Assembly: GCF_016745395.1 (NCBI RefSeq)
Contig: NZ_JAERVJ010000001.1
Coordinates: 62,001 to 126,000 of the forward strand
Direction of reading: 5' to 3'
Length of the DNA: 64,000 nucleotides
DNA from: Methylocystis sp. Sn-Cys
GTDB lineage: Bacteria > Pseudomonadota > Alphaproteobacteria > Rhizobiales > Beijerinckiaceae
Under the pieces are notes generated by a model. It was given only the letters and a program-made list of their open reading frames with translations. It was not told the DNA's origin and searched no databases. Position numbers and translations under genes: made by a program. Shown one piece after another: positions 1-64,000 of this stretch (position 1 is its first letter; the number at the start of each line of letters is the position of its first letter).

Positions 1-283
1 ACTCGGTGGCGAGATCGGCGGCGATGATCTCCTCGACGGTCTGGCCGATGCGCAGCGGGTCGAGCACCTGCATATTCGGGAAGCCTTCGAGGAAAAGGAT
101 GCGCTTTGTGAAATGATCGGCGTGATACATCTCCTCGATCGATTCCTTACGCCATTTCTCGGCCAGCTCCTTGAAACCCCAATTGTCGAAAATGCGATAA
201 TGCAGCCAATATTGGTTGACCGCCGTCAGCTCGGCGCGAAGCCCGCGATTGAGATATTCGATAACCTTCGCGTCGCCGCGCAT
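1..283 (-). CDS. bfr: Bacterioferritin, C-terminus beyond the window edge
   Basis: Heme-containing ferritin that oxidises Fe(II) and stores iron as a mineral core in the cytoplasm. Only the first 94 residues lie in the window. They read [15 protein letters not shown], then [12 protein letters not shown], which is the classic Bfr opening. Ferroxidase ligands E18, E51 and H54 and the heme ligand M52 are all at canonical positions. The start is set by an AAGGG ribosome binding site just upstream of the ATG. The Bfd gene lies immediately upstream in the same direction, 28 bases away, so the two probably form an iron storage and release operon. Confidence 0.95.
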
Positions 284-311
284 GCGCAATCCCTTTCCAT
301 GTTTCTTAAAC

Positions 312-548
312 TCACGCCGCCAAACCGTCGGCGCGGCAGCTATCACAATCGCTCGTTCCGCGACATTCGTCCAGTCTCGCCGTGGCGTGCTGATCGACAA
401 GCGCGACGATGCTGCGCACGCAGCGTCCGCATTTCGCCTCACAGCCCATGCTGCGGAATACCGCCCCCACGGAGGGACGATCGGCGCGCGCGCTGAGAGA
501 TTCGCGCACGTCGCGGTCGGAGAGGACGTTGCAGGAGCAAACGATCAT
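312..548 (-). CDS. bfd: Bacterioferritin-associated ferredoxin
   Basis: A 78-residue [2Fe-2S] protein of the BFD family. It docks on bacterioferritin and passes electrons to its heme to release stored iron. Cluster ligands are visible: the N-terminal CSC (Cys4, Cys6) and the C-terminal CGRC (Cys40, Cys43). Length matches the usual 60-80 residues. It lies 28 bases upstream of bfr in the same direction, which supports the assignment. I saw no clear Irr or RirA operator upstream. The next 250 bases (549-799) hold only a terminator for the following gene. Confidence 0.9.
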
Positions 549-732
549 GGCTTCGCCCAGTTTGGAAAGATTGCAAACTACGTTTTACATCAGTAGCTTA
601 CAAAGCTTCCCTCGTTTTGCAACCCGTCAGTGTCGGTTTCCCGACATGGCTCTGGCGGTCACGGGCAAAATCGCAATCGACGTGCCGCCGATATGAAATT
701 TGGAACTCTTCCACGCTAAGCAAAGATGGCGC

Positions 733-762
733 AAAAAAAAGCCGCGACGAAACCGTCGCGGC
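733..762 (-). terminator. Rho-independent terminator of the repeat protein gene
   Basis: A perfect 9-bp stem (741-749 with 754-762) closes a four-base loop. It is followed on the minus strand by eight T residues (A-run at 733-740). It sits 38 bases after the stop of the leftward gene at 800-1150. Confidence 0.85.
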
Positions 763-799
763 CTGTCTGTGCGTTTCTTTCGAAAGAAGCCTGTCCGGC

Positions 800-1150
800 T
801 CAGTAGCCCGGCCCCCAGGGACGCGGATGCGGGCCGTAGACCGGGGGGCGCGGGCGCGGCCCATAGCCGTAGACCGGGGGACGCGGACGCGGTCCATAGC
901 CATAGACTGGAGGACGCGGACGCGGTCCATAGCCGTAGACAACCGGGGGGCGCGGGCGCCAGCCATAACCATAACCCGGTCCGCCAGGGCGGCAGCCATA
1001 GGGCCCACACCAAACCTTTTCGACCTTTGGCCCGCCGCCGACGGCGACGCCAGGGTCCAGGGCCGGCATGGCCTGAGCCGACGAAAGGCCGAAGGCCAGC
1101 CCGCCGGCGACGGCCAGTCCAGCGAGCGTTTTGACGGTAACCAATTTCAT
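800..1150 (-). CDS. Small exported protein with Pro/Tyr/Gly repeats
   Basis: Encodes 116 residues. A signal peptide (MKLVTVKTLAGLAVAG to SSAQA) is followed by a short linker with one CGPYGC segment. The C-terminal half consists of about four near-identical copies of PVYGYGPRPRP. The start at 1150 is chosen because AGGAG precedes it by about eight bases; a longer frame lacks this. The gene is monocistronic, with a strong terminator downstream. Similar low-complexity exported proteins are common in Hyphomicrobiales, but no function is assigned. The tandem DNA repeat (about 33 bases per unit) should expand and contract easily. A surface or wall-associated role is a guess. Confidence 0.75.
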   Translation of the reverse strand: MKLVTVKTLAGLAVAGGLAFGLSSAQAMPALDPGVAVGGGPKVEKVWCGPYGCRPGGPGYGYGWRPRPPVVYGYGPRPRPPVYGYGPRPRPPVYGYGPRPRPPVYGPHPRPWGPGY

Positions 1151-1268
1151 GAGGCATTCTCCTGGAGCCAAAAGGGCGCCTCGCCCAGTCTAAGGTGGGG
1201 GAGAGTGGCGCAGCGGTCTTGAACTAAGCATTAAGCGGCCGTTCAGCAAGGATTCAGAAAGGCGCTCC

Positions 1269-2750
1269 ATGCGGCGTTTCATCGGCGCGATCGACCAGGG
1301 CACGACCAGCACGCGCTTCACGGTCATCGACGCGGCAGGCGAAATTCTCGCCTTCGACCAGCGTGAACATGCGCAAATTTATCCGCGCCCGGGCTGGGTG
1401 GAGCATGATGCGGCCGAGATTCGCGCCAACGCCTGTCTCGCAGTCGAAGGGGCGCTGGAAAAGGCCGGGCTTTTGCCAAAGGACCTCGCGGCCGTCGGCG
1501 TCACCAATCAGCGCGAGACCTGTCTGTTGTGGGACCGCGCGACGGGCGCGCCGCTTCATAACGCGCTGGTTTGGATGGATACGCGCACGCAGCCGCTCGT
1601 CGATAAATATCTGGCGCAAGGCGTCGGCGAGCTGGTGCGGATGAAAACCGGTCTGCCGCTCGCGACCTATTTCTCGGCGCTGAAGCTCATCTGGCTGCTG
1701 GAGAATGTCCCCGGCGCGCGCGCAAAGGCCGAGCGCGGCGAGGCCCTTTTCGGGACGATGGATAGTTGGCTCCTGTGGAGCCTGACCGGCCGCCACATCA
1801 CCGACGCCACAAACGCCGCCCGCACGCAGCTCGTGAACCTCTCGGCGCTGCAATGGGACGAGGAGCTGCTCGCGCTCTTCGGCGTCCCGCGCGCCTGCCT
1901 GCCGCAGATATGCTCGTCGAGCGAGGTTTATGGCGATTGCGCGGGGCCGCTAGAAGGCGTTCCGCTCGCGGGCGCGCTCGGAGATCAGCACGCGGCGCTT
2001 CTGGGGCAGGCCTGTATCGAACCCGGCGACGCCAAGAACACCTATGGCACCGGCTGCTTCCTGCTGATGAACACGGGCGGGACGCCGCATGTTTCGACTG
2101 CCGGCCTGCTGACAACGCTCGCCTATCAACTCGGCAACGCCAAGCCCGTCTATGCGCTCGAAGGCTCCATCGCCATCGCAGGGGCGCTGGTGCAATGGCT
2201 GCGCGACAATCTCGGCCTCATCGAGAAAAGCCCCGAGATCGAGGCGCTGGCGAAAACCGTTCCCGATAATGGCGACGTCTATTTCGTGCCGGCCTTCTCC
2301 GGCCTCTACGCTCCGCGCTGGCGCGGCGACGCGCGCGGGATCATCGCCGGCCTCACCCGTTTTTCCAACAAGGGCCATATCGCCCGCGCCGCGCTGGAGG
2401 CCGCCGCCTATCAGACGCGCGAGGTTCTCGCGGCAATGACGGCGGACTCCGGCGTCGCTATCGGCGCGCTGAAAGTCGATGGCGGGATGGCCGCGAATGA
2501 TCTGCTGATGCAGTTTCAGGCCGATATTCTCGACGCGCCGGTGGTGCGGCCACGCCATTTGGAGACGACCTCGCTCGGCGCGGCCTATGCGGCCGGCCTC
2601 GCCGTCGGCGTCTTCAAGAGCCTGGAGGATATCGCCGCCCATTGGCGCGCCTCGCAGCGCTTCGAGCCGGCGATGTCGGGTGAAGAGCGGGCGCGGCTCG
2701 TCGCCTCATGGGAGAAGGCGGTCGAGCGCTCGCTGGGGTGGGCTGGATAA
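1269..2750 (+). CDS. glpK: Glycerol kinase
   Basis: FGGY-family kinase that phosphorylates glycerol to sn-glycerol 3-phosphate with ATP. It has 493 residues, the normal family length. The N-terminal phosphate loop DQGTTSTRF, the glycerol-contact segment TNQRET, the catalytic-site [10 protein letters not shown] and the C-terminal VDGGMAAND are all present. Start is the ATG at 1269; a GAAAGG stretch lies about nine bases upstream. No glycerol facilitator or glycerol-3-phosphate dehydrogenase is adjacent, so it appears to stand alone. Palindromic repeats follow directly downstream. Confidence 0.95.
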
Positions 2751-2775
2751 CGGAGCGGGACGCCGTCCGCGCCCG

Positions 2776-2856
2776 TCATTGCGAGCGAAGCGAAGCAATC
2801 CAGGGCAGCGATGCGGCCCTGGGTTGCTTCGTCGGCTCCGCCTCCTCGCAATGAAC
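2776..2856. repeat. Palindromic intergenic repeat, family A, copy 1
   Basis: An imperfect inverted repeat of about 80 bases. The arms read GTCATTGCGAGCGAAGCGAA and its partner ending in CTCGCAATGA, with a central CCAGGG/CCCTGG pairing. Further copies lie at 5308-5388, 59910-59988 and 60901-60982, always between genes. Confidence 0.9.
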
Positions 2857-2876
2857 GGCGATTCCCTGTGTGTCCA

Positions 2877-2926
2877 AACGGCGCGAGCGTCGGGAATGGC
2901 GCCGAACCAATCGAGCGGATCTTATA
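2877..2926. repeat. Family B repeat, partial copy
   Basis: Contains the signature GCGAGCGTCGGGAATGGCGC, followed by CGAACCAATCGAGCGGATCT, shared with 5233-5290 (inverted), 49240-49345 and 62990-63135. It runs up to the stop codon of the leftward gene at 2927. Confidence 0.8.
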
Positions 2927-3187
2927 TCAGTCGAAATCTACGGTCAGCCCGTGCTTGGCGAGTTCCTTCTCCACCGCGTCGAGAATCCTCTGCAAATCGT
3001 CAATGGGAATTTCCTTGTCCTGATCGGGGGCGTCCCAAGTGTCGATCTCATCGAGACGCACGACGAAATCCGTCTCCTCGCCGGACTCGGCGTCGGGCGC
3101 CTCCGCGTGAATCGTCAGCGTGCGCCCGTCCTGATGGACGCGGATCGCGCCCTCCGTCATCTCGACCTTGATCTTCGCCCGCGCCAT
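2927..3187 (-). CDS. Small acidic protein, possibly Imm74-like
   Basis: An 86-residue soluble acidic protein beginning MARAKIKVEMTEGAI. It has a predicted beta-rich N-terminal half (RVHQDGRTLTIHAE), a central DFVVRLDEIDTWDAP segment and a C-terminal helix (DLQRILDAVEKELAKHG). The W-D-x-P motif after an acidic beta strand recalls the small Imm74-type immunity-like family, but I cannot confirm this and no toxin gene is nearby. The start at 3187 is preferred over the longer frame because homologous small proteins begin there and the extension looks non-coding. It lies 61 bases downstream of mutY in the same direction. Confidence 0.6.
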   Translation of the reverse strand: MARAKIKVEMTEGAIRVHQDGRTLTIHAEAPDAESGEETDFVVRLDEIDTWDAPDQDKEIPIDDLQRILDAVEKELAKHGLTVDFD

Positions 3188-3248
3188 CAGCCGCGCCCCT
3201 AAAAAAACGGCGCATTCTTGTCGCAACAGTCTGTTTGCGGAATGCGCT

Positions 3249-4334
3249 CTAATCGTCGAAAAGCCCAGCCGCTGCGGCGGCCTTGCGCATGAGCGTGGGC
3301 AAGCCTTCCTTACCTAGATTGCGCTGCGCCGCCCAGCGGCAATCGGCGCCGAACCTAGGCGCCGCCTCGGTTCGCGCCACGAAAACAGTAGCCCTGAGCG
3401 CGAAATGTGTGAAGACATGGGCGACCGGCTCGGCGAGCGCGCGCCATTCCGCAGGGCATGGCGCGAAGTCGAGCCATTCGTCCGGGCCGACGTCCCGGCT
3501 GAAGGGCGTTGCGGGAAAGGCGCTCATGCCGCCGAAAAGCCCTTTGGGCGGGCGGCGCGCCAGCAGCGTCTCCTCTCCCCGGCTGAGAATGAAAATGGCC
3601 CCGCGCCGCTTCGGCTTTTCCGCCTTCTTCTCCTTGACGGGGTAATCCTCCTGCGCGCCCGCGCGACAAGCGGCGCAATTTTGCGCCCAGGGGCAAAGCC
3701 CGCACAGCGGCCCGCGCGGCGTGCAGACCGTGGCGCCGAGATCCATCAGCGCCTGGGCGAAATCCCCCGCGCGGGCGGCAGGGAGAAGCGCCTGCGTCTT
3801 CTCCCGGATGAGCGGCTTCGCCTGGCGCACGGGGGTCTCGATCGCGTAAAGCCGCGTCATCACCCGCTCGACATTGCCGTCGATTGCGGCGCAGGGGGCG
3901 TCGAAGGCGATGGCTGCAATGGCCGCCGCCGTATAGGGCCCGACCCCGGGCAGGTCTAACAGCGCCGCCTCGCGCGCCGGAAACCGGCCGCCATGGTCGC
4001 GCGCCACTTTTCCCGCGCAGGCGTGAAGATTACGGGCGCGGGCGTAATAGCCGAGCCCCGCCCAGGCCGCGAGCACATCCTCCAGCGGCGCCTCGGCGAG
4101 CGCTTCGACCGTCGGCCAACGCACAAGAAATTTCTCGAAATAGCCCTCCACCGTCGCGACGGTCGTCTGCTGCAGCATAATTTCCGACAGCCAGACGGCG
4201 TAAGGGTCCGCCCGCCGTCCCGGCGGCGCGCGCCACGGCAGATCGCGGCGATGGGCGTCGTACCAGGCCAGCAGCGTTTCGGCCGGCGCCGCGCCCTCGG
4301 GCCGCTTTCGCCGTTTGGCTTGAGGCTTTATCAT
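3249..4334 (-). CDS. mutY: A/G-specific adenine glycosylase
   Basis: Base-excision repair enzyme that removes adenine mispaired with 8-oxoguanine. It has 361 residues. The helix-hairpin-helix LPGVGPYTAAAIAAIAF and the catalytic Asp in AIDGNVERV are present. The [4Fe-4S] ligands fit C-x6-C-x2-C-x5-C (CTPRGPLCGLCPWAQNC). A C-terminal Nudix-like 8-oxoG recognition domain (about residues 235-355) follows. The ATG at 4334 (MIKPQAKRRKR) is chosen; the open frame continues upstream only as antisense of the next gene. It is divergent from the DciA-like gene, with 52 bases between the start codons. Confidence 0.95.
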   Translation of the reverse strand: MIKPQAKRRKRPEGAAPAETLLAWYDAHRRDLPWRAPPGRRADPYAVWLSEIMLQQTTVATVEGYFEKFLVRWPTVEALAEAPLEDVLAAWAGLGYYARARNLHACAGKVARDHGGRFPAREAALLDLPGVGPYTAAAIAAIAFDAPCAAIDGNVERVMTRLYAIETPVRQAKPLIREKTQALLPAARAGDFAQALMDLGATVCTPRGPLCGLCPWAQNCAACRAGAQEDYPVKEKKAEKPKRRGAIFILSRGEETLLARRPPKGLFGGMSAFPATPFSRDVGPDEWLDFAPCPAEWRALAEPVAHVFTHFALRATVFVARTEAAPRFGADCRWAAQRNLGKEGLPTLMRKAAAAAGLFDD

Positions 4335-4386
4335 CGAGACAGAGCCATTGGCGCCGCCGCTGCGGCAAAGCAAGGGAGAAGGCCGC

Positions 4387-4905
4387 ATGAGCGCCGCGCC
4401 GCGCAAGAAAGGCGTCTTCGCCCGCCCGCTCGCCGAATATGTGCTCAAGCAGGTCGACCCGCTCGTGGCCAAAAAGGGCTTCGGCGAGGCGTCGCTCCTG
4501 ATGCAATGGCGCGAGATCGTCGGCGCGCGCATCGCCGACATCTGCGCGCCCGAGCGCCTGCAATGGCCGGCCCGGGGCCGCAAGCCCTCCCCCGACAAGG
4601 CGCAGGAGCCGGCGTCGCTCATTCTGCGCGTCGAACCGGGTTTCAGCCTCGAGATCCAGCATATGGCTCCGGCCATCATCGACCGGATCAACGCCCATCT
4701 CGGCTGGCGCTGCGTCTCCAGGGTGACGCTCCGGCAGCAGGCGCTGGCGCAACGGGCGGCGCAAACCCGCCCCAAAATGGCGCCCGCGGACCCCGCCGTA
4801 CGGGCGCGGGCGGCCGAGGCGACGGAGGGCGTCGCCGAAGAATCGCTGCGCGCCGCGCTGGTGAGGCTGGGAGAAAGGGCGCTCACGCCGCGCCGCAGCC
4901 GCTAA
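4387..4905 (+). CDS. dciA: DciA-like DUF721 protein
   Basis: A 172-residue protein with the DUF721/DciA fold. DciA proteins load the replicative helicase in bacteria that lack DnaC/DnaI. The N-terminal half carries the family pattern (PLAEYVLKQVDPLVAKKGF, LMQWREIVG, then a beta segment LILRVEPGFSLEIQHMAP and INAHLGW). The C-terminal third is Ala/Arg-rich and probably disordered. The ATG at 4387 is preceded by AAGGGAGAAGG. The divergent pairing with mutY is common in alphaproteobacteria. The helicase-loader role comes from the family, not from this sequence. Confidence 0.8.
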   Translation: MSAAPRKKGVFARPLAEYVLKQVDPLVAKKGFGEASLLMQWREIVGARIADICAPERLQWPARGRKPSPDKAQEPASLILRVEPGFSLEIQHMAPAIIDRINAHLGWRCVSRVTLRQQALAQRAAQTRPKMAPADPAVRARAAEATEGVAEESLRAALVRLGERALTPRRSR

Positions 4906-4992
4906 CCGCCTGGCCTCACGGCCAATTACGCGACGTGATTGCAGGAGCGCTTGCAATCCCCGCCGCGAGCGAATAGGTTCGCGCCGCTTCGG

Positions 4993-5069
4993 GCCGCCAT
5001 AGCTCAGTTGGTTAGAGCACCAGATTGTGGATCTGGGGGTCCCCCGTTCGAGCCGGGGTGGCGGTACCA
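4993..5069 (+). tRNA. tRNA-His (GTG), alphaproteobacterial type with A73
   Basis: A 77-nt tRNA with an encoded CCA tail. The acceptor stem GCCGCCA pairs with TGGCGGT, leaving a G1-U72 wobble. The D-arm starts GCTCAGTTGG, the anticodon stem CCAGA/TCTGG encloses anticodon GTG at 5027-5029, and the T-arm is CCCCG-TTCGAGC-CGGGG. The discriminator base 73 is A rather than the near-universal C. A genomic G precedes position 1 but cannot pair with A73. This is the form known from Caulobacter-type alphaproteobacteria that have lost the G-1:C73 identity pair. The matching hisS is at 60993-62492. Confidence 0.95.
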
Positions 5070-5232
5070 TGCTTCCAAACGCTTTTCGGCGTGCGCCCTG
5101 TATGGCCCCGGCGACGCGCGCGTCATCACGCCAGGCGTCATCGTTCCGATCGCGCGCATGCAGCGCGGCAATCTGCGGCAGGGCGGCTCTTTCATCCTCT
5201 GAAGGCCGCGCCATCCAGACAGACGCCCTCCC

Positions 5233-5290
5233 AAGTCATACGAGAGCCGCTCGATTGGTTCGGCGCCATCCCCGACGCTCGCGCCGGACA
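5233..5290. repeat. Family B repeat, inverted partial copy
   Basis: Reverse-oriented copy of the family B signature (CGATTGGTTCGGCGCCATCC). The gene-free stretch 5070-5507 also holds family A copy 2 and a second B fragment. I see no other gene or RNA in it. Confidence 0.75.
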
Positions 5291-5307
5291 CACAGGGACT
5301 CACCGCC

Positions 5308-5388
5308 GTCATTGCGAGGAGGCGGAGCCGACGAAGCAATCCAGCGCCGCATCGCGGCCCTGGATTGTTTCGCTTCGCTCGCAATGAC
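5308..5388. repeat. Palindromic intergenic repeat, family A, copy 2
   Basis: Same inverted-repeat architecture as 2776-2856. The arms start GTCATTGCGAGGAGGCGGAG and end GCTTCGCTCGCAATGAC, with GCAATCCAG and CTGGATTG in the centre. Confidence 0.9.
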
Positions 5389-5417
5389 GGGCTCTAGGCA
5401 AAACCAGCGCTCTTGAG

Positions 5418-5478
5418 GGGGCTTTCAGTCCGCCGGGAATGACACGCGCCGATGCGAGCTGTTTAAACGGAAATGGTA
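5418..5478. repeat. Family B repeat, end fragment
   Basis: Carries GCTTTCAGTCCGCCGGGAAT, then GAGCTGTTTAAACGGAAATG. This matches the outer end of the family B copy at 19244-19408 (GCTGTTCAAATGGAAATGG). Confidence 0.7.
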
Positions 5479-5507
5479 TCCGTCCCGCGACCGCGGTTAC
5501 TCGAAGC

Positions 5508-8006
5508 CTATTTCGCGCTCATATCGAAATGCCGATTGACGCCGGCGTGGACGACATTGCCGTCGAACTTGGTCTGGCTGAGCACGCCATAACCATAGAA
5601 CCCGCTTGGGTGGAATACCGGGGCCATGGCTGTCGCCATTCCGAGGTCGTAATGGAGATATTCCGCCTTCGCGCTCCAATTCGGCGAGAGCGCCCATTCG
5701 AGCCCGCCCCCGGCCGTCCACCCAATGCGCGTCTCCTGATTCAGCGGATTGCCCTGGGTAATTGTAAAGCCGCCCACCCGATAGGTAAAAAGCGCCGCAT
5801 TGGAGGTCACGCCGCCATAAGCGAGGCCGCCTGTTCCATAAAGCATCACGGAAGGCGTCGCGAGATAGCCGAGACGGCCGCGGGCGGTGCCGAGAAAATT
5901 CAAGGTCGCCGAGCGCACGCCGTAATTGACGAAAGTGTTGCCGATCGACCAGGCTTTTGTCGCCTGGTCCTTCCTGTCGGTATTTCCGCTGACGCCATGT
6001 AAATCCGTTTCGAGGCCGGCGACGACATTGGTTTTGAATTTCCGGTTCCACCCAATTTGCCCGCCGCCGAGAAATCCCGAGAGTTCGAAATTGGTCGGGA
6101 GCATATTCGACGTCGCCGCGACAGGCAGGCTCGGCTGCGCTCTGCTGATCGGGCCAACAGAAACCATTGATCTCGGACTCGACCAGGCCCCGCCGCCATT
6201 GAGCCCGACATAGAAATCACGCCACGTCGGCGTAGCCGGGCTCGGTGGCTCAGCGCGGAAAATCGCGGCGACATCCTGGGCGGGATTGCTCGTGATCGGC
6301 TGACCGTCGCCGAAAGCGTTCGCCGTCGCTTCGAGATAGAAAAAGTCGGTCGGCTGCGCGGTCAGACCGTTTGTCGTGGTGGTTTGCCCGCGAAAGGATT
6401 GCGGAAAATAGGTCTGCGCAACAACGGGCGGCCCGAAGCTCGACGGAAAAGAGCCCGGCCAGAAGCGGGCGTAGCTCGCGGTCAGATTGATGTATTGCGA
6501 CAGCTTGTAGCGCACGCGAACGTCCACTTCGGAACCCAGGTAGCCGCCTCTATTGCCGAGCGGCGCATAGAGATTGGCGCGGTCCCATGCGGCGGCCGTG
6601 CTCGCGAGCCAGAAACCGCCGAAAGCCGTGTCGATTTGAAGATTCTTTGTCGGCGTGAACTCCAGGCGGATTTTCGGCGCTTTGACGTTGTTCCAGGCGA
6701 AATAGTCGTTCCGCGAGAAGGGCTGATTGAAGCCGTAGAGAATGTCGAGCGTCTGATTGGCGTTGTCGTAGGGACTCTTGTCGCCGGAGCCATAGGCGTA
6801 ATTGACGCTTATTCGTGGCTTCCAGGGATGATCGACATAGGTGTAGCCCGCCTCGAAGGCATAGGCGATAGCGTCGAGGCGCACGCTCTTCAGCAAGGAA
6901 GTGCCGCCGAACGTCTGATACTCGCCGATCTGCCCGAACTGTTTGGTGACGTCGACATCATAATCGAAATTGCCAAGAACGCCGTAGAGGCGCAGTCCCG
7001 GCGAATATGTCTCTCGGCTCACTCTACTCGCCGCCGACGCGCTCGACGGGTCGCCATATTGTTTACGTCCGATGAAATAAGGTTGGATCGTCGCGAACTC
7101 TGACCATCGGCGCACGCTCAGCACGCTGCCGTAAACCCAGTTCTGCCAATCGGGGCGGTCGAATTCATAGGGTAAGCGGACCACCGGCCGCATCGCGAAA
7201 TTATCGAGGTCCCAATCATTGTCGCGTTTGCCGATCTTGATGCGAAGCCCATCGAATGTGTTGGTCGTGTTACGGAATTCGTTTTCGGCGATCAAACGTC
7301 GATCGACGACCTCGAGATGGAAGCGGCCGGCGCGCACGATCAGCGGCCGGTCATTTCCACGGTCGTCCTTGCCGAGAGCGTCCTTGAAATAGAGTTCGCC
7401 ATAGCCCGAGATAAGGTCCGCTTCGTTGATCTCCTGACCCTGCAGCTCATAGATACTGTTGAATGCGCGCGAGTCCTGGAATTCCACGACGAAGCGGAAG
7501 GGATCGAGGATTTCCTTGACGCCGATATAGGCGCGCGTGCGCAGCAGCCAAAGAGAGTTCGGAAAATATCGTCGCTTCGATGATGCTGGATTCGTCGTTG
7601 TGTCGGTCCAGGGCCGATAATCGTTTTTGCGATACTCAAATCTCGTGCGCGAATCGAGACCGACGTCCAGCCAATCGATGCCTTCGAATTGCTTATACGT
7701 CTTGCCGAGATTTCGCACATAGGGCGGGATGTCGGGCTGCGGCTCCAACCGATAACCGCGCGTGGGCATGTAGTAGCTTTTTTTCTCCTCGACCGGCGCC
7801 GCGCCGGCCTTTGAGGCAGGCGGGGCCGTTTTTAGCACGGCTTGGGGAGCGCGTTTCGTGGCGCCCTTCGCAGGGTCGTTACTTTGAGATTTTGATGGCG
7901 CGGCTTCATCTCCCGCAGGCGCAGCCGACGCTCCCCAGGAGGCAGACGCCAATACAACACCCAATGCAACCGACTTCATCCACAGGCAGGAATTACGCGA
8001 CGCCAT
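5508..8006 (-). CDS. Outer-membrane fusion: alginate-export-type porin plus Omp25-like barrel
   Basis: An 832-residue exported protein with two beta-barrel modules. A signal peptide ends near residue 29 (ASWGASAAP) and a low-complexity linker runs to about residue 75. Residues 105-565 resemble the alginate-export (AlgE-like) porin family: LDSRTRFEYR, RTRAYIGVKE, VEFQDSRAFN, VRAGRFHLEVVDRRLIAE. Residues 595-832 are a complete Omp25/RopB-type eight-strand barrel: WRDFYVGLNGGGAW, GGQIGWNRK, TARGRLGYL, GWTAGGGLEWAL, KAEYLHYDLG, HAGVNRHFD. The ATG at 8006 has AAGG about 12 bases upstream. Two barrel domains in one chain are unusual. The next upstream gene (8047-8949) encodes an Omp25-like barrel alone, so the fusion may have arisen by joining tandem genes. 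Confidence 0.8.
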   Translation of the reverse strand: MASRNSCLWMKSVALGVVLASASWGASAAPAGDEAAPSKSQSNDPAKGATKRAPQAVLKTAPPASKAGAAPVEEKKSYYMPTRGYRLEPQPDIPPYVRNLGKTYKQFEGIDWLDVGLDSRTRFEYRKNDYRPWTDTTTNPASSKRRYFPNSLWLLRTRAYIGVKEILDPFRFVVEFQDSRAFNSIYELQGQEINEADLISGYGELYFKDALGKDDRGNDRPLIVRAGRFHLEVVDRRLIAENEFRNTTNTFDGLRIKIGKRDNDWDLDNFAMRPVVRLPYEFDRPDWQNWVYGSVLSVRRWSEFATIQPYFIGRKQYGDPSSASAASRVSRETYSPGLRLYGVLGNFDYDVDVTKQFGQIGEYQTFGGTSLLKSVRLDAIAYAFEAGYTYVDHPWKPRISVNYAYGSGDKSPYDNANQTLDILYGFNQPFSRNDYFAWNNVKAPKIRLEFTPTKNLQIDTAFGGFWLASTAAAWDRANLYAPLGNRGGYLGSEVDVRVRYKLSQYINLTASYARFWPGSFPSSFGPPVVAQTYFPQSFRGQTTTTNGLTAQPTDFFYLEATANAFGDGQPITSNPAQDVAAIFRAEPPSPATPTWRDFYVGLNGGGAWSSPRSMVSVGPISRAQPSLPVAATSNMLPTNFELSGFLGGGQIGWNRKFKTNVVAGLETDLHGVSGNTDRKDQATKAWSIGNTFVNYGVRSATLNFLGTARGRLGYLATPSVMLYGTGGLAYGGVTSNAALFTYRVGGFTITQGNPLNQETRIGWTAGGGLEWALSPNWSAKAEYLHYDLGMATAMAPVFHPSGFYGYGVLSQTKFDGNVVHAGVNRHFDMSAK

Positions 8007-8046
8007 GACGACAGGCCTTTTTCAGATTCGAGGTAATGAGCTGCAA

Positions 8047-8949
8047 TTAAAGTTTCGAAAGGAGTGGCGGATTCCAATTGAAATGGTAATTGACGCCAGC
8101 TCGAATAATATTACCGCTGTAATGCGTGTGTGTTTTAGCCGTAAGGTACGCGTATGGATACATCGTATCATTGTCAAATGGATTTCCAATTAAATAACGT
8201 GGATCATAACCACCACTTGTTGCAATAAGTGAGGATCCAATTGAGCCAATATCGTAATGGAGATACTCCATTTTCGCAGACAAATTCGGCCAGAACATCC
8301 ACTCACCCCCGGCGCCGGCGGTCCAGCCGAAACGCGTCGAGCTGGCGGCGCCCGTCCCGACGCCGCCAATCACGCCTTGGGCGGGTTGGAAGATCGACAT
8401 GCTCGAGGACGCGCCGCCATAAGCCGCGCCTCCGGTCGCATAAAGGAGGAAGTCAGAGGTCAAGAGATAGCCCAGGCGGGCGCGAACGGTTCCGAGATAG
8501 TCGAGCCGTGAGGTGGGATGGAGCTGCGTGGTCGCGTTCGAAACAAACGCGCTGCCCGTGGCGCCGAGAACGCCCTGGAAGTCCGCTTCGACGCCCGCGA
8601 GTATATGAGGCGTGATCAAACCGTCGTAGCCAAGCTGTCCGCCGCCGATAAATCCCCCGCTTCTTGCGCCTGCAATGGACCCGGAGGCGCCGAAGGCGAA
8701 GCGGTCTGCCCACGCCACGGCGCCTTGCGGCGTAACGAGAGGTGGCGGAGGCAAGGGGACAGACGAAATCTGGATACTGGGATTATCGGCCCATGTATAA
8801 CCACCGTTGAGCCCAACATGAAATCCTGCCCAGCTCGGCGTCGGAGGAGGAGGCGGAAGAATTTGCGGGCCTTTGCGAATGAGATCGGCGGCGAGCGCAG
8901 GTCCTTGGTTCAAAGCAAGTGCGCAAAGCAAAGCGGCAAGTTTTTTCAT
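8047..8949 (-). CDS. Omp25/RopB-family outer-membrane barrel protein
   Basis: A 300-residue exported barrel protein. The signal peptide MKKLAALLCALALNQG ends at ALAA, and PPPPPTPSWAGFHVGLNGGY opens the barrel. Repeated strand motifs follow: GGQLGYDG, VEADFQG, TVRARLGYL, LYATGGAAYGG, FGWTAGAGGEWMF, SAKMEYLHYDIGS and RAGVNYHFNW. The ATG at 8949 is chosen because the signal peptide begins there; the upstream frame is not signal-like. It lies 40 bases upstream of the fusion porin and ends with about ten residues after the usual terminal aromatic, like the barrel at 51539. A structural or permeability role is likely; the ligand is unknown. Confidence 0.85.
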   Translation of the reverse strand: MKKLAALLCALALNQGPALAADLIRKGPQILPPPPPTPSWAGFHVGLNGGYTWADNPSIQISSVPLPPPPLVTPQGAVAWADRFAFGASGSIAGARSGGFIGGGQLGYDGLITPHILAGVEADFQGVLGATGSAFVSNATTQLHPTSRLDYLGTVRARLGYLLTSDFLLYATGGAAYGGASSSMSIFQPAQGVIGGVGTGAASSTRFGWTAGAGGEWMFWPNLSAKMEYLHYDIGSIGSSLIATSGGYDPRYLIGNPFDNDTMYPYAYLTAKTHTHYSGNIIRAGVNYHFNWNPPLLSKL

Positions 8950-9117
8950 ATGTTCCCCCCCACACGAGAACTCTGGACTGGAAAGGTAAGAGGCCCTCGT
9001 GCGACCGTGGTCGCCCATCTCCCTCGATGGCGCGATTGGAGCGAAAAGATCGAAAGCCATTGCGTGATGAGCGGCCGCCGCCAGAAGCCTACCGGCGACG
9101 ACCGCCAATGCGATCGG

Positions 9118-9960
9118 CTACAATGTCAATGAGTAGCAGTAGGATTTGATGATGTTCGTTCCTGATGTATTGGCGGTTATGAAGTTGACGAAGTTGGTAA
9201 GCGCCGTGTCGTCTGCTGAAGTGCGGGCTGAATTGACGATTTTGATGCCGTATTGAGAGATTTGGCTGTGCGGGTACGTTGTGTCATTGTACGGATAGGT
9301 ATGGTGGTATCCGCCCGGCTGGGTGAAGGTTTTCACGCCGCCCACGAGCTTGCAGATGGCGGATTGGTGCACGAAGCCATAGGCGTAGGCGCCGTCGTTG
9401 ATCGCTGAATATGTTTGGCCGATGTTTGATTTCGTGAATACATGCGCCGTGCCTGACGGAGGGTAGGCGCTTCCGGGCGTCCATGTAATGGACCACGGGC
9501 TCGCGCTGAGCACTTGGGCCGCAGCGGTTCCATAAGGCGCCTTGTTGGGATCAGCGAGCACAATATCCACCGGGATCGGGCTTGGCAGACCAGCGCTAAT
9601 ATCGACTGTTTTGGACCAAAGCTCGAGCTCGCCGACGGAGTAGAGAAACGGGCTTCCGATCACGAGCGAGGGATAGCTCGTCGCGAGCGTCTGCGGGCGC
9701 GACTGATCAGCCGACAAGAACAAATCATATGCGACCGTGTGATTGATGATCTGAGTCTGCAGATTGCCCGATGAATCAGACGCATACGTTACGGAGACAC
9801 TTGGATACAATTGCGTGAACACATTGATGAGTTGCGCCAATGTCGCGGTGAAATTGGCCGCGACCGCCACTTTGATGCTTGCCGCATGTGCGAAAGGACT
9901 CGCCAGAGTCGTAAAAACGAAAGCGGATAGCGCCGCCGCCTTGAGCTTCATTGAGGACAT
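9118..9960 (-). CDS. ModA-like periplasmic binding protein 1
   Basis: A 280-residue exported protein with a cleavable signal (MSSMKLKAAALSAF to SPFAHAA). The mature part follows the ModA type II binding fold: SIKVAVAANFTATLAQL, YASDSSGNLQTQI, YDLFLSADQSRPQTL, SPFLYSVGELELWS and a DPNKAPYGTAAAQVL hinge segment. In ModA these loops contact the oxyanion. The C-terminal part departs from ModA. It has PGGYHHTYPYNDTTYPHS and two cysteines (QSAIC, SYCYS) shared with the neighbouring paralogue. No ABC permease or ATPase is linked. GAAGGA lies eight bases before the ATG. Ligand unknown; metal capture is a guess. Confidence 0.75.
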   Translation of the reverse strand: MSSMKLKAAALSAFVFTTLASPFAHAASIKVAVAANFTATLAQLINVFTQLYPSVSVTYASDSSGNLQTQIINHTVAYDLFLSADQSRPQTLATSYPSLVIGSPFLYSVGELELWSKTVDISAGLPSPIPVDIVLADPNKAPYGTAAAQVLSASPWSITWTPGSAYPPSGTAHVFTKSNIGQTYSAINDGAYAYGFVHQSAICKLVGGVKTFTQPGGYHHTYPYNDTTYPHSQISQYGIKIVNSARTSADDTALTNFVNFITANTSGTNIIKSYCYSLTL

Positions 9961-10060
9961 AACTGTTTTCCTTCTCCGAAATTCGGAATGAGGCGTTCTT
10001 GGTGAATAGGGCTCTCGATGAGATGGTCGCTCCCATCTCTTTCTGTGCCCTACACTCTTC

Positions 10061-10870
10061 TTATTGGGCGGCGCTCGGCAGTTTGTAGCAATGATCTTGA
10101 AGGGCTTTTGCCTGTGCGCTGGTCAGAAAATTGACGAAGGCGGTCAGCGCTGTTTCCTGATCGGCGCTGCGCGTGCGCGCGATCTTGATGCCCGCCAACA
10201 CGATGTCGGTCACATAATTCTGCCCGAGAACATATTCGTGATGGAAGCTGCCTGGCTCATATGCTTCGACGTCGGTAACAGCGGTGCAAATTTGGGATTT
10301 TCCGGTAAAGCCGTAAGCCGTTCCCATATATTCGACCCGCGCATAGGAACCGCCCGCGTCGGCCGTTTTAATGGGCAGTTTTTTGGAAAGCGCATAAAGA
10401 TATTCGGCTCCCATCGCTTGAACCGCCGCCACGCCATAAGGATCGAGAGTGGCGGGGTCCGGCAAGGAAAATGCCTGGAGCTGAAGAGGAATACCGCCAC
10501 TGATGTCGACGGTCGTCGAATAGAGGACGAGCGTATCCTTCGCGAAGGGAAAGGGATCCCCTGAGACGAGGGTGGGATGAAGGTATTTCAAACCCGCAGG
10601 AACAAGATAGGACTGGGCCAACAGCAGATCATACGGGCCCGTTGCGCCACCAGCGACAATGGCGTCTTTCGAGAGACTATCCGGCGCGCCGACGACGGCG
10701 ACGTTATACGTCGGGTTTGCATTTACGAAATCTGCGACGAGATCAACGATGGCGGGTGCCGCCGTCGGCGTCACAGCGACTGTGATCGTCGTCGCGGCTT
10801 TGGCGTTGGCGCAGGACAAGGCGAAAGCGACGGCGCCAATTGCGAGGCATACGAGTTTTTCTTTCAGCAT
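10061..10870 (-). CDS. ModA-like periplasmic binding protein 2
   Basis: A 269-residue exported paralogue of the downstream gene, more diverged from ModA. The signal peptide is MLKEKLVCLAIGAVAF to ANAKA. The mature part starts TTITVAVTPTAAPAIVDLV, then YDLLLAQSYLVP, ALDPYGVAAVQAMG by position and YMGTAYGFTGKSQIC. It shares the PG-x-aromatic-HH-x-Y motif (PGSFHHEYVLG) and both cysteines (KSQIC, DHCYKL) with protein 1. The start at 10870 has AAGGA seven bases upstream; TTG at 10885 and ATG at 10876 fit less well. The pair is probably cotranscribed with the two barrel genes. Confidence 0.7.
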   Translation of the reverse strand: MLKEKLVCLAIGAVAFALSCANAKAATTITVAVTPTAAPAIVDLVADFVNANPTYNVAVVGAPDSLSKDAIVAGGATGPYDLLLAQSYLVPAGLKYLHPTLVSGDPFPFAKDTLVLYSTTVDISGGIPLQLQAFSLPDPATLDPYGVAAVQAMGAEYLYALSKKLPIKTADAGGSYARVEYMGTAYGFTGKSQICTAVTDVEAYEPGSFHHEYVLGQNYVTDIVLAGIKIARTRSADQETALTAFVNFLTSAQAKALQDHCYKLPSAAQ

Positions 10871-11379
10871 CAACATATCCTTCAAATTTTCACGCCCGAG
10901 TTTGCAGTTCGACGCTGGCGTCGAACGCCGATCGACGGACGCGATCGTCCGTCACAACAAACGGCCGCCTCGGATCGAAGCGCTCGCGTGTCGATAGTTG
11001 AAACGCAAAGTGTTGGGGGCATCGGAATGCCATCGGCCGGGAGTTGGCGGCTACCTGAGAGGCGCCGATCCCAGCGCACAGTAGAGCACGCCTATCCTAT
11101 TGGTTTTGCTATCCTGCACTCATCTCACAGCCCCCCCAAACCGCGCGCGCCCTCACACAGCAATAATGTGCACGCCGCCATCGCGATCGACCTGCATTTA
11201 TATCTTAACATTATATAACGAACAGCAGTGATCAAGATCGAAAATTGTGCTGCAACTGCGTACGGCGCGAGCCTGACCGCAAAAATTATAGGCTTTGCAG
11301 ATAACTTTTCTGTCGATATATATTTTTGTTATATCGCTAGCAACCCGCTAAGCTGTTGTTTTGTCATTTGGAGTTTCAG
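10871..11379. promoter_or_regulatory. AT-rich divergent intergenic region
   Basis: About 500 bases separate the leftward binding-protein genes from the rightward tpsA. The first half is GC-rich and includes an imperfect dyad (GACGGACGCGATCGTCCGTC, 10933-10952). The second half (about 11190-11350) is strikingly AT-rich for this genome (ATATCTTAACATTATATAAC; TCGATATATATTTTTGTTAT). This is where promoters of tpsA and possibly binding sites for nucleoid proteins would lie. I found no convincing ORF in it. No specific operator is identified. Confidence 0.5.
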
Positions 11380-14300
11380 ATGACCCGTTCCGTCGCCGCT
11401 CGATGCGCGGCCATCCAAATGTTCCGGGCATCCTCGAGTGGAAGAGCGTCGCTATCGGCGCAGCGCCGGAGACGATTGCTTTTCTCCACGGCTGCGGCGT
11501 GCGCGCTGACGACCGCTCCTCACGCCGCTCTTGCCAATCCTCTCGACGGGCAAGTCGTATCAGGGCAGGTCGATATTGCCTCTGCGGGCAATCTGATGAC
11601 CATCAATCAGTATACGCTCGCCGCGATCGTCAATTGGCGCAGCTTCTCCATCGCGCCCGGCGAGATCGTGAACTTCAATCAGCCGACGCCCTATTCGACA
11701 ATTCTCAATCGTGTGGTGGGCAACGAAAGAAGCGTCATCGAAGGCGCAATGCACGCTAACGGCCAGGTCTTCATCGTCAATTCCGCAGGGATTCTTTTTT
11801 CGAAGGACGCACAGGTCAATGTCGGCGGACTCGTCGCCTCGACGCTCGACATTTCCAACGCCGACTTCAATGCCGGCAAATATGTCTTCGCCGGTAGCTC
11901 CAAGGAATCGGTCATCAATCAGGGGGCGATCACCGCCAATCCGGGCGGCTATGTCGCGCTGCTTGGAAATAACGTCTCGAACGAGGGTGTGATCGAAGCG
12001 ACGCTCGGAACAGTGGCCCTCGCTTCGGGCGATAACATCACCCTCAATTTTGGCGGCAATTCGCTTGTGGATGTCACAGTCAACAAAGGGACGTTGAACG
12101 CGCTTGTCGAAAACAAGGGCGTCATCAAAGCCGACGGCGGGCGCGTCGTGCTCACCGCGCGCGCCGCGGACGCTTTGCTCTCCGCGCAGGTCAACAACAC
12201 CGGGGTGATTCAGGCGCGCACGATGGCGGGCCTCATGGGCGGGCCGTCGCGAACCGGCGTCATCAAGCTTGCTGCGATCGGCGGGAAGGTTCGCGTCAGC
12301 GGTCGCCTGGACGCCTCGGCGCCACAGGGCGGCAATGGCGGAAAGATCGTGACCAAGGGCAACAAAGTAACGGTTGCGCCAGACGCCGACGTCACAACGA
12401 GCGCGCCATCGGGCCGGGCCGGGGATTGGATCATCAAATCGCACGGGTTCACGATCGGACAGAATGGCGACATCGGCGGCGCGCAGCTCGCGACCCTGTT
12501 GGGGCTGAATAATGTTACGATCCGTTCCGTCGGAACGGGAAGCGAGGGAGACATCAGCGTCTTGGACGCCGTCGCATGGTCGGCCTCGACAAATCTCACG
12601 TTAGACGCCGCGAGAAACATCGACATCGCCTCGTCGCTCACGGCGACAGGCGCTTCTGCAAATCTCGCGCTGGAATTTGGCGGGGACTATATCTTCAAAA
12701 ACGCCACCAGCTCCATTTCGCTCACCGGCCAGAACGCCGGGCTGACGATCAATGGGCAATCATACCAGTTGATCAACACAATCGCCGAGCTGGCGGCCTT
12801 GGCGGATAATCCGGACGCCATTGCGTCAGGGTTCTATGCGCTCAATGGCGACATCGACGCGGGAAGCAGAGTTTTCGGCGGGCCTGTGATTTACACGCTG
12901 AGCGGCACGCTTGCCGGGATGGGCCATTCGATCCGCAATCTGACAATCGCCGATGATAGCGGCAACAATCCCAACGCATTAATCGGGACGGCCAACGACT
13001 CGGCGGTGGTACGTGATCTGACGCTCGTCAATACCAATGTCCTAGTTGGCCTTGCAGACCCGCGAGCCGCCGGCAATGCGGCCGCGCTCGTCTCTTGGAA
13101 CCAGGGCCTGATCAGCAATTCCTACGCCTACGGCGGATATATTTCGGGTTCGTCCCGCGTCGGTGGACTGGTCTCTTCGAATTTCGGTTCTATCATCAAT
13201 TCCGGAACGGATATCTCCGTTGCCGGAAGGGATTCTATCGGCGGTTTGGTCGCCAACAACTTCATGTTCAGCATTATCAATAATTCTTTCGCAAACGGAT
13301 TTATTTTCGCGGGCTCGCCTTCGACCACATTTGGGGGGTTGGTCAATGCAGGAGACGCGGGCGGCCTCGTTGGCATCAACGCCGGCGCCATCTCGGATTC
13401 GCGCGCTAATGTCGCGATAACGACCTATAACGCCCAACACATCGGCGGGCTCGTCGGATACAACATGAACTTCGGTTTTGGGTTGCCGGGCGGCGAAATC
13501 AAAAACTCGTCGGCAACCGGCTGGATAAACGCAACCTGGCAATACCCGCTTGGCGGCGACTCGCATACCGCTATCGGGGGGCTGGTCGGGGACAACTGGG
13601 GCGGCGTTATTAGCGACGGCTTCGCAAAAGTCGACATTACTCTGAATAGTATTGCTGGATCGCCTTTCCCTATCAGCGCCGTAGGCGGGCTCGTCGGCGT
13701 AAATGATTTCGCCCTAGACGAGACTGGCGGCGTCATCACCAGATCAGTTTCGCTGTCCAATATCTACAACGACGGATGGGTCAATAACATTGGCGGGCTC
13801 GTTGGAGTTGCATTCGCCGGCTCCATTACCGACAATTACGCTGCGGGACAGGTCACGTCCGGCGTAGATGTCGTGCCCTACGGTGCCGGCGGCTTGATCG
13901 GCAACACGGGGGGAGTTGCGACTTTAAGCGGCAATAGCTGGGATATCGCCGCCACCGGCCAGACCTCTGGCTTCGGAGCAATCCCCGCGCAGCAGCCGAC
14001 TTCCGGCGCCACCGGGCTCGGCGATCCCAATTCCGCGCCGCCCTGGGCGATTGCAACGCCCGGCTCTCCGACCATATCGACTCAGGTCGCGCTCAACGCA
14101 GAGCAGCTCGGAACCGTCATCTCGACGACGAATACGGCGCGGCAGGCGGCATCGCCCCCTTCCCGCGGGATGGCCGCCGCCGGCGTCGCCGCCGTCAGCT
14201 CGATGGCGTCTCCCGCATTGGATAGCCAAGTCGACATCAAGGAGACGCCGCGTGAGGCGCCGTCGCAATCGACGTCACGCGCGCCCGCGAGAGTCTCTTC

Positions 14301-14523
14301 GCTCGGTAGCGGCGCGAGAGCCGCGCCACGTGGATCCGCCGCCGCGGAAGACGCGCGGGCGCATCGACAGGCGGGTCCGCAAACGGCGGCGAAACCGGCC
14401 GCATCGAAGCCGAAGGCCGCCGATTACGGCGCAGCGATCCAGAGCATCGAAGTCGACGGCAAGCGGTTCAATCTCCAGGACCGCGCCCCCGGCGCCCCGA
14501 ACAAGCCCGCGCAACAGCGTTAA
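11380..14523 (+). CDS. tpsA: Two-partner secretion exoprotein (TpsA) with GLUG repeats
   Basis: A 1047-residue secreted protein. An extended, Arg-rich N-terminus precedes a signal peptide ending ALTTAPHAALA. A filamentous-haemagglutinin-type TPS secretion domain follows (about residues 45-300): INQYTLAAIVNWRSFSI, NFNQPTPYSTILNRVVG, and VFIVNSAGILF in place of the usual NPNG-type motif. Residues 300-590 form further beta-helix repeats. About eight GLUG-type motifs (IGGLVGYN, IGGLVGDN, VGGLVGVN) span residues 590-845. The last 120 residues are Ala/Pro/Ser-rich and end SIEVDGKRFNLQ. The ATG at 11380 has GGAG seven bases upstream. The downstream tpsB is its transporter. Cell-surface adhesion or ligand capture is inferred. 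Confidence 0.85.
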   Translation: MTRSVAARCAAIQMFRASSSGRASLSAQRRRRLLFSTAAACALTTAPHAALANPLDGQVVSGQVDIASAGNLMTINQYTLAAIVNWRSFSIAPGEIVNFNQPTPYSTILNRVVGNERSVIEGAMHANGQVFIVNSAGILFSKDAQVNVGGLVASTLDISNADFNAGKYVFAGSSKESVINQGAITANPGGYVALLGNNVSNEGVIEATLGTVALASGDNITLNFGGNSLVDVTVNKGTLNALVENKGVIKADGGRVVLTARAADALLSAQVNNTGVIQARTMAGLMGGPSRTGVIKLAAIGGKVRVSGRLDASAPQGGNGGKIVTKGNKVTVAPDADVTTSAPSGRAGDWIIKSHGFTIGQNGDIGGAQLATLLGLNNVTIRSVGTGSEGDISVLDAVAWSASTNLTLDAARNIDIASSLTATGASANLALEFGGDYIFKNATSSISLTGQNAGLTINGQSYQLINTIAELAALADNPDAIASGFYALNGDIDAGSRVFGGPVIYTLSGTLAGMGHSIRNLTIADDSGNNPNALIGTANDSAVVRDLTLVNTNVLVGLADPRAAGNAAALVSWNQGLISNSYAYGGYISGSSRVGGLVSSNFGSIINSGTDISVAGRDSIGGLVANNFMFSIINNSFANGFIFAGSPSTTFGGLVNAGDAGGLVGINAGAISDSRANVAITTYNAQHIGGLVGYNMNFGFGLPGGEIKNSSATGWINATWQYPLGGDSHTAIGGLVGDNWGGVISDGFAKVDITLNSIAGSPFPISAVGGLVGVNDFALDETGGVITRSVSLSNIYNDGWVNNIGGLVGVAFAGSITDNYAAGQVTSGVDVVPYGAGGLIGNTGGVATLSGNSWDIAATGQTSGFGAIPAQQPTSGATGLGDPNSAPPWAIATPGSPTISTQVALNAEQLGTVISTTNTARQAASPPSRGMAAAGVAAVSSMASPALDSQVDIKETPREAPSQSTSRAPARVSSLGSGARAAPRGSAAAEDARAHRQAGPQTAAKPAASKPKAADYGAAIQSIEVDGKRFNLQDRAPGAPNKPAQQR

Positions 14524-14546
14524 TTTCTATCAGGCGTATCGAGAAA

Positions 14547-16292
14547 ATGAGAAGAGTTCTTCAACTTGCAAGCGCCATTGGCGCACTCCAGACCGCCTTT
14601 GGCTCCCTCACGACGGCACAAGCGCAGGAGGCCGGCCCCTTCATTCCCTATACGCTCGGCGACGCGGTGCGCTCGGCTGAATCCGCCCGGCGCGAGGCCC
14701 CGCCGCCCCATCGGCCGGACATCGAGACGCCCGAGACCGCGGAGCCTCGTTTCACCATGCGGGACGGCGCGACGATCTTTATTCGGCGCATTACGATCGA
14801 CGGTCCCGATCTGGTGGGCGCGCAGAATATTCGCGACGCCCTGGAGCGCTACGAAAATCGCAAATTGACGCTTGGCCAGATTTACGAAGCCGCGGACAAA
14901 ATCACCAATCTCTACCGGGCCAAGGGATATATCGTCGCCAAGACCTATGTGCCCGAGCAGGACGCGCGCAATGGCCAATTGAAATTCAAAGTGATCCCCG
15001 GCCGCTATGGCGCGGTCAAAGTCGACAACAACTCGCTGGTGCGAACCGATTATCTGCAAACCATGATCGATCGCGCGCTTGCCGGGTCGCCTTTCATTCG
15101 CAAGGAAGAACTCGAACGGGCGATGCTGCTGAACGCCGACCTCCCTGGCGCCGGCGCGCCGCGGATTTCGATTGCCCCGGGACAACAGCCGGAAACCTCC
15201 GACTTTATCTTCAGTCCGCCGGAGGACCGCCAGATCGAAGGCTACCTTCTTGCCGATAATTACGGTTCTCCTTACACAGGGCGAATCCGAACCAGCGGCG
15301 CTGTCACGCTGAATTCGCCGACGGGATATGGCGATCGATTATCGGCTTTCGGCATCGTGTCGGAACGCGGAGGATTGGTGAACGGGCGGCTGGCCTATGC
15401 GCCGCCGCCGGCCTTTGGCGGCCTGCGCGGCGAAGTCAGCGTTTTCGAGACAGTCTATAAGCTCGGCGGCGTTTACAACAATGCGCAGGCCTGGGGCGAA
15501 GCGAATGGCGTCGCGGCGAATCTCGTTTATCCGCTCAAGCGCCAGAGGGACGAGAGCATCTATCTCTTTTCCAACTTCACGCACAAATATCTCAACGACA
15601 AGGTGCTCGGCGTCTCGACGGCCTACCGCTACATCGAGGTTGGGACGATCGGCGTCAATCATGACATGTTCGGCTCTTTCCTCGACTTGCCCTACGTGAC
15701 CAACGCATCTCTTTCGGGTTCTTTCGGCTTCGTGCGTTTCCCCAACACCGAGGAGCGCCGCGCCAATCAGGCCGGCATCGGCACGGCGGGCTCTTATGGT
15801 CGCATAAATCTCAGCGTCAACGGCACGCTGGCGATAACGCCGCTTGTATCGGCGTCCCTCGCGCTTCGGGCGCAAAAAGCCATCGGCCGGAATCTCGATT
15901 CCAGCGAGAAATTGAGCTTGACCGGCTATTTCGGCGTCAGATCTTTCGACGAAGGCATGGCGGGAGACAGCGGTTTCGTCACCACGCCCGAGGTCAGATA
16001 CGCTTTGCCGACGATCGAGCGCTATCAACACTCGATCGGAGCCTTCTCGGATATTGGCGTGGTATGGCTCGAAAACCCATCCTACACGATCACGCAGAAG
16101 GCCTGTTCGCCGTTGAGCGACGTCGGAGCCGGCTATTACGGCTCATATGATTTGCCGAGCTTCGATGAAACCTCGCCCCTGCGCACTCTGTTTTTGAAGG
16201 CGCAGGTCGCGCATTCCCTTGGCTGGAACGAGATCGCGCCCAGCTACAACAGACACACAAAAGGCTTGTTTCAAGTTGGCGTGACCTTCTGA
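14547..16292 (+). CDS. tpsB: TpsB outer-membrane transporter (ShlB/FhaC/HecB family)
   Basis: A 581-residue Omp85-superfamily pore that exports the TpsA partner. The signal peptide ends TTAQAQ. POTRA domains follow ([43 protein letters not shown], residues 75-215). A 16-strand barrel comes next, with [18 protein letters not shown] at its entry and [14 protein letters not shown] corresponding to the VRGY/F loop motif that plugs the pore. The chain ends in phenylalanine, as expected for BAM recognition. It starts 23 bases after tpsA and is followed 46 bases later by exbB, so all five genes probably form one operon. Confidence 0.9.
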
Positions 16293-16338
16293 CCCCTTCT
16301 CTCAACCAACAAATTTTCAACGACATGACTGGAACAAA

Positions 16339-16767
16339 ATGGACATCGAACTCATCTCCAAACTCGTCGACGTCGGCGTCATCGGATTGCTTGCGGCGCT
16401 GAGCGTGACCATCGTCGCGATCGGGCTGGAGCGCTTCTTCTATTTTCGGGCTATTCGCCTCGAGACATTCCGCAATGCAAAGGCGCTGGAGCTGGCGCTG
16501 ACGCAGCGATTGCACATCGTGGGCCTCGTCGCCGCGAATGCGCCCTATATCGGGCTGCTCGGCACTGTCCTCGGGATCATGGCGACATTCTACAGCATGG
16601 GCCTCGACGGGTCCGCTGACGCGAATAAAATCATGGCGAGCCTCGGCCTTGCGCTAAAGGCCACCGCGGCCGGACTCATTGTCGCGCTTATCGCGGTTAC
16701 TCTCCACAATGCGCTGACCCGCCGCGTCAAAGTCCTAACGATCGAGTGGGAGATCGCCAATGGATGA
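16339..16767 (+). CDS. exbB: ExbB-type proton channel subunit, short type 2
   Basis: A 142-residue inner-membrane protein of the MotA/TolQ/ExbB family. It uses the proton gradient to energise TonB. Three membrane segments are visible (about 8-30, 60-84 and 105-125). The conserved [15 protein letters not shown] segment sits in the second and [20 protein letters not shown] in the third. It is much shorter than E. coli ExbB and fits the compact ExbB2 subtype. Its stop overlaps the exbD start by eight bases, implying coupled translation. Linkage to tpsB rather than to a TonB-dependent receptor is noteworthy. Confidence 0.85.
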
Positions 16768-17143
16768 CAAATCGTTCGAATCGATCAATGTGGTCCCGCT
16801 GGTCGACATCATGCTCGTGCTTTTGACGATCGTTCTGACCACCGCATCCTTCATCTCAGCCGGGCGAATTCCTGTCTCCTTGCCTCAGGCGTCGAAACCC
16901 GACTACGAAAAGCGCAAGGATACGATTATCGAAATCGCGTCGGGCGGCGAAATATATTTCGAGGGCGAAGCCGTTTCGGCCGCCACTCTTGAATCGCGTC
17001 TCGCCGACAAGGGGAGCCAGACGCCCGTTCTTGTGCGCGCCGACCGTGGATCAAAGTTCCAGAGCTTCGTCGATGTCGCCGATGTTCTGAAGCGGCTCAA
17101 AATTACCAGGGTCGGGATTCAGACCGAAAACAGCGCCAAATAA
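16760..17143 (+). CDS. exbD: ExbD-type proton channel subunit
   Basis: A 127-residue partner of ExbB with a short cytoplasmic N-terminus ([19 protein letters not shown]), one membrane helix and a periplasmic domain. The essential membrane Asp lies in [14 protein letters not shown], matching ExbD/TolR. The periplasmic part includes [16 protein letters not shown] and [22 protein letters not shown], typical of the TolR/ExbD fold. The ATG overlaps the end of exbB. Confidence 0.9.
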
Positions 17144-17186
17144 AATTCCGAAATCATCTTTTTCCTGATTGTCACAAGATCTGAAA

Positions 17187-17921
17187 ATGGCAAACCACGC
17201 GCAGTTCGGCATCTTTCACGGAATCGCAGGATCGCTGGCGGTTCATTCCTTCGCTTTGCTCGTTCTATGGGGCGCCGTTGGACAGGCGTCCCCCGAGATA
17301 GACGATACATTGCTGGTCGAATTCAATGGCGTCGACTCCGACGTTCAGGCCGAAGAGAAACACAAGCGGCAGAATGCGGGATCTGGCGGCGCGGTCGAAG
17401 CGCAGAACGCCAAGCAGGAGAAGACGGAAGAGAAAGCCGAGAAAAAAGTTGCAGACGACGAAGCGCTTCCGGAGCGGATAAAAGACGCGGTTCCGGACAA
17501 GATAAAAAAGGAGGAGGAGCAGGTCGCAGCCGCCGCCAAGCCGAGTGCTTCCGCTCAGCAAGCCGGTCGCGACGTGGAAGGGATCGAAAACGAGCAACAT
17601 GCGCAAATCATCCAACGACGCACCGACGCCGAGATGAATGTGCTGAAAGCCTATATCCGAAACCTGTCGAAAAAGATTCAAACGAAACTTCTTTATCCGA
17701 AAGAAGCCCGGCATTCCGGTTTGCAGGGCGTGACGACTGTTTCTTTCAGGATCAAGAGGGATGGAACGATGCATCCGGATTCGCTGAAGATCGTCGCCAG
17801 CAGCGGACGAGCGGAGCTCGATATCAGCGCGCTCGATACTGTTCGCGCCTGCGCGCCATTCTCCGCTCCCCCAAAGGATGTCACGGTTACAATGGCGGTG
17901 ACTTACGCGCGCAAGCGTTGA
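17187..17921 (+). CDS. tonB: TonB-like energy transducer
   Basis: A 244-residue TonB-family protein. A single N-terminal anchor (GIAGSLAVHSFALLVLWGAV) is followed by a charged Lys/Glu-rich spacer (about residues 55-150). The C-terminal domain starts at NVLKAYIRNLSKKIQTKLLYPKEAR, followed by GVTTVSFRIKRDG and SSGRAELDISALDTVRACAPFSAPP. The spacer is Glu/Lys-rich rather than the usual Pro-rich type. The ATG at 17187 is preferred to a TTG at 17169, giving a shorter cytoplasmic tail. It closes the tpsA-tpsB-exbB-exbD-tonB cluster. No TonB-dependent receptor occurs in this window. Confidence 0.85.
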   Translation: MANHAQFGIFHGIAGSLAVHSFALLVLWGAVGQASPEIDDTLLVEFNGVDSDVQAEEKHKRQNAGSGGAVEAQNAKQEKTEEKAEKKVADDEALPERIKDAVPDKIKKEEEQVAAAAKPSASAQQAGRDVEGIENEQHAQIIQRRTDAEMNVLKAYIRNLSKKIQTKLLYPKEARHSGLQGVTTVSFRIKRDGTMHPDSLKIVASSGRAELDISALDTVRACAPFSAPPKDVTVTMAVTYARKR

Positions 17922-17929
17922 TCTGATTG

Positions 17930-18012
17930 CCTTGTCATTCGAAGGCCCGATCGGGAATCCAGAGCCCGAAAAGCGTTGGCCTGGCTTCCGGATCGCAGGC
18001 TGCGCGAGCGTC
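17930..18012. repeat. Family B repeat, degenerate copy
   Basis: Contains TTGTCATTCGAAGGCCCGAT and CGGGAATCCAGAGCCCGAAA, matching the left half of other family B copies, then a decayed GCGCGAGCGTC end. It fills most of the gap after tonB. Confidence 0.6.
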
Positions 18013-18164
18013 GAGACGATCAATGCGGGGCGCCACGCCGCGTTGGGAGGGGCCGGACTTGCGCTGCTTGCGACGAGCGACCCCTTCACGAGAAATTAAC
18101 GAATGGATTTCTGTTTAGTCTTATTTTCAGGGGAAGGCCCGGGTCAGCAATCGGAAAGGGAGCT

Positions 18165-18695
18165 ATGGCGGAGCGACGAGAGCCGGCCCCGGGCGCGACA
18201 AATTGCGTCCTCTGGATCTCCTTCTTTACCGTTCTCGCGGGCTTCTTCTGGCCGGGCGCCCTTGGCGTCGTCTCCATGGGGCTCGCATATGCCGGCGCGC
18301 TTCACCTCGCCGTGCTCGCTTATGAGGACATCGCCGGGGCGAAGTTCCACGAGACCATGAGCCCGGAGGAGTTCGAACATTATTGCGCCTGCGTCCTTCG
18401 CGAGCGGAAATGGGACGCCCGCGTCACGCAATTCAGCGGCGATCAAGGCGTCGACATCGTAGCGGAGAAGCGCGGCATGCGCATTGTGCTCCAATGCAAG
18501 AAATACGCGAAGCCGGTCGGCAATCGGGCGGTCCAAGAGATCGTCGCGGGCATCGCGCATCAAAATGCTCAAAGAGGCGTCGTCGTCACGACTAGCGGTT
18601 ATACCTCCTCCGCGCTGAAGCTGGCGGCCTCGAACCAGGTGCTGCTGCTCCACCATACGGATCTTCCCAGGATCGACAGGCTATTGGTTGGATGA
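18165..18695 (+). CDS. Membrane-anchored Mrr-type restriction endonuclease
   Basis: A 176-residue protein. Two hydrophobic segments at residues 15-55 (CVLWISFFTVLAGFFWPGAL; VSMGLAYAGALHLAVLAY) precede a restriction-endonuclease-like domain of the Mrr_cat type. Catalytic residues are visible: FEHYCACVLRERKWDA, GDQGVDIVAEK (Asp), then IVLQCKKY, the Q-x-K core. The domain closes with AVQEIVAGIAHQNAQRGVVVTT and SGYTSSALKLA. The ATG at 18165 follows AAAGGGAG. Mrr-type enzymes cut methylated or damaged DNA; tethering to the membrane suggests action on incoming DNA or during stress, which is inference. It stands alone. Confidence 0.8.
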   Translation: MAERREPAPGATNCVLWISFFTVLAGFFWPGALGVVSMGLAYAGALHLAVLAYEDIAGAKFHETMSPEEFEHYCACVLRERKWDARVTQFSGDQGVDIVAEKRGMRIVLQCKKYAKPVGNRAVQEIVAGIAHQNAQRGVVVTTSGYTSSALKLAASNQVLLLHHTDLPRIDRLLVG

Positions 18696-18811
18696 GACCC
18701 CAGATGCGCAACGCGTGCGGAACAAGAGAGACAAAATAATTATCGCGTCGCTCGACAGGAGCCGTTCACGATCTAACTGGCGGGGTCTCAAAGCGCGTGT
18801 AGGAGGCCCAA

Positions 18812-19213
18812 ATGTATTGCTCGAGATCACGGAACCTGACGGCGGCCCTTTGCGCCGCAGCCGCTGTTTCTGCCGCGCCAGCGCCGTCATCCGCCGGCGT
18901 CATGAGCGTCACCGGCAAAGACGCGATAAGCCTCTCGCAACCTGCGGAACAGATCCACTGGCGCGCATATCAACACCGGCATCACCGCTGGCATATGGGC
19001 TGGCGCTATGGCGGGCCGCGCTATCGCTACGGCATGTATCCCGGGTGGACGACGGCGCCGGCGGCGTATGGCTCGGCATATCCCGCGGGAATGTATGGGT
19101 CCGCATACCCCGGCTGTGCGACGCCCGGATATTACGGCTATGCGGGCGACGGCCTGTTCGGCCTCGGCGCTCCTGGCGGCGGCTTGTTCGGCTTGGGCCT
19201 CGGCCCGCTTTGA
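18812..19213 (+). CDS. Small exported Gly/Tyr-rich protein
   Basis: A 133-residue protein with a signal-like N-terminus (LTAALCAAAAVSAAPAPSSAG). A His/Trp/Arg-rich segment follows (IHWRAYQHRHHRWHMGWRYG), then a Tyr/Gly/Ala repeat region and a glycine-rich tail (GLFGLGAPGGGLFGLGLGPL). TAGGAGG lies six bases before the ATG, a strong ribosome binding site. No family is recognised. The His-rich patch could bind metal, but nothing else supports this. Confidence 0.65.
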   Translation: MYCSRSRNLTAALCAAAAVSAAPAPSSAGVMSVTGKDAISLSQPAEQIHWRAYQHRHHRWHMGWRYGGPRYRYGMYPGWTTAPAAYGSAYPAGMYGSAYPGCATPGYYGYAGDGLFGLGAPGGGLFGLGLGPL

Positions 19214-19243
19214 GCGACGCCTGACGCAAGCGCGCGCTCCGTC

Positions 19244-19408
19244 TTATGAGATCCACCTGATGGGTTCGGCGGCATTCCCGACGCTCGCAAAGCGAGCGAT
19301 CGGGAATCCAGAGCAAAACCGGCGCTTTTGCGGCTCTGGATTCCCGGTCGGGCTTTCAGCCCGCCGGGAATGACAAGTCCCCATCGAGCTGTTCAAATGG
19401 AAATGGGT
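19244..19408. repeat. Family B repeat, near-complete copy
   Basis: The best-preserved copy apart from 62990-63135. It is a long inverted repeat built from GTTCGGCGGCATTCCCGACG, CTCGCAAAGCGAGCGATCGG, GAATCCAGAGC, its complement GCTCTGGATTCC, and CGGGCTTTCAGCCCGCCGGG. It ends with the CTGTTCAAATGGAAATGG tail. Confidence 0.85.
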
Positions 19409-19428
19409 CAGACATAAACGCCCCGCCG

Positions 19429-20145
19429 TCAAATCGAGTCGGGGCGTTCGACGCGACGCCCGAACTCCCGCCGCGAGAAGAGAAGCTCCGGAAGCTCGCC
19501 GAACTCGCGCGCGAGACGCCGGAACGCGAGATAGGGCAGCAGCGCCAGAAACATCAACACGGCGGTGGCGGCGGCTTGGGCAATGGCGCCGCCGGCAATT
19601 TCGCCCAGTGGCGCTTTTGCGCCGCGTGCGTGAAGATAGCCCACGATCAACCCTTCCGCGACGGACAACAGAAAAAGCGCGAGAGCGAAATAAAGCGCCT
19701 TTTTCGCCGTCCAGGCCAGGAGCGTCTCGCCGATGGCGTCGCGCTGTGCGGAATTCAGCGTCAGCATCAATTTGCCGAGGATCAACGCCTTTGCCACGGC
19801 GACGCCAAAGGCCGCGAATTCTATCCCCCCACCGCGCAAAACGGTCGCCCTATAAATCAAGACCGCGCAAAACCAGACCAGCAGATAGCCGGATATGGCC
19901 AGATAGGAAATCAGCTCGGGGTGGGAGCGCCACGCGCGGCTCGCTGGCGCCTTGCCGCCGCCTTGCCCAGCGCCCTGCGCTGTCGCCGCGAATTGCGGCA
20001 GGCCGCGCGCGTCGGTCCATTCGGGCATGCCGGGCGCCCAGACGAGAAGCGGCCGTTTCCCCTTGCCGAGGCGTGCGGCAATTTCCCTTGCGCCGACCGG
20101 CCCGAAGGTTTCGCCGCCTTCCGCATAATACCAAATGTCCGCCAT
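19429..20145 (-). CDS. GYF_2-domain membrane protein
   Basis: A 238-residue protein. The N-terminal 50 residues form a GYF_2-type module (IWYYAEGGETFGPVGAREIAARLGKG, PEWTDARGLPQF), usually a peptide-binding domain. After a Gly/Ala linker come four or so membrane helices: ELISYLAISGYLLVWFCAVL, GIEFAAFGVAVAKALILGKL, ALYFALALFLLSVAEGLIVG and AATAVLMFLALLPYLA. A perfect 9-bp inverted repeat (19417-19425 with 19440-19448) straddles the stop codon and may end transcription, though no T-run follows. Function unknown; it is alone in its orientation group with the next gene. Confidence 0.75.
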   Translation of the reverse strand: MADIWYYAEGGETFGPVGAREIAARLGKGKRPLLVWAPGMPEWTDARGLPQFAATAQGAGQGGGKAPASRAWRSHPELISYLAISGYLLVWFCAVLIYRATVLRGGGIEFAAFGVAVAKALILGKLMLTLNSAQRDAIGETLLAWTAKKALYFALALFLLSVAEGLIVGYLHARGAKAPLGEIAGGAIAQAAATAVLMFLALLPYLAFRRLAREFGELPELLFSRREFGRRVERPDSI

Positions 20146-20211
20146 ACGCCGCCTCGCCGCTTTTGCTCGTCACCTATCTAGCGACAAGGCCACGGTCGAC
20201 CACAAATGCGG

Positions 20212-20901
20212 CTAATCTTTTGGCGTTGCCCCAGCCTGCGGGGGAAAATCCAAAATCCCGCTGGTGTAGGTCTCGTGGACTTCGGAGAAGGGCTTCTGAT
20301 CCTGCCCGTATAGGACCGCCGTGTGTTCGAAGATGTCGCGGGGCAGCGGCAGCGCACCCTCCTCAGATTGGGCGCTCTGCGGCGCCAGTTCCCAGCCCTC
20401 GGGCAAGGGCGACCAGCGCATCTTCATGTCGATCGTGCGGCGAAAAGGCTGCAAAGGCGCGACAGCCTTTCCAAAGGGCGTATCCGTCGTCTCGAGCGTC
20501 CTGTTCATGTCCTGGGACAGACGGCCAGGCACATACCAATTATCCGCGTCCGAGAGCACATGGGCGCCGCAGCTCAATTGAACGCGCCGGTATTTGACCG
20601 GCTCCGACAGATCGACGCGCAGCCGCTGGCGCGTCTCGTCGCTCGGCGGCTTGTCGGCGCCAGAGACGCGTGTCGCGACGATTTTGGGCTCGAGGGCCAT
20701 TTTGTGGTCCGCGCACCATCTCTCCAGGGTCATTGTGGCGCTGCGGCTCGCGAGCAAGGAGGCGTTCAGCGTCTGGATCAGGGCGAGAACCTCGACGCGC
20801 GATAAAAAGCCCTCGGGCCAGCGCTGCTCGGCCCCGGCGACTGGGCTAACAAGGAGCGCCGCGGCCAGCGCCATCGATCTTAAAAAAATACGTTCCGCCA
20901 T
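20212..20901 (-). CDS. Exported protein of unknown function
   Basis: A 229-residue protein with a signal peptide (IFLRSMALAAALLVSPVAGA). The mature part contains RVEVLALIQTLNASLLASRSA, ERWCADHKM, VQLSCGAHVLSDADNWYVPG and TLETTDTPFGKAVAPLQPFR, then KMRWSPLPEGWEL. Two cysteines could form a disulfide. The segment around TDTPFGKAV is reminiscent of the chorismate-lyase fold, but I have no firm basis for an enzymatic call. It is a conserved-looking stand-alone gene; its start lies 87 bases before the stop of the leftward gene at 20988-21503. Confidence 0.6.
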   Translation of the reverse strand: MAERIFLRSMALAAALLVSPVAGAEQRWPEGFLSRVEVLALIQTLNASLLASRSATMTLERWCADHKMALEPKIVATRVSGADKPPSDETRQRLRVDLSEPVKYRRVQLSCGAHVLSDADNWYVPGRLSQDMNRTLETTDTPFGKAVAPLQPFRRTIDMKMRWSPLPEGWELAPQSAQSEEGALPLPRDIFEHTAVLYGQDQKPFSEVHETYTSGILDFPPQAGATPKD

Positions 20902-20987
20902 CCATCCGCCCTTCTTTGTCGTCGGGCGAATTTTAAAGCCGATCGCGGAAAAAGTTGACCTGCCTTATGCAGGAGATCGAAAGGCGC

Positions 20988-21503
20988 TCATCCTGCGCCT
21001 TGGGCGGTCGCATCCAACCCCAGCGAGGCGGAGAGTTCCGCGAGCGTGGATTTCTCCTTTTCGCTCATCCTGATGCCGCCAAAGCCGAGGAAAGTGTCTT
21101 CGAGACCCGCTTCCGCCACCACGCGCGCGATCTTGATCAGCCACTCCTTGAAAGGCCGCGCATGCTCGCCAGCCTTCGCGTCGAGTATCGCCCTCGTATC
21201 CTTCAAGGCGTCGAGCGCACGGTGCTTTATATCTTCGAGCGCTGCGCCTTGCGCGACCGTGCGCACCCCTTCGCGCGCGTCGGCGCGGCCGTTCGCGGTC
21301 AAAAGCTCCTCGGCGACCGCCTTTATCAGCTCGTCACCCGGCTGCGTTCTTGCCTCGGCGAGAGAGCGCGCGGCGGCGAATGCCTCCTGGAGCAAGCCGA
21401 CAAAGCCGCTGGGGTCGGCCGCGCTGACCGCGTAGCCTGCGAGCAAGGGAGCCTGCACCAGCTTTTTCCATTCGACAGGCGCGAAATCCGACTTGCTCGT
21501 CAT
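20988..21503 (-). CDS. Soluble helical protein of unknown function
   Basis: A 171-residue cytoplasmic protein, probably all-helical: APVEWKKLVQAPLLAGYAVS, GFVGLLQEAFAAARSLAEAR, ELIKAVAEELLTANGRADA, LEDIKHRALDALKDTRAIL and EWLIKIARVVAEAG. The end EDTFLGFGGIRMSEKEKSTL looks structured. No family recognised. The ATG at 21503 (MTSKSDFAP) is preferred because GGAG lies eight bases upstream. A second ATG at 21551 would add residues translated from a tandem 18-bp repeat. Confidence 0.65.
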   Translation of the reverse strand: MTSKSDFAPVEWKKLVQAPLLAGYAVSAADPSGFVGLLQEAFAAARSLAEARTQPGDELIKAVAEELLTANGRADAREGVRTVAQGAALEDIKHRALDALKDTRAILDAKAGEHARPFKEWLIKIARVVAEAGLEDTFLGFGGIRMSEKEKSTLAELSASLGLDATAQGAG

Positions 21504-21504
21504 T

Positions 21505-21540
21505 GGCCTTGCTCCGCTCTTCGGCCTTGCTCCGCTCTTC
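21505..21540. repeat. Perfect tandem duplication of 18 bp at a gene start
   Basis: Two identical units of GGCCTTGCTCCGCTCTTC (21505-21522 and 21523-21540) sit directly upstream of the ATG at 21503. On the minus strand each unit carries the GGAGCAAGG that acts as ribosome binding site. Confidence 0.85.
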
Positions 21541-21617
21541 GCTTCTCGCAAGATAGAACGCGGGCCTCGGGCGACAATCGCGCTTTCAAGCGAAACAGGT
21601 CGTGAAGCGGCCTTCTG

Positions 21618-21800
21618 CTATTGGCGCGCGACAGTCAAGCCAGCGTCGCGCGCAGGCGACGCCGATCCCTGCGCCTTAAGCTTCCCCGACTCCGCCCGAT
21701 GGATTGCCGGCACTTCCATGAGCATCAGCGTGGCTCCGGCCGCAAGCGAGGCGAAGAGTATCGACAGGATGATGGCGTTGGAAATCTGAGGGCGGATCAT
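21618..21800 (-). CDS. Possible small membrane protein
   Basis: A 60-residue frame with one N-terminal hydrophobic helix (NAIILSILFASLAAGATLML) followed by a hydrophilic tail. GAGGA abuts the ATG with no spacer, which is poor for initiation. The amino-acid pattern is membrane-like and not a shadow of a larger gene, so I list it with modest confidence. No family recognised. Confidence 0.4.
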   Translation of the reverse strand: MIRPQISNAIILSILFASLAAGATLMLMEVPAIHRAESGKLKAQGSASPARDAGLTVARQ

Positions 21801-22061
21801 TCCTCAGATTTGAGCGAGAGACGCGCCACTTGCAATCGACCACTTTGACGCACCCTCGCGCCGCCGTCTCGAAGATCGTTTTTCAGGCTTGCATCCATGC
21901 GTAGAAGCTCGATGCGCGAGCTTCGTCAGGGTGGCGCCATCGAAAGCGCCGTCGCGTGGTTCTTTCCCTCCATCGGCTTTACCCAGAAAATGCCTCAACC
22001 GTCTGGCACGAAATAAGCACACAGCACGAAGCGCCGCGAAGCGACGTAAGGGAGAATCCCC

Positions 22062-22274
22062 ATGGTCCGCAAGGTTGGGGCCGACGACCCCATCATGGTC
22101 GTCTCTGAAAACGCGCGCGCCCGCAAGCCCGCGCCTTTGCGACAATATCCGCAAGCCGTTGTGGTCTCTGCATTTGCGTCGGACAGACGCGCCGGCTGGA
22201 GCAACCCGAGACGCTCGAATCGTCTGATCGATCTCGAGCGGCGTGCAAGATTCGCAAGTATCGAAAGCGTTTAA
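22062..22274 (+). CDS. Possible small basic protein
   Basis: A 70-residue frame (MVRKVGADDPIMVVSENAR, ending ARFASIESV), preceded by AAGGGAG at good spacing. It is the only plausible gene in the otherwise empty stretch 21801-22343. Composition is basic with no recognised domain. Codon usage is not decisive, so it may be non-coding. Confidence 0.3.
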   Translation: MVRKVGADDPIMVVSENARARKPAPLRQYPQAVVVSAFASDRRAGWSNPRRSNRLIDLERRARFASIESV

Positions 22275-22343
22275 AATGCGCACATGCGGCGCCGAAACGC
22301 AAAGCAGGCTGCGCAGGTATGCGTCACAGAGACCACGAGCACG

Positions 22344-23132
22344 TCACACATCGAGATCGCGATAGACCGCCACCTCGCGTTCGCGCGCGATGCGCGCGTC
22401 TTCCCCCGCCCGCACGCCCCGCCACACGTCGAACATCATGATAAGGGTCGTGAGGAGCCCGGTCGTCTTGCCGATAATGAAGCCGAATGGGAAAATAATG
22501 CGCTCTGGCGCCAGAATGAACTGCGCGCCAAGGAAGATCGTTGCAGCGTCCAGGAAATAGGCGGGCCGGTAGAGCGATTTCTCCTTCCAGGCGCTACGCG
22601 CGTAATGGCGAGAATGCTTTTTCACGGCCTTGTTGTAATGCGGATTCGAGAAGAGGCCCCAGAAACGCCGCTTTGGCGGCAACGCATTCGGCCCCGCGAT
22701 GAGCGCCTTCAGCAGCGACTTGATCTCGAAATGCGCAACGGCGACGAGCAGGACATTTGTGGCGACGAGCGCGGCCTTCAACTGCGGGGCTGAAATGTAA
22801 AGCTGCGCCCCGATGTCGACGAAGAAAAGCTGCGTCGCCGCATTCAGCACGAAAGCCGAGCGATGGAAGGCGGCGCGATTGATGCTCTGAATCTTCTCGT
22901 CGAAGAAGGCGAGGCCCGGCTTGCTCCTGACGAGAATATGCAGCGTCAGCCGCTCCTCCTCGTCGAGCGCCCAGCGCTTGCCGAGCTCATCGATCGTCTC
23001 CCCCGGCGAGCCGCCCTTGGGGATTTTGAAGGTGACCTTCGCGACAAAGGCCGACAGGCGGGACAGAAAGCCCCGCGCCGCCGCGTAATGCGACGTCACT
23101 GCGCCAAGAAGCTTCTCGGGTTCGGACGCCAT
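22344..23132 (-). CDS. Membrane protein of unknown function
   Basis: A 262-residue protein. An N-terminal soluble part (residues 1-75) is followed by hydrophobic segments FHRSAFVLNAATQLFFVDIG, LKAALVATNVLLVAVAHFEI, YFLDAATIFLGAQFILAP and GFIIGKTTGLLTTLIMMFDV. The loop between the middle pairs is basic (NKAVKKHSRHYARSAWKEKS). It begins MASEPEKLLGAVTSHYAAARG. No family recognised. It is 103 bases downstream of dps in the same direction, so partial cotranscription under stress control is possible but unproven. Confidence 0.7.
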   Translation of the reverse strand: MASEPEKLLGAVTSHYAAARGFLSRLSAFVAKVTFKIPKGGSPGETIDELGKRWALDEEERLTLHILVRSKPGLAFFDEKIQSINRAAFHRSAFVLNAATQLFFVDIGAQLYISAPQLKAALVATNVLLVAVAHFEIKSLLKALIAGPNALPPKRRFWGLFSNPHYNKAVKKHSRHYARSAWKEKSLYRPAYFLDAATIFLGAQFILAPERIIFPFGFIIGKTTGLLTTLIMMFDVWRGVRAGEDARIAREREVAVYRDLDV

Positions 23133-23235
23133 CTTGTCCTTTCCAGCGCGGCGGAGCGCAGCCGAGGCCGGATGCGCAAATCGCTGGAAATTTATGCGGC
23201 TTCACAGGTCTTCCGCAAGAGAGGATCGGCCCGGC

Positions 23236-23772
23236 TCAGTGTCCGCCGGAGTCGGCCGCCCGCGCCGCCTCGAACAGGAACCACGTCCGCTTTTCGGTCT
23301 CGTCGAGATATTGCTCGATCAGGCTAGAGGTCGCGACATCGTCCCAATCGTCGCAGACGCCATGCGCTTCGCGCATCGATTTGGCGATGGAGATGTTATC
23401 GTTCATGAGCTCGACGAGCATCTCGTAAGGGGAGACGAAATCCTTCTGATTTTCGTGCAAGGACGCGAGTTCGAGAATCTGCCCGAGGGATTTGAGCGTG
23501 GGCTGGCCGAGCTTGCGCACGCGCTCCGCCAAAGGGTCGATCGACTCCAATATTTGTTCGCTCTGCTCATCGAGCATCTCGTGAAAGTCGCGAAAATTCG
23601 GCCCGCTGACGTGCCAGTGGAAGTTCTTGGTCTTCACATAGAGCACATAGGCGTCCGCCACGAGGCGGTTGATGCTGTCGGCGAGCGTGGCCGTCGCTTC
23701 CGGCGAAAGGTCGCTTGGCGTGTTGAGGGCCGCCCGTTCGGTGTCGCGGCTCTCGGGAATATTCATGGTCAT
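23236..23772 (-). CDS. dps: Dps family ferritin-like DNA protection protein
   Basis: A 178-residue Dps that oxidises Fe(II) with peroxide, stores iron and shields DNA under stress. Typical motifs are visible: LVADAYVLYVKTKNFHWHVS, GPNFRDFHEMLDEQ (inter-subunit ferroxidase residues) and the C-terminal EKRTWFLFEA. The start at 23772 has GGAGG five bases upstream. A perfect EcfG-type promoter (GGAAC-N16-CGTT, 23812-23836) lies about 40 bases upstream, placing dps in the general stress regulon beside phyR. Confidence 0.95.
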   Translation of the reverse strand: MTMNIPESRDTERAALNTPSDLSPEATATLADSINRLVADAYVLYVKTKNFHWHVSGPNFRDFHEMLDEQSEQILESIDPLAERVRKLGQPTLKSLGQILELASLHENQKDFVSPYEMLVELMNDNISIAKSMREAHGVCDDWDDVATSSLIEQYLDETEKRTWFLFEAARAADSGGH

Positions 23773-23811
23773 TGCGGCCTCCTTCGAGCGGGCCTCCAGC
23801 GTTACGCGACG

Positions 23812-23836
23812 AACGCGCGCTCGCCTTCATTGTTCC
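23812..23836 (-). promoter_or_regulatory. EcfG-dependent promoter of dps
   Basis: Read on the minus strand it is GGAAC, 16 bases, then CGTT, the exact consensus for alphaproteobacterial general stress sigma factors. It lies between the phyR stop and the dps start. Confidence 0.85.
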
Positions 23837-23851
23837 AGCCGCAGCCGCGCC

Positions 23852-24640
23852 TTAAGCGACGCGACTGGCCTTTCGCTGGAAGAACAGCGCCTGGCTGATC
23901 GTCGCCTTCACCGTATCCACCTTATAAGGCTTGCTGATGAGGAAGGCGGGCTCGGGCCGCTCGCCCGTCAACAGCCGCTCGGGGAAAGCGGTGATGAAGA
24001 TCACCGGGCAGTCGAAGCTTTGCAGCAATTCGTTCACCGCATTGAGGCCGGAGCTGCCGTCGGCGAGCTGAATATCCGCAAGGATCAGGCCCGGGTGACG
24101 TCCCTTCGCGAGCTCGACCGCTTCCTTGTGCGTGCGGGCGATGCCGATCACGTGATGCCCCAGATCGCGTGCGATGAATTCGATGTCCTGCGCAATCAGC
24201 GCCTCGTCCTCGATGATGAGCACGTCGGTGGCGACCCGCTCGGCGATCTCGCGCCCGGCTTGCGCGATCAACGCCTCGACTTCCTCTGGCGTGACCGACA
24301 TGATGTCGGCGACGTCCTCGGTTGAAAATCCCTCGACCGTACGGAGCAAAAAAGCCTGGCGTGAGCGTGGCGTCAGCAGGCTGACGTTACGCTGCGCTGC
24401 GGAAATATCGTCCTCGGGACGGTCCTCGACATTCAAGGCGATCGACGACCAGCTCCTCATGAAAAGATGATAGAGCCCAACCTTCGCCGACATGTTGGAG
24501 GGGAAGGAATCGATGTCCGCAACGAGCGCTTCGAGCGTCGCGACGACATAAGCGTCGCCGCTTTTTTGCGACCCGCACAAAGCGCGCGCGAAGCGACGCA
24601 GATAGGGAAGATGCGGAGCGATCTCGCGTGAGATGTTCAT
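23852..24640 (-). CDS. phyR: PhyR stress response regulator
   Basis: A 262-residue hybrid regulator. An N-terminal sigma-like domain (residues 1-135: HLPYLRRFARALCGSQKSG, TPRSRQAFLLRTVEGFSTEDVADIM) is fused to a C-terminal receiver (140-262). The receiver has VLIIEDEALIAQD, phospho-acceptor Asp in LILADIQLADG, ITAFPE and the ISKPYK lysine. When phosphorylated, PhyR binds NepR through its sigma mimic and frees EcfG. It is divergent from nepR-ecfG, the standard arrangement. No EcfG-type promoter is visible directly upstream on this strand. Confidence 0.95.
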   Translation of the reverse strand: MNISREIAPHLPYLRRFARALCGSQKSGDAYVVATLEALVADIDSFPSNMSAKVGLYHLFMRSWSSIALNVEDRPEDDISAAQRNVSLLTPRSRQAFLLRTVEGFSTEDVADIMSVTPEEVEALIAQAGREIAERVATDVLIIEDEALIAQDIEFIARDLGHHVIGIARTHKEAVELAKGRHPGLILADIQLADGSSGLNAVNELLQSFDCPVIFITAFPERLLTGERPEPAFLISKPYKVDTVKATISQALFFQRKASRVA

Positions 24641-24724
24641 GACGACACCTTGCGGTCTTGTGAGAGGCTGTCAGCGCGGTTGAGCATTACGTCGCGTCGA
24701 ACTAGAAATCCACAACTTCCATCC

Positions 24725-24749
24725 GGAACGAATGCGCCGTCCCCGGGTT
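24725..24749 (+). promoter_or_regulatory. Candidate EcfG promoter of nepR-ecfG
   Basis: GGAAC at 24725-24729, a 16-base spacer, then GGTT at 24746-24749, about 75 bases before nepR. It fits autoregulation by EcfG, with one mismatch in the -10 element. Confidence 0.7.
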
Positions 24750-24824
24750 GCCTAAATAGGCGCCTGAAGCGAGGGCGCTTCGCCAAAGCCTCCACCAGTT
24801 GGGCGAGCGATCTCGGGACGATAG

Positions 24825-25067
24825 ATGACGCAGGGCAACGAAAAAGAGGAGAGAAAGACCTTGGCGCCACAGGAGACGGCCGACCTGGGTCAGGTTGACG
24901 GCGACCAGGTCGACGGCGTGGAGACGGCCTTTCTTGAGCCTCATATCCAGGATCAATTGGGGCGTGTGCTGCGCTCATTCTGCGACGACCTGATCCACCA
25001 GCCAATTCCGGACAAATTCGTCATGCTGCTCGCCCAGCTCGAAGCCATACAGCGCGAGAAGAAATGA
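24825..25067 (+). CDS. nepR: NepR anti-sigma factor
   Basis: An 80-residue anti-sigma factor that holds EcfG inactive until PhyR-P displaces it. The conserved core is at the C-terminal half: IQDQLGRVLRSFCDDLIHQP, then IPDKFVMLLAQLE. The N-terminal 35 residues are acidic and variable, as usual. The stop overlaps the ecfG start (ATGA), giving translational coupling. Confidence 0.9.
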   Translation: MTQGNEKEERKTLAPQETADLGQVDGDQVDGVETAFLEPHIQDQLGRVLRSFCDDLIHQPIPDKFVMLLAQLEAIQREKK

Positions 25068-25618
25068 CCAACGCGACCTTTGGAGAGCAAATGGTGGCGC
25101 AGATCCCTTATCTGCGCGCCTTCGCCATCTCGCTCTCGGGCTCATATAGCGTGGCGGACGACCTCGTCCAGGACACGCTTGTGAAGGCCTGGTCGCATGC
25201 CGACAGTTTCGAGCCGGGCACGAATTTTCGCGCCTGGCTCGTGACGATTTTACGCAACACTTATTTCTCGCAGTACCGCAAGCGCTCGCGCGAAGTGCAG
25301 GATAGCGACAACGTCCTTGCGGAACAGATTCCGGTGAAAGGCGGGCAGGAATCAAATGTGACGATGCAGGACGTGCAGAAGGCGCTGGACAAGCTTGCGC
25401 CGGAGCATCGCGAAATACTGCTCATGATCGGCATCACGGAATTGTCCTACGAAGAAGCCGCGCAGGTCTGCAATATCGCCGTCGGAACGGTGAAGAGCAG
25501 GCTCAATCGCGCGCGCGCCAAGCTTGCGGAGCATCTCGGGCTCAACGGGACACATGAGATCGATTCGGACCCGACCATGACGGGCATCGCCGCGCGAAAA
25601 AACACGAAGGCGCTCTGA
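25064..25618 (+). CDS. ecfG: General stress ECF sigma factor EcfG
   Basis: A 184-residue ECF15-type sigma factor. Region 2 (IPYLRAFAISLSGSYSVADD, DLVQDTLVKAWSHADSF, FRAWLVTILRNTYFSQYRK) and region 4 (LAPEHREILLMIGITELSYE, VGTVKSRLNRARAKLAEHLG) are both complete. It directs RNA polymerase to GGAAC-N16/17-CGTT promoters. Translation is coupled to nepR. Candidate target promoters visible in this window precede nepR, dps, the HWE kinase, a small secreted protein (46737) and a DUF4142 gene (50786). Confidence 0.95.
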   Translation: MTNATFGEQMVAQIPYLRAFAISLSGSYSVADDLVQDTLVKAWSHADSFEPGTNFRAWLVTILRNTYFSQYRKRSREVQDSDNVLAEQIPVKGGQESNVTMQDVQKALDKLAPEHREILLMIGITELSYEEAAQVCNIAVGTVKSRLNRARAKLAEHLGLNGTHEIDSDPTMTGIAARKNTKAL

Positions 25619-25657
25619 AATCGGTTCAAAAAAACTCTCTGGCGCAGGCAGATCCGT

Positions 25658-25683
25658 GGAACTCGGCGAAGACTTCGCCAGTT
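25658..25683 (+). promoter_or_regulatory. Possible EcfG promoter of the HWE kinase
   Basis: GGAAC at 25658-25662, 17 bases, then AGTT ending at 25683. Spacing and first -10 base are slightly off consensus. Confidence 0.45.
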
Positions 25684-25783
25684 TCAGCATCTGCCCGGCA
25701 ACTTTCGTGCAGCCTAGAAAACGCGCGGGCGCAAAACGCTCGGGGGCAAATGCAAATCTGCCCGTTTTGGCGCGGAGTGATTA

Positions 25784-27175
25784 GTGGTCGAACAAGACCT
25801 CGTTCGAATCCTCGGATTCGGCCTTTCAGCCGACATTTCCCTTGGCCCGAGGGGCAATAATACGCTAGCGGCGGAAGTGCGCCCGCTAGCGCAAGCAGAG
25901 CTGATTTCCGCCTATGGGCAAGTCATCATCGTTGCGCTGGCGATTGCTTTCGTCGCAGCGCTCCTCGCGCTTTATCGTCTCGACTCTGCTCGGCGGCGGC
26001 AGGCGGCGGCGACCCACCGGCTTGCGGAATTGGCCCATCGCCTGAAAGCCGGCGAGCTGCCCGCCTGGGCCGCGACCGGCGTCCCCGACATCGACGACAT
26101 CGCGCACACCCTCGATCAATTCGAACAGAGGCTGCGCCGCAAGCGCGCGCTGCTGAGCCGGCTCAACGAAGAGCTGATCAAAGGCGATGCCGCCAACGCG
26201 CCCAACGGCTTCAACAACAGGCTCCGCGCCGTCATCGACGCGCTTCCGGTCGGCGTGCTGATCGCGGAAGCGCCGAGCGGCCGCATCCTCGAAGGCAATT
26301 CGGCGCTCGAGGCCATCCGGCGAGGGCCTGTGATCTATTCGGAAGGACTGGGCCATTATCGGCACTGGGTCGCCGTGCATGAGAGCGGCGAGCCCGTCCA
26401 GGAGAGCGAATATCCCCTCGCCCGCGCCCTCGCCGGGGAAAATCGGCCGACGCTCGAATGCCGGCATCAGCGCGCGGACGGCACATGGGCGTGGATCAAC
26501 ATTGTCGGCGCGCCGATCCGCGACGCAAGCGGCAAGATCATCGCCGCCATCATCGCCATTACCGACATCGACGAGATCAAAAGCGCCGAAGAACACCGGC
26601 GCATCATGAACCTCGAGCTACACCATCGGGTGAACAACTCGTTGGCCATGATCCAGGGCGTCGCCAACATCACCGCCCGCACGGCGACGGATTTCGCCAG
26701 CTTTCGAAACAGCTTTTCCGATCGTATCCAGTGCCTCAGCCGTCTCTCGACCTTGCTGGTCAAAAAATCCTGGGCGGAGACGCCCATGAAAGAGCTGGTG
26801 ATGACGGCGCTCGCCTATGATTCGCTCGCCATCCGCGATCGCATCTCCATCTTCGGCGAAGACGTCGCGCTGCGCTCGGAAGTCGCGCTGGCCCTGGGCA
26901 TGGCGCTGCACGAGCTTCTCTCCAACGCCGAGCAACACGGCGCGCTATCGGGGGAAGAAGGGCATGTGGTCGTCGACTGGCGGATTTCCGACGACGAAGG
27001 CCGACGGCTGCTCATCATTTGGAAGGAGCAAGGCGGGCCATCGGTTGCGAACCCGCAACATTCAGGCGTCGGTCTCTATTTGATGAAGACCGTCCTCGCC
27101 CGGCAGTTCGGCGGCGACATCGACATCGCCTTCGAGCCCGATGGCTTGCGCGCAACGATCACGGCGGAAGTTTAG
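25784..27175 (+). CDS. HWE-family sensor histidine kinase
   Basis: A 463-residue kinase. One membrane helix lies at about residues 45-64 (GQVIIVALAIAFVAALLAL), followed by a HAMP-like helical stretch to 130. A PAS domain spans 145-265 (VIDALPVGVLIAEAPSGRIL to ITDIDEIKSAEEHRR). The HWE dimerisation domain carries the phospho-acceptor in ELHHRVNNSLAMIQG (His281), and the ATPase domain includes LHELLSNAEQHGALS and GVGLYLMKTVLARQFGGDI. The GTG at 25784 follows GGAG. Position after ecfG suggests a PhyK-type kinase for PhyR. It lacks an N-terminal periplasmic sensor domain, so its input may be the PAS domain. Confidence 0.85.
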   Translation: MVEQDLVRILGFGLSADISLGPRGNNTLAAEVRPLAQAELISAYGQVIIVALAIAFVAALLALYRLDSARRRQAAATHRLAELAHRLKAGELPAWAATGVPDIDDIAHTLDQFEQRLRRKRALLSRLNEELIKGDAANAPNGFNNRLRAVIDALPVGVLIAEAPSGRILEGNSALEAIRRGPVIYSEGLGHYRHWVAVHESGEPVQESEYPLARALAGENRPTLECRHQRADGTWAWINIVGAPIRDASGKIIAAIIAITDIDEIKSAEEHRRIMNLELHHRVNNSLAMIQGVANITARTATDFASFRNSFSDRIQCLSRLSTLLVKKSWAETPMKELVMTALAYDSLAIRDRISIFGEDVALRSEVALALGMALHELLSNAEQHGALSGEEGHVVVDWRISDDEGRRLLIIWKEQGGPSVANPQHSGVGLYLMKTVLARQFGGDIDIAFEPDGLRATITAEV

Positions 27176-27298
27176 AGAACGCCCTGCTTCGCTCGATCAT
27201 GGCAAAGCTGACACACACTTTTTGGAGTCTCCCCACTGGGCGAGAGGTTCGAAGCCTCCAATTCCCCGGTTCTGTGAAACGCGCAGGGGAGTTTAAGA

Positions 27299-27499
27299 AT
27301 GCCCGGGCCCAAAAGCTGGCGCAACGCCATATTTGGAATCCTCGTCATTTGGCTCGCCACTTTTGCCTGGGCCAACCGTTTCGTCCCGGCGGATTCGCCG
27401 TATTTTCATAAAAACCGCTATACCGGCGCGCAATGCCACAGGGGCGTCGAGTGCTGGGCGCCGCGATCCGTCACAAGCTGGGCGGCGCAAGCGCGGTGA
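27299..27499 (+). CDS. Small membrane or exported protein
   Basis: A 66-residue protein with one hydrophobic segment (WRNAIFGILVIWLATFAWAN) and a C-terminal part holding two cysteines (GAQCHRGVECWAP). AGGGGAG lies seven bases before the ATG, a good ribosome binding site. It ends four bases before the convergent Nudix gene. No family recognised. Confidence 0.55.
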   Translation: MPGPKSWRNAIFGILVIWLATFAWANRFVPADSPYFHKNRYTGAQCHRGVECWAPRSVTSWAAQAR

Positions 27500-27502
27500 C
27501 GT

Positions 27503-27973
27503 TCATTCTGGCGAAAGCTTCAATTTGGACAAAAGCGCCTCGATGATCGGGCGCTGGCCCTTTGTAATTTTCTCCAGCGCTTCCTGAGGCGTGAACCAGT
27601 CCGCTCTGTCGATCTCGGGAATGTCGATCATGCGCCCCGATTTCGGCGGCCATTCGATCTTGCAGTCATTGCTTTGGACGCAAGAGAGCGCGATGTCTCC
27701 CTCGAGCGCGAAGGCGGCGACCAGCTTGCCGCTGGGCTGCTTGAAGACGCCGAGAGGCGTCAGCTCGCCCGTCAGCGCCACGCCCGTTTCTTCGGCGAAC
27801 TCACGCTTGGCGGCGCTTTCCGGATCTTCCCCGTCGCCAATTTCCCCTTTCGGGATCGACCAGGCCCCGTCGTCCTTTCTCGCCCAGAAAGGCCCGCCGG
27901 GGTGAACCAGGAAGACGTCGACCCCATGGGCGCTACGCCGGTAAAGGAGGACGCCTGCGCTGCGTTTTGGCAT
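27503..27973 (-). CDS. Nudix hydrolase
   Basis: A 156-residue Nudix-fold hydrolase that cleaves nucleoside-diphosphate-linked substrates. The full Nudix box reads GEIGDGEDPESAAKREFAEE followed by TGV, with the required Gly, Glu and REFAEE residues. N-terminal GVLLYRRSAHGVDVFLVHPG and WSIPKGE fit the subfamily often annotated as DATP/Ap4A-type pyrophosphohydrolases. Substrate is not predictable from sequence. Transcribed alone. Confidence 0.85.
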   Translation of the reverse strand: MPKRSAGVLLYRRSAHGVDVFLVHPGGPFWARKDDGAWSIPKGEIGDGEDPESAAKREFAEETGVALTGELTPLGVFKQPSGKLVAAFALEGDIALSCVQSNDCKIEWPPKSGRMIDIPEIDRADWFTPQEALEKITKGQRPIIEALLSKLKLSPE

Positions 27974-28082
27974 GGCTCACTCTCCCACGCGCCCTGAACC
28001 CCGATAACGGCGTCAGACTTCGGCCGCATTCGTCGACAAACAGTCTCACCGCCCAGAATAACAAGCGGAGAGACGAAAGCGC

Positions 28083-28655
28083 ATGAGGAAATGGTCCAGC
28101 TTGCCCTTCAAAGCGCTTGTCGCCCTCGCCATGACGGCGCCGGGGATAGCCCTTGCAAGTCCCCTCGATCGCGGGCCGGTCGCGGATTTTCTGACCATCT
28201 TCCGTCAGCAGTCGATCCCCAAGCAGCTCGTGCAGTGGCGCCACCCGGAATATAAGGCGGGAACCGTCGTCATTTCGACCAAGGAACGGCGGCTTTACTA
28301 TGTGCTCGGCGGCGGCCAGGCGATCGAATATGGCGTCGGCGTCGGTCGCGAGGGCTTCACCTGGTCGGGCGTGAAAACGGTCTCCCGCAAGCGCGAATGG
28401 CCCGACTGGCGCCCGCCCGCGCCCATGCTGAAACGCCGCCCCGACCTGCCGCGCTATATGGCGGGCGGTATGGAGAATCCGCTCGGCGCCCGCGCGCTCT
28501 ATCTCGGCTCCAGCGACTATCGCATCCATGGCTCGAACGAGCCGGATACGATCGGCGCGGCCGTGTCCTCCGGCTGCATCCGCATGACCAATAACGATGT
28601 GATCGACCTCTATTCGCGCGTGAAGGTCGGCACGAAGGTCGTGGTTCTCCGCTAG
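28083..28655 (+). CDS. L,D-transpeptidase (YkuD family)
   Basis: A 190-residue exported enzyme that makes 3-3 cross-links in peptidoglycan or attaches proteins to it. The signal peptide is near MRKWSSLPFKALVALAMTAP to IALAS. The YkuD domain spans about residues 55-190, with GVGVGREGFTWSG, DYRIHGSNEPDTIG (His) and SSGCIRMTNNDVIDLY, carrying the catalytic Cys in SSGCIRM. Convergent with the protease gene, the stops being one base apart. Confidence 0.9.
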   Translation: MRKWSSLPFKALVALAMTAPGIALASPLDRGPVADFLTIFRQQSIPKQLVQWRHPEYKAGTVVISTKERRLYYVLGGGQAIEYGVGVGREGFTWSGVKTVSRKREWPDWRPPAPMLKRRPDLPRYMAGGMENPLGARALYLGSSDYRIHGSNEPDTIGAAVSSGCIRMTNNDVIDLYSRVKVGTKVVVLR

Positions 28656-28656
28656 A

Positions 28657-29697
28657 TTATTGCCTCGCGGCCTTCTGGCTCGCCTCGATCCGCAGCCGCG
28701 CCTGCATCGCCTCCCCGGCGCGATGGAAGCGGACGTCGATCTCGCTTCCCGCCGGGCTCGCGCCGAGAAAGGCGCGTAGCTGCGCCGGCGTCGTGATCGC
28801 CCTTCCGTCGACGGCGGTGATGACGTCGCCTTTGCGAAGCCCTGCGAGCGCGGCGGATGACGCCGGCTCCACCGTGACGATCTCGGCGCCTGCGCCATTC
28901 CCCGAAGGCGAGCGGATCGAAATGCCGATATGGCCGCGACGCACCTCCCCGCTTTCGACAAGCTGCGCCATGATGCGGCGCGCCATGTCGATGGGGATGG
29001 CGAAGCCGATGCCATGACTGGCGCCGGATTTCGACAGAATGGCGGTGTTGAGGCCGACGAGGCGCCCGTCGAGCGTCACCAGCGCGCCGCCGGAATTGCC
29101 CGGATTGATCGAGGCGTCGGTCTGGATGAAATCCTCATAGCCTTCGATCCCAAGTCCCGCGCGGCCGATCGCCGACACGATCCCCGAGGTCACGGTCTGT
29201 CCGAGGCCGAAGGGGTTGCCGACGGCGAGAACGAAGTCGCCGACCTCCAGCGTTCGGCTGTCGCCCATCGGAACGGCGGCAAGATTATCCGCCTTGATTT
29301 TCAGCACGGCGATATCCGTGGCTTTGTCGCGGCCCACGAGTTGGGCGCGAAAACGGCGGCCGTCCTTCGTTGTCGCTTCGATGACGGAGGCGCCGCGGAC
29401 GACATGCTCATTGGTGAGAATGAGCCCGGCCTCGGCGTCGACGATGACGCCCGAACCCGCGGATGTGGTTTCGCGCTTCAAATGGGTGTTCGGGATCTCG
29501 AAAAACTCTTGAAGCACCGGGTCGACGACCGTCGGCACCTCGACCGATTCGATCCGCTTCGTGGCGATGTTGACGACGCCCGGCGTCACCGCGCGAACGA
29601 CGGAGGCGACGGAAGCCTTTGGCCCGGGGGGCAAAGCGCCAGCGACAAGCGGCGTCGGGCAGGCGAGAAGACACAAGAGAGCGAAACGTCGAATCAT
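28657..29697 (-). CDS. DegP/HtrA-like serine protease with one PDZ domain
   Basis: A 346-residue periplasmic protease. The signal peptide is MIRRFALLCLLACPTPLVAG. The trypsin-like domain has the catalytic triad: His in LTNEHVVRG, Asp in KATDIAVLK and Ser in INPGNSGGALV. A single PDZ domain occupies about 250-340 (GHIGISIRSP, AALAGLRKGDVITAVDGRAI). The usual DegP has two PDZ domains, so this is DegS-like in layout but soluble after signal cleavage. ATG 29697 has GAGGG upstream and removes a shadow extension. Role: quality control of envelope proteins. Confidence 0.9.
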   Translation of the reverse strand: MIRRFALLCLLACPTPLVAGALPPGPKASVASVVRAVTPGVVNIATKRIESVEVPTVVDPVLQEFFEIPNTHLKRETTSAGSGVIVDAEAGLILTNEHVVRGASVIEATTKDGRRFRAQLVGRDKATDIAVLKIKADNLAAVPMGDSRTLEVGDFVLAVGNPFGLGQTVTSGIVSAIGRAGLGIEGYEDFIQTDASINPGNSGGALVTLDGRLVGLNTAILSKSGASHGIGFAIPIDMARRIMAQLVESGEVRRGHIGISIRSPSGNGAGAEIVTVEPASSAALAGLRKGDVITAVDGRAITTPAQLRAFLGASPAGSEIDVRFHRAGEAMQARLRIEASQKAARQ

Positions 29698-29967
29698 GGC
29701 CCTCAAACTCTTGAATGCACTCGGCGGAAAGATGGCGCGGGCCAAAGAATCCAGGCGGCGCCTGTGCTTATGGTAAATACGCGGCTTCTGCGCTCCCGGG
29801 CTCTTGGGAAGCGCTCTTCCTTAGTCACTTCAATCAGGGAAATCAGCACTCGCCCGCACACGCTGCTAATAGTTTGTTTTTACGCCTGTTTCTGGCGCAA
29901 GAGTTGCTTTCGTTAACCTGTCGCTCCTAATTTTTTAAGAGTGTCTTCCGTTGGAAAGGAGACGGGA

Positions 29968-30237
29968 ATGGCGTCCAGGGACTTCCGCTTGCAGATGCAG
30001 GGCTACGGTCTGACGACGGCGAATATTTTCTATGGCCTGCCGGACCATCCGAAGATCATCCAGAGCTACATTTGGCAGGAATATGATCTGCACCCGCATT
30101 TTCCCGAGCTGAGGAAATTCCTGGATTTTTGGGCGAGGAGCCTCGACGGGCCGCTCCATGGCGTGACGGTGGCGCATGCCCAGCTCATCACGCCAGCGGA
30201 GATGCGGCTGGTCGACGGCGAGTTTCATGTGCACTGA
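29968..30237 (+). CDS. Usg family protein
   Basis: An 89-residue protein of the Usg family, widespread in alphaproteobacteria and historically annotated near trpF. The characteristic core reads YGLTTANIFYGLPDHPKIIQ, then SYIWQEYDLHPHFPELRKFL, DFWARSLDGPLH and AHAQLITPAEMR. AAGGAG lies eight bases before the ATG. The biochemical role is not established. The 220 bases after it hold no gene before the next start. Confidence 0.85.
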   Translation: MASRDFRLQMQGYGLTTANIFYGLPDHPKIIQSYIWQEYDLHPHFPELRKFLDFWARSLDGPLHGVTVAHAQLITPAEMRLVDGEFHVH

Positions 30238-30459
30238 CGTCGCAGCCGCTCGTCCTTGCCAATGAATTAAACGTCTCTCCTGGGGCTCTGTCCTGAAACA
30301 GGAAGCAACGGACAGATGAGGGACAAACACAGTCCGAATCGGCAGCGCGCGAAAGCCGCAGCCGATTCGCTAATATATGCTTTCTGCCGAGGCGGCTGGC
30401 GAAAATAGCGGCTTTGATGCAAGAATGCCGCGCCATTCTTGGCGCAGGGAAGAAACGAC

Positions 30460-30720
30460 ATGAAAAAGGAAACCATCAACGGCGCGACGCTCGCTGTCGC
30501 GGCGGTCGCAATCGCGCTCGCCGGAACCGCCCCGGCCGCGAAGGCCGAGACGACGACTGCGAGAGTTCACTGCCTGGGCGCCAATAGCTGCAAGGGCAAG
30601 AGCGATTGCCATTCGCCCAAAAACGCCTGCAAGGGCATGAACTCCTGCAAGGGCAAGGGCTGGGTCTATATGGAATCGGCCCAGGCCTGCGAAGCGGCCG
30701 GCGGCAAGACGCTCGACTGA
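30460..30720 (+). CDS. Bufferin-like periplasmic metallophore (BufA2-type)
   Basis: An 86-residue protein. The signal peptide ends APAAKA, and the mature peptide of about 57 residues carries six Cys: C38, C44, C50, C57, C63 and C77. The repeated NSCKGKSDC, NACKGMNSCKGKG pattern matches bufferin precursors, whose cysteines are modified to bind copper. The family normally sits with a DUF692 (BufB) and a DUF2063 (BufC) gene; neither is adjacent here. AGGGAAG precedes the ATG. It is convergent with the Ehr cluster across a strong hairpin. Whether it is modified by enzymes encoded elsewhere cannot be told. Confidence 0.75.
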   Translation: MKKETINGATLAVAAVAIALAGTAPAAKAETTTARVHCLGANSCKGKSDCHSPKNACKGMNSCKGKGWVYMESAQACEAAGGKTLD

Positions 30721-30743
30721 GCCTCTTGACGAAGAAGTCGCCA

Positions 30744-30766
30744 GGGCCGGGCACAGCGCCCGGCCC
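30744..30766. terminator. Hairpin between convergent genes
   Basis: A perfect 9-bp GC stem (GGGCCGGGC with GCCCGGCCC) with a five-base loop lies between the bufferin-like gene and the last gene of the Ehr cluster. There is no T-run, so termination efficiency is uncertain. Confidence 0.5.
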
Positions 30767-30773
30767 GGCGCTT

Positions 30774-31289
30774 TCAGCCTGCCTTGTCGACCAAGGCGAT
30801 CAAGCCTTTGAGCAGCGCCACGGGGTCGGGAGGGCAGCCGCGAATATGGAGATCGACCGGGACGACCTGCGAGACGGCGCCCACGCAGGCGTAGCTTCCG
30901 GCAAAAACGCCGCCGTCGAAAGCGCAATCGCCCACTGCGACGACCCATTTGGGATCGGGCGTCGCATTATAAGTGCGCTCCAGCGCCTCTTTCATATTCT
31001 TGGTCACGGGCCCGGTGACGAGCAGCACGTCGGCGTGCCGGGGCGACGCCACGAATCGCAGACCGAAGCGCTCGAGATCGTAAAAGGCGTTGCTCAGCGC
31101 ATGAATCTCGAGTTCGCAGCCGTTGCAGGAGCCCGCGTCGACCTCGCGGATCGCGAGACTGCGGCCGAGCTTCTCGCGGGCGGCTCTTTCCATCGCCTGT
31201 CCGAGCTCGGCGAGCATCGCGTCTTCGGGCCGGGGCGGCGGCTCGGTCAGCGCGCCGCGCAAAAGCCCTTGGAAGAGAAATTTCTGCAT
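30774..31289 (-). CDS. hyfI: Ehr/hydrogenase-4-type small subunit (NuoB-like)
   Basis: A 171-residue NuoB/HyfI homologue. All four ligands for the N2-type [4Fe-4S] cluster are visible: C55 and C58 (GSCNGCELE), C122 (VGDCAFDGG) and C152 (IRGCPPDP). In complex I and group 4 hydrogenases this cluster hands electrons to the active site of the large subunit. That partner here (31303-32829) has no NiFe ligands. The gene is last in the cluster, 13 bases after hyfG. ATG at 31289 is chosen because the longer frame overlaps hyfG. Confidence 0.85.
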   Translation of the reverse strand: MQKFLFQGLLRGALTEPPPRPEDAMLAELGQAMERAAREKLGRSLAIREVDAGSCNGCELEIHALSNAFYDLERFGLRFVASPRHADVLLVTGPVTKNMKEALERTYNATPDPKWVVAVGDCAFDGGVFAGSYACVGAVSQVVPVDLHIRGCPPDPVALLKGLIALVDKAG

Positions 31290-31302
31290 GGTTGCGAGCC
31301 GC

Positions 31303-32829
31303 TTACAGGTCGTGCCCCGAATAGGAGCAGTTGAAGGATTTGTTGCAGAGCGGGAAATCCGCGACGATATTCCCCTTGATCGCGGCTTCGAGCAGCGGCC
31401 ATTGGAACCAGGACGGGTCGCGCAGATGCGCCCGCTCGATCCGGCCGTCGGCCGCAAGGCGCAGCCAGACGAAAATATCGCCGCGGAACCCTTCCACGAG
31501 CGCCGCGCCCTCGGCCCCGCCCGGCGCGGCGCCGAGATCGGCTTGGATGGGGCCATGGGGGAGGCGATCGAGGATTTGCTCGATGATCTCGACCGACGCT
31601 CTCACCTCGTCGAAGCGCACCCAGACGCGCGCATCGACGTCGCCGCCGGTCGACTCGCCGAGCTCGAAGGAGAGCGCGTCATAGGGCGCGTAGCCGATGG
31701 TGGCGCGGGCGTCGAAGCGGCGGCCAGAGGCGCGGCCGACGAAGCCCCCGCAGGCATATTGGCTGGCGAGCTCGGCGCTCAGCACGCCGGTTCCCACGGT
31801 GCGGTCCTGCAGCGAGGTCGTGTCGCCATAGAGCGCGACGAGACGCGGCGTCATCACCGCGATCCGTTCCAGCAGGGAGCGCAGCGTCGTCACGCCCTCT
31901 TCCGACAGATCCACGGCGACGCCGCCGGGCGTGATGCGGTCCATCATCAGCCGATGGCCGAAACAGGCGGCGGCCGCCCGCAGCAGCTTTTCGCGAACCA
32001 GCCCGCATTGCGCGAGCATCAGCGCAAAGGCGGCGTCGTTGCAGATCGCGCCGATGTCGCCGAAGTGATTGGCGAGGCGCTCGATTTCCGCCATCAAAGC
32101 GCGCAGCCACACGGCGCGCGGCGGCGGCTCGACGCCATAAGCAGCCTCGACGGCGCGCGCGAAGGCAAAACTATAGGCCACGGTGCTGTCGCCTGAGACG
32201 CGCGCGGCGAGCTTCGCCGCCTTGTCGAGCGGGGCGCCGGCCATGAGGCTGTCGACGCCCTTGTGCACGAAGCCGAGCCGCTCCTCGAGCCGGACCACCA
32301 CCTCGCCATTGCAGGAGAAGCGGAAATGACCCGGCTCGATGATGCCCGCATGCACCGGGCCGACAGGAATCTGATGCAGCGGCGCGCCTTCGGCCGGCGA
32401 GAATTGATAAGCGTCGCTCGCCGTCTCGATCTGCGCCGCCTCCCCGTCGGGATGACGAAGGCCCCAGCGGCCGTGATCGAGCCAGCGGCGCGTGTCGGGC
32501 GATCCTTCGGGCGTGAGCCCGTAAAGATCGGCGATCGTGCGTTCCTGCCTCAGCGCCGGCGGGTGCCGCACGCCGACCGAGGGAAAGTGGCCTTGCGGGC
32601 AATCGAGCGAGACGAGGCGAATCTTTGGCGTCGCCCTGCCGACGATCGCCATGAACACATGAGCGCCGTCGCTCCATAGGCTGAGAAGATCGGCCTTGCG
32701 GCCGGCGATCTCTTCGATTGCCGCGCGCCAACCGGCGTCGTCGACCGTCTCGCGCGCCCAGGGGCGGCAGGACGCAGCGGGCGCAGGAGCCGTGCTGTTC
32801 GGGTCCTCAGGGGTGAAGAGCATTTGCAT
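31303..32829 (-). CDS. hyfG: Large subunit of Ehr complex, NuoC/NuoD-like fusion lacking NiFe ligands
   Basis: A 508-residue fusion of a NuoC-like part (residues 1-150) and a NuoD-like part. HyfG-type conserved segments are seen: HQIPVGPVHAGIIEPGHFRF, LEERLGFVHKGVDSLMAG, EIERLANHFGDIGAI and GHRLMMDRITPGGVAVDL. True NiFe hydrogenases carry R-x-C-G-x-C at the next position. Here it reads AARVSGDSTVAYS (209-220), with no Cys. The C-terminal CxxC is also absent; the chain ends PLCNKSFNCSYSGHDL. So H2 chemistry at a NiFe site is excluded. This matches energy-converting hydrogenase-related (Ehr) complexes. The substrate is unknown. Confidence 0.85.
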   Translation of the reverse strand: MQMLFTPEDPNSTAPAPAASCRPWARETVDDAGWRAAIEEIAGRKADLLSLWSDGAHVFMAIVGRATPKIRLVSLDCPQGHFPSVGVRHPPALRQERTIADLYGLTPEGSPDTRRWLDHGRWGLRHPDGEAAQIETASDAYQFSPAEGAPLHQIPVGPVHAGIIEPGHFRFSCNGEVVVRLEERLGFVHKGVDSLMAGAPLDKAAKLAARVSGDSTVAYSFAFARAVEAAYGVEPPPRAVWLRALMAEIERLANHFGDIGAICNDAAFALMLAQCGLVREKLLRAAAACFGHRLMMDRITPGGVAVDLSEEGVTTLRSLLERIAVMTPRLVALYGDTTSLQDRTVGTGVLSAELASQYACGGFVGRASGRRFDARATIGYAPYDALSFELGESTGGDVDARVWVRFDEVRASVEIIEQILDRLPHGPIQADLGAAPGGAEGAALVEGFRGDIFVWLRLAADGRIERAHLRDPSWFQWPLLEAAIKGNIVADFPLCNKSFNCSYSGHDL

Positions 32830-32841
32830 GTCCCTTTGCGC

Positions 32842-34290
32842 TTATCCCAGCAGCCGCGCCACGTTCTGGAACCAGGTGACGAGATAAGACGGCAGATAAA
32901 GGCCCGCGAGAAGCACGAGCGAAAGATGCGCGATGAGCGGCACGGGAGAGGCCGGCGCCTCTCCGGCGCTCTTCGTCGGTTCGCCGAAAGCCATGCCGAT
33001 CAACCGCATCAACAAGGCGCCGAACGCCACAAGAAGGCCGAGAACCAGCGGAACCGCCAGCCATGGCTGACGCGCGAAGGCTGAGCTCACGACCAGAAAT
33101 TCGCTCATGAAGACGCCGAGCGGCGGCATGCCGCAGATCGCCATCACGCCGACGACGAGGCTCCAGCCCAGCACCGGATGGCTCTGGGTCAGGCCCCTGA
33201 TCTCGGCGATCTTCTGCGTGCCCTTGGCCTGAGCGATGTGGCCGACGGAGAAGAAGATCGCAGATTTGGTGAGGCTGTGCATCGCCATATGCAGCAATCC
33301 GGCAAAATTGGCGACCGGGCCGCCGATCCCGAAGGCGAAGGCGATGATGCCCATGTGCTCGATCGACGAATAGGCGAAGAGGCGTTTGATGTCGTCGCGC
33401 CGGTAGAGCATGAAAGCCGCGAATAGCACGGAGGCGAGGCCCAGCGCGATGAGCAGCGGCCCGGGCGTAATGGCGGCGGCGTTGGCCGTGAGCAGCATTT
33501 TGAAGCGCAGCACGGCGTAGAGCGCGACATTCAGCAACAGACCGGAAAGCACCGCCGAGATGGGCGTCGGGCCCTCGGCATGCGCATCGGGGAGCCAGGC
33601 GTGCATGGGCGCGAGGCCGACCTTGGTGCCATAGCCGAGCATCAGGAAGACGAAGGCCACATTCAAGAGGCGCGGGCTGAGATGCGCGGCGTGCTGCATC
33701 AGCGTGGACCAGAGCATGGAGTCGTAGCCCTCGCCCAGAACCGGCTCCGCCGACATATAGACGAGGATCGTGCCAAAGAGCGCGAGCGCAATGCCGACGC
33801 TGCCCAGAATGAAATATTTCCAGGCGGCTTCGAGCGAGTCGCGGGTGCGGTACAGGCCGACCATGACAACCGTGGTCAGCGTCGCGACTTCGACCGAGAC
33901 CCATGTGAGGCCGATGTTGCTGGCCAGAAGCGCCAGATTCATGGCGCACATCAGCGCCTGATACATGGCGTGGTAAAAGCGCAGATTGCCCGGCGTCAAT
34001 TTGCCGATCGCGAGCTCGTGCTCGATATAGCTCGCGCTGAAGCCCGCCGTGGTGAAGCCGATAAGCGTCGACAGCACGACGAAGACGACGTTGAGATCGT
34101 CGACCGAGAGAAAGCTGCCGGCCTCGTGTCCCTTGGCGAGGAGCAAAAGCGCGAAGACGAAGGTCGCGCCCGACGCGGCGACATTGAGCTGAGCCGCTTT
34201 CTTATATTCGGTCTGAAAGGCCAGCACGCCCGCCGCGACCGCCGGAATGGCCACGAGCGCGTTCGACACCATGAAGAATTCGGAAATCAT
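32842..34290 (-). CDS. hyfF: HyfF-like proton-translocating membrane subunit
   Basis: A 482-residue antiporter-like membrane protein (NuoM/N family) with about 14 helices. Conserved ion-path features are visible: Glu in TWVSVEVATLTTVVMV, Lys in MLGYGTKVGLAPMHAWLPDA, the HAEGPTPISAVLSGLLLNVA broken helix and the second half DDIKRLFAYSSIEHMGII with MAMHSLTKSAIFF. It lies 13 bases upstream of hyfG and overlaps hyfE by ATGA. The family moves H+ or Na+ across the inner membrane, coupled to electron transfer in the peripheral arm. Confidence 0.9.
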   Translation of the reverse strand: MISEFFMVSNALVAIPAVAAGVLAFQTEYKKAAQLNVAASGATFVFALLLLAKGHEAGSFLSVDDLNVVFVVLSTLIGFTTAGFSASYIEHELAIGKLTPGNLRFYHAMYQALMCAMNLALLASNIGLTWVSVEVATLTTVVMVGLYRTRDSLEAAWKYFILGSVGIALALFGTILVYMSAEPVLGEGYDSMLWSTLMQHAAHLSPRLLNVAFVFLMLGYGTKVGLAPMHAWLPDAHAEGPTPISAVLSGLLLNVALYAVLRFKMLLTANAAAITPGPLLIALGLASVLFAAFMLYRRDDIKRLFAYSSIEHMGIIAFAFGIGGPVANFAGLLHMAMHSLTKSAIFFSVGHIAQAKGTQKIAEIRGLTQSHPVLGWSLVVGVMAICGMPPLGVFMSEFLVVSSAFARQPWLAVPLVLGLLVAFGALLMRLIGMAFGEPTKSAGEAPASPVPLIAHLSLVLLAGLYLPSYLVTWFQNVARLLG

Positions 34291-34952
34291 CGGCGTTCTC
34301 CGCGCACGCGATCGAGTTCGTATAAGTCCACTGTGTCGAAGCGCTCCCGAATGCGGAACAGGAAGATGCCGATCACGATAAAGGCGATGAGAATCGAGAA
34401 GGCGACGCTGATCTCGACGACGAGCGGCATGCCATTGGCGCCCGCGGCCGCCAGCACGAGGCCGTTCTCCAGCGACATGAAGCCGATGATCTGACTGACG
34501 GCGTTGCGCCGCGTGACCATCATCAGCATGCCCAGAAGGACGATCGTCAGCGCAAAGGCGAGGTCTTCGCGCGCGAAAGGATCGGCGGTCGTCGTCGCGG
34601 GCAGCATGACGACGAGCGAAAGGCCCATCAGGAACATGCCGACGAGCATGGTCGCGCCGATGCCGCCGACGACTTCCACCGTGCGATGGACGCGCAGCGC
34701 CTTGACGATCTTGTGCAGGCTATAGGGAATGACGATGGCCTTGAACACGAGGGCGATCGCCGCCGTCACATAAAGATGCGCCGCGTTCTGCACATGGGCC
34801 TGCCAGGCCACCGACAAAGTCAGCACCAAAGCATGCAGCGCGAAGATGTTGATGAGCCCCGTCAGGCGATCTTGATAGAGCAGCATGAAGCTGACGAGCA
34901 CCAGCCCGCCCGCGAGGAGCTGCGCGATGTCGAGAGACAGATGCTCTTGCAT
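34287..34952 (-). CDS. hyfE: HyfE-like membrane subunit (contains NuoK-like part)
   Basis: A 221-residue membrane protein with about six helices. Residues 120-195 resemble NuoK: FALTIVLLGMLMMVTRRNAV, SQIIGFMSLENGLVLAAAGA, with the conserved Glu in MSLENG. This subunit lines the proton path in hydrogenase-4/formate hydrogenlyase. The start shares one base with the hyfC stop (TAATG) and the stop overlaps hyfF. No separate NuoJ-like gene is present. Confidence 0.85.
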   Translation of the reverse strand: MQEHLSLDIAQLLAGGLVLVSFMLLYQDRLTGLINIFALHALVLTLSVAWQAHVQNAAHLYVTAAIALVFKAIVIPYSLHKIVKALRVHRTVEVVGGIGATMLVGMFLMGLSLVVMLPATTTADPFAREDLAFALTIVLLGMLMMVTRRNAVSQIIGFMSLENGLVLAAAGANGMPLVVEISVAFSILIAFIVIGIFLFRIRERFDTVDLYELDRVRGERR

Positions 34953-35905
34953 TACAGGCTCCGGGTGACAAAGACGAGAAGAGTGCCGAGAAGGCCGAGC
35001 ATCAGCGCCGCTCCCAGGAAATCCGACACGCGGAAGATGCGCATCTTTGCGGTCGATACTTCGAAGAGGGCCAGCAAAAAGCCCGCGACAAAGATTTTCA
35101 CGACATAAAAGGCGACGCCATAGCCCATGTCGACGATGCCGCCATCCGGGGGCGCGATGCCAAAGGGGAAGAAGATGCAGCCGATAAGCGACACATAGAG
35201 AAGAAGCTTGAGCGCCGAGGCCATCTCGATGATGGCGAGATGACGTCCCGAATATTCGAGAATCATCGCCTCGTGGACCATGGTGAGCTCAAGATGCGTC
35301 GCGGGATTATCGACCGGTATGCGTCCGTTCTCCGCAATCGCGACAATGATGAGGCCGATCAGCGCGAAGAGCACGGAGACGCGCAGCGCGAAATCCGACG
35401 CCATATAGGCGGCGACTTCCGAGAGCTGGGTCGAGCCGGCGATGAGCGAGACGATGAAGGCGATCATGATCGTCGCCGGCTCGGCGAGCGAACCGAACAT
35501 CGTCTCGCGGCTCGAGCCGATGCCGCCGAAGCTCGTCCCCACATCCATGCCGGCGAGCGCCAGGAAGAAGCGGGCGGCGCCGAGCAAGGCAGTGAGCGCG
35601 ATGAGATCGGCGATCCAGCCGAACATCAGTCCGGTCGCAAATGTTGGAACGAGCGACGCCGCCACCCATGTGGTCGAGAAAATCAGATAGGGGGCCGCCC
35701 GGTAGAGCCAGGAGGCGTCATGGGCGAGCACGACGTCCTTCCTTAGCAGGCGAATGAGATCGTACCAGGGCTGCAGAAGCGGCGGCCCGCGCCGCCGCAG
35801 CAGGCGCGCCTTCACCTTGCGCGTGAATCCGATCAGCACCGGCGCGAGCGCCAGCACCAAAGCCATTTGCGCCGCTTGCGCGAAGAGGTCGAAGAGAAAG
35901 GTCAT
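34952..35905 (-). CDS. hyfC: HyfC-like membrane subunit (NuoH family)
   Basis: A 317-residue NuoH/HycD-family protein with about eight helices, anchoring the peripheral arm. The hallmark quinone-site-side loop is present: AENGRIPVDNPATHLELTMVHEA, here seen as GRIPVDNPATHLELT and EAMILEYSGRHLA. Other conserved parts are RRGPPLLQPWYDLIRLLRKD and SRETMFGSLAEPATIMIAF. The ATG overlaps the hyfB stop (ATGA). Confidence 0.9.
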   Translation of the reverse strand: MTFLFDLFAQAAQMALVLALAPVLIGFTRKVKARLLRRRGPPLLQPWYDLIRLLRKDVVLAHDASWLYRAAPYLIFSTTWVAASLVPTFATGLMFGWIADLIALTALLGAARFFLALAGMDVGTSFGGIGSSRETMFGSLAEPATIMIAFIVSLIAGSTQLSEVAAYMASDFALRVSVLFALIGLIIVAIAENGRIPVDNPATHLELTMVHEAMILEYSGRHLAIIEMASALKLLLYVSLIGCIFFPFGIAPPDGGIVDMGYGVAFYVVKIFVAGFLLALFEVSTAKMRIFRVSDFLGAALMLGLLGTLLVFVTRSL

Positions 35906-37899
35906 AGCGCCACGAGGATGAGGAGAAAGACGAGGGCGGCGAAGACGAGGGCGATATATTCCTGGATGGACAGGAAGTTCACCACATTGAGCCGCCCCGC
36001 GCAGAACAGCACCGCTTTCGTCAGCGGCTCGTAGAGGTAGTTGATGAAGCGGTCGCCGATCTCCACGGAGAAATGCGCCACGCGCGTCTCCCCCGGCAGC
36101 GGCATGTCGAGCTTCTCGCGCACCGAGAAGGCGACGGCGCCGAGCGCGCGACGCACCGGCTGCGCAAAGCTGCTCGCCGTATATTGACTCGCGGGGGTTG
36201 GATCGACGTAGCCGCAATCCCACGGCGGCGCGCGGCGCAGCGGACGCGGCCAGAAGGTCTTGATCGTCTGCGCCATGGCAAAAGCCGACAGGCCGATGAA
36301 GGCGAAGACGAGGAGGCCGTTATAAGAGCTGCGGCTCTCGGCGATGGGCGCGATCGTAAACCAGCCGATCTGGCTCTGCGCCGGCATGCGGCCGCCGACA
36401 TATTCGGCCGCCGCGGGCGAGATCGTGTCGATCATGAAGCTTGGCGTAATCCCCGCCAGAAGGCAGAGAGCGATCAGCGCGAACATGGCGCGCAGCGACC
36501 ATTGATCGGTCTCCTGCGCCTGCTCGGCGGCGCCCGAGCGCGGCCGGCCAAGGAAGACGACGCCAAAGGCCCGCACATAGGCGCCGGCGCCCAGCGCCGC
36601 GCTCAGCGCCAGCGTCACGCCGACAGCAGGCGTGAGCAGCTTCAATATCCACTGCGGCAGCGAGGGGCTGAGAAGGATGGCCTGGAACACCAGCCACTCG
36701 GAGACGAAACCGTTGAGCGGCGGCAGCGCGGCGATGGCCATGCAGCCGCCGAGAAAGACGAAGGCGGTTTTCGGCATCGAGCGGATCAGGCCGCCGAGCT
36801 TTTCGATGTTCTTCTCGCCGGTCGCGCCGAGCACGGCGCCGGCGCCGAAGAAGAGCGTGCTCTTGAACAGAGCGTGGTTGAAGACGTGGAACAGCGCCGC
36901 GGTGAAGGCGAGCGCCGCGGGAAGCGCCTGGCCATTCGCCTTGAAGGCCAGCGCCAGGCCGAGCGCGACGAAGATAATGCCGATATTCTCGATGGTGCTG
37001 TAGGCGAGAAGCTTCTTGAGATCGCTCTGCACGGTGGCGAACAGCACGCCGATCAGGGCGCTCGCCGCGCCGAAAACCAGTGGGTGAATGCTCCACCAGA
37101 AGGCGGGCGGGCCCAGAAGATCGAAAGCCATGCGGATGAAGCCGTAAATGGCCACCTTCGTCATGACGCCGCTCATGAGCGCCGAGACATGGCTCGGCGC
37201 GGCGGGATGAGCGAGCGGCAGCCAGATATGCAGCGGAACGAGACCCGCCTTCGAGCCGGCCCCGAGGATGACGAGGGCAAGGACGAGGCCGGATTTCCAG
37301 GCGTCCTTCGGAATCCCCCGGATCGTATCGAAGTCATAGGCGCCGGAGGCGCCGCCGAGAACGCCGAAGGCCATGAGCAGGCAGAAGGTGCCGAAGCTCG
37401 CCATGAGCAAATAGATGTAGGCGGCGGCGCGGTTTTCGGCGTGATCGTGATGGGAAATGACCAGCGCCCAGGACGAGAGCGACATGAATTCCCAGGCGAC
37501 GAGGAAGGTGAAGGCGTCGTCGGCCATCACGACGCCGTTCATGCCGGCGATGAAGGCCGGAAAGAACGGCAGCACGCGCATCGGGCTTTTCTCATGCGCG
37601 CCGTAGCCGATGGCGTAGACGCTCGCCGCCGCGCCGCCGAGATTGACGACCGCAAGAAAGAAGGCGCTCAGCGCGTCGATGCGAAAGCGCATGCCGATCC
37701 AGGGCAGGCCCAGGGGCAGCGTCGTCTGCAAGACATGCGCGCCTCTCGGGACGATGACGGCAAGGAAAATCGCCGCGCATAATCCGCCGGTGAGCCCGTA
37801 AACGAGCCGCGTCACATCCGCGCGGTCCTTATAGCGGATCGAGGCTACGCCGACGCCGATCAGGGCGCCCACGCAAAGAAGGGCGAGATAAAGCGGCAT
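35902..37899 (-). CDS. hyfB: HyfB-like membrane subunit (NuoL family)
   Basis: A 665-residue antiporter-like subunit with a long C-terminal extension. Seen are the Glu of FLVAWEFMSLSSWALVISHH, the Lys of GAGSKAGLVPLHIWLPLAHP, the broken helix APSHVSALMSGVMTKVAIYG, DLKKLLAYSTIENIGII and FNHALFKSTLFFGAGAV. The C-terminus carries WDCGYVDPTPASQYTASSFA and a final helix, as in HyfB/HycC. This is the first gene of the hyf-like run, 201 bases after sulP. Together with HyfF it gives the complex two ion-translocating modules. Confidence 0.9.
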   Translation of the reverse strand: MPLYLALLCVGALIGVGVASIRYKDRADVTRLVYGLTGGLCAAIFLAVIVPRGAHVLQTTLPLGLPWIGMRFRIDALSAFFLAVVNLGGAAASVYAIGYGAHEKSPMRVLPFFPAFIAGMNGVVMADDAFTFLVAWEFMSLSSWALVISHHDHAENRAAAYIYLLMASFGTFCLLMAFGVLGGASGAYDFDTIRGIPKDAWKSGLVLALVILGAGSKAGLVPLHIWLPLAHPAAPSHVSALMSGVMTKVAIYGFIRMAFDLLGPPAFWWSIHPLVFGAASALIGVLFATVQSDLKKLLAYSTIENIGIIFVALGLALAFKANGQALPAALAFTAALFHVFNHALFKSTLFFGAGAVLGATGEKNIEKLGGLIRSMPKTAFVFLGGCMAIAALPPLNGFVSEWLVFQAILLSPSLPQWILKLLTPAVGVTLALSAALGAGAYVRAFGVVFLGRPRSGAAEQAQETDQWSLRAMFALIALCLLAGITPSFMIDTISPAAAEYVGGRMPAQSQIGWFTIAPIAESRSSYNGLLVFAFIGLSAFAMAQTIKTFWPRPLRRAPPWDCGYVDPTPASQYTASSFAQPVRRALGAVAFSVREKLDMPLPGETRVAHFSVEIGDRFINYLYEPLTKAVLFCAGRLNVVNFLSIQEYIALVFAALVFLLILVAL

Positions 37900-38100
37900 T
37901 TATGTTCCTTGAACGACTTGGCCGAGAGGCTTGCCTGCATAGACGGTCGCGGGAATTCCGGCGGCTGTCTATCCCGCCGAACGTCTCACCTGCGATATTT
38001 CGCCGGAATGCGGCGCGGCCTTAGAGCGCATTCCGCAAAAGTTGCAGACCTGTGCGAAAAGAATGCGCTCCAGCTTTTTGAATCTGCGCGGAAAAGCGCG

Positions 38101-39753
38101 CTAGGCGGGGCGCCTGCGCGGCGCCAAAGGATGGTCGGAGGTCGGGACGAGATGGTCGAGCCCGCGGATTTCCGCATGACCGCCCTTGCCGTGGTAATCC
38201 CCGCAGAAATGATGGAGATTTTCCATCACCGTGTGGTCGACGGTCGCTGTCTCCGAGAGATCGAAGATGACCGTCTTGCCCGGCGGGATCGCGGTGAGGT
38301 CGTTCTTGAGCGCGAGATAATTGCCGAAGAAGGCCGCGCCCGCGACTTGCACATGGTAGACGCCCGGCGTCTTCTCTTCGATCGAGCGGCTGAGCTTGAT
38401 AACATCCGGCCAATGGATGCTGCGCCAGAAATGGAAGGCCAGCTCCGCCAGGACGCCGATGGCGACGCCGATGAGAAGGTCGGTCGCCAGCACGCCGACG
38501 ATGGTCACGACAAAGACGCCCAACTGGTCCCAGCCAATCTCCAACGTCTTTTTGAACTCGTGAGGCGAGGCCAGCCGATAGCCCGTGAAGACCAGGAGCG
38601 CCGCGAGCGAGGCGAGCGGGATCTCGTGGATCAACTTCGGGAACAGGGCGACGAAGACGAGCAGGAAGAGCCCGTGGAAGAAATTGGCCCAGCCGGTTTT
38701 CGCGCCGTTGTTGACATTGGCGGAGCTGCGAACGATTTCCGCGATCATCGGCAGGCCGCCGATCAGGCCGCAGATGGCGTTGCCGACGCCCACCGCCGCG
38801 ATGTCGCGGTTGAGGTCGGAAGTTCGCTTATAGGGATCGAGCTTGTCGACCGCAGCGGCGCTCAGCAGGCTCTCGAGGCTGCCGACGAGCGCGATGGCGA
38901 CGACCTGCTGCCAGAAGACGAGATGTCCGACGCGGGCGAAATCGGGCGCGGCGAAGCCCGCCAGGAAATTCTCCGGCAAGGTGACGAGGAACTTCGGGCC
39001 GATGGTGAATTCATGGTGCGGCAGGAAGACCATGTCCGGCAGGAAGAGGTATTTGTGCTCGTCCTCGATGTCGAAATATTTGGCGAGGGCCATGCCCAGC
39101 AGGACGACGAGCAAGGGCGCCGGGATCATCTTGAGCTTGGGGTTCCGCACCAGGGTCCAGAGCGCCAAAATCCCGATGCCCAGAAAGCCGATGATGGCGA
39201 CCTCCGGGTTCATGTCCCGCAAACTCGCCGGGATAGCGCCGATCGTCTGGAACAGCGTCTGCGCATCCGGCTTCACGCCAAGCATGACGTGAATTTGCTT
39301 AGCCATGATGATGATGCCGATCGCCGCCAGCATGCCGTGGACGGCCGAGGCGGGGAAGAAGGCGCTCATCTTGCCGGCCTTCATTACGCCCATGAGGATT
39401 TGCAGCAAGGAGGCGAAGAAGATCGCGGCGAGCGTGTAGCGATAGCCCGCCATAGCGTCGCCCTCGCCGAGCTCGTTCACTGAATCGAGAATGACGACGA
39501 TCAGGCCGGCCGCCGGCCCCATGATCGTGACGAAAGAGCCGTTGATGCGCGACACCAGAAGCCCGCCGACGATGGCCGAGATGATGCCGGCCTGGGGCGG
39601 AAAGCCGGAGGCCATGGCGATGCCAAGGCACAAGGGCAAGGCGATCAGGAAGACCAGGAAGCCTGAAACGACGTCGGAGCGCCAGCTTTCGAAGAGCCCG
39701 GCGAACCCGGATTTGGGAGACAAGGCGTCATGAGCCGGCGAGGAGATGGTCAT
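38101..39753 (-). CDS. SulP family anion transporter
   Basis: A 550-residue SLC26/SulP transporter. The transport domain (residues 25-410) shows DVVSGFLVFLIALPLCLGIA, PPQAGIISAIVGGLLVSRIN, GSFVTIMGPAAGLIVVILDS, ASAVHGMLAAIGIIIMAKQI and GLIGGLPMIAEIVRSSANVN. A short STAS-like domain follows (about 465-530: GVYHVQVAGAAFFGNYLALK, VIFDLSETATVDHTVMEN). SulP members carry sulfate, bicarbonate or other anions. Its place directly upstream of and in line with the Ehr complex makes bicarbonate uptake an attractive guess, but the substrate cannot be read from sequence. Confidence 0.85.
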   Translation of the reverse strand: MTISSPAHDALSPKSGFAGLFESWRSDVVSGFLVFLIALPLCLGIAMASGFPPQAGIISAIVGGLLVSRINGSFVTIMGPAAGLIVVILDSVNELGEGDAMAGYRYTLAAIFFASLLQILMGVMKAGKMSAFFPASAVHGMLAAIGIIIMAKQIHVMLGVKPDAQTLFQTIGAIPASLRDMNPEVAIIGFLGIGILALWTLVRNPKLKMIPAPLLVVLLGMALAKYFDIEDEHKYLFLPDMVFLPHHEFTIGPKFLVTLPENFLAGFAAPDFARVGHLVFWQQVVAIALVGSLESLLSAAAVDKLDPYKRTSDLNRDIAAVGVGNAICGLIGGLPMIAEIVRSSANVNNGAKTGWANFFHGLFLLVFVALFPKLIHEIPLASLAALLVFTGYRLASPHEFKKTLEIGWDQLGVFVVTIVGVLATDLLIGVAIGVLAELAFHFWRSIHWPDVIKLSRSIEEKTPGVYHVQVAGAAFFGNYLALKNDLTAIPPGKTVIFDLSETATVDHTVMENLHHFCGDYHGKGGHAEIRGLDHLVPTSDHPLAPRRRPA

Positions 39754-40195
39754 CGTCTGTTATCCTCGAACTGGAGATGAGACCGGAAAAAGAGCCTGGG
39801 CCCTGTCCCCCTTGGGCGACAAAGGCATTTTCGGCGCCGAGGCCGTCTGCACTCTTTTTGGTGGGGCTGAGGGCGCCCGGCGCCGCTCACGGACCCGGCA
39901 AGATTATATTTCAGGCGGGACGGCGCTTATTTCGGCAGAGCCGCGATTTGTCTAAAATGAAGGCTGGGCCGGCCTTTTGCTGCGCCTAAGTCTCGCTTCA
40001 TTGGCTTTCCTCGATTGGCCTCCAAGGGCTCAGCTACACTTGCAAGCGGCTGTTTCCATAGTTTTTCGCACTGCGGAAAAATGTTTCCGCTCTATGTCGG
40101 GGAAGCCGGCGCGCTTCCGGAAACCCAGACAATCGGGGTGCGACACGCTATAGCCATGAACACAGAGGCGCACATGGACGGAGGCGCTTGGAAGC
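39754..40195. other. Divergent intergenic region, no gene seen
   Basis: 442 bases between sulP (leftward) and the response regulator gene (rightward). Apart from an inverted repeat at 40073-40090 nothing is recognised. Promoters for both directions must lie here. Confidence 0.5.
40073..40090. promoter_or_regulatory. Inverted repeat, possible operator
   Basis: GCGGAAA-AATG-TTTCCGC is a perfect 7-bp dyad about 105 bases before the response regulator start. Related half-sites (GTTTCC, TTCCGG-AAAC) lie on either side (40051 and 40117). It could be an autoregulatory site. Confidence 0.4.
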
Positions 40196-40915
40196 ATGAG
40201 CAATCGCAGTTCGGTCCTCATCGTCGAAGACGACGCGGAAATCGCGGAGCTGATTTCCAGATACCTCGAAAACAACGGCATGGCGGTCACGCGCATCCCC
40301 AGCGGGGAAACCGTCGACGCCAAACTGGCCGCCGGCGACTTCGACATTCTCATTCTCGACCTCAATCTGCCGGGCGAGGATGGTCTTTCCATTTGCCGGC
40401 GGGTCCGGGCGGCGCATGACATCCCGATCATCATCGTCACCGCCCAGGGAGAGGACGTCGACAAGATCCTCGGACTCGAGATAGGCGCCGACGATTATGT
40501 GGTGAAGCCCTTCAACTCCCGGGAGCTGCTCGCGCGCATCAGAGCCGTGCTGCGCCGCACCGGGCCGCAAAGCCGCGTCGAGGCCGGCCCCTCGAACCAA
40601 ATCTTTCAGTTCCTGGGCTGGCGCATCAATCTTCTCGCCCGCGACGTCGTTTCGCCCAGCGGCATGAAGGTCGCCATGACCGGCGCGGAATTCGATCTCC
40701 TGCACGCATTCTGCGAAAATCCGAACCGGGTGCTGACCCGCGATCAGCTCATCAACATGACCCATGGCCCCACCGCCGGCCCCTTCGAGAGAAGCATCGA
40801 CGTGCTGATCAGCCGGCTCAGACAGAAGCTCGAGAAGGATCCCAAAAACCCGGCTATCATCCAAACGGTGAGATCGGAGGGCTACATGCTCTCCGCGCCC
40901 GTCGCCCGGATTTGA
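40196..40915 (+). CDS. OmpR-family response regulator
   Basis: A 239-residue regulator. The receiver domain (5-120) has acidic pair EDDAE, phospho-acceptor Asp in ILILDLNLPGEDG, the Thr in IIIVTAQGE and the Lys in YVVKPFNSREL. A winged-helix DNA-binding domain follows (135-235: FQFLGWRINLLARDV, MTGAEFDLLHAFCENPNRVL, ERSIDVLISRLRQKLEKDP, IQTVRSEGYMLSAPV). It pairs with the kinase that follows; the reading frames nearly touch. Confidence 0.9.
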   Translation: MSNRSSVLIVEDDAEIAELISRYLENNGMAVTRIPSGETVDAKLAAGDFDILILDLNLPGEDGLSICRRVRAAHDIPIIIVTAQGEDVDKILGLEIGADDYVVKPFNSRELLARIRAVLRRTGPQSRVEAGPSNQIFQFLGWRINLLARDVVSPSGMKVAMTGAEFDLLHAFCENPNRVLTRDQLINMTHGPTAGPFERSIDVLISRLRQKLEKDPKNPAIIQTVRSEGYMLSAPVARI

Positions 40916-40929
40916 AGATCAAGGCTTTC

Positions 40930-42306
40930 ATGCGACGCCTGGCCCCAGCCCGCCTTGCCGGTCAAATCACGCTGCTCATCCTCGTCTCGATCGTGACCTT
41001 CCAGACGATCGTGCTGGTCACTTTCCACGTGCTCGACGTCGAAGGGCGGCGCCACATTGTCGACCAGACGGATTTCATCGCGAGCGTCATTCTCGCGCTG
41101 GACGCGGCGCCGGCCGAGGCGCGTCAGGGGTTGCTATCCGAATTCGCGCAGGCCGCGCCTTTCGCGAATATCCATTTGCAAAAGGAAAAGCCGCGGGCCG
41201 TCACGACCGACGACAGGGAGTTCAAAAAAGAAATCCGCCTGATCCGGACCGACCTGTGGCCCGAGGCGGAGGTTTACGCCGCCGCGCCGCCCAATGAGGA
41301 CGGCGCGCAGGGCGTTATGGCTGTCGCGCTCCGCAAGGGCGGCTATGGGCTCATCTCCATTACCCAGCACCGCAAGCCGCCGCGCTCGGTGTGGCGATGG
41401 CTCTGGGAGCCGGAGCCCGGCACGCCTTTCCTGCTGACGCCATGGGCGCTGTCGGCCATTTTGTTTTTTCTCAGCACCTCGGTTCTCGTGCTGTGGGCGT
41501 CGAACGGCATTGTCGAGCCGCTGATTACTTTGGCGCGCCACGCCGAGCAGTTCCCCGGCTCGCACAGCAGCGAAGGCGCGCTTCCCGAGCGCGGCCCCAG
41601 CGAAGTGCGCGAGCTGACGCGCTCGATCAACCGCATGCAGGAGCGTATCGCCGCGATGATCGTGGCGCGGACACGGGTGTTGGCGGCTGTCAGCCACGAT
41701 CTGAGAACCATCATCACGCGGCTGAATCTGAGAGCCGAATTTATCGCCGACGCCGATCTGCGAATCAAAATGCTCCGCGACGTCGACCTCATGGACGCCA
41801 TGCTGCGCAAGAACCTGCAGTATCTGCGCGCCGAGAGCGACAAGACGGATTATTCGCTGATCGACCTCGACAGCGTCCTGCAAACCGTCGTGGATCAGTT
41901 CGCCGACATGAATTACAACGTGTCCTACGCTGGCGGCGGTCGCCAGATGATGATCGGCTCCCTGACGGACATGCAGCGGGTTTTCACCAATCTGGTCGAG
42001 AACGCTGTCCATCACGCCGGCGTGGTCGACGTCCGGATAGACGAGTCCCTGCCCGGCAAGCTCCAGGTCGACGTCATCGACGACGGTCCGGGCATTCCGC
42101 AAGACCAGAGGGCGTCCGTTTTCGAGCCCTTCGTGCGCGGCGAGCCGGGGCGCACGATGGACAGCCACAGCGGATTCGGCCTTGGCCTGTCGATCGTGCG
42201 TTCTCTGGTCGAACGCCACGGCGGAACCGTCTCTTTACTGGATCGCGAGCCGAACGGGCTCGTCGTCCGCGTCACGCTTCCGCGCGCCAGCGGCGACGAA
42301 GCTTGA
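40930..42306 (+). CDS. EnvZ-like sensor histidine kinase
   Basis: A 458-residue kinase with two membrane helices (about 10-35 and 155-180), a periplasmic sensor between them, a HAMP segment, and a HisKA domain with the phospho-acceptor in AAVSHDLRTIITRLNLR. The HATPase domain follows (NLVENAVHHAG, DVIDDGPGIP, GFGLGLSIVRSLVERHGG). The ATG at 40930 has AAGG five bases upstream. A TTG at 40912 overlapping the regulator stop (TTGA) is an alternative that adds six residues. The signal is unknown; no target is adjacent except the divergent sulP cluster. Confidence 0.9.
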   Translation: MRRLAPARLAGQITLLILVSIVTFQTIVLVTFHVLDVEGRRHIVDQTDFIASVILALDAAPAEARQGLLSEFAQAAPFANIHLQKEKPRAVTTDDREFKKEIRLIRTDLWPEAEVYAAAPPNEDGAQGVMAVALRKGGYGLISITQHRKPPRSVWRWLWEPEPGTPFLLTPWALSAILFFLSTSVLVLWASNGIVEPLITLARHAEQFPGSHSSEGALPERGPSEVRELTRSINRMQERIAAMIVARTRVLAAVSHDLRTIITRLNLRAEFIADADLRIKMLRDVDLMDAMLRKNLQYLRAESDKTDYSLIDLDSVLQTVVDQFADMNYNVSYAGGGRQMMIGSLTDMQRVFTNLVENAVHHAGVVDVRIDESLPGKLQVDVIDDGPGIPQDQRASVFEPFVRGEPGRTMDSHSGFGLGLSIVRSLVERHGGTVSLLDREPNGLVVRVTLPRASGDEA

Positions 42307-42308
42307 AC

Positions 42309-42338
42309 GGCAGGAACGGCGCCCTCGCCGTTCCTGCC
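42309..42338. terminator. Perfect 13-bp hairpin between convergent genes
   Basis: GGCAGGAACGGCG pairs with CGCCGTTCCTGCC around a CCCT loop, directly after the kinase stop and before the end of the leftward gene at 42350. No T-run follows on either strand. Confidence 0.55.
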
Positions 42339-42349
42339 GCCACGGCGCC

Positions 42350-42628
42350 TCAGATTCCCTGCCCCTTGTTCGGTGAGCCCGATGAGCCGCTCGGCGCAGT
42401 CGAACCACTCGGGGCGCCCTGGTTGAGATCTTGCGAGCGCGAACTCGGATTGCTGGAAGTCGAGCCCTTCTTCTGCATCGACTTGCTGCTGCCGTAAGTC
42501 TCGCCGCCGGTCGCTTTCGTATGATGGCGATAGTGATGCTTCGAAGCGCATCCATGCGCCAACGCCGAAGCGGGAGCCCAAGCCAATATCGGCGCGACGA
42601 GCGCCGCCGCAAGCAGTTTTCTGTTCAT
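42350..42628 (-). CDS. Small exported Ser/Gly-rich protein
   Basis: A 92-residue protein with a clear signal peptide (MNRKLLAAALVAPILAWAP to ALAHG). A short His-rich stretch (CASKHHYRHHTKATG) is followed by a Ser/Pro/Gly-rich, probably unstructured tail. GGAGGAG precedes the ATG closely. No family recognised. The 237 bases upstream (42629-42865) hold nothing I can identify. Confidence 0.6.
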   Translation of the reverse strand: MNRKLLAAALVAPILAWAPASALAHGCASKHHYRHHTKATGGETYGSSKSMQKKGSTSSNPSSRSQDLNQGAPSGSTAPSGSSGSPNKGQGI

Positions 42629-42865
42629 CGTCTCCTCCGTGATCATCCGGCGCCGCCGGAACACGGGCAAGTAAGCGGGGCTACCCTTTCGGCAAGCGAA
42701 GCGCTGACTTGCTTTATTTCCGCTTGATTGCTGCGTGGGCTCGATCGCGCAGCAGGCGTCGAGCGCCAGAGCGGCCGGTCCACGCTAAGCGAATACCCAC
42801 AGAGGCCATTAGCGAGCGTGCGAGCGAGGGCGCGACGGATGGATGCGGCGCGCTGGCGCAGCCGC

Positions 42866-44575
42866 TCAGGCCGCCTTTGCGTCGAGCGGCGCCATATCCA
42901 GACCCCGGAAGATGGCGCAGCGCTGGAAAGCGCTCAGATCAGGCGGCACGCTCTTCTGGTGGCAGAATTTGGCGACAAGCTTGGCGAGGCCCTTGATGTC
43001 ACGGCCAGTCGCCTGCGGGAAGACGCGCACCAGATCGTCGATCAGCGCATCGTCGACCGCAAGCCCGAACTGCTCCGCCATGACCCGCCATATGCGGCGC
43101 TTGGCGTCGGCGTCCGGCGGGTAATAGCGGATAAGCGCGATGCAACGCGAGACGATCGCCTCGTCTATGTCGTCGACGCGGTTCGTCGTCAGAAACAGCA
43201 GGCCGTTGAAATATTCGAGCACGCGCAGGAAGACGCCGACGACCGCATTCATCGCTATATTGTCGTCGCGCCGCTTGATATAGACGTCCGCCTCGTCGAT
43301 CAGCATCACCGCGCCCCAGCGCTGCGCGCGGGTGAGGATTTCCTTCAGCGACGTCTCCATCGCCGCGACATTGAGGCCGAGCTGGCCCGAGTGCACGCGG
43401 TAGAGCGGGCGCTGGATGATCTCGGAATAGACCTCCGCCGTCAGCGTCTTGCCGACGCCGGGCGGCCCCGCGCAGAGCACAGTGGTGCCGCCCGACTTGC
43501 CCTGCACGATGTCGTCCATCAGCACGTCCATCTCGGCCGTGAGAATGTCGATGAGATCGGTCTGCTCGGGCGGCAGGACGAGCTTTTGCTTCAGCGCCGG
43601 TTGATATTGATAGGGCCGCATCTCGTCGACATGCACCCAGAGATGGTGATGCAGGTCGAGGTGGAACATGAGTATGTAAGGATGCACCGGAATGCGGGTG
43701 AAGAGCCCTTCCGGAATCTGCGCGCGCAATTCGGCGATTTCGTCCTCGGCCGCGAAACGATTGCTCTTGCCGGCCTTGCGCAGGAAATGCCCGAGAATGT
43801 CGCCCGGCGCCTCCAGCGTCAGGCTGCGGTTGGTCAGCACGCCCTCGTCATTCACGAGCCGCGCCTCGCCGCCGCTGGTCGAGAGAACGACAATATCCTT
43901 GCGCGCCCAATCGGTGTCTCGATGGGTGGCGTTGGGGTCTTCGGCGTGGAAGCCGACGCCCTTGCCGCTGAACTGCTGGCCGTAGCGGCCGCGCCATTCG
44001 AAATAGGTTTCCGTTGAGGACTCGAAGGCTTCGATCAATTCCGCCGTCTCGCGCAGGAAGCCTCTGGCGGCGAGTATCTCGCTGATCGTTCGCCCCACGA
44101 TGTCGGCCGCCATGATGCGGATGACGTTCGACTGCAGCGTTCCCTTGGCGTTGGCCTTTAGCTCGATGAGAATCTTGCCGGCCTCGTCGTTGGACGCCGG
44201 CACGTAATCGATCCGCATGATGAGATAGGGCAGCGGCTTCGACGCAATGCTCGCCGTGAAGAGCCAGCCGTAGATCGGATCGGTCGTCAGATAACGCACC
44301 AGCGCCGGCAGGACGTCCTCGAGTTCGCCGTTCTGGAAGCGCTTGTCCTGCGAGACCAGCGCGGCGCGCAAGGTGGAAAGCTGCGCCGCGCGGGCGCGCA
44401 GCTCGGGGCCCGACTCCTTGTAGCGCGCTTCGAGAAAATCGAGTTCTTCGCTCGTCAGATGGCTGAGATCGACCTCGACTCTGTCGCTGAAGCGCAACTG
44501 ACTCGCAAGCCCCGCCTGCGCCGGAAAACGCGCCATCAAAGCTTCGACATGGCTTCTTTCGATTTCGATATTCAT
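42866..44575 (-). CDS. AAA ATPase coupled to a SagB-type oxidoreductase
   Basis: A 569-residue protein. The N-terminal 335 residues form an unknown domain, with SNVIRIMAADIVGRTISEIL and IPVHPYILMFHLDLHHHLWV. Then comes one AAA module: Walker A CAGPPGVGKT (370-377), Walker B VMLIDEAD (423-429), the sensor FLTTNRVDDIDEAIVSRC and the lid PQATGRDIKGLAKL. The start at 44575 overlaps the stop of the upstream SagB-type gene (ATGA), so the two are made together. A chaperone-like or remodelling role on the oxidoreductase or its substrate is inferred. This pairing is not one I recognise as a described system. Confidence 0.8.
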   Translation of the reverse strand: MNIEIERSHVEALMARFPAQAGLASQLRFSDRVEVDLSHLTSEELDFLEARYKESGPELRARAAQLSTLRAALVSQDKRFQNGELEDVLPALVRYLTTDPIYGWLFTASIASKPLPYLIMRIDYVPASNDEAGKILIELKANAKGTLQSNVIRIMAADIVGRTISEILAARGFLRETAELIEAFESSTETYFEWRGRYGQQFSGKGVGFHAEDPNATHRDTDWARKDIVVLSTSGGEARLVNDEGVLTNRSLTLEAPGDILGHFLRKAGKSNRFAAEDEIAELRAQIPEGLFTRIPVHPYILMFHLDLHHHLWVHVDEMRPYQYQPALKQKLVLPPEQTDLIDILTAEMDVLMDDIVQGKSGGTTVLCAGPPGVGKTLTAEVYSEIIQRPLYRVHSGQLGLNVAAMETSLKEILTRAQRWGAVMLIDEADVYIKRRDDNIAMNAVVGVFLRVLEYFNGLLFLTTNRVDDIDEAIVSRCIALIRYYPPDADAKRRIWRVMAEQFGLAVDDALIDDLVRVFPQATGRDIKGLAKLVAKFCHQKSVPPDLSAFQRCAIFRGLDMAPLDAKAA

Positions 44576-46173
44576 GGCCGGCGCCGCTCTTCGGGATAGG
44601 GAGGAAGGGTCAGAATGCGCGTGTCTTCGACGGCCCCGCCGACCGTGAAGTGATAGACGTCCTGGAATTGCGTCTCGCCCGCCGGAAGGCCGAGCATGGC
44701 GTGGACCTCGTCGTCGAAGAAGCAGCCGATGCCTGTGCCCGCGAGCCCGGCGGCCGTCGCCCAGAGATAGAAAACCTGTCCGATCAGCCCCGCCTCCCAA
44801 TGGAGACGCCGATAGGCGAAGGCGCCTTCCTCTGTAAGCGCGCGGTCGAAATCGGCGATCATTGCGACGGCGAAGCAGCCCTTGCCCGCGATCGGCTGGA
44901 GGCAGGCGAATTTCGTCGCTTCGCGTTCATGCGCGCCGGCGCGCAAGCGAAACAGCGGAACGCCCAAGAGATCGACAGGCGCCCATTCGAAATTGGCGTC
45001 GCTGGCCGCGCGCAGCCGCGCCGCCATCTCCGCGTCGCGCGCGAGAAGATACAGGCCTGGCTCCAGCCCCTCGACGCGATGGATGTAAAAAACGAGCGAC
45101 AGGCGCGGCGCGAAGGGAAAGGCGCTCATGAGCGGCTCGGCGCCGGACAGCGTTGCGGCGAGCGTGAGGCGGAAGGTTTCGAGCGGCAGGGTCGAGACGC
45201 CATCCATGCGCTGAACGCTGCGGCGCCGGCGCACCACCTCGCCGATCGCCGGGCCATCGATCGACGGAGCCGGCAGCGCGGGCGGCGGCTCCGGCACGGT
45301 CGAACCCGCCTTGTGGCAAAGACGGACAGCGCGATCGACGAGCGGCCAGCCGTCGTGATCCTCGCTGAGGCGATTGGCGGCGCCGTGGAATGTGCGCGGC
45401 TCCGCCAGCAAGGCGGCAAGGTCGATTACAGGCGGCGGCGGGCCATCGGTCGCGATCCAGAGCAGGACGTCGGGGTGTTCTTCCTCACGCCGGTGAAAAG
45501 CATCCGCTCGATCGAGCCCGATCAGCGCGGCGATCTCGTCATCGGAAGGCGCTGCGAACACATGCGCGCGCCATCCGAGGCCCGCGCAGGCTTGCGCGGC
45601 CGCGCCGATGGCGTGCCCGGCGTCGAGCTGGCAGTAACGAAAAGCGCGCTCGCCATATTTCCAGCACTCGCGCCACGGAATGGCGCTGAGCGCCAGAAGG
45701 AAGCCGCCGCCCGGGAACGCTTGCGCCGCAGCGTAACGCGCACGCTCTTCGAGCCCATGCTCCTGCGGCGCATAGTGATAGAGCCCGGCGGTTTCGCTCA
45801 GGCCCGCGAGCGCATTCGCCAGAATATAGGCTTCCGTCGGATGCAGATTGCCGGAGGAAGGGTTGTTGCGCACCGCCCAGGTCGACCCTTCGGCGGTCTT
45901 CCACGCGCTGAGGCCGAAGGCCAGCTCGAGGAAGAGGCCGAGCGCGGCGGCGTCGAGGGGCGCCGGGTCGCGCGCCGGACCGGGGAACGGCGTCTCCGGC
46001 CCGCGGCTCAACGGCAGCGCGATCAGCCGCGCCCCTTCGAAGCGCCGGAAGGGCGACGGCTGCGAGGTCCAATCCAGAAAAGCCGGGCCGAGCGCGTAAC
46101 GGTTGGGCGCGTGCTTGGTGCGGAGATGATAGCCGCGAATATCGGCGGGAAGCGCGTCGGAATAAGCGTTCAT
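44572..46173 (-). CDS. SagB/ThcOx-type nitroreductase-fold protein, two domains
   Basis: A 533-residue protein with two nitroreductase-like halves. The first (about 80-270) has WAVRNNPSSGNLHPTEAYIL, the signature of the SagB/ThcOx family, with HYAPQEHGLEERARY and YRYCQLDAGHAIGAAAQACA-type elements (FRYCQLDAGHAIGAAAQACA). The second (about 320-525) has EVVRRRRSVQRMDG and YRRLHWEAGLIGQVFYLWA, GTGIGCFFDDEVHAMLGL. SagB enzymes use FMN to oxidise azolines in peptide natural products. No YcaO cyclodehydratase, precursor peptide or exporter is linked here, so a different role is likely. Divergent from the small gene at 46338. Confidence 0.8.
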   Translation of the reverse strand: MNAYSDALPADIRGYHLRTKHAPNRYALGPAFLDWTSQPSPFRRFEGARLIALPLSRGPETPFPGPARDPAPLDAAALGLFLELAFGLSAWKTAEGSTWAVRNNPSSGNLHPTEAYILANALAGLSETAGLYHYAPQEHGLEERARYAAAQAFPGGGFLLALSAIPWRECWKYGERAFRYCQLDAGHAIGAAAQACAGLGWRAHVFAAPSDDEIAALIGLDRADAFHRREEEHPDVLLWIATDGPPPPVIDLAALLAEPRTFHGAANRLSEDHDGWPLVDRAVRLCHKAGSTVPEPPPALPAPSIDGPAIGEVVRRRRSVQRMDGVSTLPLETFRLTLAATLSGAEPLMSAFPFAPRLSLVFYIHRVEGLEPGLYLLARDAEMAARLRAASDANFEWAPVDLLGVPLFRLRAGAHEREATKFACLQPIAGKGCFAVAMIADFDRALTEEGAFAYRRLHWEAGLIGQVFYLWATAAGLAGTGIGCFFDDEVHAMLGLPAGETQFQDVYHFTVGGAVEDTRILTLPPYPEERRRP

Positions 46174-46337
46174 CGCGGACGCCGGCTCTGCGGGGCACGA
46201 AATTTGTTCTGCATCGCGCGCGGTTCTCTCGTGAAGAGGCGCCCCTCTTATTCAAGAAGGGCGCCCGCCCGAGGCCCGCGCCAGAACAGATGAAAATCAG
46301 TGGATTAGAGATTCCTCCGCCTGGGAGGCGGCCCGCC

Positions 46338-46658
46338 ATGTCGGAAAGTTTCAGCCTTGTTGTCGATCGTCACCACGCGTTTGGCGTTTTAGCGACATTG
46401 CGCCTCGCCGCCCAACCGGCGCGCCGCTTCACCCTGCAGGAGGCGGCGATCGTGGCGCGGGCGCTCAAAGCGGTGGCGCAAGGCGCGAGCGACGAGCGGC
46501 AGATTTTCATGAGCCCGATCGCCAGCGATCACGACTTCGAGGCGAGCGTCGGGCAGGACGGCATCGTCGTCCGCGCCGAGGGCTGCGCGGAGGCGCGGCT
46601 CGCTTGGCCGGAGACCCTCGCGCTTGCAGAGCAGCTCAGACAAGCGTCGTCCGGCTAA
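46338..46658 (+). CDS. Small protein of unknown function
   Basis: A 106-residue protein starting MSESFSLVVDRHHAFGVLAT. It seems to be alpha/beta (FTLQEAAIVARALKAVAQGA, DFEASVGQDGIVVRAEGCAE). GGGAGG lies ten bases upstream of the ATG; an earlier ATG at 46290 is possible. It is divergent from the SagB-type gene, suggesting but not proving a functional link. Confidence 0.55.
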   Translation: MSESFSLVVDRHHAFGVLATLRLAAQPARRFTLQEAAIVARALKAVAQGASDERQIFMSPIASDHDFEASVGQDGIVVRAEGCAEARLAWPETLALAEQLRQASSG

Positions 46659-46690
46659 AAAGGCTCCGAACGCCTCAGAGTTTACCCGAT

Positions 46691-46729
46691 AAAAAAGGCG
46701 CGGGCCGACCGCTTCCGACGGCCCGCGCC
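46691..46729 (-). terminator. Rho-independent terminator
   Basis: An 11-bp perfect stem (46697-46707 with 46719-46729) is followed on the minus strand by six T residues. It ends the small secreted-protein gene at 46737-46973. Confidence 0.85.
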
Positions 46730-46736
46730 GACGCCG

Positions 46737-46973
46737 TTATCGACAAAGCTCGCGATAGCGCTGGCAATTGCCCATGCCTTCTTCGCCGAGTTCGCGCTTA
46801 TACATGCAGGCGCGCCGAAGCTCGCGGCAGTTGGGGCCATACCCCCAGCGCTGATGATACTGCCGATACTGGACTTGCAGAAGCGACGCGTCGGCGCCCG
46901 CATCACTCGGAATCGCCGCAGCAGGCAAGCTAAAGAAGGCCGCCGTACATATTGCAAGGATGTAAGAGCGCAT
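46737..46973 (-). CDS. Small secreted Cys-containing protein
   Basis: A 78-residue protein with signal peptide MRSYILAICTAAFFSLPAAA. The mature 58 residues hold four cysteines (PNCRELRRACMYKRE, GNCQRYRELCR), probably two disulfides. AAAGGGAGAAG precedes the ATG. A near-consensus EcfG promoter lies 55 bases upstream (47028-47052) and a terminator follows, so this is a well-defined monocistronic unit likely induced by general stress. Family not recognised. Confidence 0.75.
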   Translation of the reverse strand: MRSYILAICTAAFFSLPAAAIPSDAGADASLLQVQYRQYHQRWGYGPNCRELRRACMYKRELGEEGMGNCQRYRELCR

Positions 46974-47027
46974 GGGCTTCTCCCTTTAAAGCCGTCGATC
47001 CGCCCGCCGCGCGAGCGGATGACGACA

Positions 47028-47052
47028 AACCACTGCGGGAGGCCCTTGTTCC
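47028..47052 (-). promoter_or_regulatory. Candidate EcfG promoter of the small secreted protein
   Basis: On the minus strand: GGAAC, 16 bases, GGTT. The same one-base departure in the -10 element is seen in the nepR promoter. Confidence 0.65.
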
Positions 47053-47059
47053 TTCAGCC

Positions 47060-47278
47060 TCAACCCCGGCTCTTGAACTGACGCTGGCACCCCCGCGACA
47101 GCGCGCTCATATGCGCCTTGAGGCATTTCTCCACGGCGAGCGCGTCAGGCTCCGCCTCGGCGCAGAGTTTGTGAGAGTCGCGCTCACACGCTGACCGCTG
47201 TTTTTTCGTGCCCTGTGCGAGCGCTGGATCCAAGGCGACGAGACCCAATAAAATGGAGAACAAGATAAGCTTGCGCAT
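47060..47278 (-). CDS. Small secreted Cys-rich protein
   Basis: A 72-residue protein. The signal peptide MRKLILFSILLGLVALDPALA is followed by a mature part with four cysteines: SACERDSHKLCAEAEPD, VEKCLKAHMSALSRGCQRQF. The C-x7-C, C-L-x2-H-x4-LS-x2-C spacing resembles the short cysteine-rich repeat found in small proteobacterial exported proteins and Golgi glycoprotein 1. Function unknown. It sits in a run of three small exported proteins. Confidence 0.7.
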   Translation of the reverse strand: MRKLILFSILLGLVALDPALAQGTKKQRSACERDSHKLCAEAEPDALAVEKCLKAHMSALSRGCQRQFKSRG

Positions 47279-47389
47279 GATAGCCGCTTCCCTGTTGGAG
47301 CTGGCCCTATAAAAGGGCGCGACAAACGCGAACTGGATCGCGGTCGGCGCTTGTCAAGCTGGGCGCGGCGTGTGGCTGCCTGCCCGTGG

Positions 47390-47641
47390 TCAATGTAAAG
47401 TTCGAAGTCGACAGACCTTCACGCGCCCACCGGAGCCGTCGGCTTGCCAATGACAGCCCGCGTTTTTGGGCTGATTGTCGTAAAGATGCACTTCGGCGCG
47501 ATGCTTTGGGTCGAAGGTCTGGTTCGAAAAATCATGGCCGCCGACGTAAACATGTTTGCCGAAACGAACCTCGCCAAGCGCGGAGCCGCAGAGAGCCACG
47601 CCTGTGACGAGCGCTGATGCGATGATCACTTTCCGGCTCAT
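47390..47641 (-). CDS. Small exported protein
   Basis: An 83-residue protein with signal peptide (KVIIASALVTGVALCGSALG) and a mature part EVRFGKHVYVGGHDFSNQTF, then KNAGCHWQADGSGGRVKVCR. Two cysteines could pair. The start at 47641 follows GGAAAGC. No family recognised. Confidence 0.6.
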   Translation of the reverse strand: MSRKVIIASALVTGVALCGSALGEVRFGKHVYVGGHDFSNQTFDPKHRAEVHLYDNQPKNAGCHWQADGSGGRVKVCRLRTLH

Positions 47642-47826
47642 GCTTTCCTGTCCTCTCGACAATTCCAGGAGCACGACTCTATCACAGCCGCGTCGGCGTC
47701 GTCCCTGATCGCGCGGGCAGTCGGGAGCGGGCAAATTTCCCTGGCCTCACAGGGTTTTTCTCCGTGTTCGCGCGCGGGCTCCTTTGGTCTGATCCGTCTT
47801 GCACGCCATCCAAGGGAGAAAATACC

Positions 47827-48249
47827 GTGGCGCAATTGGGATTCGATGACAGCAATATCCGATGGGAACGGTTCGGCGACGTCGAGCATTTGTGGCTTTC
47901 CGTGCTCGACGTGGACGCAAAGAACAGAATCGTCCAGGTGCTTTTCAAATTCGCGGCGAACCAGCAGATCGTGCTGCATCGGCATAAGACCACGAACAAG
48001 ACTTTCGTTATCCAGGGAGAGCACCGTCTGTATCATCCCGACGGAAAACTCAAGGAAATCCGCCCTGCCGGACGCTACACTGTGAGCCCGCCGAGCAATG
48101 ATCCTCACCGCGAAGGCGGGGGCGATCAGGACGTGGTGGTGATGTTCACCATCTATGGCGAAAACGACGCGCTTTACGAACTGCTCGACGATCAAATGAA
48201 CATCGTCGCGTCGGTTTCCATCGACGATTTCGCGAAGCTGTTGGATTGA
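47827..48249 (+). CDS. Cupin-domain protein
   Basis: A 140-residue single-domain cupin, probably metal-binding. Motif 1 reads QQIVLHRHKTTNKTFVIQGE, with His-His and Glu ligands. Motif 2 follows around SPPSNDPHREGGGDQDVVVM. Fold resembles ChrR-type or acetophenone-dioxygenase-like cupins. The GTG start at 47827 is preferred, since AAGGGAG precedes it; an ATG-type frame upstream lacks support. Substrate unknown. Confidence 0.75.
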   Translation: MAQLGFDDSNIRWERFGDVEHLWLSVLDVDAKNRIVQVLFKFAANQQIVLHRHKTTNKTFVIQGEHRLYHPDGKLKEIRPAGRYTVSPPSNDPHREGGGDQDVVVMFTIYGENDALYELLDDQMNIVASVSIDDFAKLLD

Positions 48250-48256
48250 TCCGCGC

Positions 48257-48290
48257 GCTTGCGCCCTCGAACGCGTTCGAGGGCGCAAGC
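48257..48290. terminator. Perfect 34-bp palindrome between convergent genes
   Basis: The 17-base arms GCTTGCGCCCTCGAACG and CGTTCGAGGGCGCAAGC match exactly with no spacer. It lies between the stops of the cupin gene and the VOC gene, so it is probably a bidirectional terminator, although a protein-binding site is possible. Confidence 0.65.
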
Positions 48291-48296
48291 ATGAAG

Positions 48297-48773
48297 CTAC
48301 GAACGATTGTAGGCCGCTTCGACTGCCGCAATATCGAGCTTCGCCATGGTCATCATCGCCTCCATGGCGCGCTTGGCGCCAGCTTTATCAGGGCCGCTGA
48401 TCAACTCGACGACCCGGGAGGGAGCGATCTGCCACGAAAGTCCGTAGCGATCCTTGAGCCAGCCGCAGCGGCTATAGGAACCGCCCTCTCCGAGCTTCTC
48501 CCATAAACGGTCCACCTCCGCCTGATCGACGCAGTCCACCGAAATCGAAATGGCTTCGGTGAATTTGAAGATCGGGCCGCCGTTCAAGGCCAGATATTCG
48601 ACGCCGGCAAGTTGGAAGGTCACCATCAAGACAGACCCCGGCTTGCCGGGGCCGGCCTCGTTATAGTGCGCGATGTCGACGATGCGGGAGTTCGGGAAAA
48701 GCGACACGTAAAAGTTCGCCGCTTCTTCGGCCTCGTGATCGAACCAGAGGCAGGTCCTTACCTTCTGAGCCAT
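48297..48773 (-). CDS. VOC-family protein (PhnB/3-demethylubiquinone-like)
   Basis: A 158-residue VOC-superfamily protein of the type annotated as 3-demethylubiquinone-9 3-methyltransferase-like. Conserved parts are CLWFDHEAEEAANFYVSLFP, NSRIVDIAHYNEAGPGKPGS, EYLALNGGPIFKFTEAISI, CGWLKDRYGLSWQIAPS. The catalytic role of these proteins is mostly unknown. It lies 15 bases downstream of a second VOC gene in the same direction. Confidence 0.8.
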   Translation of the reverse strand: MAQKVRTCLWFDHEAEEAANFYVSLFPNSRIVDIAHYNEAGPGKPGSVLMVTFQLAGVEYLALNGGPIFKFTEAISISVDCVDQAEVDRLWEKLGEGGSYSRCGWLKDRYGLSWQIAPSRVVELISGPDKAGAKRAMEAMMTMAKLDIAAVEAAYNRS

Positions 48774-48788
48774 TCGCGCCTCCTATTG

Positions 48789-49202
48789 TCACGCCACAAC
48801 GATCACGTTCCACAGAACGCCGAAACGGTCCTCGACCATGCCGAAGCGCGGCGCAAAGAAGGTCTCGCCGAGCGGCATTCTTATTTGGCCTTCATTCGCG
48901 AGCGCTGCAAATATGCGATCGGCCTCGGCGGCGTCCTTCGCCGTATAGGTCAAACTAAAGCCCTTGAAGCCCGCGCTATCCGGACCGCAACCGTCGGAGA
49001 GGCTCAGGTTGGAGCCGCCGACATTTAGATTGGCGTGCATAACCTTCTCGCCCCACCCCGGCGCGATGACGCCCTCTGGCGCAGGCTGGGGACTCTCCTT
49101 GAAACGCAAAAGCATCGTCAGCTCTGCGCCCAGCGCCTTTTGGTAGAAGGCGATCGCCTCCTCGGCGCGGCCCGCGAAGTAAAGGTAGGGATTGATAGCC
49201 AT
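48789..49202 (-). CDS. VOC-family protein (PhnB-like)
   Basis: A 137-residue glyoxalase/bleomycin-resistance fold protein: INPYLYFAGRAEEAIAFYQK, GAELTMLLRFKESPQPAPEG, KVMHANLNVGGSNLSLSDG, ETFFAPRFGMVEDRFGVLWN. It follows a palindromic repeat that separates it from the SRPBCC/ArsR pair, which is in the same direction. Often clustered with SRPBCC and ArsR genes. Substrate unknown. Confidence 0.8.
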   Translation of the reverse strand: MAINPYLYFAGRAEEAIAFYQKALGAELTMLLRFKESPQPAPEGVIAPGWGEKVMHANLNVGGSNLSLSDGCGPDSAGFKGFSLTYTAKDAAEADRIFAALANEGQIRMPLGETFFAPRFGMVEDRFGVLWNVIVVA

Positions 49203-49239
49203 CACATGTCTCCTTGTTCGAAACAAAAGCAAGTTTTTG

Positions 49240-49345
49240 CATTTCCGTTTGAACGGCTTGCGTCGGGCATTGTCATTCCCGGCGGGCTGAAAGCCCGACC
49301 GGGCGTCGGGAACGGCGCCGAACCAATCAAGCAGACCTCGTATCA
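49240..49345. repeat. Family B repeat, shortened copy
   Basis: Has both outer ends of the family B element (CATTTCCGTTTGAACGGCTT; CATTCCCGGCGGGCTGAAAG) joined directly to GTCGGGAACGGCGCCGAACC and CAATCAAGCAGACC, so the central stem is deleted. Confidence 0.8.
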
Positions 49346-49382
49346 AACCGCCGCGGCTCGGGCCGAAGCACCTTCACCGCGG

Positions 49383-50285
49383 TTAATTGCTGTCTTGCGC
49401 GAGCTCCGCTGCATGCCGCGCAAGATACTCGAATGCGCCGGTCCAGCCATTTTGATGCGAACAAGCGGATTCCACTGTGGCGAGGCCAGCATGGATAAAG
49501 ATCATGTCGGTCTTGCCGTCACGCTCGGTGAGAACGACTGTGATCATCGTGTTCGCCTGAGGCTCGAGACTGTTGCGCTCCCATCGATGGGTGAAAACGA
49601 GACGCGACGGCTTTTCTATTTCGATATATTCGCCGCAATGGATGAAGTCTTCGCCTTCGGGCGAGCGCATGCCGGACCGCCATTTGCCGCCGATGCGCAA
49701 TTCATTCTCGGCGAACAGCACGTTGAAATTGGCCGGGCACATCCAGCGGAGCAAATGATCGGCTTCCGTCCATGCTTTCCACACCAGGAGTCGTGGCGCA
49801 TCGAATGTGCGGCGCATGATAAGCGTGTAGCCGGCGCCTTCTTCGCCGGTCGCACGCGCCAATCCTTCGAGAATGCTTTCCCATCCTGCCCGCATGCTCG
49901 CGTCGACAGGCGCCCGTTCCGGCAAGAGGCGATGGGTGAGCATCAAGAGACTGCCGGCGCCATCGGCCTCGATCTCCACTGTGACAAGGCTGCGCGGGCC
50001 GTCCTTGTCAGTGGAGAGAGCGAAGACGATCCGACGGGGGCGATCGATCTCCTGATATTCGCCGAAATGCGTTGCAAGGCTCTCGCCGCGCTGCTCGTGA
50101 ATCGCAAAGCCGCCGCCGACGCGCGCGTCTATCTCGACATGCGCCGATTGACCGCCAGGAGTCGCGAAAAGCCATGCGCCGACGGCTTTGGCGTCGAACC
50201 AGGCGTCGAAGACGATCTCGGGCGGCGCGGCGAAGCGGCGCGAGACGACAAGCGTCGAAAATACATCGTCAGTTGCGCGGTCCAT
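49383..50285 (-). CDS. Tandem SRPBCC (AHSA1-type) protein
   Basis: A 300-residue protein with two AHSA1/SRPBCC modules. The first (about 8-145) has SRRFAAPPEIVFDAWFDAKA and GEYQEIDRPRRIVFAL. The second (about 150-290) has MRRTFDAPRLLVWKAWTEAD, MCPANFNVLFAENELRIGGK and GEYIEIEKPSRLVFTH, ending QNGWTGAFEYLARH. The fold binds hydrophobic ligands. The start overlaps the ArsR stop region by 17 bases, a common coupling in which ArsR regulates the SRPBCC gene. A two-module version is less usual than the single-domain form. Confidence 0.8.
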   Translation of the reverse strand: MDRATDDVFSTLVVSRRFAAPPEIVFDAWFDAKAVGAWLFATPGGQSAHVEIDARVGGGFAIHEQRGESLATHFGEYQEIDRPRRIVFALSTDKDGPRSLVTVEIEADGAGSLLMLTHRLLPERAPVDASMRAGWESILEGLARATGEEGAGYTLIMRRTFDAPRLLVWKAWTEADHLLRWMCPANFNVLFAENELRIGGKWRSGMRSPEGEDFIHCGEYIEIEKPSRLVFTHRWERNSLEPQANTMITVVLTERDGKTDMIFIHAGLATVESACSHQNGWTGAFEYLARHAAELAQDSN

Positions 50286-50613
50286 CAGGGTTGCCTTTCT
50301 GTAATTCCTTCAAATAGACGTCGAGCCGGTCGAAGCTTTGGTCCCAGAAGCGCCGATAGCTCTCCAGCCACCCTGCAAGATCGCGCAGCGGCGCCGCTTC
50401 GAGCCGGCAAGGCCGCAACTGCGCCTTGCGAGCGCGGCTGATGAGCCCCGCCTGCTCCAGCACCTTCAAATGTTTCGAGATGGCCGGCTGGCTGATCGCA
50501 AAGGGCGCCGCAAGCTCGTTGACCGACGCGTCGCCTTGGGCGAGGCGCGCGAGGATCGCCCGGCGGGTCGGATCAGCGAGAGCGGAAAGCGTGAGGCTGA
50601 GCGGGTCCTGCAT
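50269..50613 (-). CDS. ArsR-family transcriptional regulator
   Basis: A 114-residue winged-helix repressor. The helix-turn-helix is clear: LTLSALADPTRRAILARLAQ, ASVNELAAPFAISQPAISKH, LKVLEQAGLISRARKAQ. It has no cysteine metal site of the ArsR/SmtB type, so the ligand is probably organic or absent. It overlaps the SRPBCC gene. An AT-rich dyad lies just upstream (50625-50648). Confidence 0.85.
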   Translation of the reverse strand: MQDPLSLTLSALADPTRRAILARLAQGDASVNELAAPFAISQPAISKHLKVLEQAGLISRARKAQLRPCRLEAAPLRDLAGWLESYRRFWDQSFDRLDVYLKELQKGNPDGPRN

Positions 50614-50624
50614 GTATTCTTGCC

Positions 50625-50648
50625 TAGTTATATAACCTATTAGTTATA
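50625..50648. promoter_or_regulatory. Candidate ArsR operator
   Basis: Contains the perfect palindrome GTTATATAAC (50627-50636) and a direct repeat TAGTTATA at 50625 and 50641, 16 bases apart. It sits 12 bases upstream of the arsR start and stands out as AT-rich. Confidence 0.6.
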
Positions 50649-50726
50649 AATATCGCGCCTTTCATTCCGCGTCAACCGCGCCCCGTCGTCGACGTAAGGA
50701 AAGTCGCCGCCCCGCCGCGCCAGACA

Positions 50727-50751
50727 GGAACGAAGACAGGGAGGGCGGGTT
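50727..50751 (+). promoter_or_regulatory. Candidate EcfG promoter of the DUF4142 gene
   Basis: GGAAC at 50727-50731, 16 bases, then GGTT ending at 50751, 35 bases before the start codon. The same element form is seen before nepR. Confidence 0.6.
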
Positions 50752-50785
50752 AGGGTTGGGGGCTCGCTGTCACGGAGCAATCGAG

Positions 50786-51355
50786 ATGAGGCCTGTCATC
50801 GCTACGAGCGTGTTTCTTGCGCTTGCCCTGCAAGGGGCGGCCTTTGCGCAGCAATCCACGCAGACTCCAATGCGGGAAGCGCCGACGACCGGCGCGCGAA
50901 CGACCCAATCGCAGCGCGTCACTACCCAGGAGTTTTTGAACAAGGCGTGGAACATCAATAATTTTGAAATCCAGGCGGGCCAGGAGGCCGAGAACAAGGC
51001 GCAGAAGACCGAGTTCAAGGATTTTGCCAAGATGGTCGTGAACGATCACCAGAAGATGCAGGATGATTTGAGGTCCATCATGCGAAGCACGCGCGGCGCG
51101 GAGCTTCCAAACGCCGCCGACGCCGAGCACGCCCAGAAGCTCAAGCAGCTTTCATCGGCCACAGGCGCAGCCTTCGACCGCGAATTCCGTACCCAGCAAA
51201 TCCAGGGACATCAGGAAGCGATCCGCCTGTTCCAGGATTACGCCGCCTCGGGGGATAATCCTGACCTCAAGAAATTCGCCCAAAACTCCGTGGCGATCCT
51301 CGAACGCCATTTGCAGCGCGCCGAGTCGCTCAAGGGGCCGGAAGGCGTCATGTAA
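50786..51355 (+). CDS. DUF4142 exported protein
   Basis: A 189-residue exported helical-bundle protein. The signal peptide MRPVIATSVFLALALQGAAF is followed by a Thr/Gln-rich linker and a ferritin-like DUF4142 domain (about 45-185): TTQEFLNKAWNINNFEIQAG, EFKDFAKMVVNDHQKMQDDL and FRTQQIQGHQEAIRLFQDYA. The DUF4142 family is ferritin-like in fold, without a fixed metal site. GGAG precedes the ATG at 50786. The upstream EcfG-type promoter suggests stress induction. Confidence 0.85.
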   Translation: MRPVIATSVFLALALQGAAFAQQSTQTPMREAPTTGARTTQSQRVTTQEFLNKAWNINNFEIQAGQEAENKAQKTEFKDFAKMVVNDHQKMQDDLRSIMRSTRGAELPNAADAEHAQKLKQLSSATGAAFDREFRTQQIQGHQEAIRLFQDYAASGDNPDLKKFAQNSVAILERHLQRAESLKGPEGVM

Positions 51356-51538
51356 GCATGCGCCGAAATCGGGCGTTTTGCGAAGGCGGGGCGGCGACGA
51401 CCCGCCTTTCTACTGGCGGGCGCACCCGCGCTCTAACTATAAAGCATTGCAAGATATGAACATTTTCTCACCCAACTTTGCCCCGGGTCGACCGTTACGT
51501 TCGAGGCCTGTCGAGCAAGCGTAACGGAGTGAATGACA

Positions 51539-52354
51539 ATGAAGACGGGAAAAATCGCCGCGATTGTGATGATCGCGACGGCGGTGGGCGGTTCGGCCTT
51601 CGCCGCCGACCTTCCCTCGCGCAAGGCGCCACCCCCGCCGGCCTATGTCCCGCCGCCGCCACCGATAATGACCTGGACCGGCTCCTATGGCGGCCTCAAC
51701 CTCGGCGGCGGCTGGAGCGCCAACCGCGCCAATCCCAACAACTTCGCCCTCTATGGCAGCCCGGTGAACGGCGCCACTTACCTCCTGCCAGGAAATACGA
51801 AGGGCGGCAATTCGACGGGGGGCGTCGTCGGCGGCGGCCAGGTGGGCTATAATTATCAGATCGGCTCGTTCGTGCTCGGCGCCGAGACCGACTTCCAGGG
51901 CACGAGCATGCGCTCGGGCGGCGCCGCCAATACGGCGCTTTATCCTGATCCGGCCGGGGGTGGCGCGTTTCTGGTTCCGCTATCGCCCGCCGGCAACCGG
52001 GGCATCGCGCTCAACTGGTTCGGCACGGTGCGCGGCCGCGCCGGCCTCCTGGTCGCGCCGACTTTGCTGGTCTATGGCACGGGCGGCTTCGCCTATGGCA
52101 ATCTTCAGAGCCAGTTCACGGGCGCGAGCAGCACCCGCACGGGCTGGACGGCCGGCGGCGGCGCCGAATGGATGTTCATGCCCAATTGGTCGGCCAAGGG
52201 CGAGTATCTCTTCACCGACCTCAACAGCGGCGGCGCACAAAGCGCGTTGGCCGCCACTGCGACCGATCGCCGCCATACGCAATATAATGTCGTGCGCGCC
52301 GGCGTGAATTATCACTTCAACCTCGGCGGCGCGCCCTCGCTGACCTCCTATTGA
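51539..52354 (+). CDS. Omp25/RopB-family outer-membrane barrel protein
   Basis: A 271-residue barrel. The signal peptide MKTGKIAAIVMIATAVGGSA ends AFAA. A Pro-rich linker (APPPPAYVPPPPPIMTWTG) leads into strands SYGGLNLGGGWSANRAN, GGQVGYNYQIG, GAETDFQGTSM, GTVRGRAGLLVAPTLLVYGT, GWTAGGGAEWMFMPNWSAKG and EYLFTDLNSGG, ending RAGVNYHFNLGG. ATG 51539 has GGAG at nine bases and is preferred to 51533. A strong terminator follows. It is the third member of this family in the window, unlinked to the others. Confidence 0.9.
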   Translation: MKTGKIAAIVMIATAVGGSAFAADLPSRKAPPPPAYVPPPPPIMTWTGSYGGLNLGGGWSANRANPNNFALYGSPVNGATYLLPGNTKGGNSTGGVVGGGQVGYNYQIGSFVLGAETDFQGTSMRSGGAANTALYPDPAGGGAFLVPLSPAGNRGIALNWFGTVRGRAGLLVAPTLLVYGTGGFAYGNLQSQFTGASSTRTGWTAGGGAEWMFMPNWSAKGEYLFTDLNSGGAQSALAATATDRRHTQYNVVRAGVNYHFNLGGAPSLTSY

Positions 52355-52380
52355 GGCGCTTCGGTCCGTCCGCGAAAAAG

Positions 52381-52414
52381 AATGCCCGGCCCAGGCGGCC
52401 GGGCATTTTCGTTT
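52381..52414 (+). terminator. Rho-independent terminator of the barrel gene
   Basis: An 11-bp stem AATGCCCGGCC/GGCCGGGCATT with a five-base loop, followed by TTTTCGTTT. Confidence 0.85.
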
Positions 52415-52463
52415 GGGGATGTTGTAAACTCGTCAGAATCATCGAGACGCAATGGAGTTCGAC

Positions 52464-52679
52464 ATGAGCGACGAACCTTTTGATTACGCGGCCCGCCTCG
52501 ACGCGCTGGAAACGCTGATCGCCCACCAGGACAGAACGATCGCCGAACTGAGCGACGTCATCGCCTCACAATGGCGCAAAATCGATATTCTCGAGCGGCA
52601 AGTCGCCCAGTTGCGTGAGGAATTTCAGAACATCGGCGCTTCCCGTGAAACGCCCGAGCCGCCGCCTCCGCATTACTAA
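52464..52679 (+). CDS. slyX: SlyX family protein
   Basis: A 71-residue coiled-coil protein of the SlyX family: FDYAARLDALETLIAHQDRT, IAELSDVIASQWRKIDILER, QVAQLREEF, then the typical PEPPPPHY end. ATG at 52464 has GGAG at good spacing; an in-frame ATG at 52452 is an alternative. Function of SlyX is unknown. Confidence 0.85.
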   Translation: MSDEPFDYAARLDALETLIAHQDRTIAELSDVIASQWRKIDILERQVAQLREEFQNIGASRETPEPPPPHY

Positions 52680-52793
52680 GAAACGGAATGCCGATCTTTG
52701 ATCTAATGCTCGTGTGCGCGAATGCCGGCTTCTTTAGGGATCATTCGGCGCATGGCGTGGGTCGAGCGCTGACCATCGCCGACGTCTTTGCCC

Positions 52794-53117
52794 CTACTTC
52801 TTCTTCAGCCCCAAAATATACCACGTAACCGAATCCCTCTCCTCCCGCGAGAGGATGAAATTCGGCATGTTCCGGTGCGAGGAGCGCAAAAACACCTTCA
52901 GCGACAGCTCCGTCGTCGAGGGCATTCTGGCGACGTCGAGGAAGCGCGGGGCCTTGGGGTCGGGGCTGATGGCGTCGGGGTCGGCGGTCACGGCGTGGCA
53001 TGAGGCGCAGGTGTCCTGCGCGATGCGCTTGCCGACCGTCTCATCGGGCCCCTGGGCGAGAGCCGGCGCCGTCGCGGCGGAGAGGAAAAGCAAAACCGAC
53101 AGAAACGCCAATCTCAT
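52794..53117 (-). CDS. Periplasmic c-type cytochrome
   Basis: A 107-residue exported class I cytochrome c. The signal peptide is MRLAFLSVLLFLSAATAPALA. The heme site is CASCH at about residues 37-41, and the axial Met is likely in RNMPNFILS near residue 84. It ends VTWYILGLKKK. The gene is alone between slyX and fabI, so its partner is not evident. Confidence 0.85.
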   Translation of the reverse strand: MRLAFLSVLLFLSAATAPALAQGPDETVGKRIAQDTCASCHAVTADPDAISPDPKAPRFLDVARMPSTTELSLKVFLRSSHRNMPNFILSREERDSVTWYILGLKKK

Positions 53118-53196
53118 TTTCCTCTCCCTCTCCCCCGATTATGTCGCGCTTTCCTTTCGCCGAACCGGCCGCCACTTCGGCGGAAAGCGCTTCAAA

Positions 53197-54006
53197 TTAT
53201 TCGCCGCCGTTCAAATCCTCCGGGCGCGGCTGCAACATGATGTTGTAGCCGGCGTCGACGAGATGGATTTCGCCGGTCACGCCGCCCGAGAGTTCCGATA
53301 GGAAATAAAGCGCCGAGCCGCCGATTTCATCGAGCGTGATCATTCGCCGCAGGGGGCAATGCTGCTTCTGGAAGGCGCCCATGGCGCGCGCGCCGGTGAT
53401 GCCGGCGCCGGCCATGGTGCGCACCGGCCCGGGCGACAGCGCATTCACGCGGATGCCGCGGTCGCCGTAGTCGGCGGCAAGATAGCGCACGCTGGAGTCG
53501 AGCGCGGCCTTGGCGACGCCCATCACATTATAGTTCGGCATGACATGGGTGCCGCCGCCGAAGCTCACCGTCACCATCGAGCCGCCGTTCTTCATCAAGC
53601 GGGCCGCGCGCTTCGCCGCTTCCGTGAAGGAGAAGCAGGAGATCACCATGGTGCGGACAAAATTCTCGCGCGAAGTGTCGGCGTAGAGGCCTTTCAGCTC
53701 GCTCTTGTCGGAATAGGCGATGGAGTGGACGAGGAAGTCCATCTCGCCCCATTCCTGCTCGAGCCGCGCGAAGACGGCGTCGACGGTCTCGACATCCTCG
53801 ACGTCGCAGGGCAGGACGAGATTGGAGCCCAGCTCCTCGGCGAGCGGCTTCACGCGCTTGCCGAGCGCCTCGCCCTGATAGGTGAAGGCAAGCTTAGCGC
53901 CATGGCGCGCCAGCACGCGGGCAATGCCGTATGCAATCGAATGGTCGTTCGCGACGCCCATCACGAGCCCGCGCTTACCCTGCATCAAACCGGTAGAAAC
54001 CGTCAT
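53197..54006 (-). CDS. fabI: Enoyl-ACP reductase (NADH)
   Basis: A 269-residue short-chain dehydrogenase-type enoyl-ACP reductase, the last step of each fatty-acid elongation cycle. Motifs: GKRGLVMGVANDHSIAYGIA, the NAD-binding VLPCDVEDVE, HSIAYSDKSELKG, and the catalytic Tyr-Lys pair in PNYNVMGVAKAALDSS. PGPVRTMAGAGI is also typical. It follows fabA and fabB in the same direction, the standard rhizobial fabAB-I locus. Confidence 0.95.
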   Translation of the reverse strand: MTVSTGLMQGKRGLVMGVANDHSIAYGIARVLARHGAKLAFTYQGEALGKRVKPLAEELGSNLVLPCDVEDVETVDAVFARLEQEWGEMDFLVHSIAYSDKSELKGLYADTSRENFVRTMVISCFSFTEAAKRAARLMKNGGSMVTVSFGGGTHVMPNYNVMGVAKAALDSSVRYLAADYGDRGIRVNALSPGPVRTMAGAGITGARAMGAFQKQHCPLRRMITLDEIGGSALYFLSELSGGVTGEIHLVDAGYNIMLQPRPEDLNGGE

Positions 54007-54086
54007 CTCGCTCTTTCTCTACTCGAAAGGCCTGAAAGCGCCAGCTTTCGAACTGGCGATGTCTTATCGCTGACCGTTGAAGCGCG

Positions 54087-54425
54087 CTAGCGCTTGCGAT
54101 AATCGCCGGTAAAATCACAGGCCACGCCGTGAAACGGCAGGCAGTTTTCTTCCTCGACGCTGACGCCCTTCTTGGTGCGGCGAAGAATCAGCGTGCATTT
54201 GTCTGCTTCCATGACGGCGGTCGCCCGGAGAACGTCGCCCGCAACCGGACCGGCGCCGTCGAAATCACCCGTGCAAGCCTGCGACGCGACGCTGGCCCGG
54301 ACATTATAGCTGCCGTCGCTACTCTTCTTGATCTCGATGTCCTGCGAATAGGATTTCGAGCCCGCGACATAGCGTCCTTCGAAAGCGCTCGCGCTCGCGG
54401 GGAGAAGGGCGGCGGCGAGCGCCAT
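54087..54425 (-). CDS. Small exported protein between fabB and fabI
   Basis: A 112-residue protein with hydrophobic start MALAAALLPASASAFEGRYV, then a compact domain with SYSQDIEIKKSSDGSYNVRA, ASQACTGDFDGAGPVAGDVL, MEADKCTLILRRTKKG and ENCLPFHGVACDFTGDYRKR. Five cysteines are present. The signal peptide is short and lacks a positively charged n-region. A palindromic repeat begins about 40 bases upstream, and the frame runs through it without a better start. So the native N-terminus may have been replaced by the repeat insertion, or the start may be non-canonical. Function unknown. Confidence 0.55.
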   Translation of the reverse strand: MALAAALLPASASAFEGRYVAGSKSYSQDIEIKKSSDGSYNVRASVASQACTGDFDGAGPVAGDVLRATAVMEADKCTLILRRTKKGVSVEEENCLPFHGVACDFTGDYRKR

Positions 54426-54461
54426 GATGAGCGCGATCCCGCTGGGCGTGAGCTCATCCCT

Positions 54462-54590
54462 CCACTTTACGGGGAGGGTGGCACCGCGTAAGCGGGGTCG
54501 GGTGGGGTCAAACCCCAACCGCGGTCGTTGCGGCGCGAACCCCACCCGGCGGCCTACGGCCGCCGACCTCCCCGTAAAGGGGAGGTATTG
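54462..54590. repeat. Palindromic intergenic repeat, family C
   Basis: Outer arms CTTTACGGGGAGGGTGGC and CCTCCCCGTAAAGGGGAGG, inner arms GTCGGGTGGGGTCAAACCCC and CGAACCCCACCCGGCGGC. It lies between fabB and the small gene at 54087. Confidence 0.85.
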
Positions 54591-54651
54591 GTCGCCATAT
54601 ATTTCAGCTTGCCGTATGTCGGCTGGCGCCGGTTTGGCGACCCAGACCGCC

Positions 54652-55875
54652 TCACGCATCGGGATGCTTGAAAACCAGCGTGGCGTTGGTGCCGCCGAAG
54701 CCGAAGGAGTTCGACAGAACCGCGCCGAGCTTCACATTGTCGCGGCGCTGGCGCAGGATCGGCATGTCGGCGAATTCGGGATCGAGCTCCTCGATATTGG
54801 CGCTCTCGCAGATAAAGCCGTTCTGCATCATCAGCAGCGAATAGATCGACTCCTGCACGCCGGTCGCGCCGAGCGAGTGGCCGGTGAGCGACTTGGTGGC
54901 GGCGATCGGCGGGCATTTGTCCTCGCGGCCGAAGACCTCGCGCAACGCCTCGATCTCCTTGGCGTCGCCGACCGGCGTCGCGGTGGCGTGCGGGTTGATG
55001 TAGTCGATCGGGCATTTAACGGTGGCGAGCGCCTGTTTCATGCAGCGCACCGCGCCTTCGCCCGAGGGCGCCACCATGTCGTGGCCGTCGGAGGTCGCGC
55101 CATAGCCGGCGATCTCGGCGTAGATCTTGGCGCCGCGGGCCTTGGCGCGCTCATATTCCTCCAGCACCAGCACGCCAGCGCCGCCGGCGATCACGAAGCC
55201 GTCGCGGTTTTTATCGTAGGCGCGCGAGGCGGTCGCCGGGCGGTCGTTATAGGCGGAAGACATGGCGCCCATGGCGTCGAAGAGGACGGAGAGCTCCCAC
55301 TCCAATTCCTCGCAACCGCCGGCGAACATCACATCCTGCTTGCCATATTGAATCATCTCATAGGCGTTGCCGATGCAATGGTTCGAGGTCGCGCAGGCCG
55401 AGGAGATCGAATAGTTCACGCCCTTGATCTTGAACCATGTGGCGAGCGTGGCGGAGGCCGTCGAGGACATGCATTTCGGCACGGCGAAGGGGCCAACGCG
55501 CTTGGGGCCTTTGGCGCGGGTGATGTCCGCGGCCTCCACGACGGTGCGGGTCGAGGGGCCGCCCGAGCCCATGATGATGCCGGTGCGCTCATTGGAGATA
55601 TCCGCCTCGGTGAGCCCGGAGTCGAGGATCGCCTGATCCATGGCGACGTGGTTCCAGGCGGTGCCCGTGGCGTGGAAACGCATGGCGCGGCGATCGACCA
55701 CAGTCGAGGGATCGAGCGTCGGCAGGCCATAGACCTGACAACGGAAGCCCAGCTCCGCATATTTTTCGGCGCGGACGATGCCGGAGCGCGCCTCGCGCAG
55801 AGAGGCGACCACTTCCTGCGTCGTATTGCCGATCGACGATACGATGCCCATGCCGGTGACGACGACTCGTCTCAT
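54652..55875 (-). CDS. fabB: Beta-ketoacyl-ACP synthase I
   Basis: A 407-residue condensing enzyme used in unsaturated fatty acid synthesis. The catalytic Cys lies in [16 protein letters not shown], the two His in [12 protein letters not shown] and [13 protein letters not shown], and the Gly-rich end is [14 protein letters not shown]. It lies downstream of fabA, as in all FabA/FabB pathways. The first His motif reads PHATATP rather than THGTSTP. This is common in alphaproteobacterial FabB and keeps the His. Confidence 0.95.
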
Positions 55876-55927
55876 TTCTCTCTCCCTGCGCGGCTTGACG
55901 CCGTTTCCTTTAGATCCGGGCCGGTTT

Positions 55928-56055
55928 GCCTCGCCCTTCGAGACGGCGGCCGCGCCGCCTCCTCAGGGTGAGGAAAACGGCGGGGACCGTCGACTCTCGT
56001 TTAAAACGACAACCTCATCCTGAGGAGCCCGCGAAGCGGGCGTCTCGAGGGATGG
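55928..56055. repeat. Palindromic intergenic repeat, family D
   Basis: Two facing elements: CGCCCTTCGAGACGGCGGCC with CCTCCTCAGGGTGAGG, and CCTCATCCTGAGGAGCCCGC with GAAGCGGGCGTCTCGAGGG. It fills the gap between fabB and fabA, so transcription of fabB probably reads through it. Confidence 0.85.
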
Positions 56056-56066
56056 GCCGCATCGCC

Positions 56067-56588
56067 TCACGCCGCCGGCGCCGGGGCGTTGGCGAGGCCG
56101 ACCTTGAGGTCCTTCGCCTCATAGATGCGCTGGCCGTCCGCCGCCACCCAGCCGTCGGCCATGCCGAGCACGAGCTTGCCCGTGCGCACGCGCTTGAGAT
56201 CGACGCCGTAAGTGACGGTCTTCACGGTCGGGCGCACTTGGCCGGAGAATTTCACCTCGCCGACGCCGAGCGCCATGCCGCGGCCGGGATTGCCGAGCCA
56301 GGCGAGATAGAAGCCGACCATCTGCCACAGCGCGTCGAGGCCCAAGCATCCGGGCATGACTGGATTGCCCTTGAAGTGGCAATCGAAGAACCAGAGGCTC
56401 GGCTTGACGTCGAGCTCGGCGCGCATATAGCCATTGCCGTGCTCGCCGCCGGTCTCGAAAATCTCGGTGACGCGGTCGAACATCAGCATCGGCGGCAGCG
56501 GCAGTTGCGCATTGCCGGGCCCGAAGAGCTCCTCGCGCCCGCAGGCCAACAAATCCTCATAGCCAAATGACGAGCGCCGTTCGCTCAT
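56067..56588 (-). CDS. fabA: 3-hydroxydecanoyl-ACP dehydratase/isomerase
   Basis: A 173-residue enzyme that dehydrates 3-hydroxydecanoyl-ACP and isomerises the product, the branch point to unsaturated fatty acids. Catalytic His is in [20 protein letters not shown], with the Asp in [35 protein letters not shown] follows. The ATG at 56588 ([20 protein letters not shown]) fits family length. It begins the fabA-fabB-fabI run and is divergent from irr. Confidence 0.95.
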
Positions 56589-56842
56589 GATCTCTCCGCC
56601 TCCGCTGCAGCCTTTCGACAGGCCCTGTTCCCCTCGCGCGGCCCCTCTGATCGAGCGCGCGCCGCCCGCTTGTTGTTCGCCATCCCGCGCCCTGCAGGAC
56701 GGCGGGACGGATTTCTAGGGCTGCGTTCCGTAACATAGGCGCGCGCCCGCCGGAAGCGGCTGCTCGCGCCGGAGGGCGATGCAGGAAAAAGCGGGACGAA
56801 GTTGAGGCTTCCGGTTTTTTTTGGTATAGGTCAAAGAAAAAT

Positions 56843-57307
56843 ATGGGCTGCCCGCCAATGGACGCTTTCGTCAACCAACCGATATCGCCCGGCCTTCCCG
56901 AGCGCCGCAAGCCCGTCCACGACATGCTGGTCGCCGCGGGATTGCGTCCGACCCGGCAACGCGTCGCGCTCGGCGAGCTGCTCTTTCGCGGCTGCGACCG
57001 CCATGTGACCGCCGAACGCCTCTTCGACGAGGCGGTCGCCGCCAATCTCTCGGTCTCGCTCGCGACCGTCTATAATACGCTCCACCAGTTCACCGACGCC
57101 GGCCTCCTGCGCGAGATCGCCGTCGACGGCGCGCGGGTCTATTTCGACACCAATGTGAGCGACCACCACCACTTCCTCATCGAGGAAGACGGCGAGCTTT
57201 ACGATATTTCCGGCTCCAATGTCGCGGTGGCGAATCTGCCGACGCCGCCCAAGGGGCTGCGGATCGATCGGGTGGATGTCGTGGTGCGGCTGCGGCGGGA
57301 GGGGTAG
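56843..57307 (+). CDS. irr: Iron response regulator Irr (Fur family)
   Basis: A 154-residue Fur-family regulator controlling heme and iron genes in Hyphomicrobiales. The winged helix is GLRPTRQRVALGELLFRGCD and LSVSLATVYNTLHQFTDAGL. The heme-responsive HHH is in TNVSDHHHFLIEEDG. The N-terminus MGCPPMDAF provides a Cys-Pro heme regulatory motif, which supports the start at 56843 over the ATG 15 bases later. Divergent from fabA across 254 bases, an arrangement conserved in rhizobia. Its own targets in this window are not clear. Confidence 0.9.
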   Translation: MGCPPMDAFVNQPISPGLPERRKPVHDMLVAAGLRPTRQRVALGELLFRGCDRHVTAERLFDEAVAANLSVSLATVYNTLHQFTDAGLLREIAVDGARVYFDTNVSDHHHFLIEEDGELYDISGSNVAVANLPTPPKGLRIDRVDVVVRLRREG

Positions 57308-57310
57308 GGC

Positions 57311-57476
57311 CCCGCCCTCATCCGACCCCTGCTGACGCAGGGGCCACCTTCTCCCGCAAGCGGGAGAAGGGAGAACCCCAAGGTTTTTGAACGACAAAGT
57401 TTCAGCGCGATTCCTTCTCCCGTTTACGGGAGAAGGTGGCCCTCGCGTCAGCGAGGGTCGGATGAGGGCAGGCCTA
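57311..57476. repeat. Large inverted repeat, family C relative
   Basis: Arms of about 57 bases face each other: GCCCTCATCCGACCCCTGCT, CACCTTCTCCCGCAAGCGGG on the left, and CCCGTTTACGGGAGAAGGTG, GCGAGGGTCGGATGAGGGC on the right, with about 45 bases between them. Each arm contains its own hairpin. It lies between the convergent irr and SH3 genes and overlaps the SH3 gene stop by a few bases. Confidence 0.9.
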
Positions 57477-58001
57477 CTCCACCTTCTCCCCCGGATACAC
57501 CCCCCACAAATTCTCCTGCTGGATATACCCATCGAATTCCTTGCCCGCGATTCGGCACCATTTGCCGTCGCAGCCCCTCAAATTGCCAATCACCCCCGGG
57601 CCCAGCTTCGCCACCGGCGTCGAATGGTTGGACGCCATCAAAAGCTGCGGCTCTTTCTTCCAGGGCGCGACCAGCGCCGTGCGGCGGCCCGAGAGCAGCG
57701 AATGCAGCACCCAGCCTTCCGTGCCTTCCGAATCGCGAATCTTGCGCCAGGTCTCGAATTCCGCGGTAATCTCGACAGGCAGTCCGGCGCGCTGATAGAT
57801 CCAGAGCGTCGGGTGCTCCTTGCTCGGCCCCTCGCGGAGATTGACGCGATCCGATTTGAGGCTGACATATCGGGGAATAGGCAATTTGCTCACCGGGCCG
57901 AGCTGCGGCTCCTCCGCTCGCGCGAAAGGCGGAAAATGGAGTGCAATCAAGCTGAAAGCCGCGAATAGGCCGATTGAAATCCTGCTTTTTTGCTGCCGCA
58001 T
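57474..58001 (-). CDS. Exported SH3-domain protein
   Basis: A 175-residue exported protein with signal peptide (SIGLFAAFSLIALHFPPFAR). Two bacterial SH3-like modules are likely: one at about 45-105 (YVSLKSDRVNLREGPSKEHP, LWIYQRAGLPVEITAEFETW, GWVLHSLLSG) and one at about 115-170 (LMASNHSTPVAKLGPGVIGN, CDGKWCRI, GYIQQENLWGVYPGE). Such proteins usually bind peptidoglycan or act in the periplasm. It is divergent from the dehydrogenase gene at 58216. Confidence 0.85.
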   Translation of the reverse strand: MRQQKSRISIGLFAAFSLIALHFPPFARAEEPQLGPVSKLPIPRYVSLKSDRVNLREGPSKEHPTLWIYQRAGLPVEITAEFETWRKIRDSEGTEGWVLHSLLSGRRTALVAPWKKEPQLLMASNHSTPVAKLGPGVIGNLRGCDGKWCRIAGKEFDGYIQQENLWGVYPGEKVE

Positions 58002-58215
58002 GATGGGGATGATCGCTCGTCTTGTCTTTGGCCCGCCATCTGCTAGGAACGAAAAAGCAGGCGCCGGGCGGCATCGTCGTTTTGTCGCCTGCCATCGTTA
58101 AGACCGGGTTGAAACCGGCGCGCCGACGCAAGGGCCGAGGTCTCGACGCTTTTAGCAAGTTTTCGAGTTTTTGCCACGAAGCCATCCGGGCGAGCCGAAG
58201 GGACGAAGCGCAACC

Positions 58216-59211
58216 ATGCCGAAGAAGAAGCCGCTCGTAATCGTGACGCGACGTCTGCCCGAAGTCATCGAGACCCGCATGTGCGAGCTCTTCGACACCC
58301 GGCTCAACGAGACCGACAAGCCGCTCACCCATGAGGAGCTGGCCGAGGCCATGCGCACGGCGGAAGTGCTGGTGCCGACCATCACCGACCGCATCGATTC
58401 GAGCCTCATCTCGCAAGCGGGCGAGCAGATGAAGCTCATCGCCAATTTCGGCAATGGCGTCGACAATATCGACGTCGCCTCGGCGCTCGGGCGCTCGATC
58501 ACCGTCACCAACACGCCGGGCGTCCTCACCGAGGACACCGCCGACATGACCATGGCGTTGATTCTCGCGGTCGCGCGGCGGCTGGTCGAAGGCGCGCGGG
58601 CGATCCCCGAAGCCGCCTGGACCGGCTGGTCGCCGACGTGGATGCTGGGCCACCGCATCACCGGCAAGCGGCTGGGCATCGTCGGCATGGGCCGCATCGG
58701 CCAGGCGCTGGCGCGGCGCGCCAAGGCCTTCGGCCTCTCGATCCATTACCACAACCGCCGCCGCGTCCCCGTCGAGATCGAGGAGCAGCTCGAGGCGACC
58801 TATTGGGAGTCGCTCGACCAGATGCTGGCGCGCGTCGATGTCGTCTCGGTCCACTGCCCGCACACGCCGGCGACCTATCATCTGCTCTCGGCGCGCCGGC
58901 TCAAATATCTGCGCCCGCAATCAATCCTAGTGAACACCGCGCGCGGCGAAATCGTCGACGAAAACGCGCTGGTGCGCATGCTGGAGGCCAATGAAATGGC
59001 CGGCGCCGGCCTCGACGTCTTCGAACATGAGCCCGCCGTGTCGCCCAAGCTCCTCAAGCTCGCCCAGAGCGGCAAGGTGACGCTCTTGCCGCATATGGGC
59101 TCGGCGACCATCGAGGGCCGCATCGACATGGGCGAGAAGGTCATCATCAATATCAAGACCTTCATGGACGGCCACCGCCCGCCGGACCGCGTGCTGCCCA
59201 GCATGTTGTGA
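58216..59211 (+). CDS. D-2-hydroxyacid dehydrogenase (glyoxylate/hydroxypyruvate reductase-like)
   Basis: A 331-residue NAD(P)-dependent dehydrogenase. NAD motif GKRLGIVGMGRIGQALARRA, substrate loop NFGNGVDNIDV, catalytic Arg in VNTARGEIVDENAL, Glu in DVFEHEP and His in LLPHMGSATIEGR. It belongs with D-glycerate/glyoxylate reductases, which would suit serine-cycle methylotrophy through hydroxypyruvate reduction, but substrate choice is inferred. ATG at 58216 follows GGACGAAGCGCAACC. Confidence 0.85.
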   Translation: MPKKKPLVIVTRRLPEVIETRMCELFDTRLNETDKPLTHEELAEAMRTAEVLVPTITDRIDSSLISQAGEQMKLIANFGNGVDNIDVASALGRSITVTNTPGVLTEDTADMTMALILAVARRLVEGARAIPEAAWTGWSPTWMLGHRITGKRLGIVGMGRIGQALARRAKAFGLSIHYHNRRRVPVEIEEQLEATYWESLDQMLARVDVVSVHCPHTPATYHLLSARRLKYLRPQSILVNTARGEIVDENALVRMLEANEMAGAGLDVFEHEPAVSPKLLKLAQSGKVTLLPHMGSATIEGRIDMGEKVIINIKTFMDGHRPPDRVLPSML

Positions 59212-59399
59212 TAAAAACCATCGCGTCTTAGCCTTGCCGCGCGGCGCGCCGCCGCGATTCGGGCTTTTTTGCATGCGAATCAAGCGCCTGAGAGCGCGTT
59301 CCGCTTTTGCGGCGAGAAGCGCTTCGGCATTTTGATTCGGCGCCGCTTCCATCGCTTGCACGAGCTGAGCGAGCGGAGCGCGCAAGGGAGGGGACTTAC

Positions 59400-59897
59400 A
59401 TGAACAAGCTATTCTCGATCCTCGCGGCTGCTCTGTGCGTCGCGATGATCACGGCGCCGGCCGAGGCCAAGAAACACGCCAAGCCCGCCGCCGACGGCCA
59501 GGCGCAGGAACAGCAGCAGGGCGGCGAGGACGGCGGCAAGGATTCGGGCGGCATTCCGCGTTACGTTCCCTTCCCGCACAACCGCAATTTCACGCTGAAG
59601 GAAATCAACGGCAAGGCGCCGCCCGTGGAGATGTGGATCAACATCGACTCGACCGGCCGCGCCAATGGTTTTTCGGGCTGTAAGAACTGGTCGGGCGTCT
59701 TCGTGATCGGCCCGGACCGCCTCGGCCCGCGCGCCATGCCCGCCACCAACGAACGCCAATGCGACGGCGCGCTGGCCGGCATCGAGCGCGACTATTGGGG
59801 CGTGCTGCTCTCCGGCCCCTATTGGGACGTGAAGGGCGACACGCTGACGCTCAAGGGCTTCAAGGGCGGCGTGCTGAAGTTCGAACGGTCGCTGTAA
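59400..59897 (+). CDS. META-domain exported protein
   Basis: A 165-residue exported protein. The signal peptide MNKLFSILAAALCVAMITAP is followed by a Gln/Gly/Lys-rich linker and a META-type domain (65-163): FTLKEINGKAPPVEMWINID, RANGFSGCKNWSGVFVIG, MPATNERQCDGALAGIERDY, LTLKGFKGGVLKFE. HslJ-like META proteins are outer-membrane or periplasmic and often linked to stress. GGGAGGGG precedes the ATG. Confidence 0.85.
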   Translation: MNKLFSILAAALCVAMITAPAEAKKHAKPAADGQAQEQQQGGEDGGKDSGGIPRYVPFPHNRNFTLKEINGKAPPVEMWINIDSTGRANGFSGCKNWSGVFVIGPDRLGPRAMPATNERQCDGALAGIERDYWGVLLSGPYWDVKGDTLTLKGFKGGVLKFERSL

Positions 59898-59909
59898 GAC
59901 GCCTCTCCG

Positions 59910-59988
59910 TCATTGCGAGGAGCAACGCGACGAAGCAATCCAGCGCCGCGTCGCCGCCCTGGATTGCTTCGCTTCGCTCGCAATGACG
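59910..59988. repeat. Palindromic intergenic repeat, family A, copy 3
   Basis: Arms GTCATTGCGAGGAGCAACGC and GCTTCGCTCGCAATGAC with central GCAATCCAG/CTGGATTGC, between convergent genes. Confidence 0.9.
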
Positions 59989-59992
59989 GTTG

Positions 59993-60814
59993 CTACCGCG
60001 CCGGCACCGCATAAACCGGGCAAGGCGACTCGCGCAGCACGCGTTCGGTCGTCGAGCCGCGCAGCGCGTCGAGCAGGCCCCGGCGTCCTTGCGTCGGCAT
60101 GGCGATGAGATCGGCGCCGATCTCCGCCGCATAAGCCAGAATCGTCTCGACCACCGGCCCCTGCCGCAATTCGATATGCGGCAGCAGACCCTCGAAGATC
60201 GGCAGCCGCTCGCCGACATGCAGCAGCATGACGTCGGCCGCCGGATTCATCGCATGGGCGAAATCGGCGATGTGCCGGAAGGCGTCGAGCGGCGCCACAT
60301 TGGGCTCGACCGGCATCAGCACCGTATTGAGCGACACGGCGCCGGTCTCACGATCGACGAAGCCCGCCTGATCCTCGCGCAGCAAGAGCGCCGGTATGAG
60401 GGTCTCGCGGACCGCCTCCTCCGCGACCGATTCGTCGAGCCAGCGCTCGAGCCCCGTGCGGTTATGCGTCATCAGCACCATCAGATCGCACAGATGGCGC
60501 GTCACATAGGCGGCGACGCCATGCACCGGCGACCCCGCCTCGACCGCAGCCTTCACGAACTGCACGCCCAGTTTTTCGGCGACCTCGGCGCGCGACGCGG
60601 CAGGGTCGATCATCCGCCAGCGGGCCAGCGTCTCCCGCACATGCGGGAAGCGCTCCCAGCCGTCGGGCGCTTCCTCTTCGAGATTCTCGATATGCAGAAG
60701 ATGCAGCGCGCCCTGCGTCGCCACGGCGATGCGCAGCGCATGGGCGAAGGCGTCCTGGCCCGAAAAGGAGAGGTCCGTCGGATGAACAATGGATTTGGGC
60801 GGGTTACCGATCAT
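59993..60814 (-). CDS. Universal stress protein, two-domain
   Basis: A 273-residue protein with two UspA-like halves. The first (about 5-145) has SIVHPTDLSFSGQDAFAHAL, ALHLLHIENLEEEA and LCDLMVLMTHNRTGLERWLD. The second (160-273) has TVLMPVEPNVAPLDAFRHIA, DVMLLHVGERLP and GADLIAMPTQGRRGLLDALR, GSTTERVLRESPCPVYAVP. The second half keeps the GxxG-x9-GS(S/T) ATP-binding pattern. No EcfG-type promoter is visible upstream. Confidence 0.9.
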   Translation of the reverse strand: MIGNPPKSIVHPTDLSFSGQDAFAHALRIAVATQGALHLLHIENLEEEAPDGWERFPHVRETLARWRMIDPAASRAEVAEKLGVQFVKAAVEAGSPVHGVAAYVTRHLCDLMVLMTHNRTGLERWLDESVAEEAVRETLIPALLLREDQAGFVDRETGAVSLNTVLMPVEPNVAPLDAFRHIADFAHAMNPAADVMLLHVGERLPIFEGLLPHIELRQGPVVETILAYAAEIGADLIAMPTQGRRGLLDALRGSTTERVLRESPCPVYAVPAR

Positions 60815-60900
60815 CGCGTCTCTCCCGGCTCTCTTTGTCTAGTAGAAACCTATATCGCCTCGAGGACCGCGCCTAGTACGGCGTTGTCGCACCGACCCTC

Positions 60901-60982
60901 CGTTATTGCGAGCGAAGCGAAGCAATCCAGGGCCGCAGTAGCTGCTCTGGGTTGCTTCCTCGCGACGCTCCTCGCAATGACG
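60901..60982. repeat. Palindromic intergenic repeat, family A, copy 4
   Basis: Left arm GTTATTGCGAGCGAAGCGAA (one change from the others), right arm CGACGCTCCTCGCAATGAC. It lies between hisS and the Usp gene, both leftward, so it is probably transcribed. Confidence 0.9.
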
Positions 60983-60992
60983 CCCGCCCGGC

Positions 60993-62492
60993 CTACTGCT
61001 CTCGCTGCGCCGCCAGCGCCTTCGCGACTTCCGCGGCCAGCTCGCTCTCGGGCACGGAGATCTGCGCGGGGCGCGCCGCCTTCCATTCTTCATTGGTGGC
61101 GATGGCCGCGGCCGCCCTGGCGCCGGCGATGAGGTCCTTGATCTGAACCTCGCCCCTGGCCTTTTCGTCCGACCCCTGGATCACCACGAGCGGGCTGTTG
61201 CGGCGGTCGGCGTATTTCATCTGCGCCTTCATGCCCGCCGCGCCCAGATACAGCTCGGCGGCGATCCCCGCCGCCCGCAATTGCGCGACCATGCGCTGGT
61301 AATCGGCGACGCGGTCGCGGTCGAGCACCAGCACCACCACCGGCCCGACATGCGGCCGGGCCGTCACGATGGGGCTGCCGACGAGTTTCAGGGCAGCAAA
61401 GAGCCGCGAGACGCCGATGGAGAAGCCGGTCGCCGGCGTGTTCTCGGGCCGGAAACGCCCGACGAGGCCGTCGTAGCGCCCGCCGCCGCCGACCGAGCCA
61501 AAGCGCACGGGATTGCCTTTCTCGTCGCGCGTCTCGAAAGTGAGGTCAGCCTCGAAGACCGGCCCGGTGTAATATTCGAGCCCGCGCACGACGGAAGGAT
61601 CGATGCGGATGCGGTCCGGCCCGAAGCCGGCGTCGCGCGCCAAATCCTCGATCTCGAGCAGCTCCTCCGCCCCCTGCGCGCCGATCTCGCTCTTGCCGAG
61701 CAGGCCGAAGAGGTCGAACTGCGGCTTGCCGTCCTTATATTGGCCGCCGAGGCTGAAGGAGAGGATGGTGTCGATCGCCGGCAGCGGCAGGCCCGCGCCT
61801 TTCGTGAAATCGCCGCTTTCATCTTTGCGGCCGTCGCCCAGCAGTTGGCGGACGCCATCCGGCCCGAGCCGGTCGAGCTTGTCGATGGCGCGCAGCACGA
61901 CGAGACGGCGCGCAGCGTTCTCCGCGCCGCCGACGCCGATCGCCTCCATGACGCCGTCGAGCACCTTGCGGCTGTTGATCTTGATGACATAATCGCCGCG
62001 CGCGATGCCGAGCCGCTCCAGCGCCTCCGCCGCCATCATGCAGATTTCCGCGTCGGCGGCGGGCGAAGCCGACCCCACCGTGTCGGCGTCGAATTGCATG
62101 AACTGGCGAAAACGCCCCGGCCCCGGCTTCTCGTTGCGATAGACATGGCCGCAGCGATAGGAGCGATAGGGCTTGGGCAGACGGTCGTAATTCTGCGCGA
62201 CGAAACGGGCGAGCGGCGCCGTCAGATCGTAGCGCAGCGACAGCCATTGCTCGTCGTCGTCCTGCAGAGAGAAGACGCCCTCATTCGGCCGGTCCTGGTC
62301 GGGCAGGAATTTGCCGAGCGCGTCGGTATATTCGAAGGCCGGGGTCTCCAGCGCCTCGAAGCCGTAGAGCTCATAGACCGAGCGGATGACGTCGAGCATG
62401 CGGCCCGTGGCGGCAAGCTCTCCCGCCTCGCGATCCGCAAATCCGCGCGGGCTTCTGGCCTCAACCTTCGATTTCTTTTCGTCGCTGGACAT
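60993..62492 (-). CDS. hisS: Histidyl-tRNA synthetase
   Basis: A 499-residue class II synthetase. Motif 2 reads [20 protein letters not shown] followed by MQFDADTVG, and the HisA motif [15 protein letters not shown]. Motif 3 is around [13 protein letters not shown]. The anticodon-binding domain follows ([20 protein letters not shown]). The motif 2 region ([15 protein letters not shown]) differs from the E. coli-type PQKGRYRQFHQ and fits the diverged alphaproteobacterial group that recognises tRNA-His without G-1. The cognate tRNA gene with A73 is at 4993. The start immediately follows the stop of the DUF123 gene. Confidence 0.95.
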
Positions 62493-62975
62493 TCAATTTA
62501 GTTCCGCTGCGCGCTCCCTCCCGGGGAGGGGGCTGAATCTCGCCGCCTTCCTAGCATTTTCCCATTCGGAGGGAAGCCGTGCGTTGGCGGGAAAAAGCCG
62601 CAGATGCGAGACGCAGCGCGGGCAATCCGAGCTGCCGAAGCCCGGCAGGGGAAAAGGAAAGGCGCCGAGCGCCGCATTGAGCGCGCATTCGCTTCCGCCC
62701 TCGACGATAAAGGCGCCCAGAACGTCGCCCGCCATGGTGAGCTGGTCGACATGCCAATGGGCGCGCTTGTCGCGGCGCATATGGCGCGCCAGCCGGGCGC
62801 GCAGCCCGCCGGGGCCATTTGCCGAGCCGCAATAGAGATAATCGCCGGGCTCCAATGCGCCGACGCGCGCGCCGGCCTTCACAGCCAGCGGCGCGGGAAG
62901 CCGCAACCACAAGGCATAGGCGCCGGGGCTTGGGGGCGCGCCATCGGCGGCGACAATGAAGGCCAATCGGGGCAT
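62493..62975 (-). CDS. DUF123 / GIY-YIG-like protein
   Basis: A 160-residue protein of the DUF123 (GIY-YIG-related) family: GAYALWLRLPAPLAVKAGAR, LEPGDYLYCGSANGPGGLRA, RLARHMRRDKRAHWHVDQLT and ECALNAALG. Cys in GFGSSDCPRCVSHL may bind metal. The stop directly precedes the hisS start (TGAATG), so translation is coupled. The ATG at 62975 gives MPRLAFIVAADG. Confidence 0.8.
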   Translation of the reverse strand: MPRLAFIVAADGAPPSPGAYALWLRLPAPLAVKAGARVGALEPGDYLYCGSANGPGGLRARLARHMRRDKRAHWHVDQLTMAGDVLGAFIVEGGSECALNAALGAFPFPLPGFGSSDCPRCVSHLRLFPANARLPSEWENARKAARFSPLPGRERAAELN

Positions 62976-62989
62976 GAACAGCTCGCATT

Positions 62990-63135
62990 GGGGGATGTCA
63001 TTCCCGGCGGGCTGGAAGCCCGACCGGGAATCCAGAGCCGCAAATACGCTGATTTGGCTCTGGATTCCCGATCGCTCGCTTTGCGAGCGTCGGGAATGGC
63101 GCCGAACCAATCAAGCGGATCTCGTAATCAGAATT
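62990..63135. repeat. Family B repeat, near-complete copy
   Basis: Contains CATTCCCGGCGGGCTGGAAG, CCGGGAATCCAGAGCC, its complement GGCTCTGGATTCCCGATCGC, TCGCTTTGCGAGCGTCGGGA and ATGGCGCCGAACCAATCAAG. Inverted relative to 19244-19408. Confidence 0.85.
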
Positions 63136-63255
63136 TTTCGCTTCCGCCGCGCCGTAAACGCAAAATTTGCCGCACTGCAAAAACTTTTACCGCAGCCCGC
63201 CCTTAACCGCTAAGCTGCCGGCGCTTTCTTCGATTCTTATGCTTCGCGGGGTTGA

Positions 63256-64000
63256 ATGGCCACGGCGATGGGCGAAAAAAACGTTCTTGTCTTGCAGGGC
63301 GGCGGCGCGCTCGGCTCCTATCAGGCCGGAGCCGTCGCGACCCTCATGGAGGCGGGCCATGCGCCCGATTGGGTCGCCGGCATCTCCATCGGCGCGATCA
63401 ACGCCGCCATTATCTGCGGAAATCCCCCCGAAAAGCGCGTCGACCGATTGCGCGAACTCTGGGGTCGCATGACAAGCGGCCTGCAGGTTTCGCCGCTTTC
63501 CGACGACGTCGTGGTTCGGCGGGCTTTCAACGAGTTCAGCGCGGCGACGACGGCGACTTTCGGCGTGCCCGGATTTTTTTCGCCGCGCCCCTCCCTGCCT
63601 CTCCTCTGGCCCGCAAACGAGACGTCCGTCAGCATCTACGGCACCAAGCCGTTGCGCGAGACTTTATTGGAGCTCGTCGATTTCGACCGGCTCAACGCCG
63701 GCGAAACGCGGATCAGCGTCGGCGCCGTCAATGTGCGCACGGGAAATTTTCGCTATTTCGATTCGCGGAACGAGCGCATCACGCCCGAGCACATCAGGGC
63801 GAGCGGCGCGCTTCCGCCAGGGTTTCCGCCGGTGGAAATCGATGGCGAACTCTACTGGGACGGCGGCCTCGTCTCCAACACGCCGCTCCAATATGTGCTC
63901 GAAATGTGCGGTCCCCGCGACCACATGTGCATCTTCCAAATCGATCTTTTCAGCGCGCGCGGTCCCGCGCCGACGACGCTGATCGACGTCAGCCAACGCG
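63256..64000 (+). CDS. Patatin-like phospholipase, C-terminus beyond the window edge
   Basis: 248 residues visible of a patatin-family lipid acyl hydrolase. The oxyanion loop is VLQGGGALGSYQAGA, the nucleophile Ser in GISIGAINAA (GxSxG), and the catalytic Asp in YWDGGLVSNTPLQYV (DGG). It uses a Ser-Asp dyad. The start at 63256 is the first ATG (MATAMGEKNV); a second ATG lies four codons later. The rest is cut off by the end of the window. Confidence 0.9.
   Translation, partial: MATAMGEKNVLVLQGGGALGSYQAGAVATLMEAGHAPDWVAGISIGAINAAIICGNPPEKRVDRLRELWGRMTSGLQVSPLSDDVVVRRAFNEFSAATTATFGVPGFFSPRPSLPLLWPANETSVSIYGTKPLRETLLELVDFDRLNAGETRISVGAVNVRTGNFRYFDSRNERITPEHIRASGALPPGFPPVEIDGELYWDGGLVSNTPLQYVLEMCGPRDHMCIFQIDLFSARGPAPTTLIDVSQR

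Follow-up and report, generated by a model that had tools for sequence, protein, structure and literature searches.

SulP-family anion transporter gene heading an Ehr operon in Methylocystis sp. Sn-Cys: linkage, inheritance and a candidate role in anion uptake

Why does a gene for a SulP-family anion transporter head an Ehr operon? The question is raised by a locus of Methylocystis sp. Sn-Cys, apparently a methane-oxidising bacterium, from which a stretch of 64,000 nucleotides (the window) was analysed. An earlier note on this DNA described SulP, hyfB, hyfC, hyfE, hyfF, hyfG and hyfI as one leftward run. All seven genes were found at the place claimed, in a single minus-strand run from 39753 to 30774 (Table 1), the core of which is a six-gene Ehr operon. 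The claimed overlaps from hyfB to hyfF were present (ATGA at hyfB/C and hyfE/F, TAATG at hyfC/E), but the last two gaps, given as 13 bases each, are 12 and 13 bases long. The families of the genes were backed by a Pfam search, that of HyfE weakly and below the cut-off. Among the seven genes no ferredoxin-type subunit (HyfA/HyfH), formate dehydrogenase or carbonic anhydrase was found, and the run encodes nothing that would donate electrons to Ehr or accept them from it.

Table 1 Features of the SulP-hyf locus and its neighbours in the window
Feature	Position	Strand	Evidence
SulP-family anion transporter, 550 aa	38101..39753	-	PF00916, E=1.2e-59
SulP-hyfB intergenic gap, 201 bases	37900..38100	-	no terminator or promoter match on minus strand
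Dispersed repeat of ~70 bases with hairpin, within gap	38021..38090	.	same-genome matches; fold
hyfB, NuoL/HycC-like antiporter-type subunit	35902..37899	-	NF005086 above cut-off
hyfC, NuoH/HycD-like subunit	34952..35905	-	PF00146; best PDB match 7z0s_D
hyfE membrane subunit	34287..34952	-	PF00420 weak, below cut-off; NF008556 below cut-off
hyfF, NuoM/N-like antiporter-type subunit	32842..34290	-	PF00361; NF005043 above cut-off
hyfG, NuoCD/HycE-like large subunit without NiFe cysteines	31303..32829	-	PF00346
hyfI, NuoB/HycG-like FeS subunit	30774..31289	-	PF01058
Divergent OmpR-like response regulator	40196..40915	+	PF00072, PF00486
EnvZ-like sensor histidine kinase	40912..42306	+	PF02518, PF00672

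The loosest junction of the run is the one between SulP and hyfB. A strong terminator and a separate promoter in this gap would, according to the earlier note, speak against its proposal; a simple scan of the minus strand (37900-38100) found neither a terminator-like nor a promoter-like site. The repeat within the gap is matched, in full or in part, at least 33 more times elsewhere in this genome and forms a hairpin in the computed fold; a search of Rfam was uninformative. Over 28 linked loci the gap spans 14-202 bases, with 14-80 bases in 23 and 120-202 bases in five. The length of 201 bases was rejected as a sign of two operons, since the repeat contributes about 70 bases and the length varies among linked loci. 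The repeat alone falls short of explaining the whole gap, because the gap of the close relative L204 measures 129 bases.

The subunits were examined residue by residue, counting sequences that are free of stops and at least 85% covered. HyfG carries RVSGDST at the position of RVCGICG in HycE and the C-terminal CxxC motif is missing; Ser212 was found in 186 and Asp214 in all of 187 sequences. Judged by these residues, HyfG would not qualify as a group 4 [NiFe] hydrogenase, for which two NiFe-binding CxxC motifs are expected in the large subunit. The quinone site of complex I, which we take to be His38 and Tyr87 in Thermus Nqo4 numbering, aligns with Ile164 (186/187 sequences) and Gly213 (185/187) of HyfG, so the residues expected of complex I are replaced as well. 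In HyfI the FeS ligands are intact (C55, C58, C122 and C152; conservation at least 0.99, 180 sequences). The same conservation was found for E137, K217, K248, K346 and E401 of HyfB (170 sequences) and for E134, K223, K342 and E397 of HyfF (188 sequences); as far as sequence can tell, the channel residues of both proteins are intact. The best PDB matches of HyfB and HyfC were subunits 3 (7z0s_C) and 4 of formate hydrogenlyase, and no match was obtained for HyfF at 1e-35. Thus, the features of an Ehr complex are present: a large subunit without NiFe ligands with an FeS small subunit, and antiporter-type with NuoH-type membrane subunits.

The earlier note regarded SulP being unlinked in related genomes as evidence against its proposal. 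Within the genus the linkage holds. hyfB was detected in 33 of 39 genomes, and 29 of these 33 have SulP immediately upstream in the same orientation; in two of the 29 a contig end truncates SulP, G554 was scored as linked through an operon with a broken hyfB, and G544 stood outside the survey. SulP without Ehr was found in two members (G057 and G557). The distance matrices of SulP and HyfB from 28 linked loci gave a Mantel correlation of 0.889, reached by none of 2000 permutations and computed for this gene pair only, with no other pair as control. The parallel distances show common descent and co-inheritance, with a HyfB divergence among linked loci of up to 42%. In a tree of 164 of the 198 Ehr loci, the 27 alphaproteobacterial SulP-linked operons with usable sequence formed one clade with a weak support of 57. 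Locus L118 was rejected as an independent genus, its contig being identical in length and gene coordinates to G550:C12 of the window genus.

Outside the genus SulP is mostly unlinked, and the order SulP-hyf is not conserved across Hyphomicrobiales, as the earlier note had asked: a close SulP was found in two of 397 genomes sampled across the order, the window genome and one of its genus. The pairing is therefore not general to the order. L041, from another genus of the same order and family, has SulP directly upstream on the same strand; at most other Ehr loci outside the genus the place of SulP is taken by an XRE regulator or by nothing recognised. Ehr itself is widespread, with Ehr-type large subunits in 62 of 397 genomes sampled across the phylum, 40 of these regions being read. 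The 198 loci exclude the duplicates L118, L082 and L130, and further near-duplicates may remain; flanks of at least 1.5 kb are available upstream in 162 and downstream in 169. A profile search at 1e-8 (3 kb upstream, 3.5 kb downstream) found no same-strand SulP nearby in 154 loci, of which 109 have flanks of 1.5 kb or more on each side and 45 are short or cut on a side; one of the 154, L201, contains an antisense SulP fragment.

A second case was found in the gammaproteobacterial Competibacterales. HyfG occurs in 29 genomes, of which 28 were read (G945 was left out), and in 14 of these 28 a DauA-type SulP adjoins the Ehr operon, after hyfI in 12 and between the XRE regulator and hyfB in two. 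In L138 and L223 SulP overlaps the hyfI stop. The L138 protein passes the NCBIfam cut-off for DauA (756 bits vs 614), and the other linked copies are 85-99% identical to it. Among the 15 loci without SulP, only L227, L229, L236, L244 and L245 are flanked by 1.5 kb or more on each side. Since SulP in the genus and another SulP subfamily in Competibacterales adjoin the operon, the joining of SulP to Ehr occurred at least twice, which bears on the idea that the genes are chance neighbours, retained by descent with no common function. A single origin suffices for all alphaproteobacterial cases, and most Ehr loci are without SulP. Against chance argue the short gaps in 23 of the 28 linked loci despite the divergence of HyfB, the second lineage with its different SulP, and the finding that Competibacterales have SulP on either side of the operon against the same backbone (gene layouts and DauA-type tree, row L251 disregarded). 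Furthermore, just three SulP genes occur in the entire 4.02 Mb genome. We regard chance neighbourhood as very improbable.

SulP heads the operon in most of the genus and joined Ehr separately in a distant lineage; therefore, the pair probably works together. That both form one functional module is very likely in our judgement. The interpretation in the earlier note was partly supported: linkage, retention through most of the genus, co-inheritance and the Competibacterales case speak for it, but conservation across the order does not.

Of the linked loci of the genus, 27 have upstream sequence, and in 22 of these a response regulator lies upstream of, and divergent to, the operon. In the window its best NCBIfam match was OmpR and that of the histidine kinase was EnvZ, both below cut-off. 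These neighbours, and the observation that elsewhere Ehr is accompanied by an XRE regulator only, fit co-regulation alone: SulP and Ehr would belong independently to a regulon for pH or osmotic stress that the EnvZ/OmpR-like pair controls, with SulP exchanging chloride, bicarbonate or sulfate, Ehr adjusting the cytoplasmic pH, and no substrate or energy shared. However, the second lineage, with its XRE gene upstream, likewise pairs SulP with Ehr, and shared control by an EnvZ/OmpR-like sensor therefore cannot explain it. Co-regulation alone is a somewhat unlikely explanation. Downstream, a Porin_O_P gene was found in 12 of the 29 linked loci of the genus; none was matched beside the window operon.

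The window SulP contains the Sulfate_transp domain (PF00916; 202 bits, gathering score 23.2), but passed no substrate-specific NCBIfam cut-off: it scored 160 bits vs 380 for the sulfate permease TIGR00815, 123 vs 880 for BicA and 172 vs 614 for DauA. No STAS domain was hit at its C-terminus at 1e-3; the alignment with SLC26Dg nevertheless extends to residue 544. Glu294, which aligns with the BicA aspartate, and Arg342 are invariant in all 28 copies of this subfamily that are full-length and linked to Ehr. Among plasmid records the closest relative, in Methylomagnum, shares 54% identity. The gene neighbourhoods of seven unlinked SulP paralogues and of the plasmid SulPs in Methylomagnum and Persicobacter were uninformative. 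Group 4 complexes pair with formate chemistry, and the partner in Competibacterales is of the type of DauA, a C4-dicarboxylate transporter. Both points suggest that SulP could import the substrate of Ehr, which might be a carboxylate (e.g. a C4-dicarboxylate, oxalate or formate). This is improbable, as the window SulP, at 27% identity, is only distantly related to the DauA type. Moreover, no dehydrogenase partner stands out, because XRE regulators are the sole broadly recurring flank genes of Ehr, most flanks being clustered only and not identified.

Bicarbonate is a substrate at slightly less than even chances. According to the consulted part of PMC5703999, carboxylic acids, bicarbonate and sulfate were identified in functional work on bacterial DauA; with two SulP subfamilies paired with Ehr, a shared substrate would be needed. 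DabA (PF10070), a protein of a DIC complex, had no match in the window genome. Among members of the genus whose genomes are 90% complete or more, DabA occurs in 3/3 without Ehr and 6/29 with Ehr (Fisher p=0.017, a post hoc test that ignores kinship); regardless of completeness the contrast is 3/6 vs 7/33 (p=0.16). Six SulP-linked genomes contain DabA, which shows that both systems can coexist.

As the best explanation of the whole we tentatively propose a co-expressed anion-uptake module. Counting against it are the 154 Ehr loci without SulP, the two members with SulP but no Ehr, the SulP-linked genomes with DabA, the missed substrate-specific cut-offs, Glu294 in place of the BicA aspartate, the absence of a carbonic anhydrase and of an electron donor or acceptor from the run, and the lack of a porin match at the window operon. 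SulP and the six-subunit Ehr would be expressed together under the EnvZ/OmpR-like two-component system, often accompanied by an anion-type outer-membrane porin. SulP would import an anion, with bicarbonate the likeliest, either by exchange against an ion or by cotransport with one. Ehr may be a complex I-like cation-translocating machine with channels in HyfB and HyfF and a peripheral arm of HyfI and HyfG, supplying or balancing the proton or sodium gradient and the cytoplasmic pH required for uptake. Imported bicarbonate would then serve PEP carboxylase in the methanotroph. That Ehr energises SulP through redox chemistry is unlikely. Still less probable is a physical assembly of both into a new pump for inorganic carbon or another anion, with two separate origins, in which the HyfG/HyfI arm, free of NiFe and quinone residues, would drive the HyfB/HyfF channels and the ion flow would power SulP directly. 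If true, such a pump arose separately in methanotrophic Beijerinckiaceae and Competibacterales and would show a role of the orphan Ehr. The gain of a SulP partner at least twice is a testable lead to the function of this widespread complex, and the module may be how bicarbonate-fixing methanotrophs secure bicarbonate.

Searches of the open-licence PMC literature, of which several were noisy, listed no description of SulP beside Ehr or hyf genes; PMC12319191 and PMC4725956 were uninformative. By sequence, formate hydrogenlyase (Hyc/Hyf) is the nearest solved structure for HyfB, HyfC and HyfG and the second for HyfI, but its NiFe site, ferredoxin-type and formate dehydrogenase genes are missing from the window run. 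The six-gene cluster AFE2149-54 of Acidithiobacillus ferrooxidans, described as a group 4 hydrogenase (PMC2621215, in part), presumably is the same gene set; in the same portion of that paper the SulP gene AFE0286 adjoins a putative carbonic anhydrase gene and not this cluster, whereas the window SulP adjoins hyf. NuoL-type proton channels of DAB/MpsAB and of cyanobacterial NDH-1 serve inorganic-carbon accumulation (excerpts of PMC13144422 and PMC10880623). The window system differs by its SulP neighbour, its NuoB-, CD-, H-, K- and L/M/N-like subunits and a genome without a DabA match. BicA and DauA share the PF00916 family with the window SulP, which lies below both cut-offs. Ehr of comammox Nitrospira is described as having no CxxC motifs and an unknown function (PMC10284858, in extract). 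In Riflemargulisbacteria the proposed partner of Ehr is a formate dehydrogenase encoded at another place in the genome, whereas none lies within the window operon; that Ehr couples redox chemistry in the cytoplasm to the movement of ions was suspected in the same work (PMC6349859, sections consulted). With Ehr complexes the window operon has in common the large subunit without NiFe cysteines, the FeS small subunit and the antiporter-type and NuoH-like subunits; it differs in being headed by a SulP gene.

The SulP gene and the six Ehr genes form a seven-gene run on one strand. Junctions between the hyf genes are overlaps or gaps of 12 and 13 bases. Pfam and NCBIfam assignments match the gene names, with a weak match for HyfE. 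The genome (4.02 Mb) carries a methane/ammonia monooxygenase gene (PF02461), and the organism is most likely a methanotrophic member of the Beijerinckiaceae, probably a Methylocystis. A gene for a BufA2-type bufferin, a copper RiPP metallophore, scored above the NCBIfam cut-off.

Features of the SulP-Ehr region, with positions in the window
Feature	Position	Strand	Remark
SulP, hyfB, hyfC, hyfE, hyfF, hyfG, hyfI	39753 to 30774	-	seven-gene run
Dispersed repeat	38021-38090		about 70 bases, hairpin-forming
BufA2-type bufferin gene	30439-30720	+	convergent with the hyf operon end

Within the genus, hyfB was present in 33 of 39 genomes. SulP lies directly upstream in 27 of them, including G554 with a broken hyfB, and also in G550 and G551, where it is interrupted by a contig end. 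The total is 29/33 linked, with G544 left out of the reading. An XRE regulator takes the place of SulP in G089, G538 and G540; a close SulP with no hyfB match was found in G057 and G557. Among the alphaproteobacterial loci read, only L041, from another genus of the family, has the same arrangement outside the genus. Of the 27 linked loci in the genus that include upstream sequence, 22 gave a match to a divergent response regulator, and a porin gene (Porin_O_P) lies downstream in 12/29 linked loci of the genus and at L041.

Compared for this one gene pair, distances among the SulP proteins and among the HyfB proteins show a correlation of 0.889, as expected from common descent. The 27 alphaproteobacterial linked operons whose sequence was usable fall into a single clade with weak support (57). 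Seven unlinked paralogues of the window-type SulP form a single clade nested inside the linked copies, suggesting that they originated as copies of the operon's SulP gene. G554 has two Ehr operons (L201, L251), one led by SulP with the broken hyfB and the other with an antisense SulP fragment downstream. The closest plasmid relative of the window SulP (L149) lies on a Methylomagnum plasmid, about 2 kb from a monooxygenase cluster annotated as amoABC.

The SulP-hyfB gap measures 14-80 bases in 23 of 28 linked loci and 120-202 bases in five (the window, L203, L204, L208 and L221). The repeat, which has 33 or more additional matches elsewhere in this genome, explains only part of the window's 201 bases, because the gap of L204 is 129 bases. 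Such long spacing characterises the window and its nearest relatives rather than the SulP-Ehr module. No terminator-like site was detected at the repeat by a simple scan, and no Rfam family matched across window 30000-41000.

A second lineage was identified in the Competibacterales. At L138, from a Competibacteraceae MAG, a DauA-type SulP, of another subfamily than the window's, starts within the hyfI stop. The Ehr large subunit is present in 29 of 40 genomes of this order. Among 28 genomes read, a DauA-type SulP follows hyfI on the same strand in 12 (two of them at 1.2 and 2.8 kb) and lies between the XRE gene and hyfB in two (L241, L242); it was not seen beside Ehr in the other 14, most of these loci being cut short. 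The backbone consists of XRE-hyfBCEFGI and the same downstream genes (clusters e7-e9), with the transporter on either side of the operon. L241 and L242 group in the tree with one locus without SulP. Even so, SulP has been gained or lost beside Ehr repeatedly in this order.

No same-strand SulP was found beside Ehr in the remaining loci; over the whole set, 154/198 loci lack one, 109 of these having good flanks on both sides. Upstream sequence was long enough in 162 loci, and 88 of them have a same-strand XRE-type gene within 400 bases. Many Ehr operons (e.g. L053, L158) begin with a gene for a small XRE regulator and others with one for an XRE-cupin-like regulator, both named from sequence reading.

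Different SulP proteins joined Ehr on two separate occasions and stayed there through wide divergence, which argues for a function shared by SulP and Ehr; alternatively, both may simply be members of a stress regulon. The double gain does not tell between candidate substrates, which include sulfate and dicarboxylates. In the alignment, Glu294 of the window SulP occupies the BicA aspartate position; this residue and Arg342 are invariant in 28 linked copies. Glutamate at position 294 would favour proton over sodium coupling. Bicarbonate would most readily serve as a common substrate of the two SulP subfamilies, going by excerpts of PMC5703999. DabA, a protein of the DAB inorganic-carbon complex, was found in 3/3 genomes of the genus without Ehr versus 6/29 with Ehr at ≥90% completeness (p=0.017), and in 3/6 versus 7/33 without this filter (p=0.16), both comparisons being post hoc with kinship ignored.

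HyfG aligns most closely with HycE of formate hydrogenlyase, with RVSGDST in place of RVCGICG. Its Ile164 and Gly213 align with His38 and Tyr87 of Thermus Nqo4, which we take to be quinone residues. Replacements at the NiFe-motif and quinone positions are nearly invariant in 187 survey sequences, and Asp214 is fully invariant. Among 180 HyfI sequences, the cysteines C55, C58, C122 and C152 are kept in 99% or more. The same proportion holds for E137, K217, K248, K346 and E401 of HyfB (170 sequences) and E134, K223, K342 and E397 of HyfF (188 sequences), presumably channel residues. From these conserved and replaced residues, the membrane part of the complex seems intact, as does one FeS cluster, and the HyfG large-subunit site is neither a hydrogenase nor a canonical quinone site. 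Two tandem hyfB copies occur within the Ehr operons L179, L182, L183 and L186, all of one family of the phylum sample (f83).

Neither a ferredoxin-type subunit nor a formate dehydrogenase was found among the genes of the run. In the excerpts seen, Ehr function is called unknown (PMC10284858) and ion translocation is suspected (PMC6349859). Literature searches of open-licence PMC returned no report of SulP beside Ehr. By the features tested, the operon belongs to the Ehr type, and the window system is neither a hydrogenase nor complex I, BicA, DauA or DAB.
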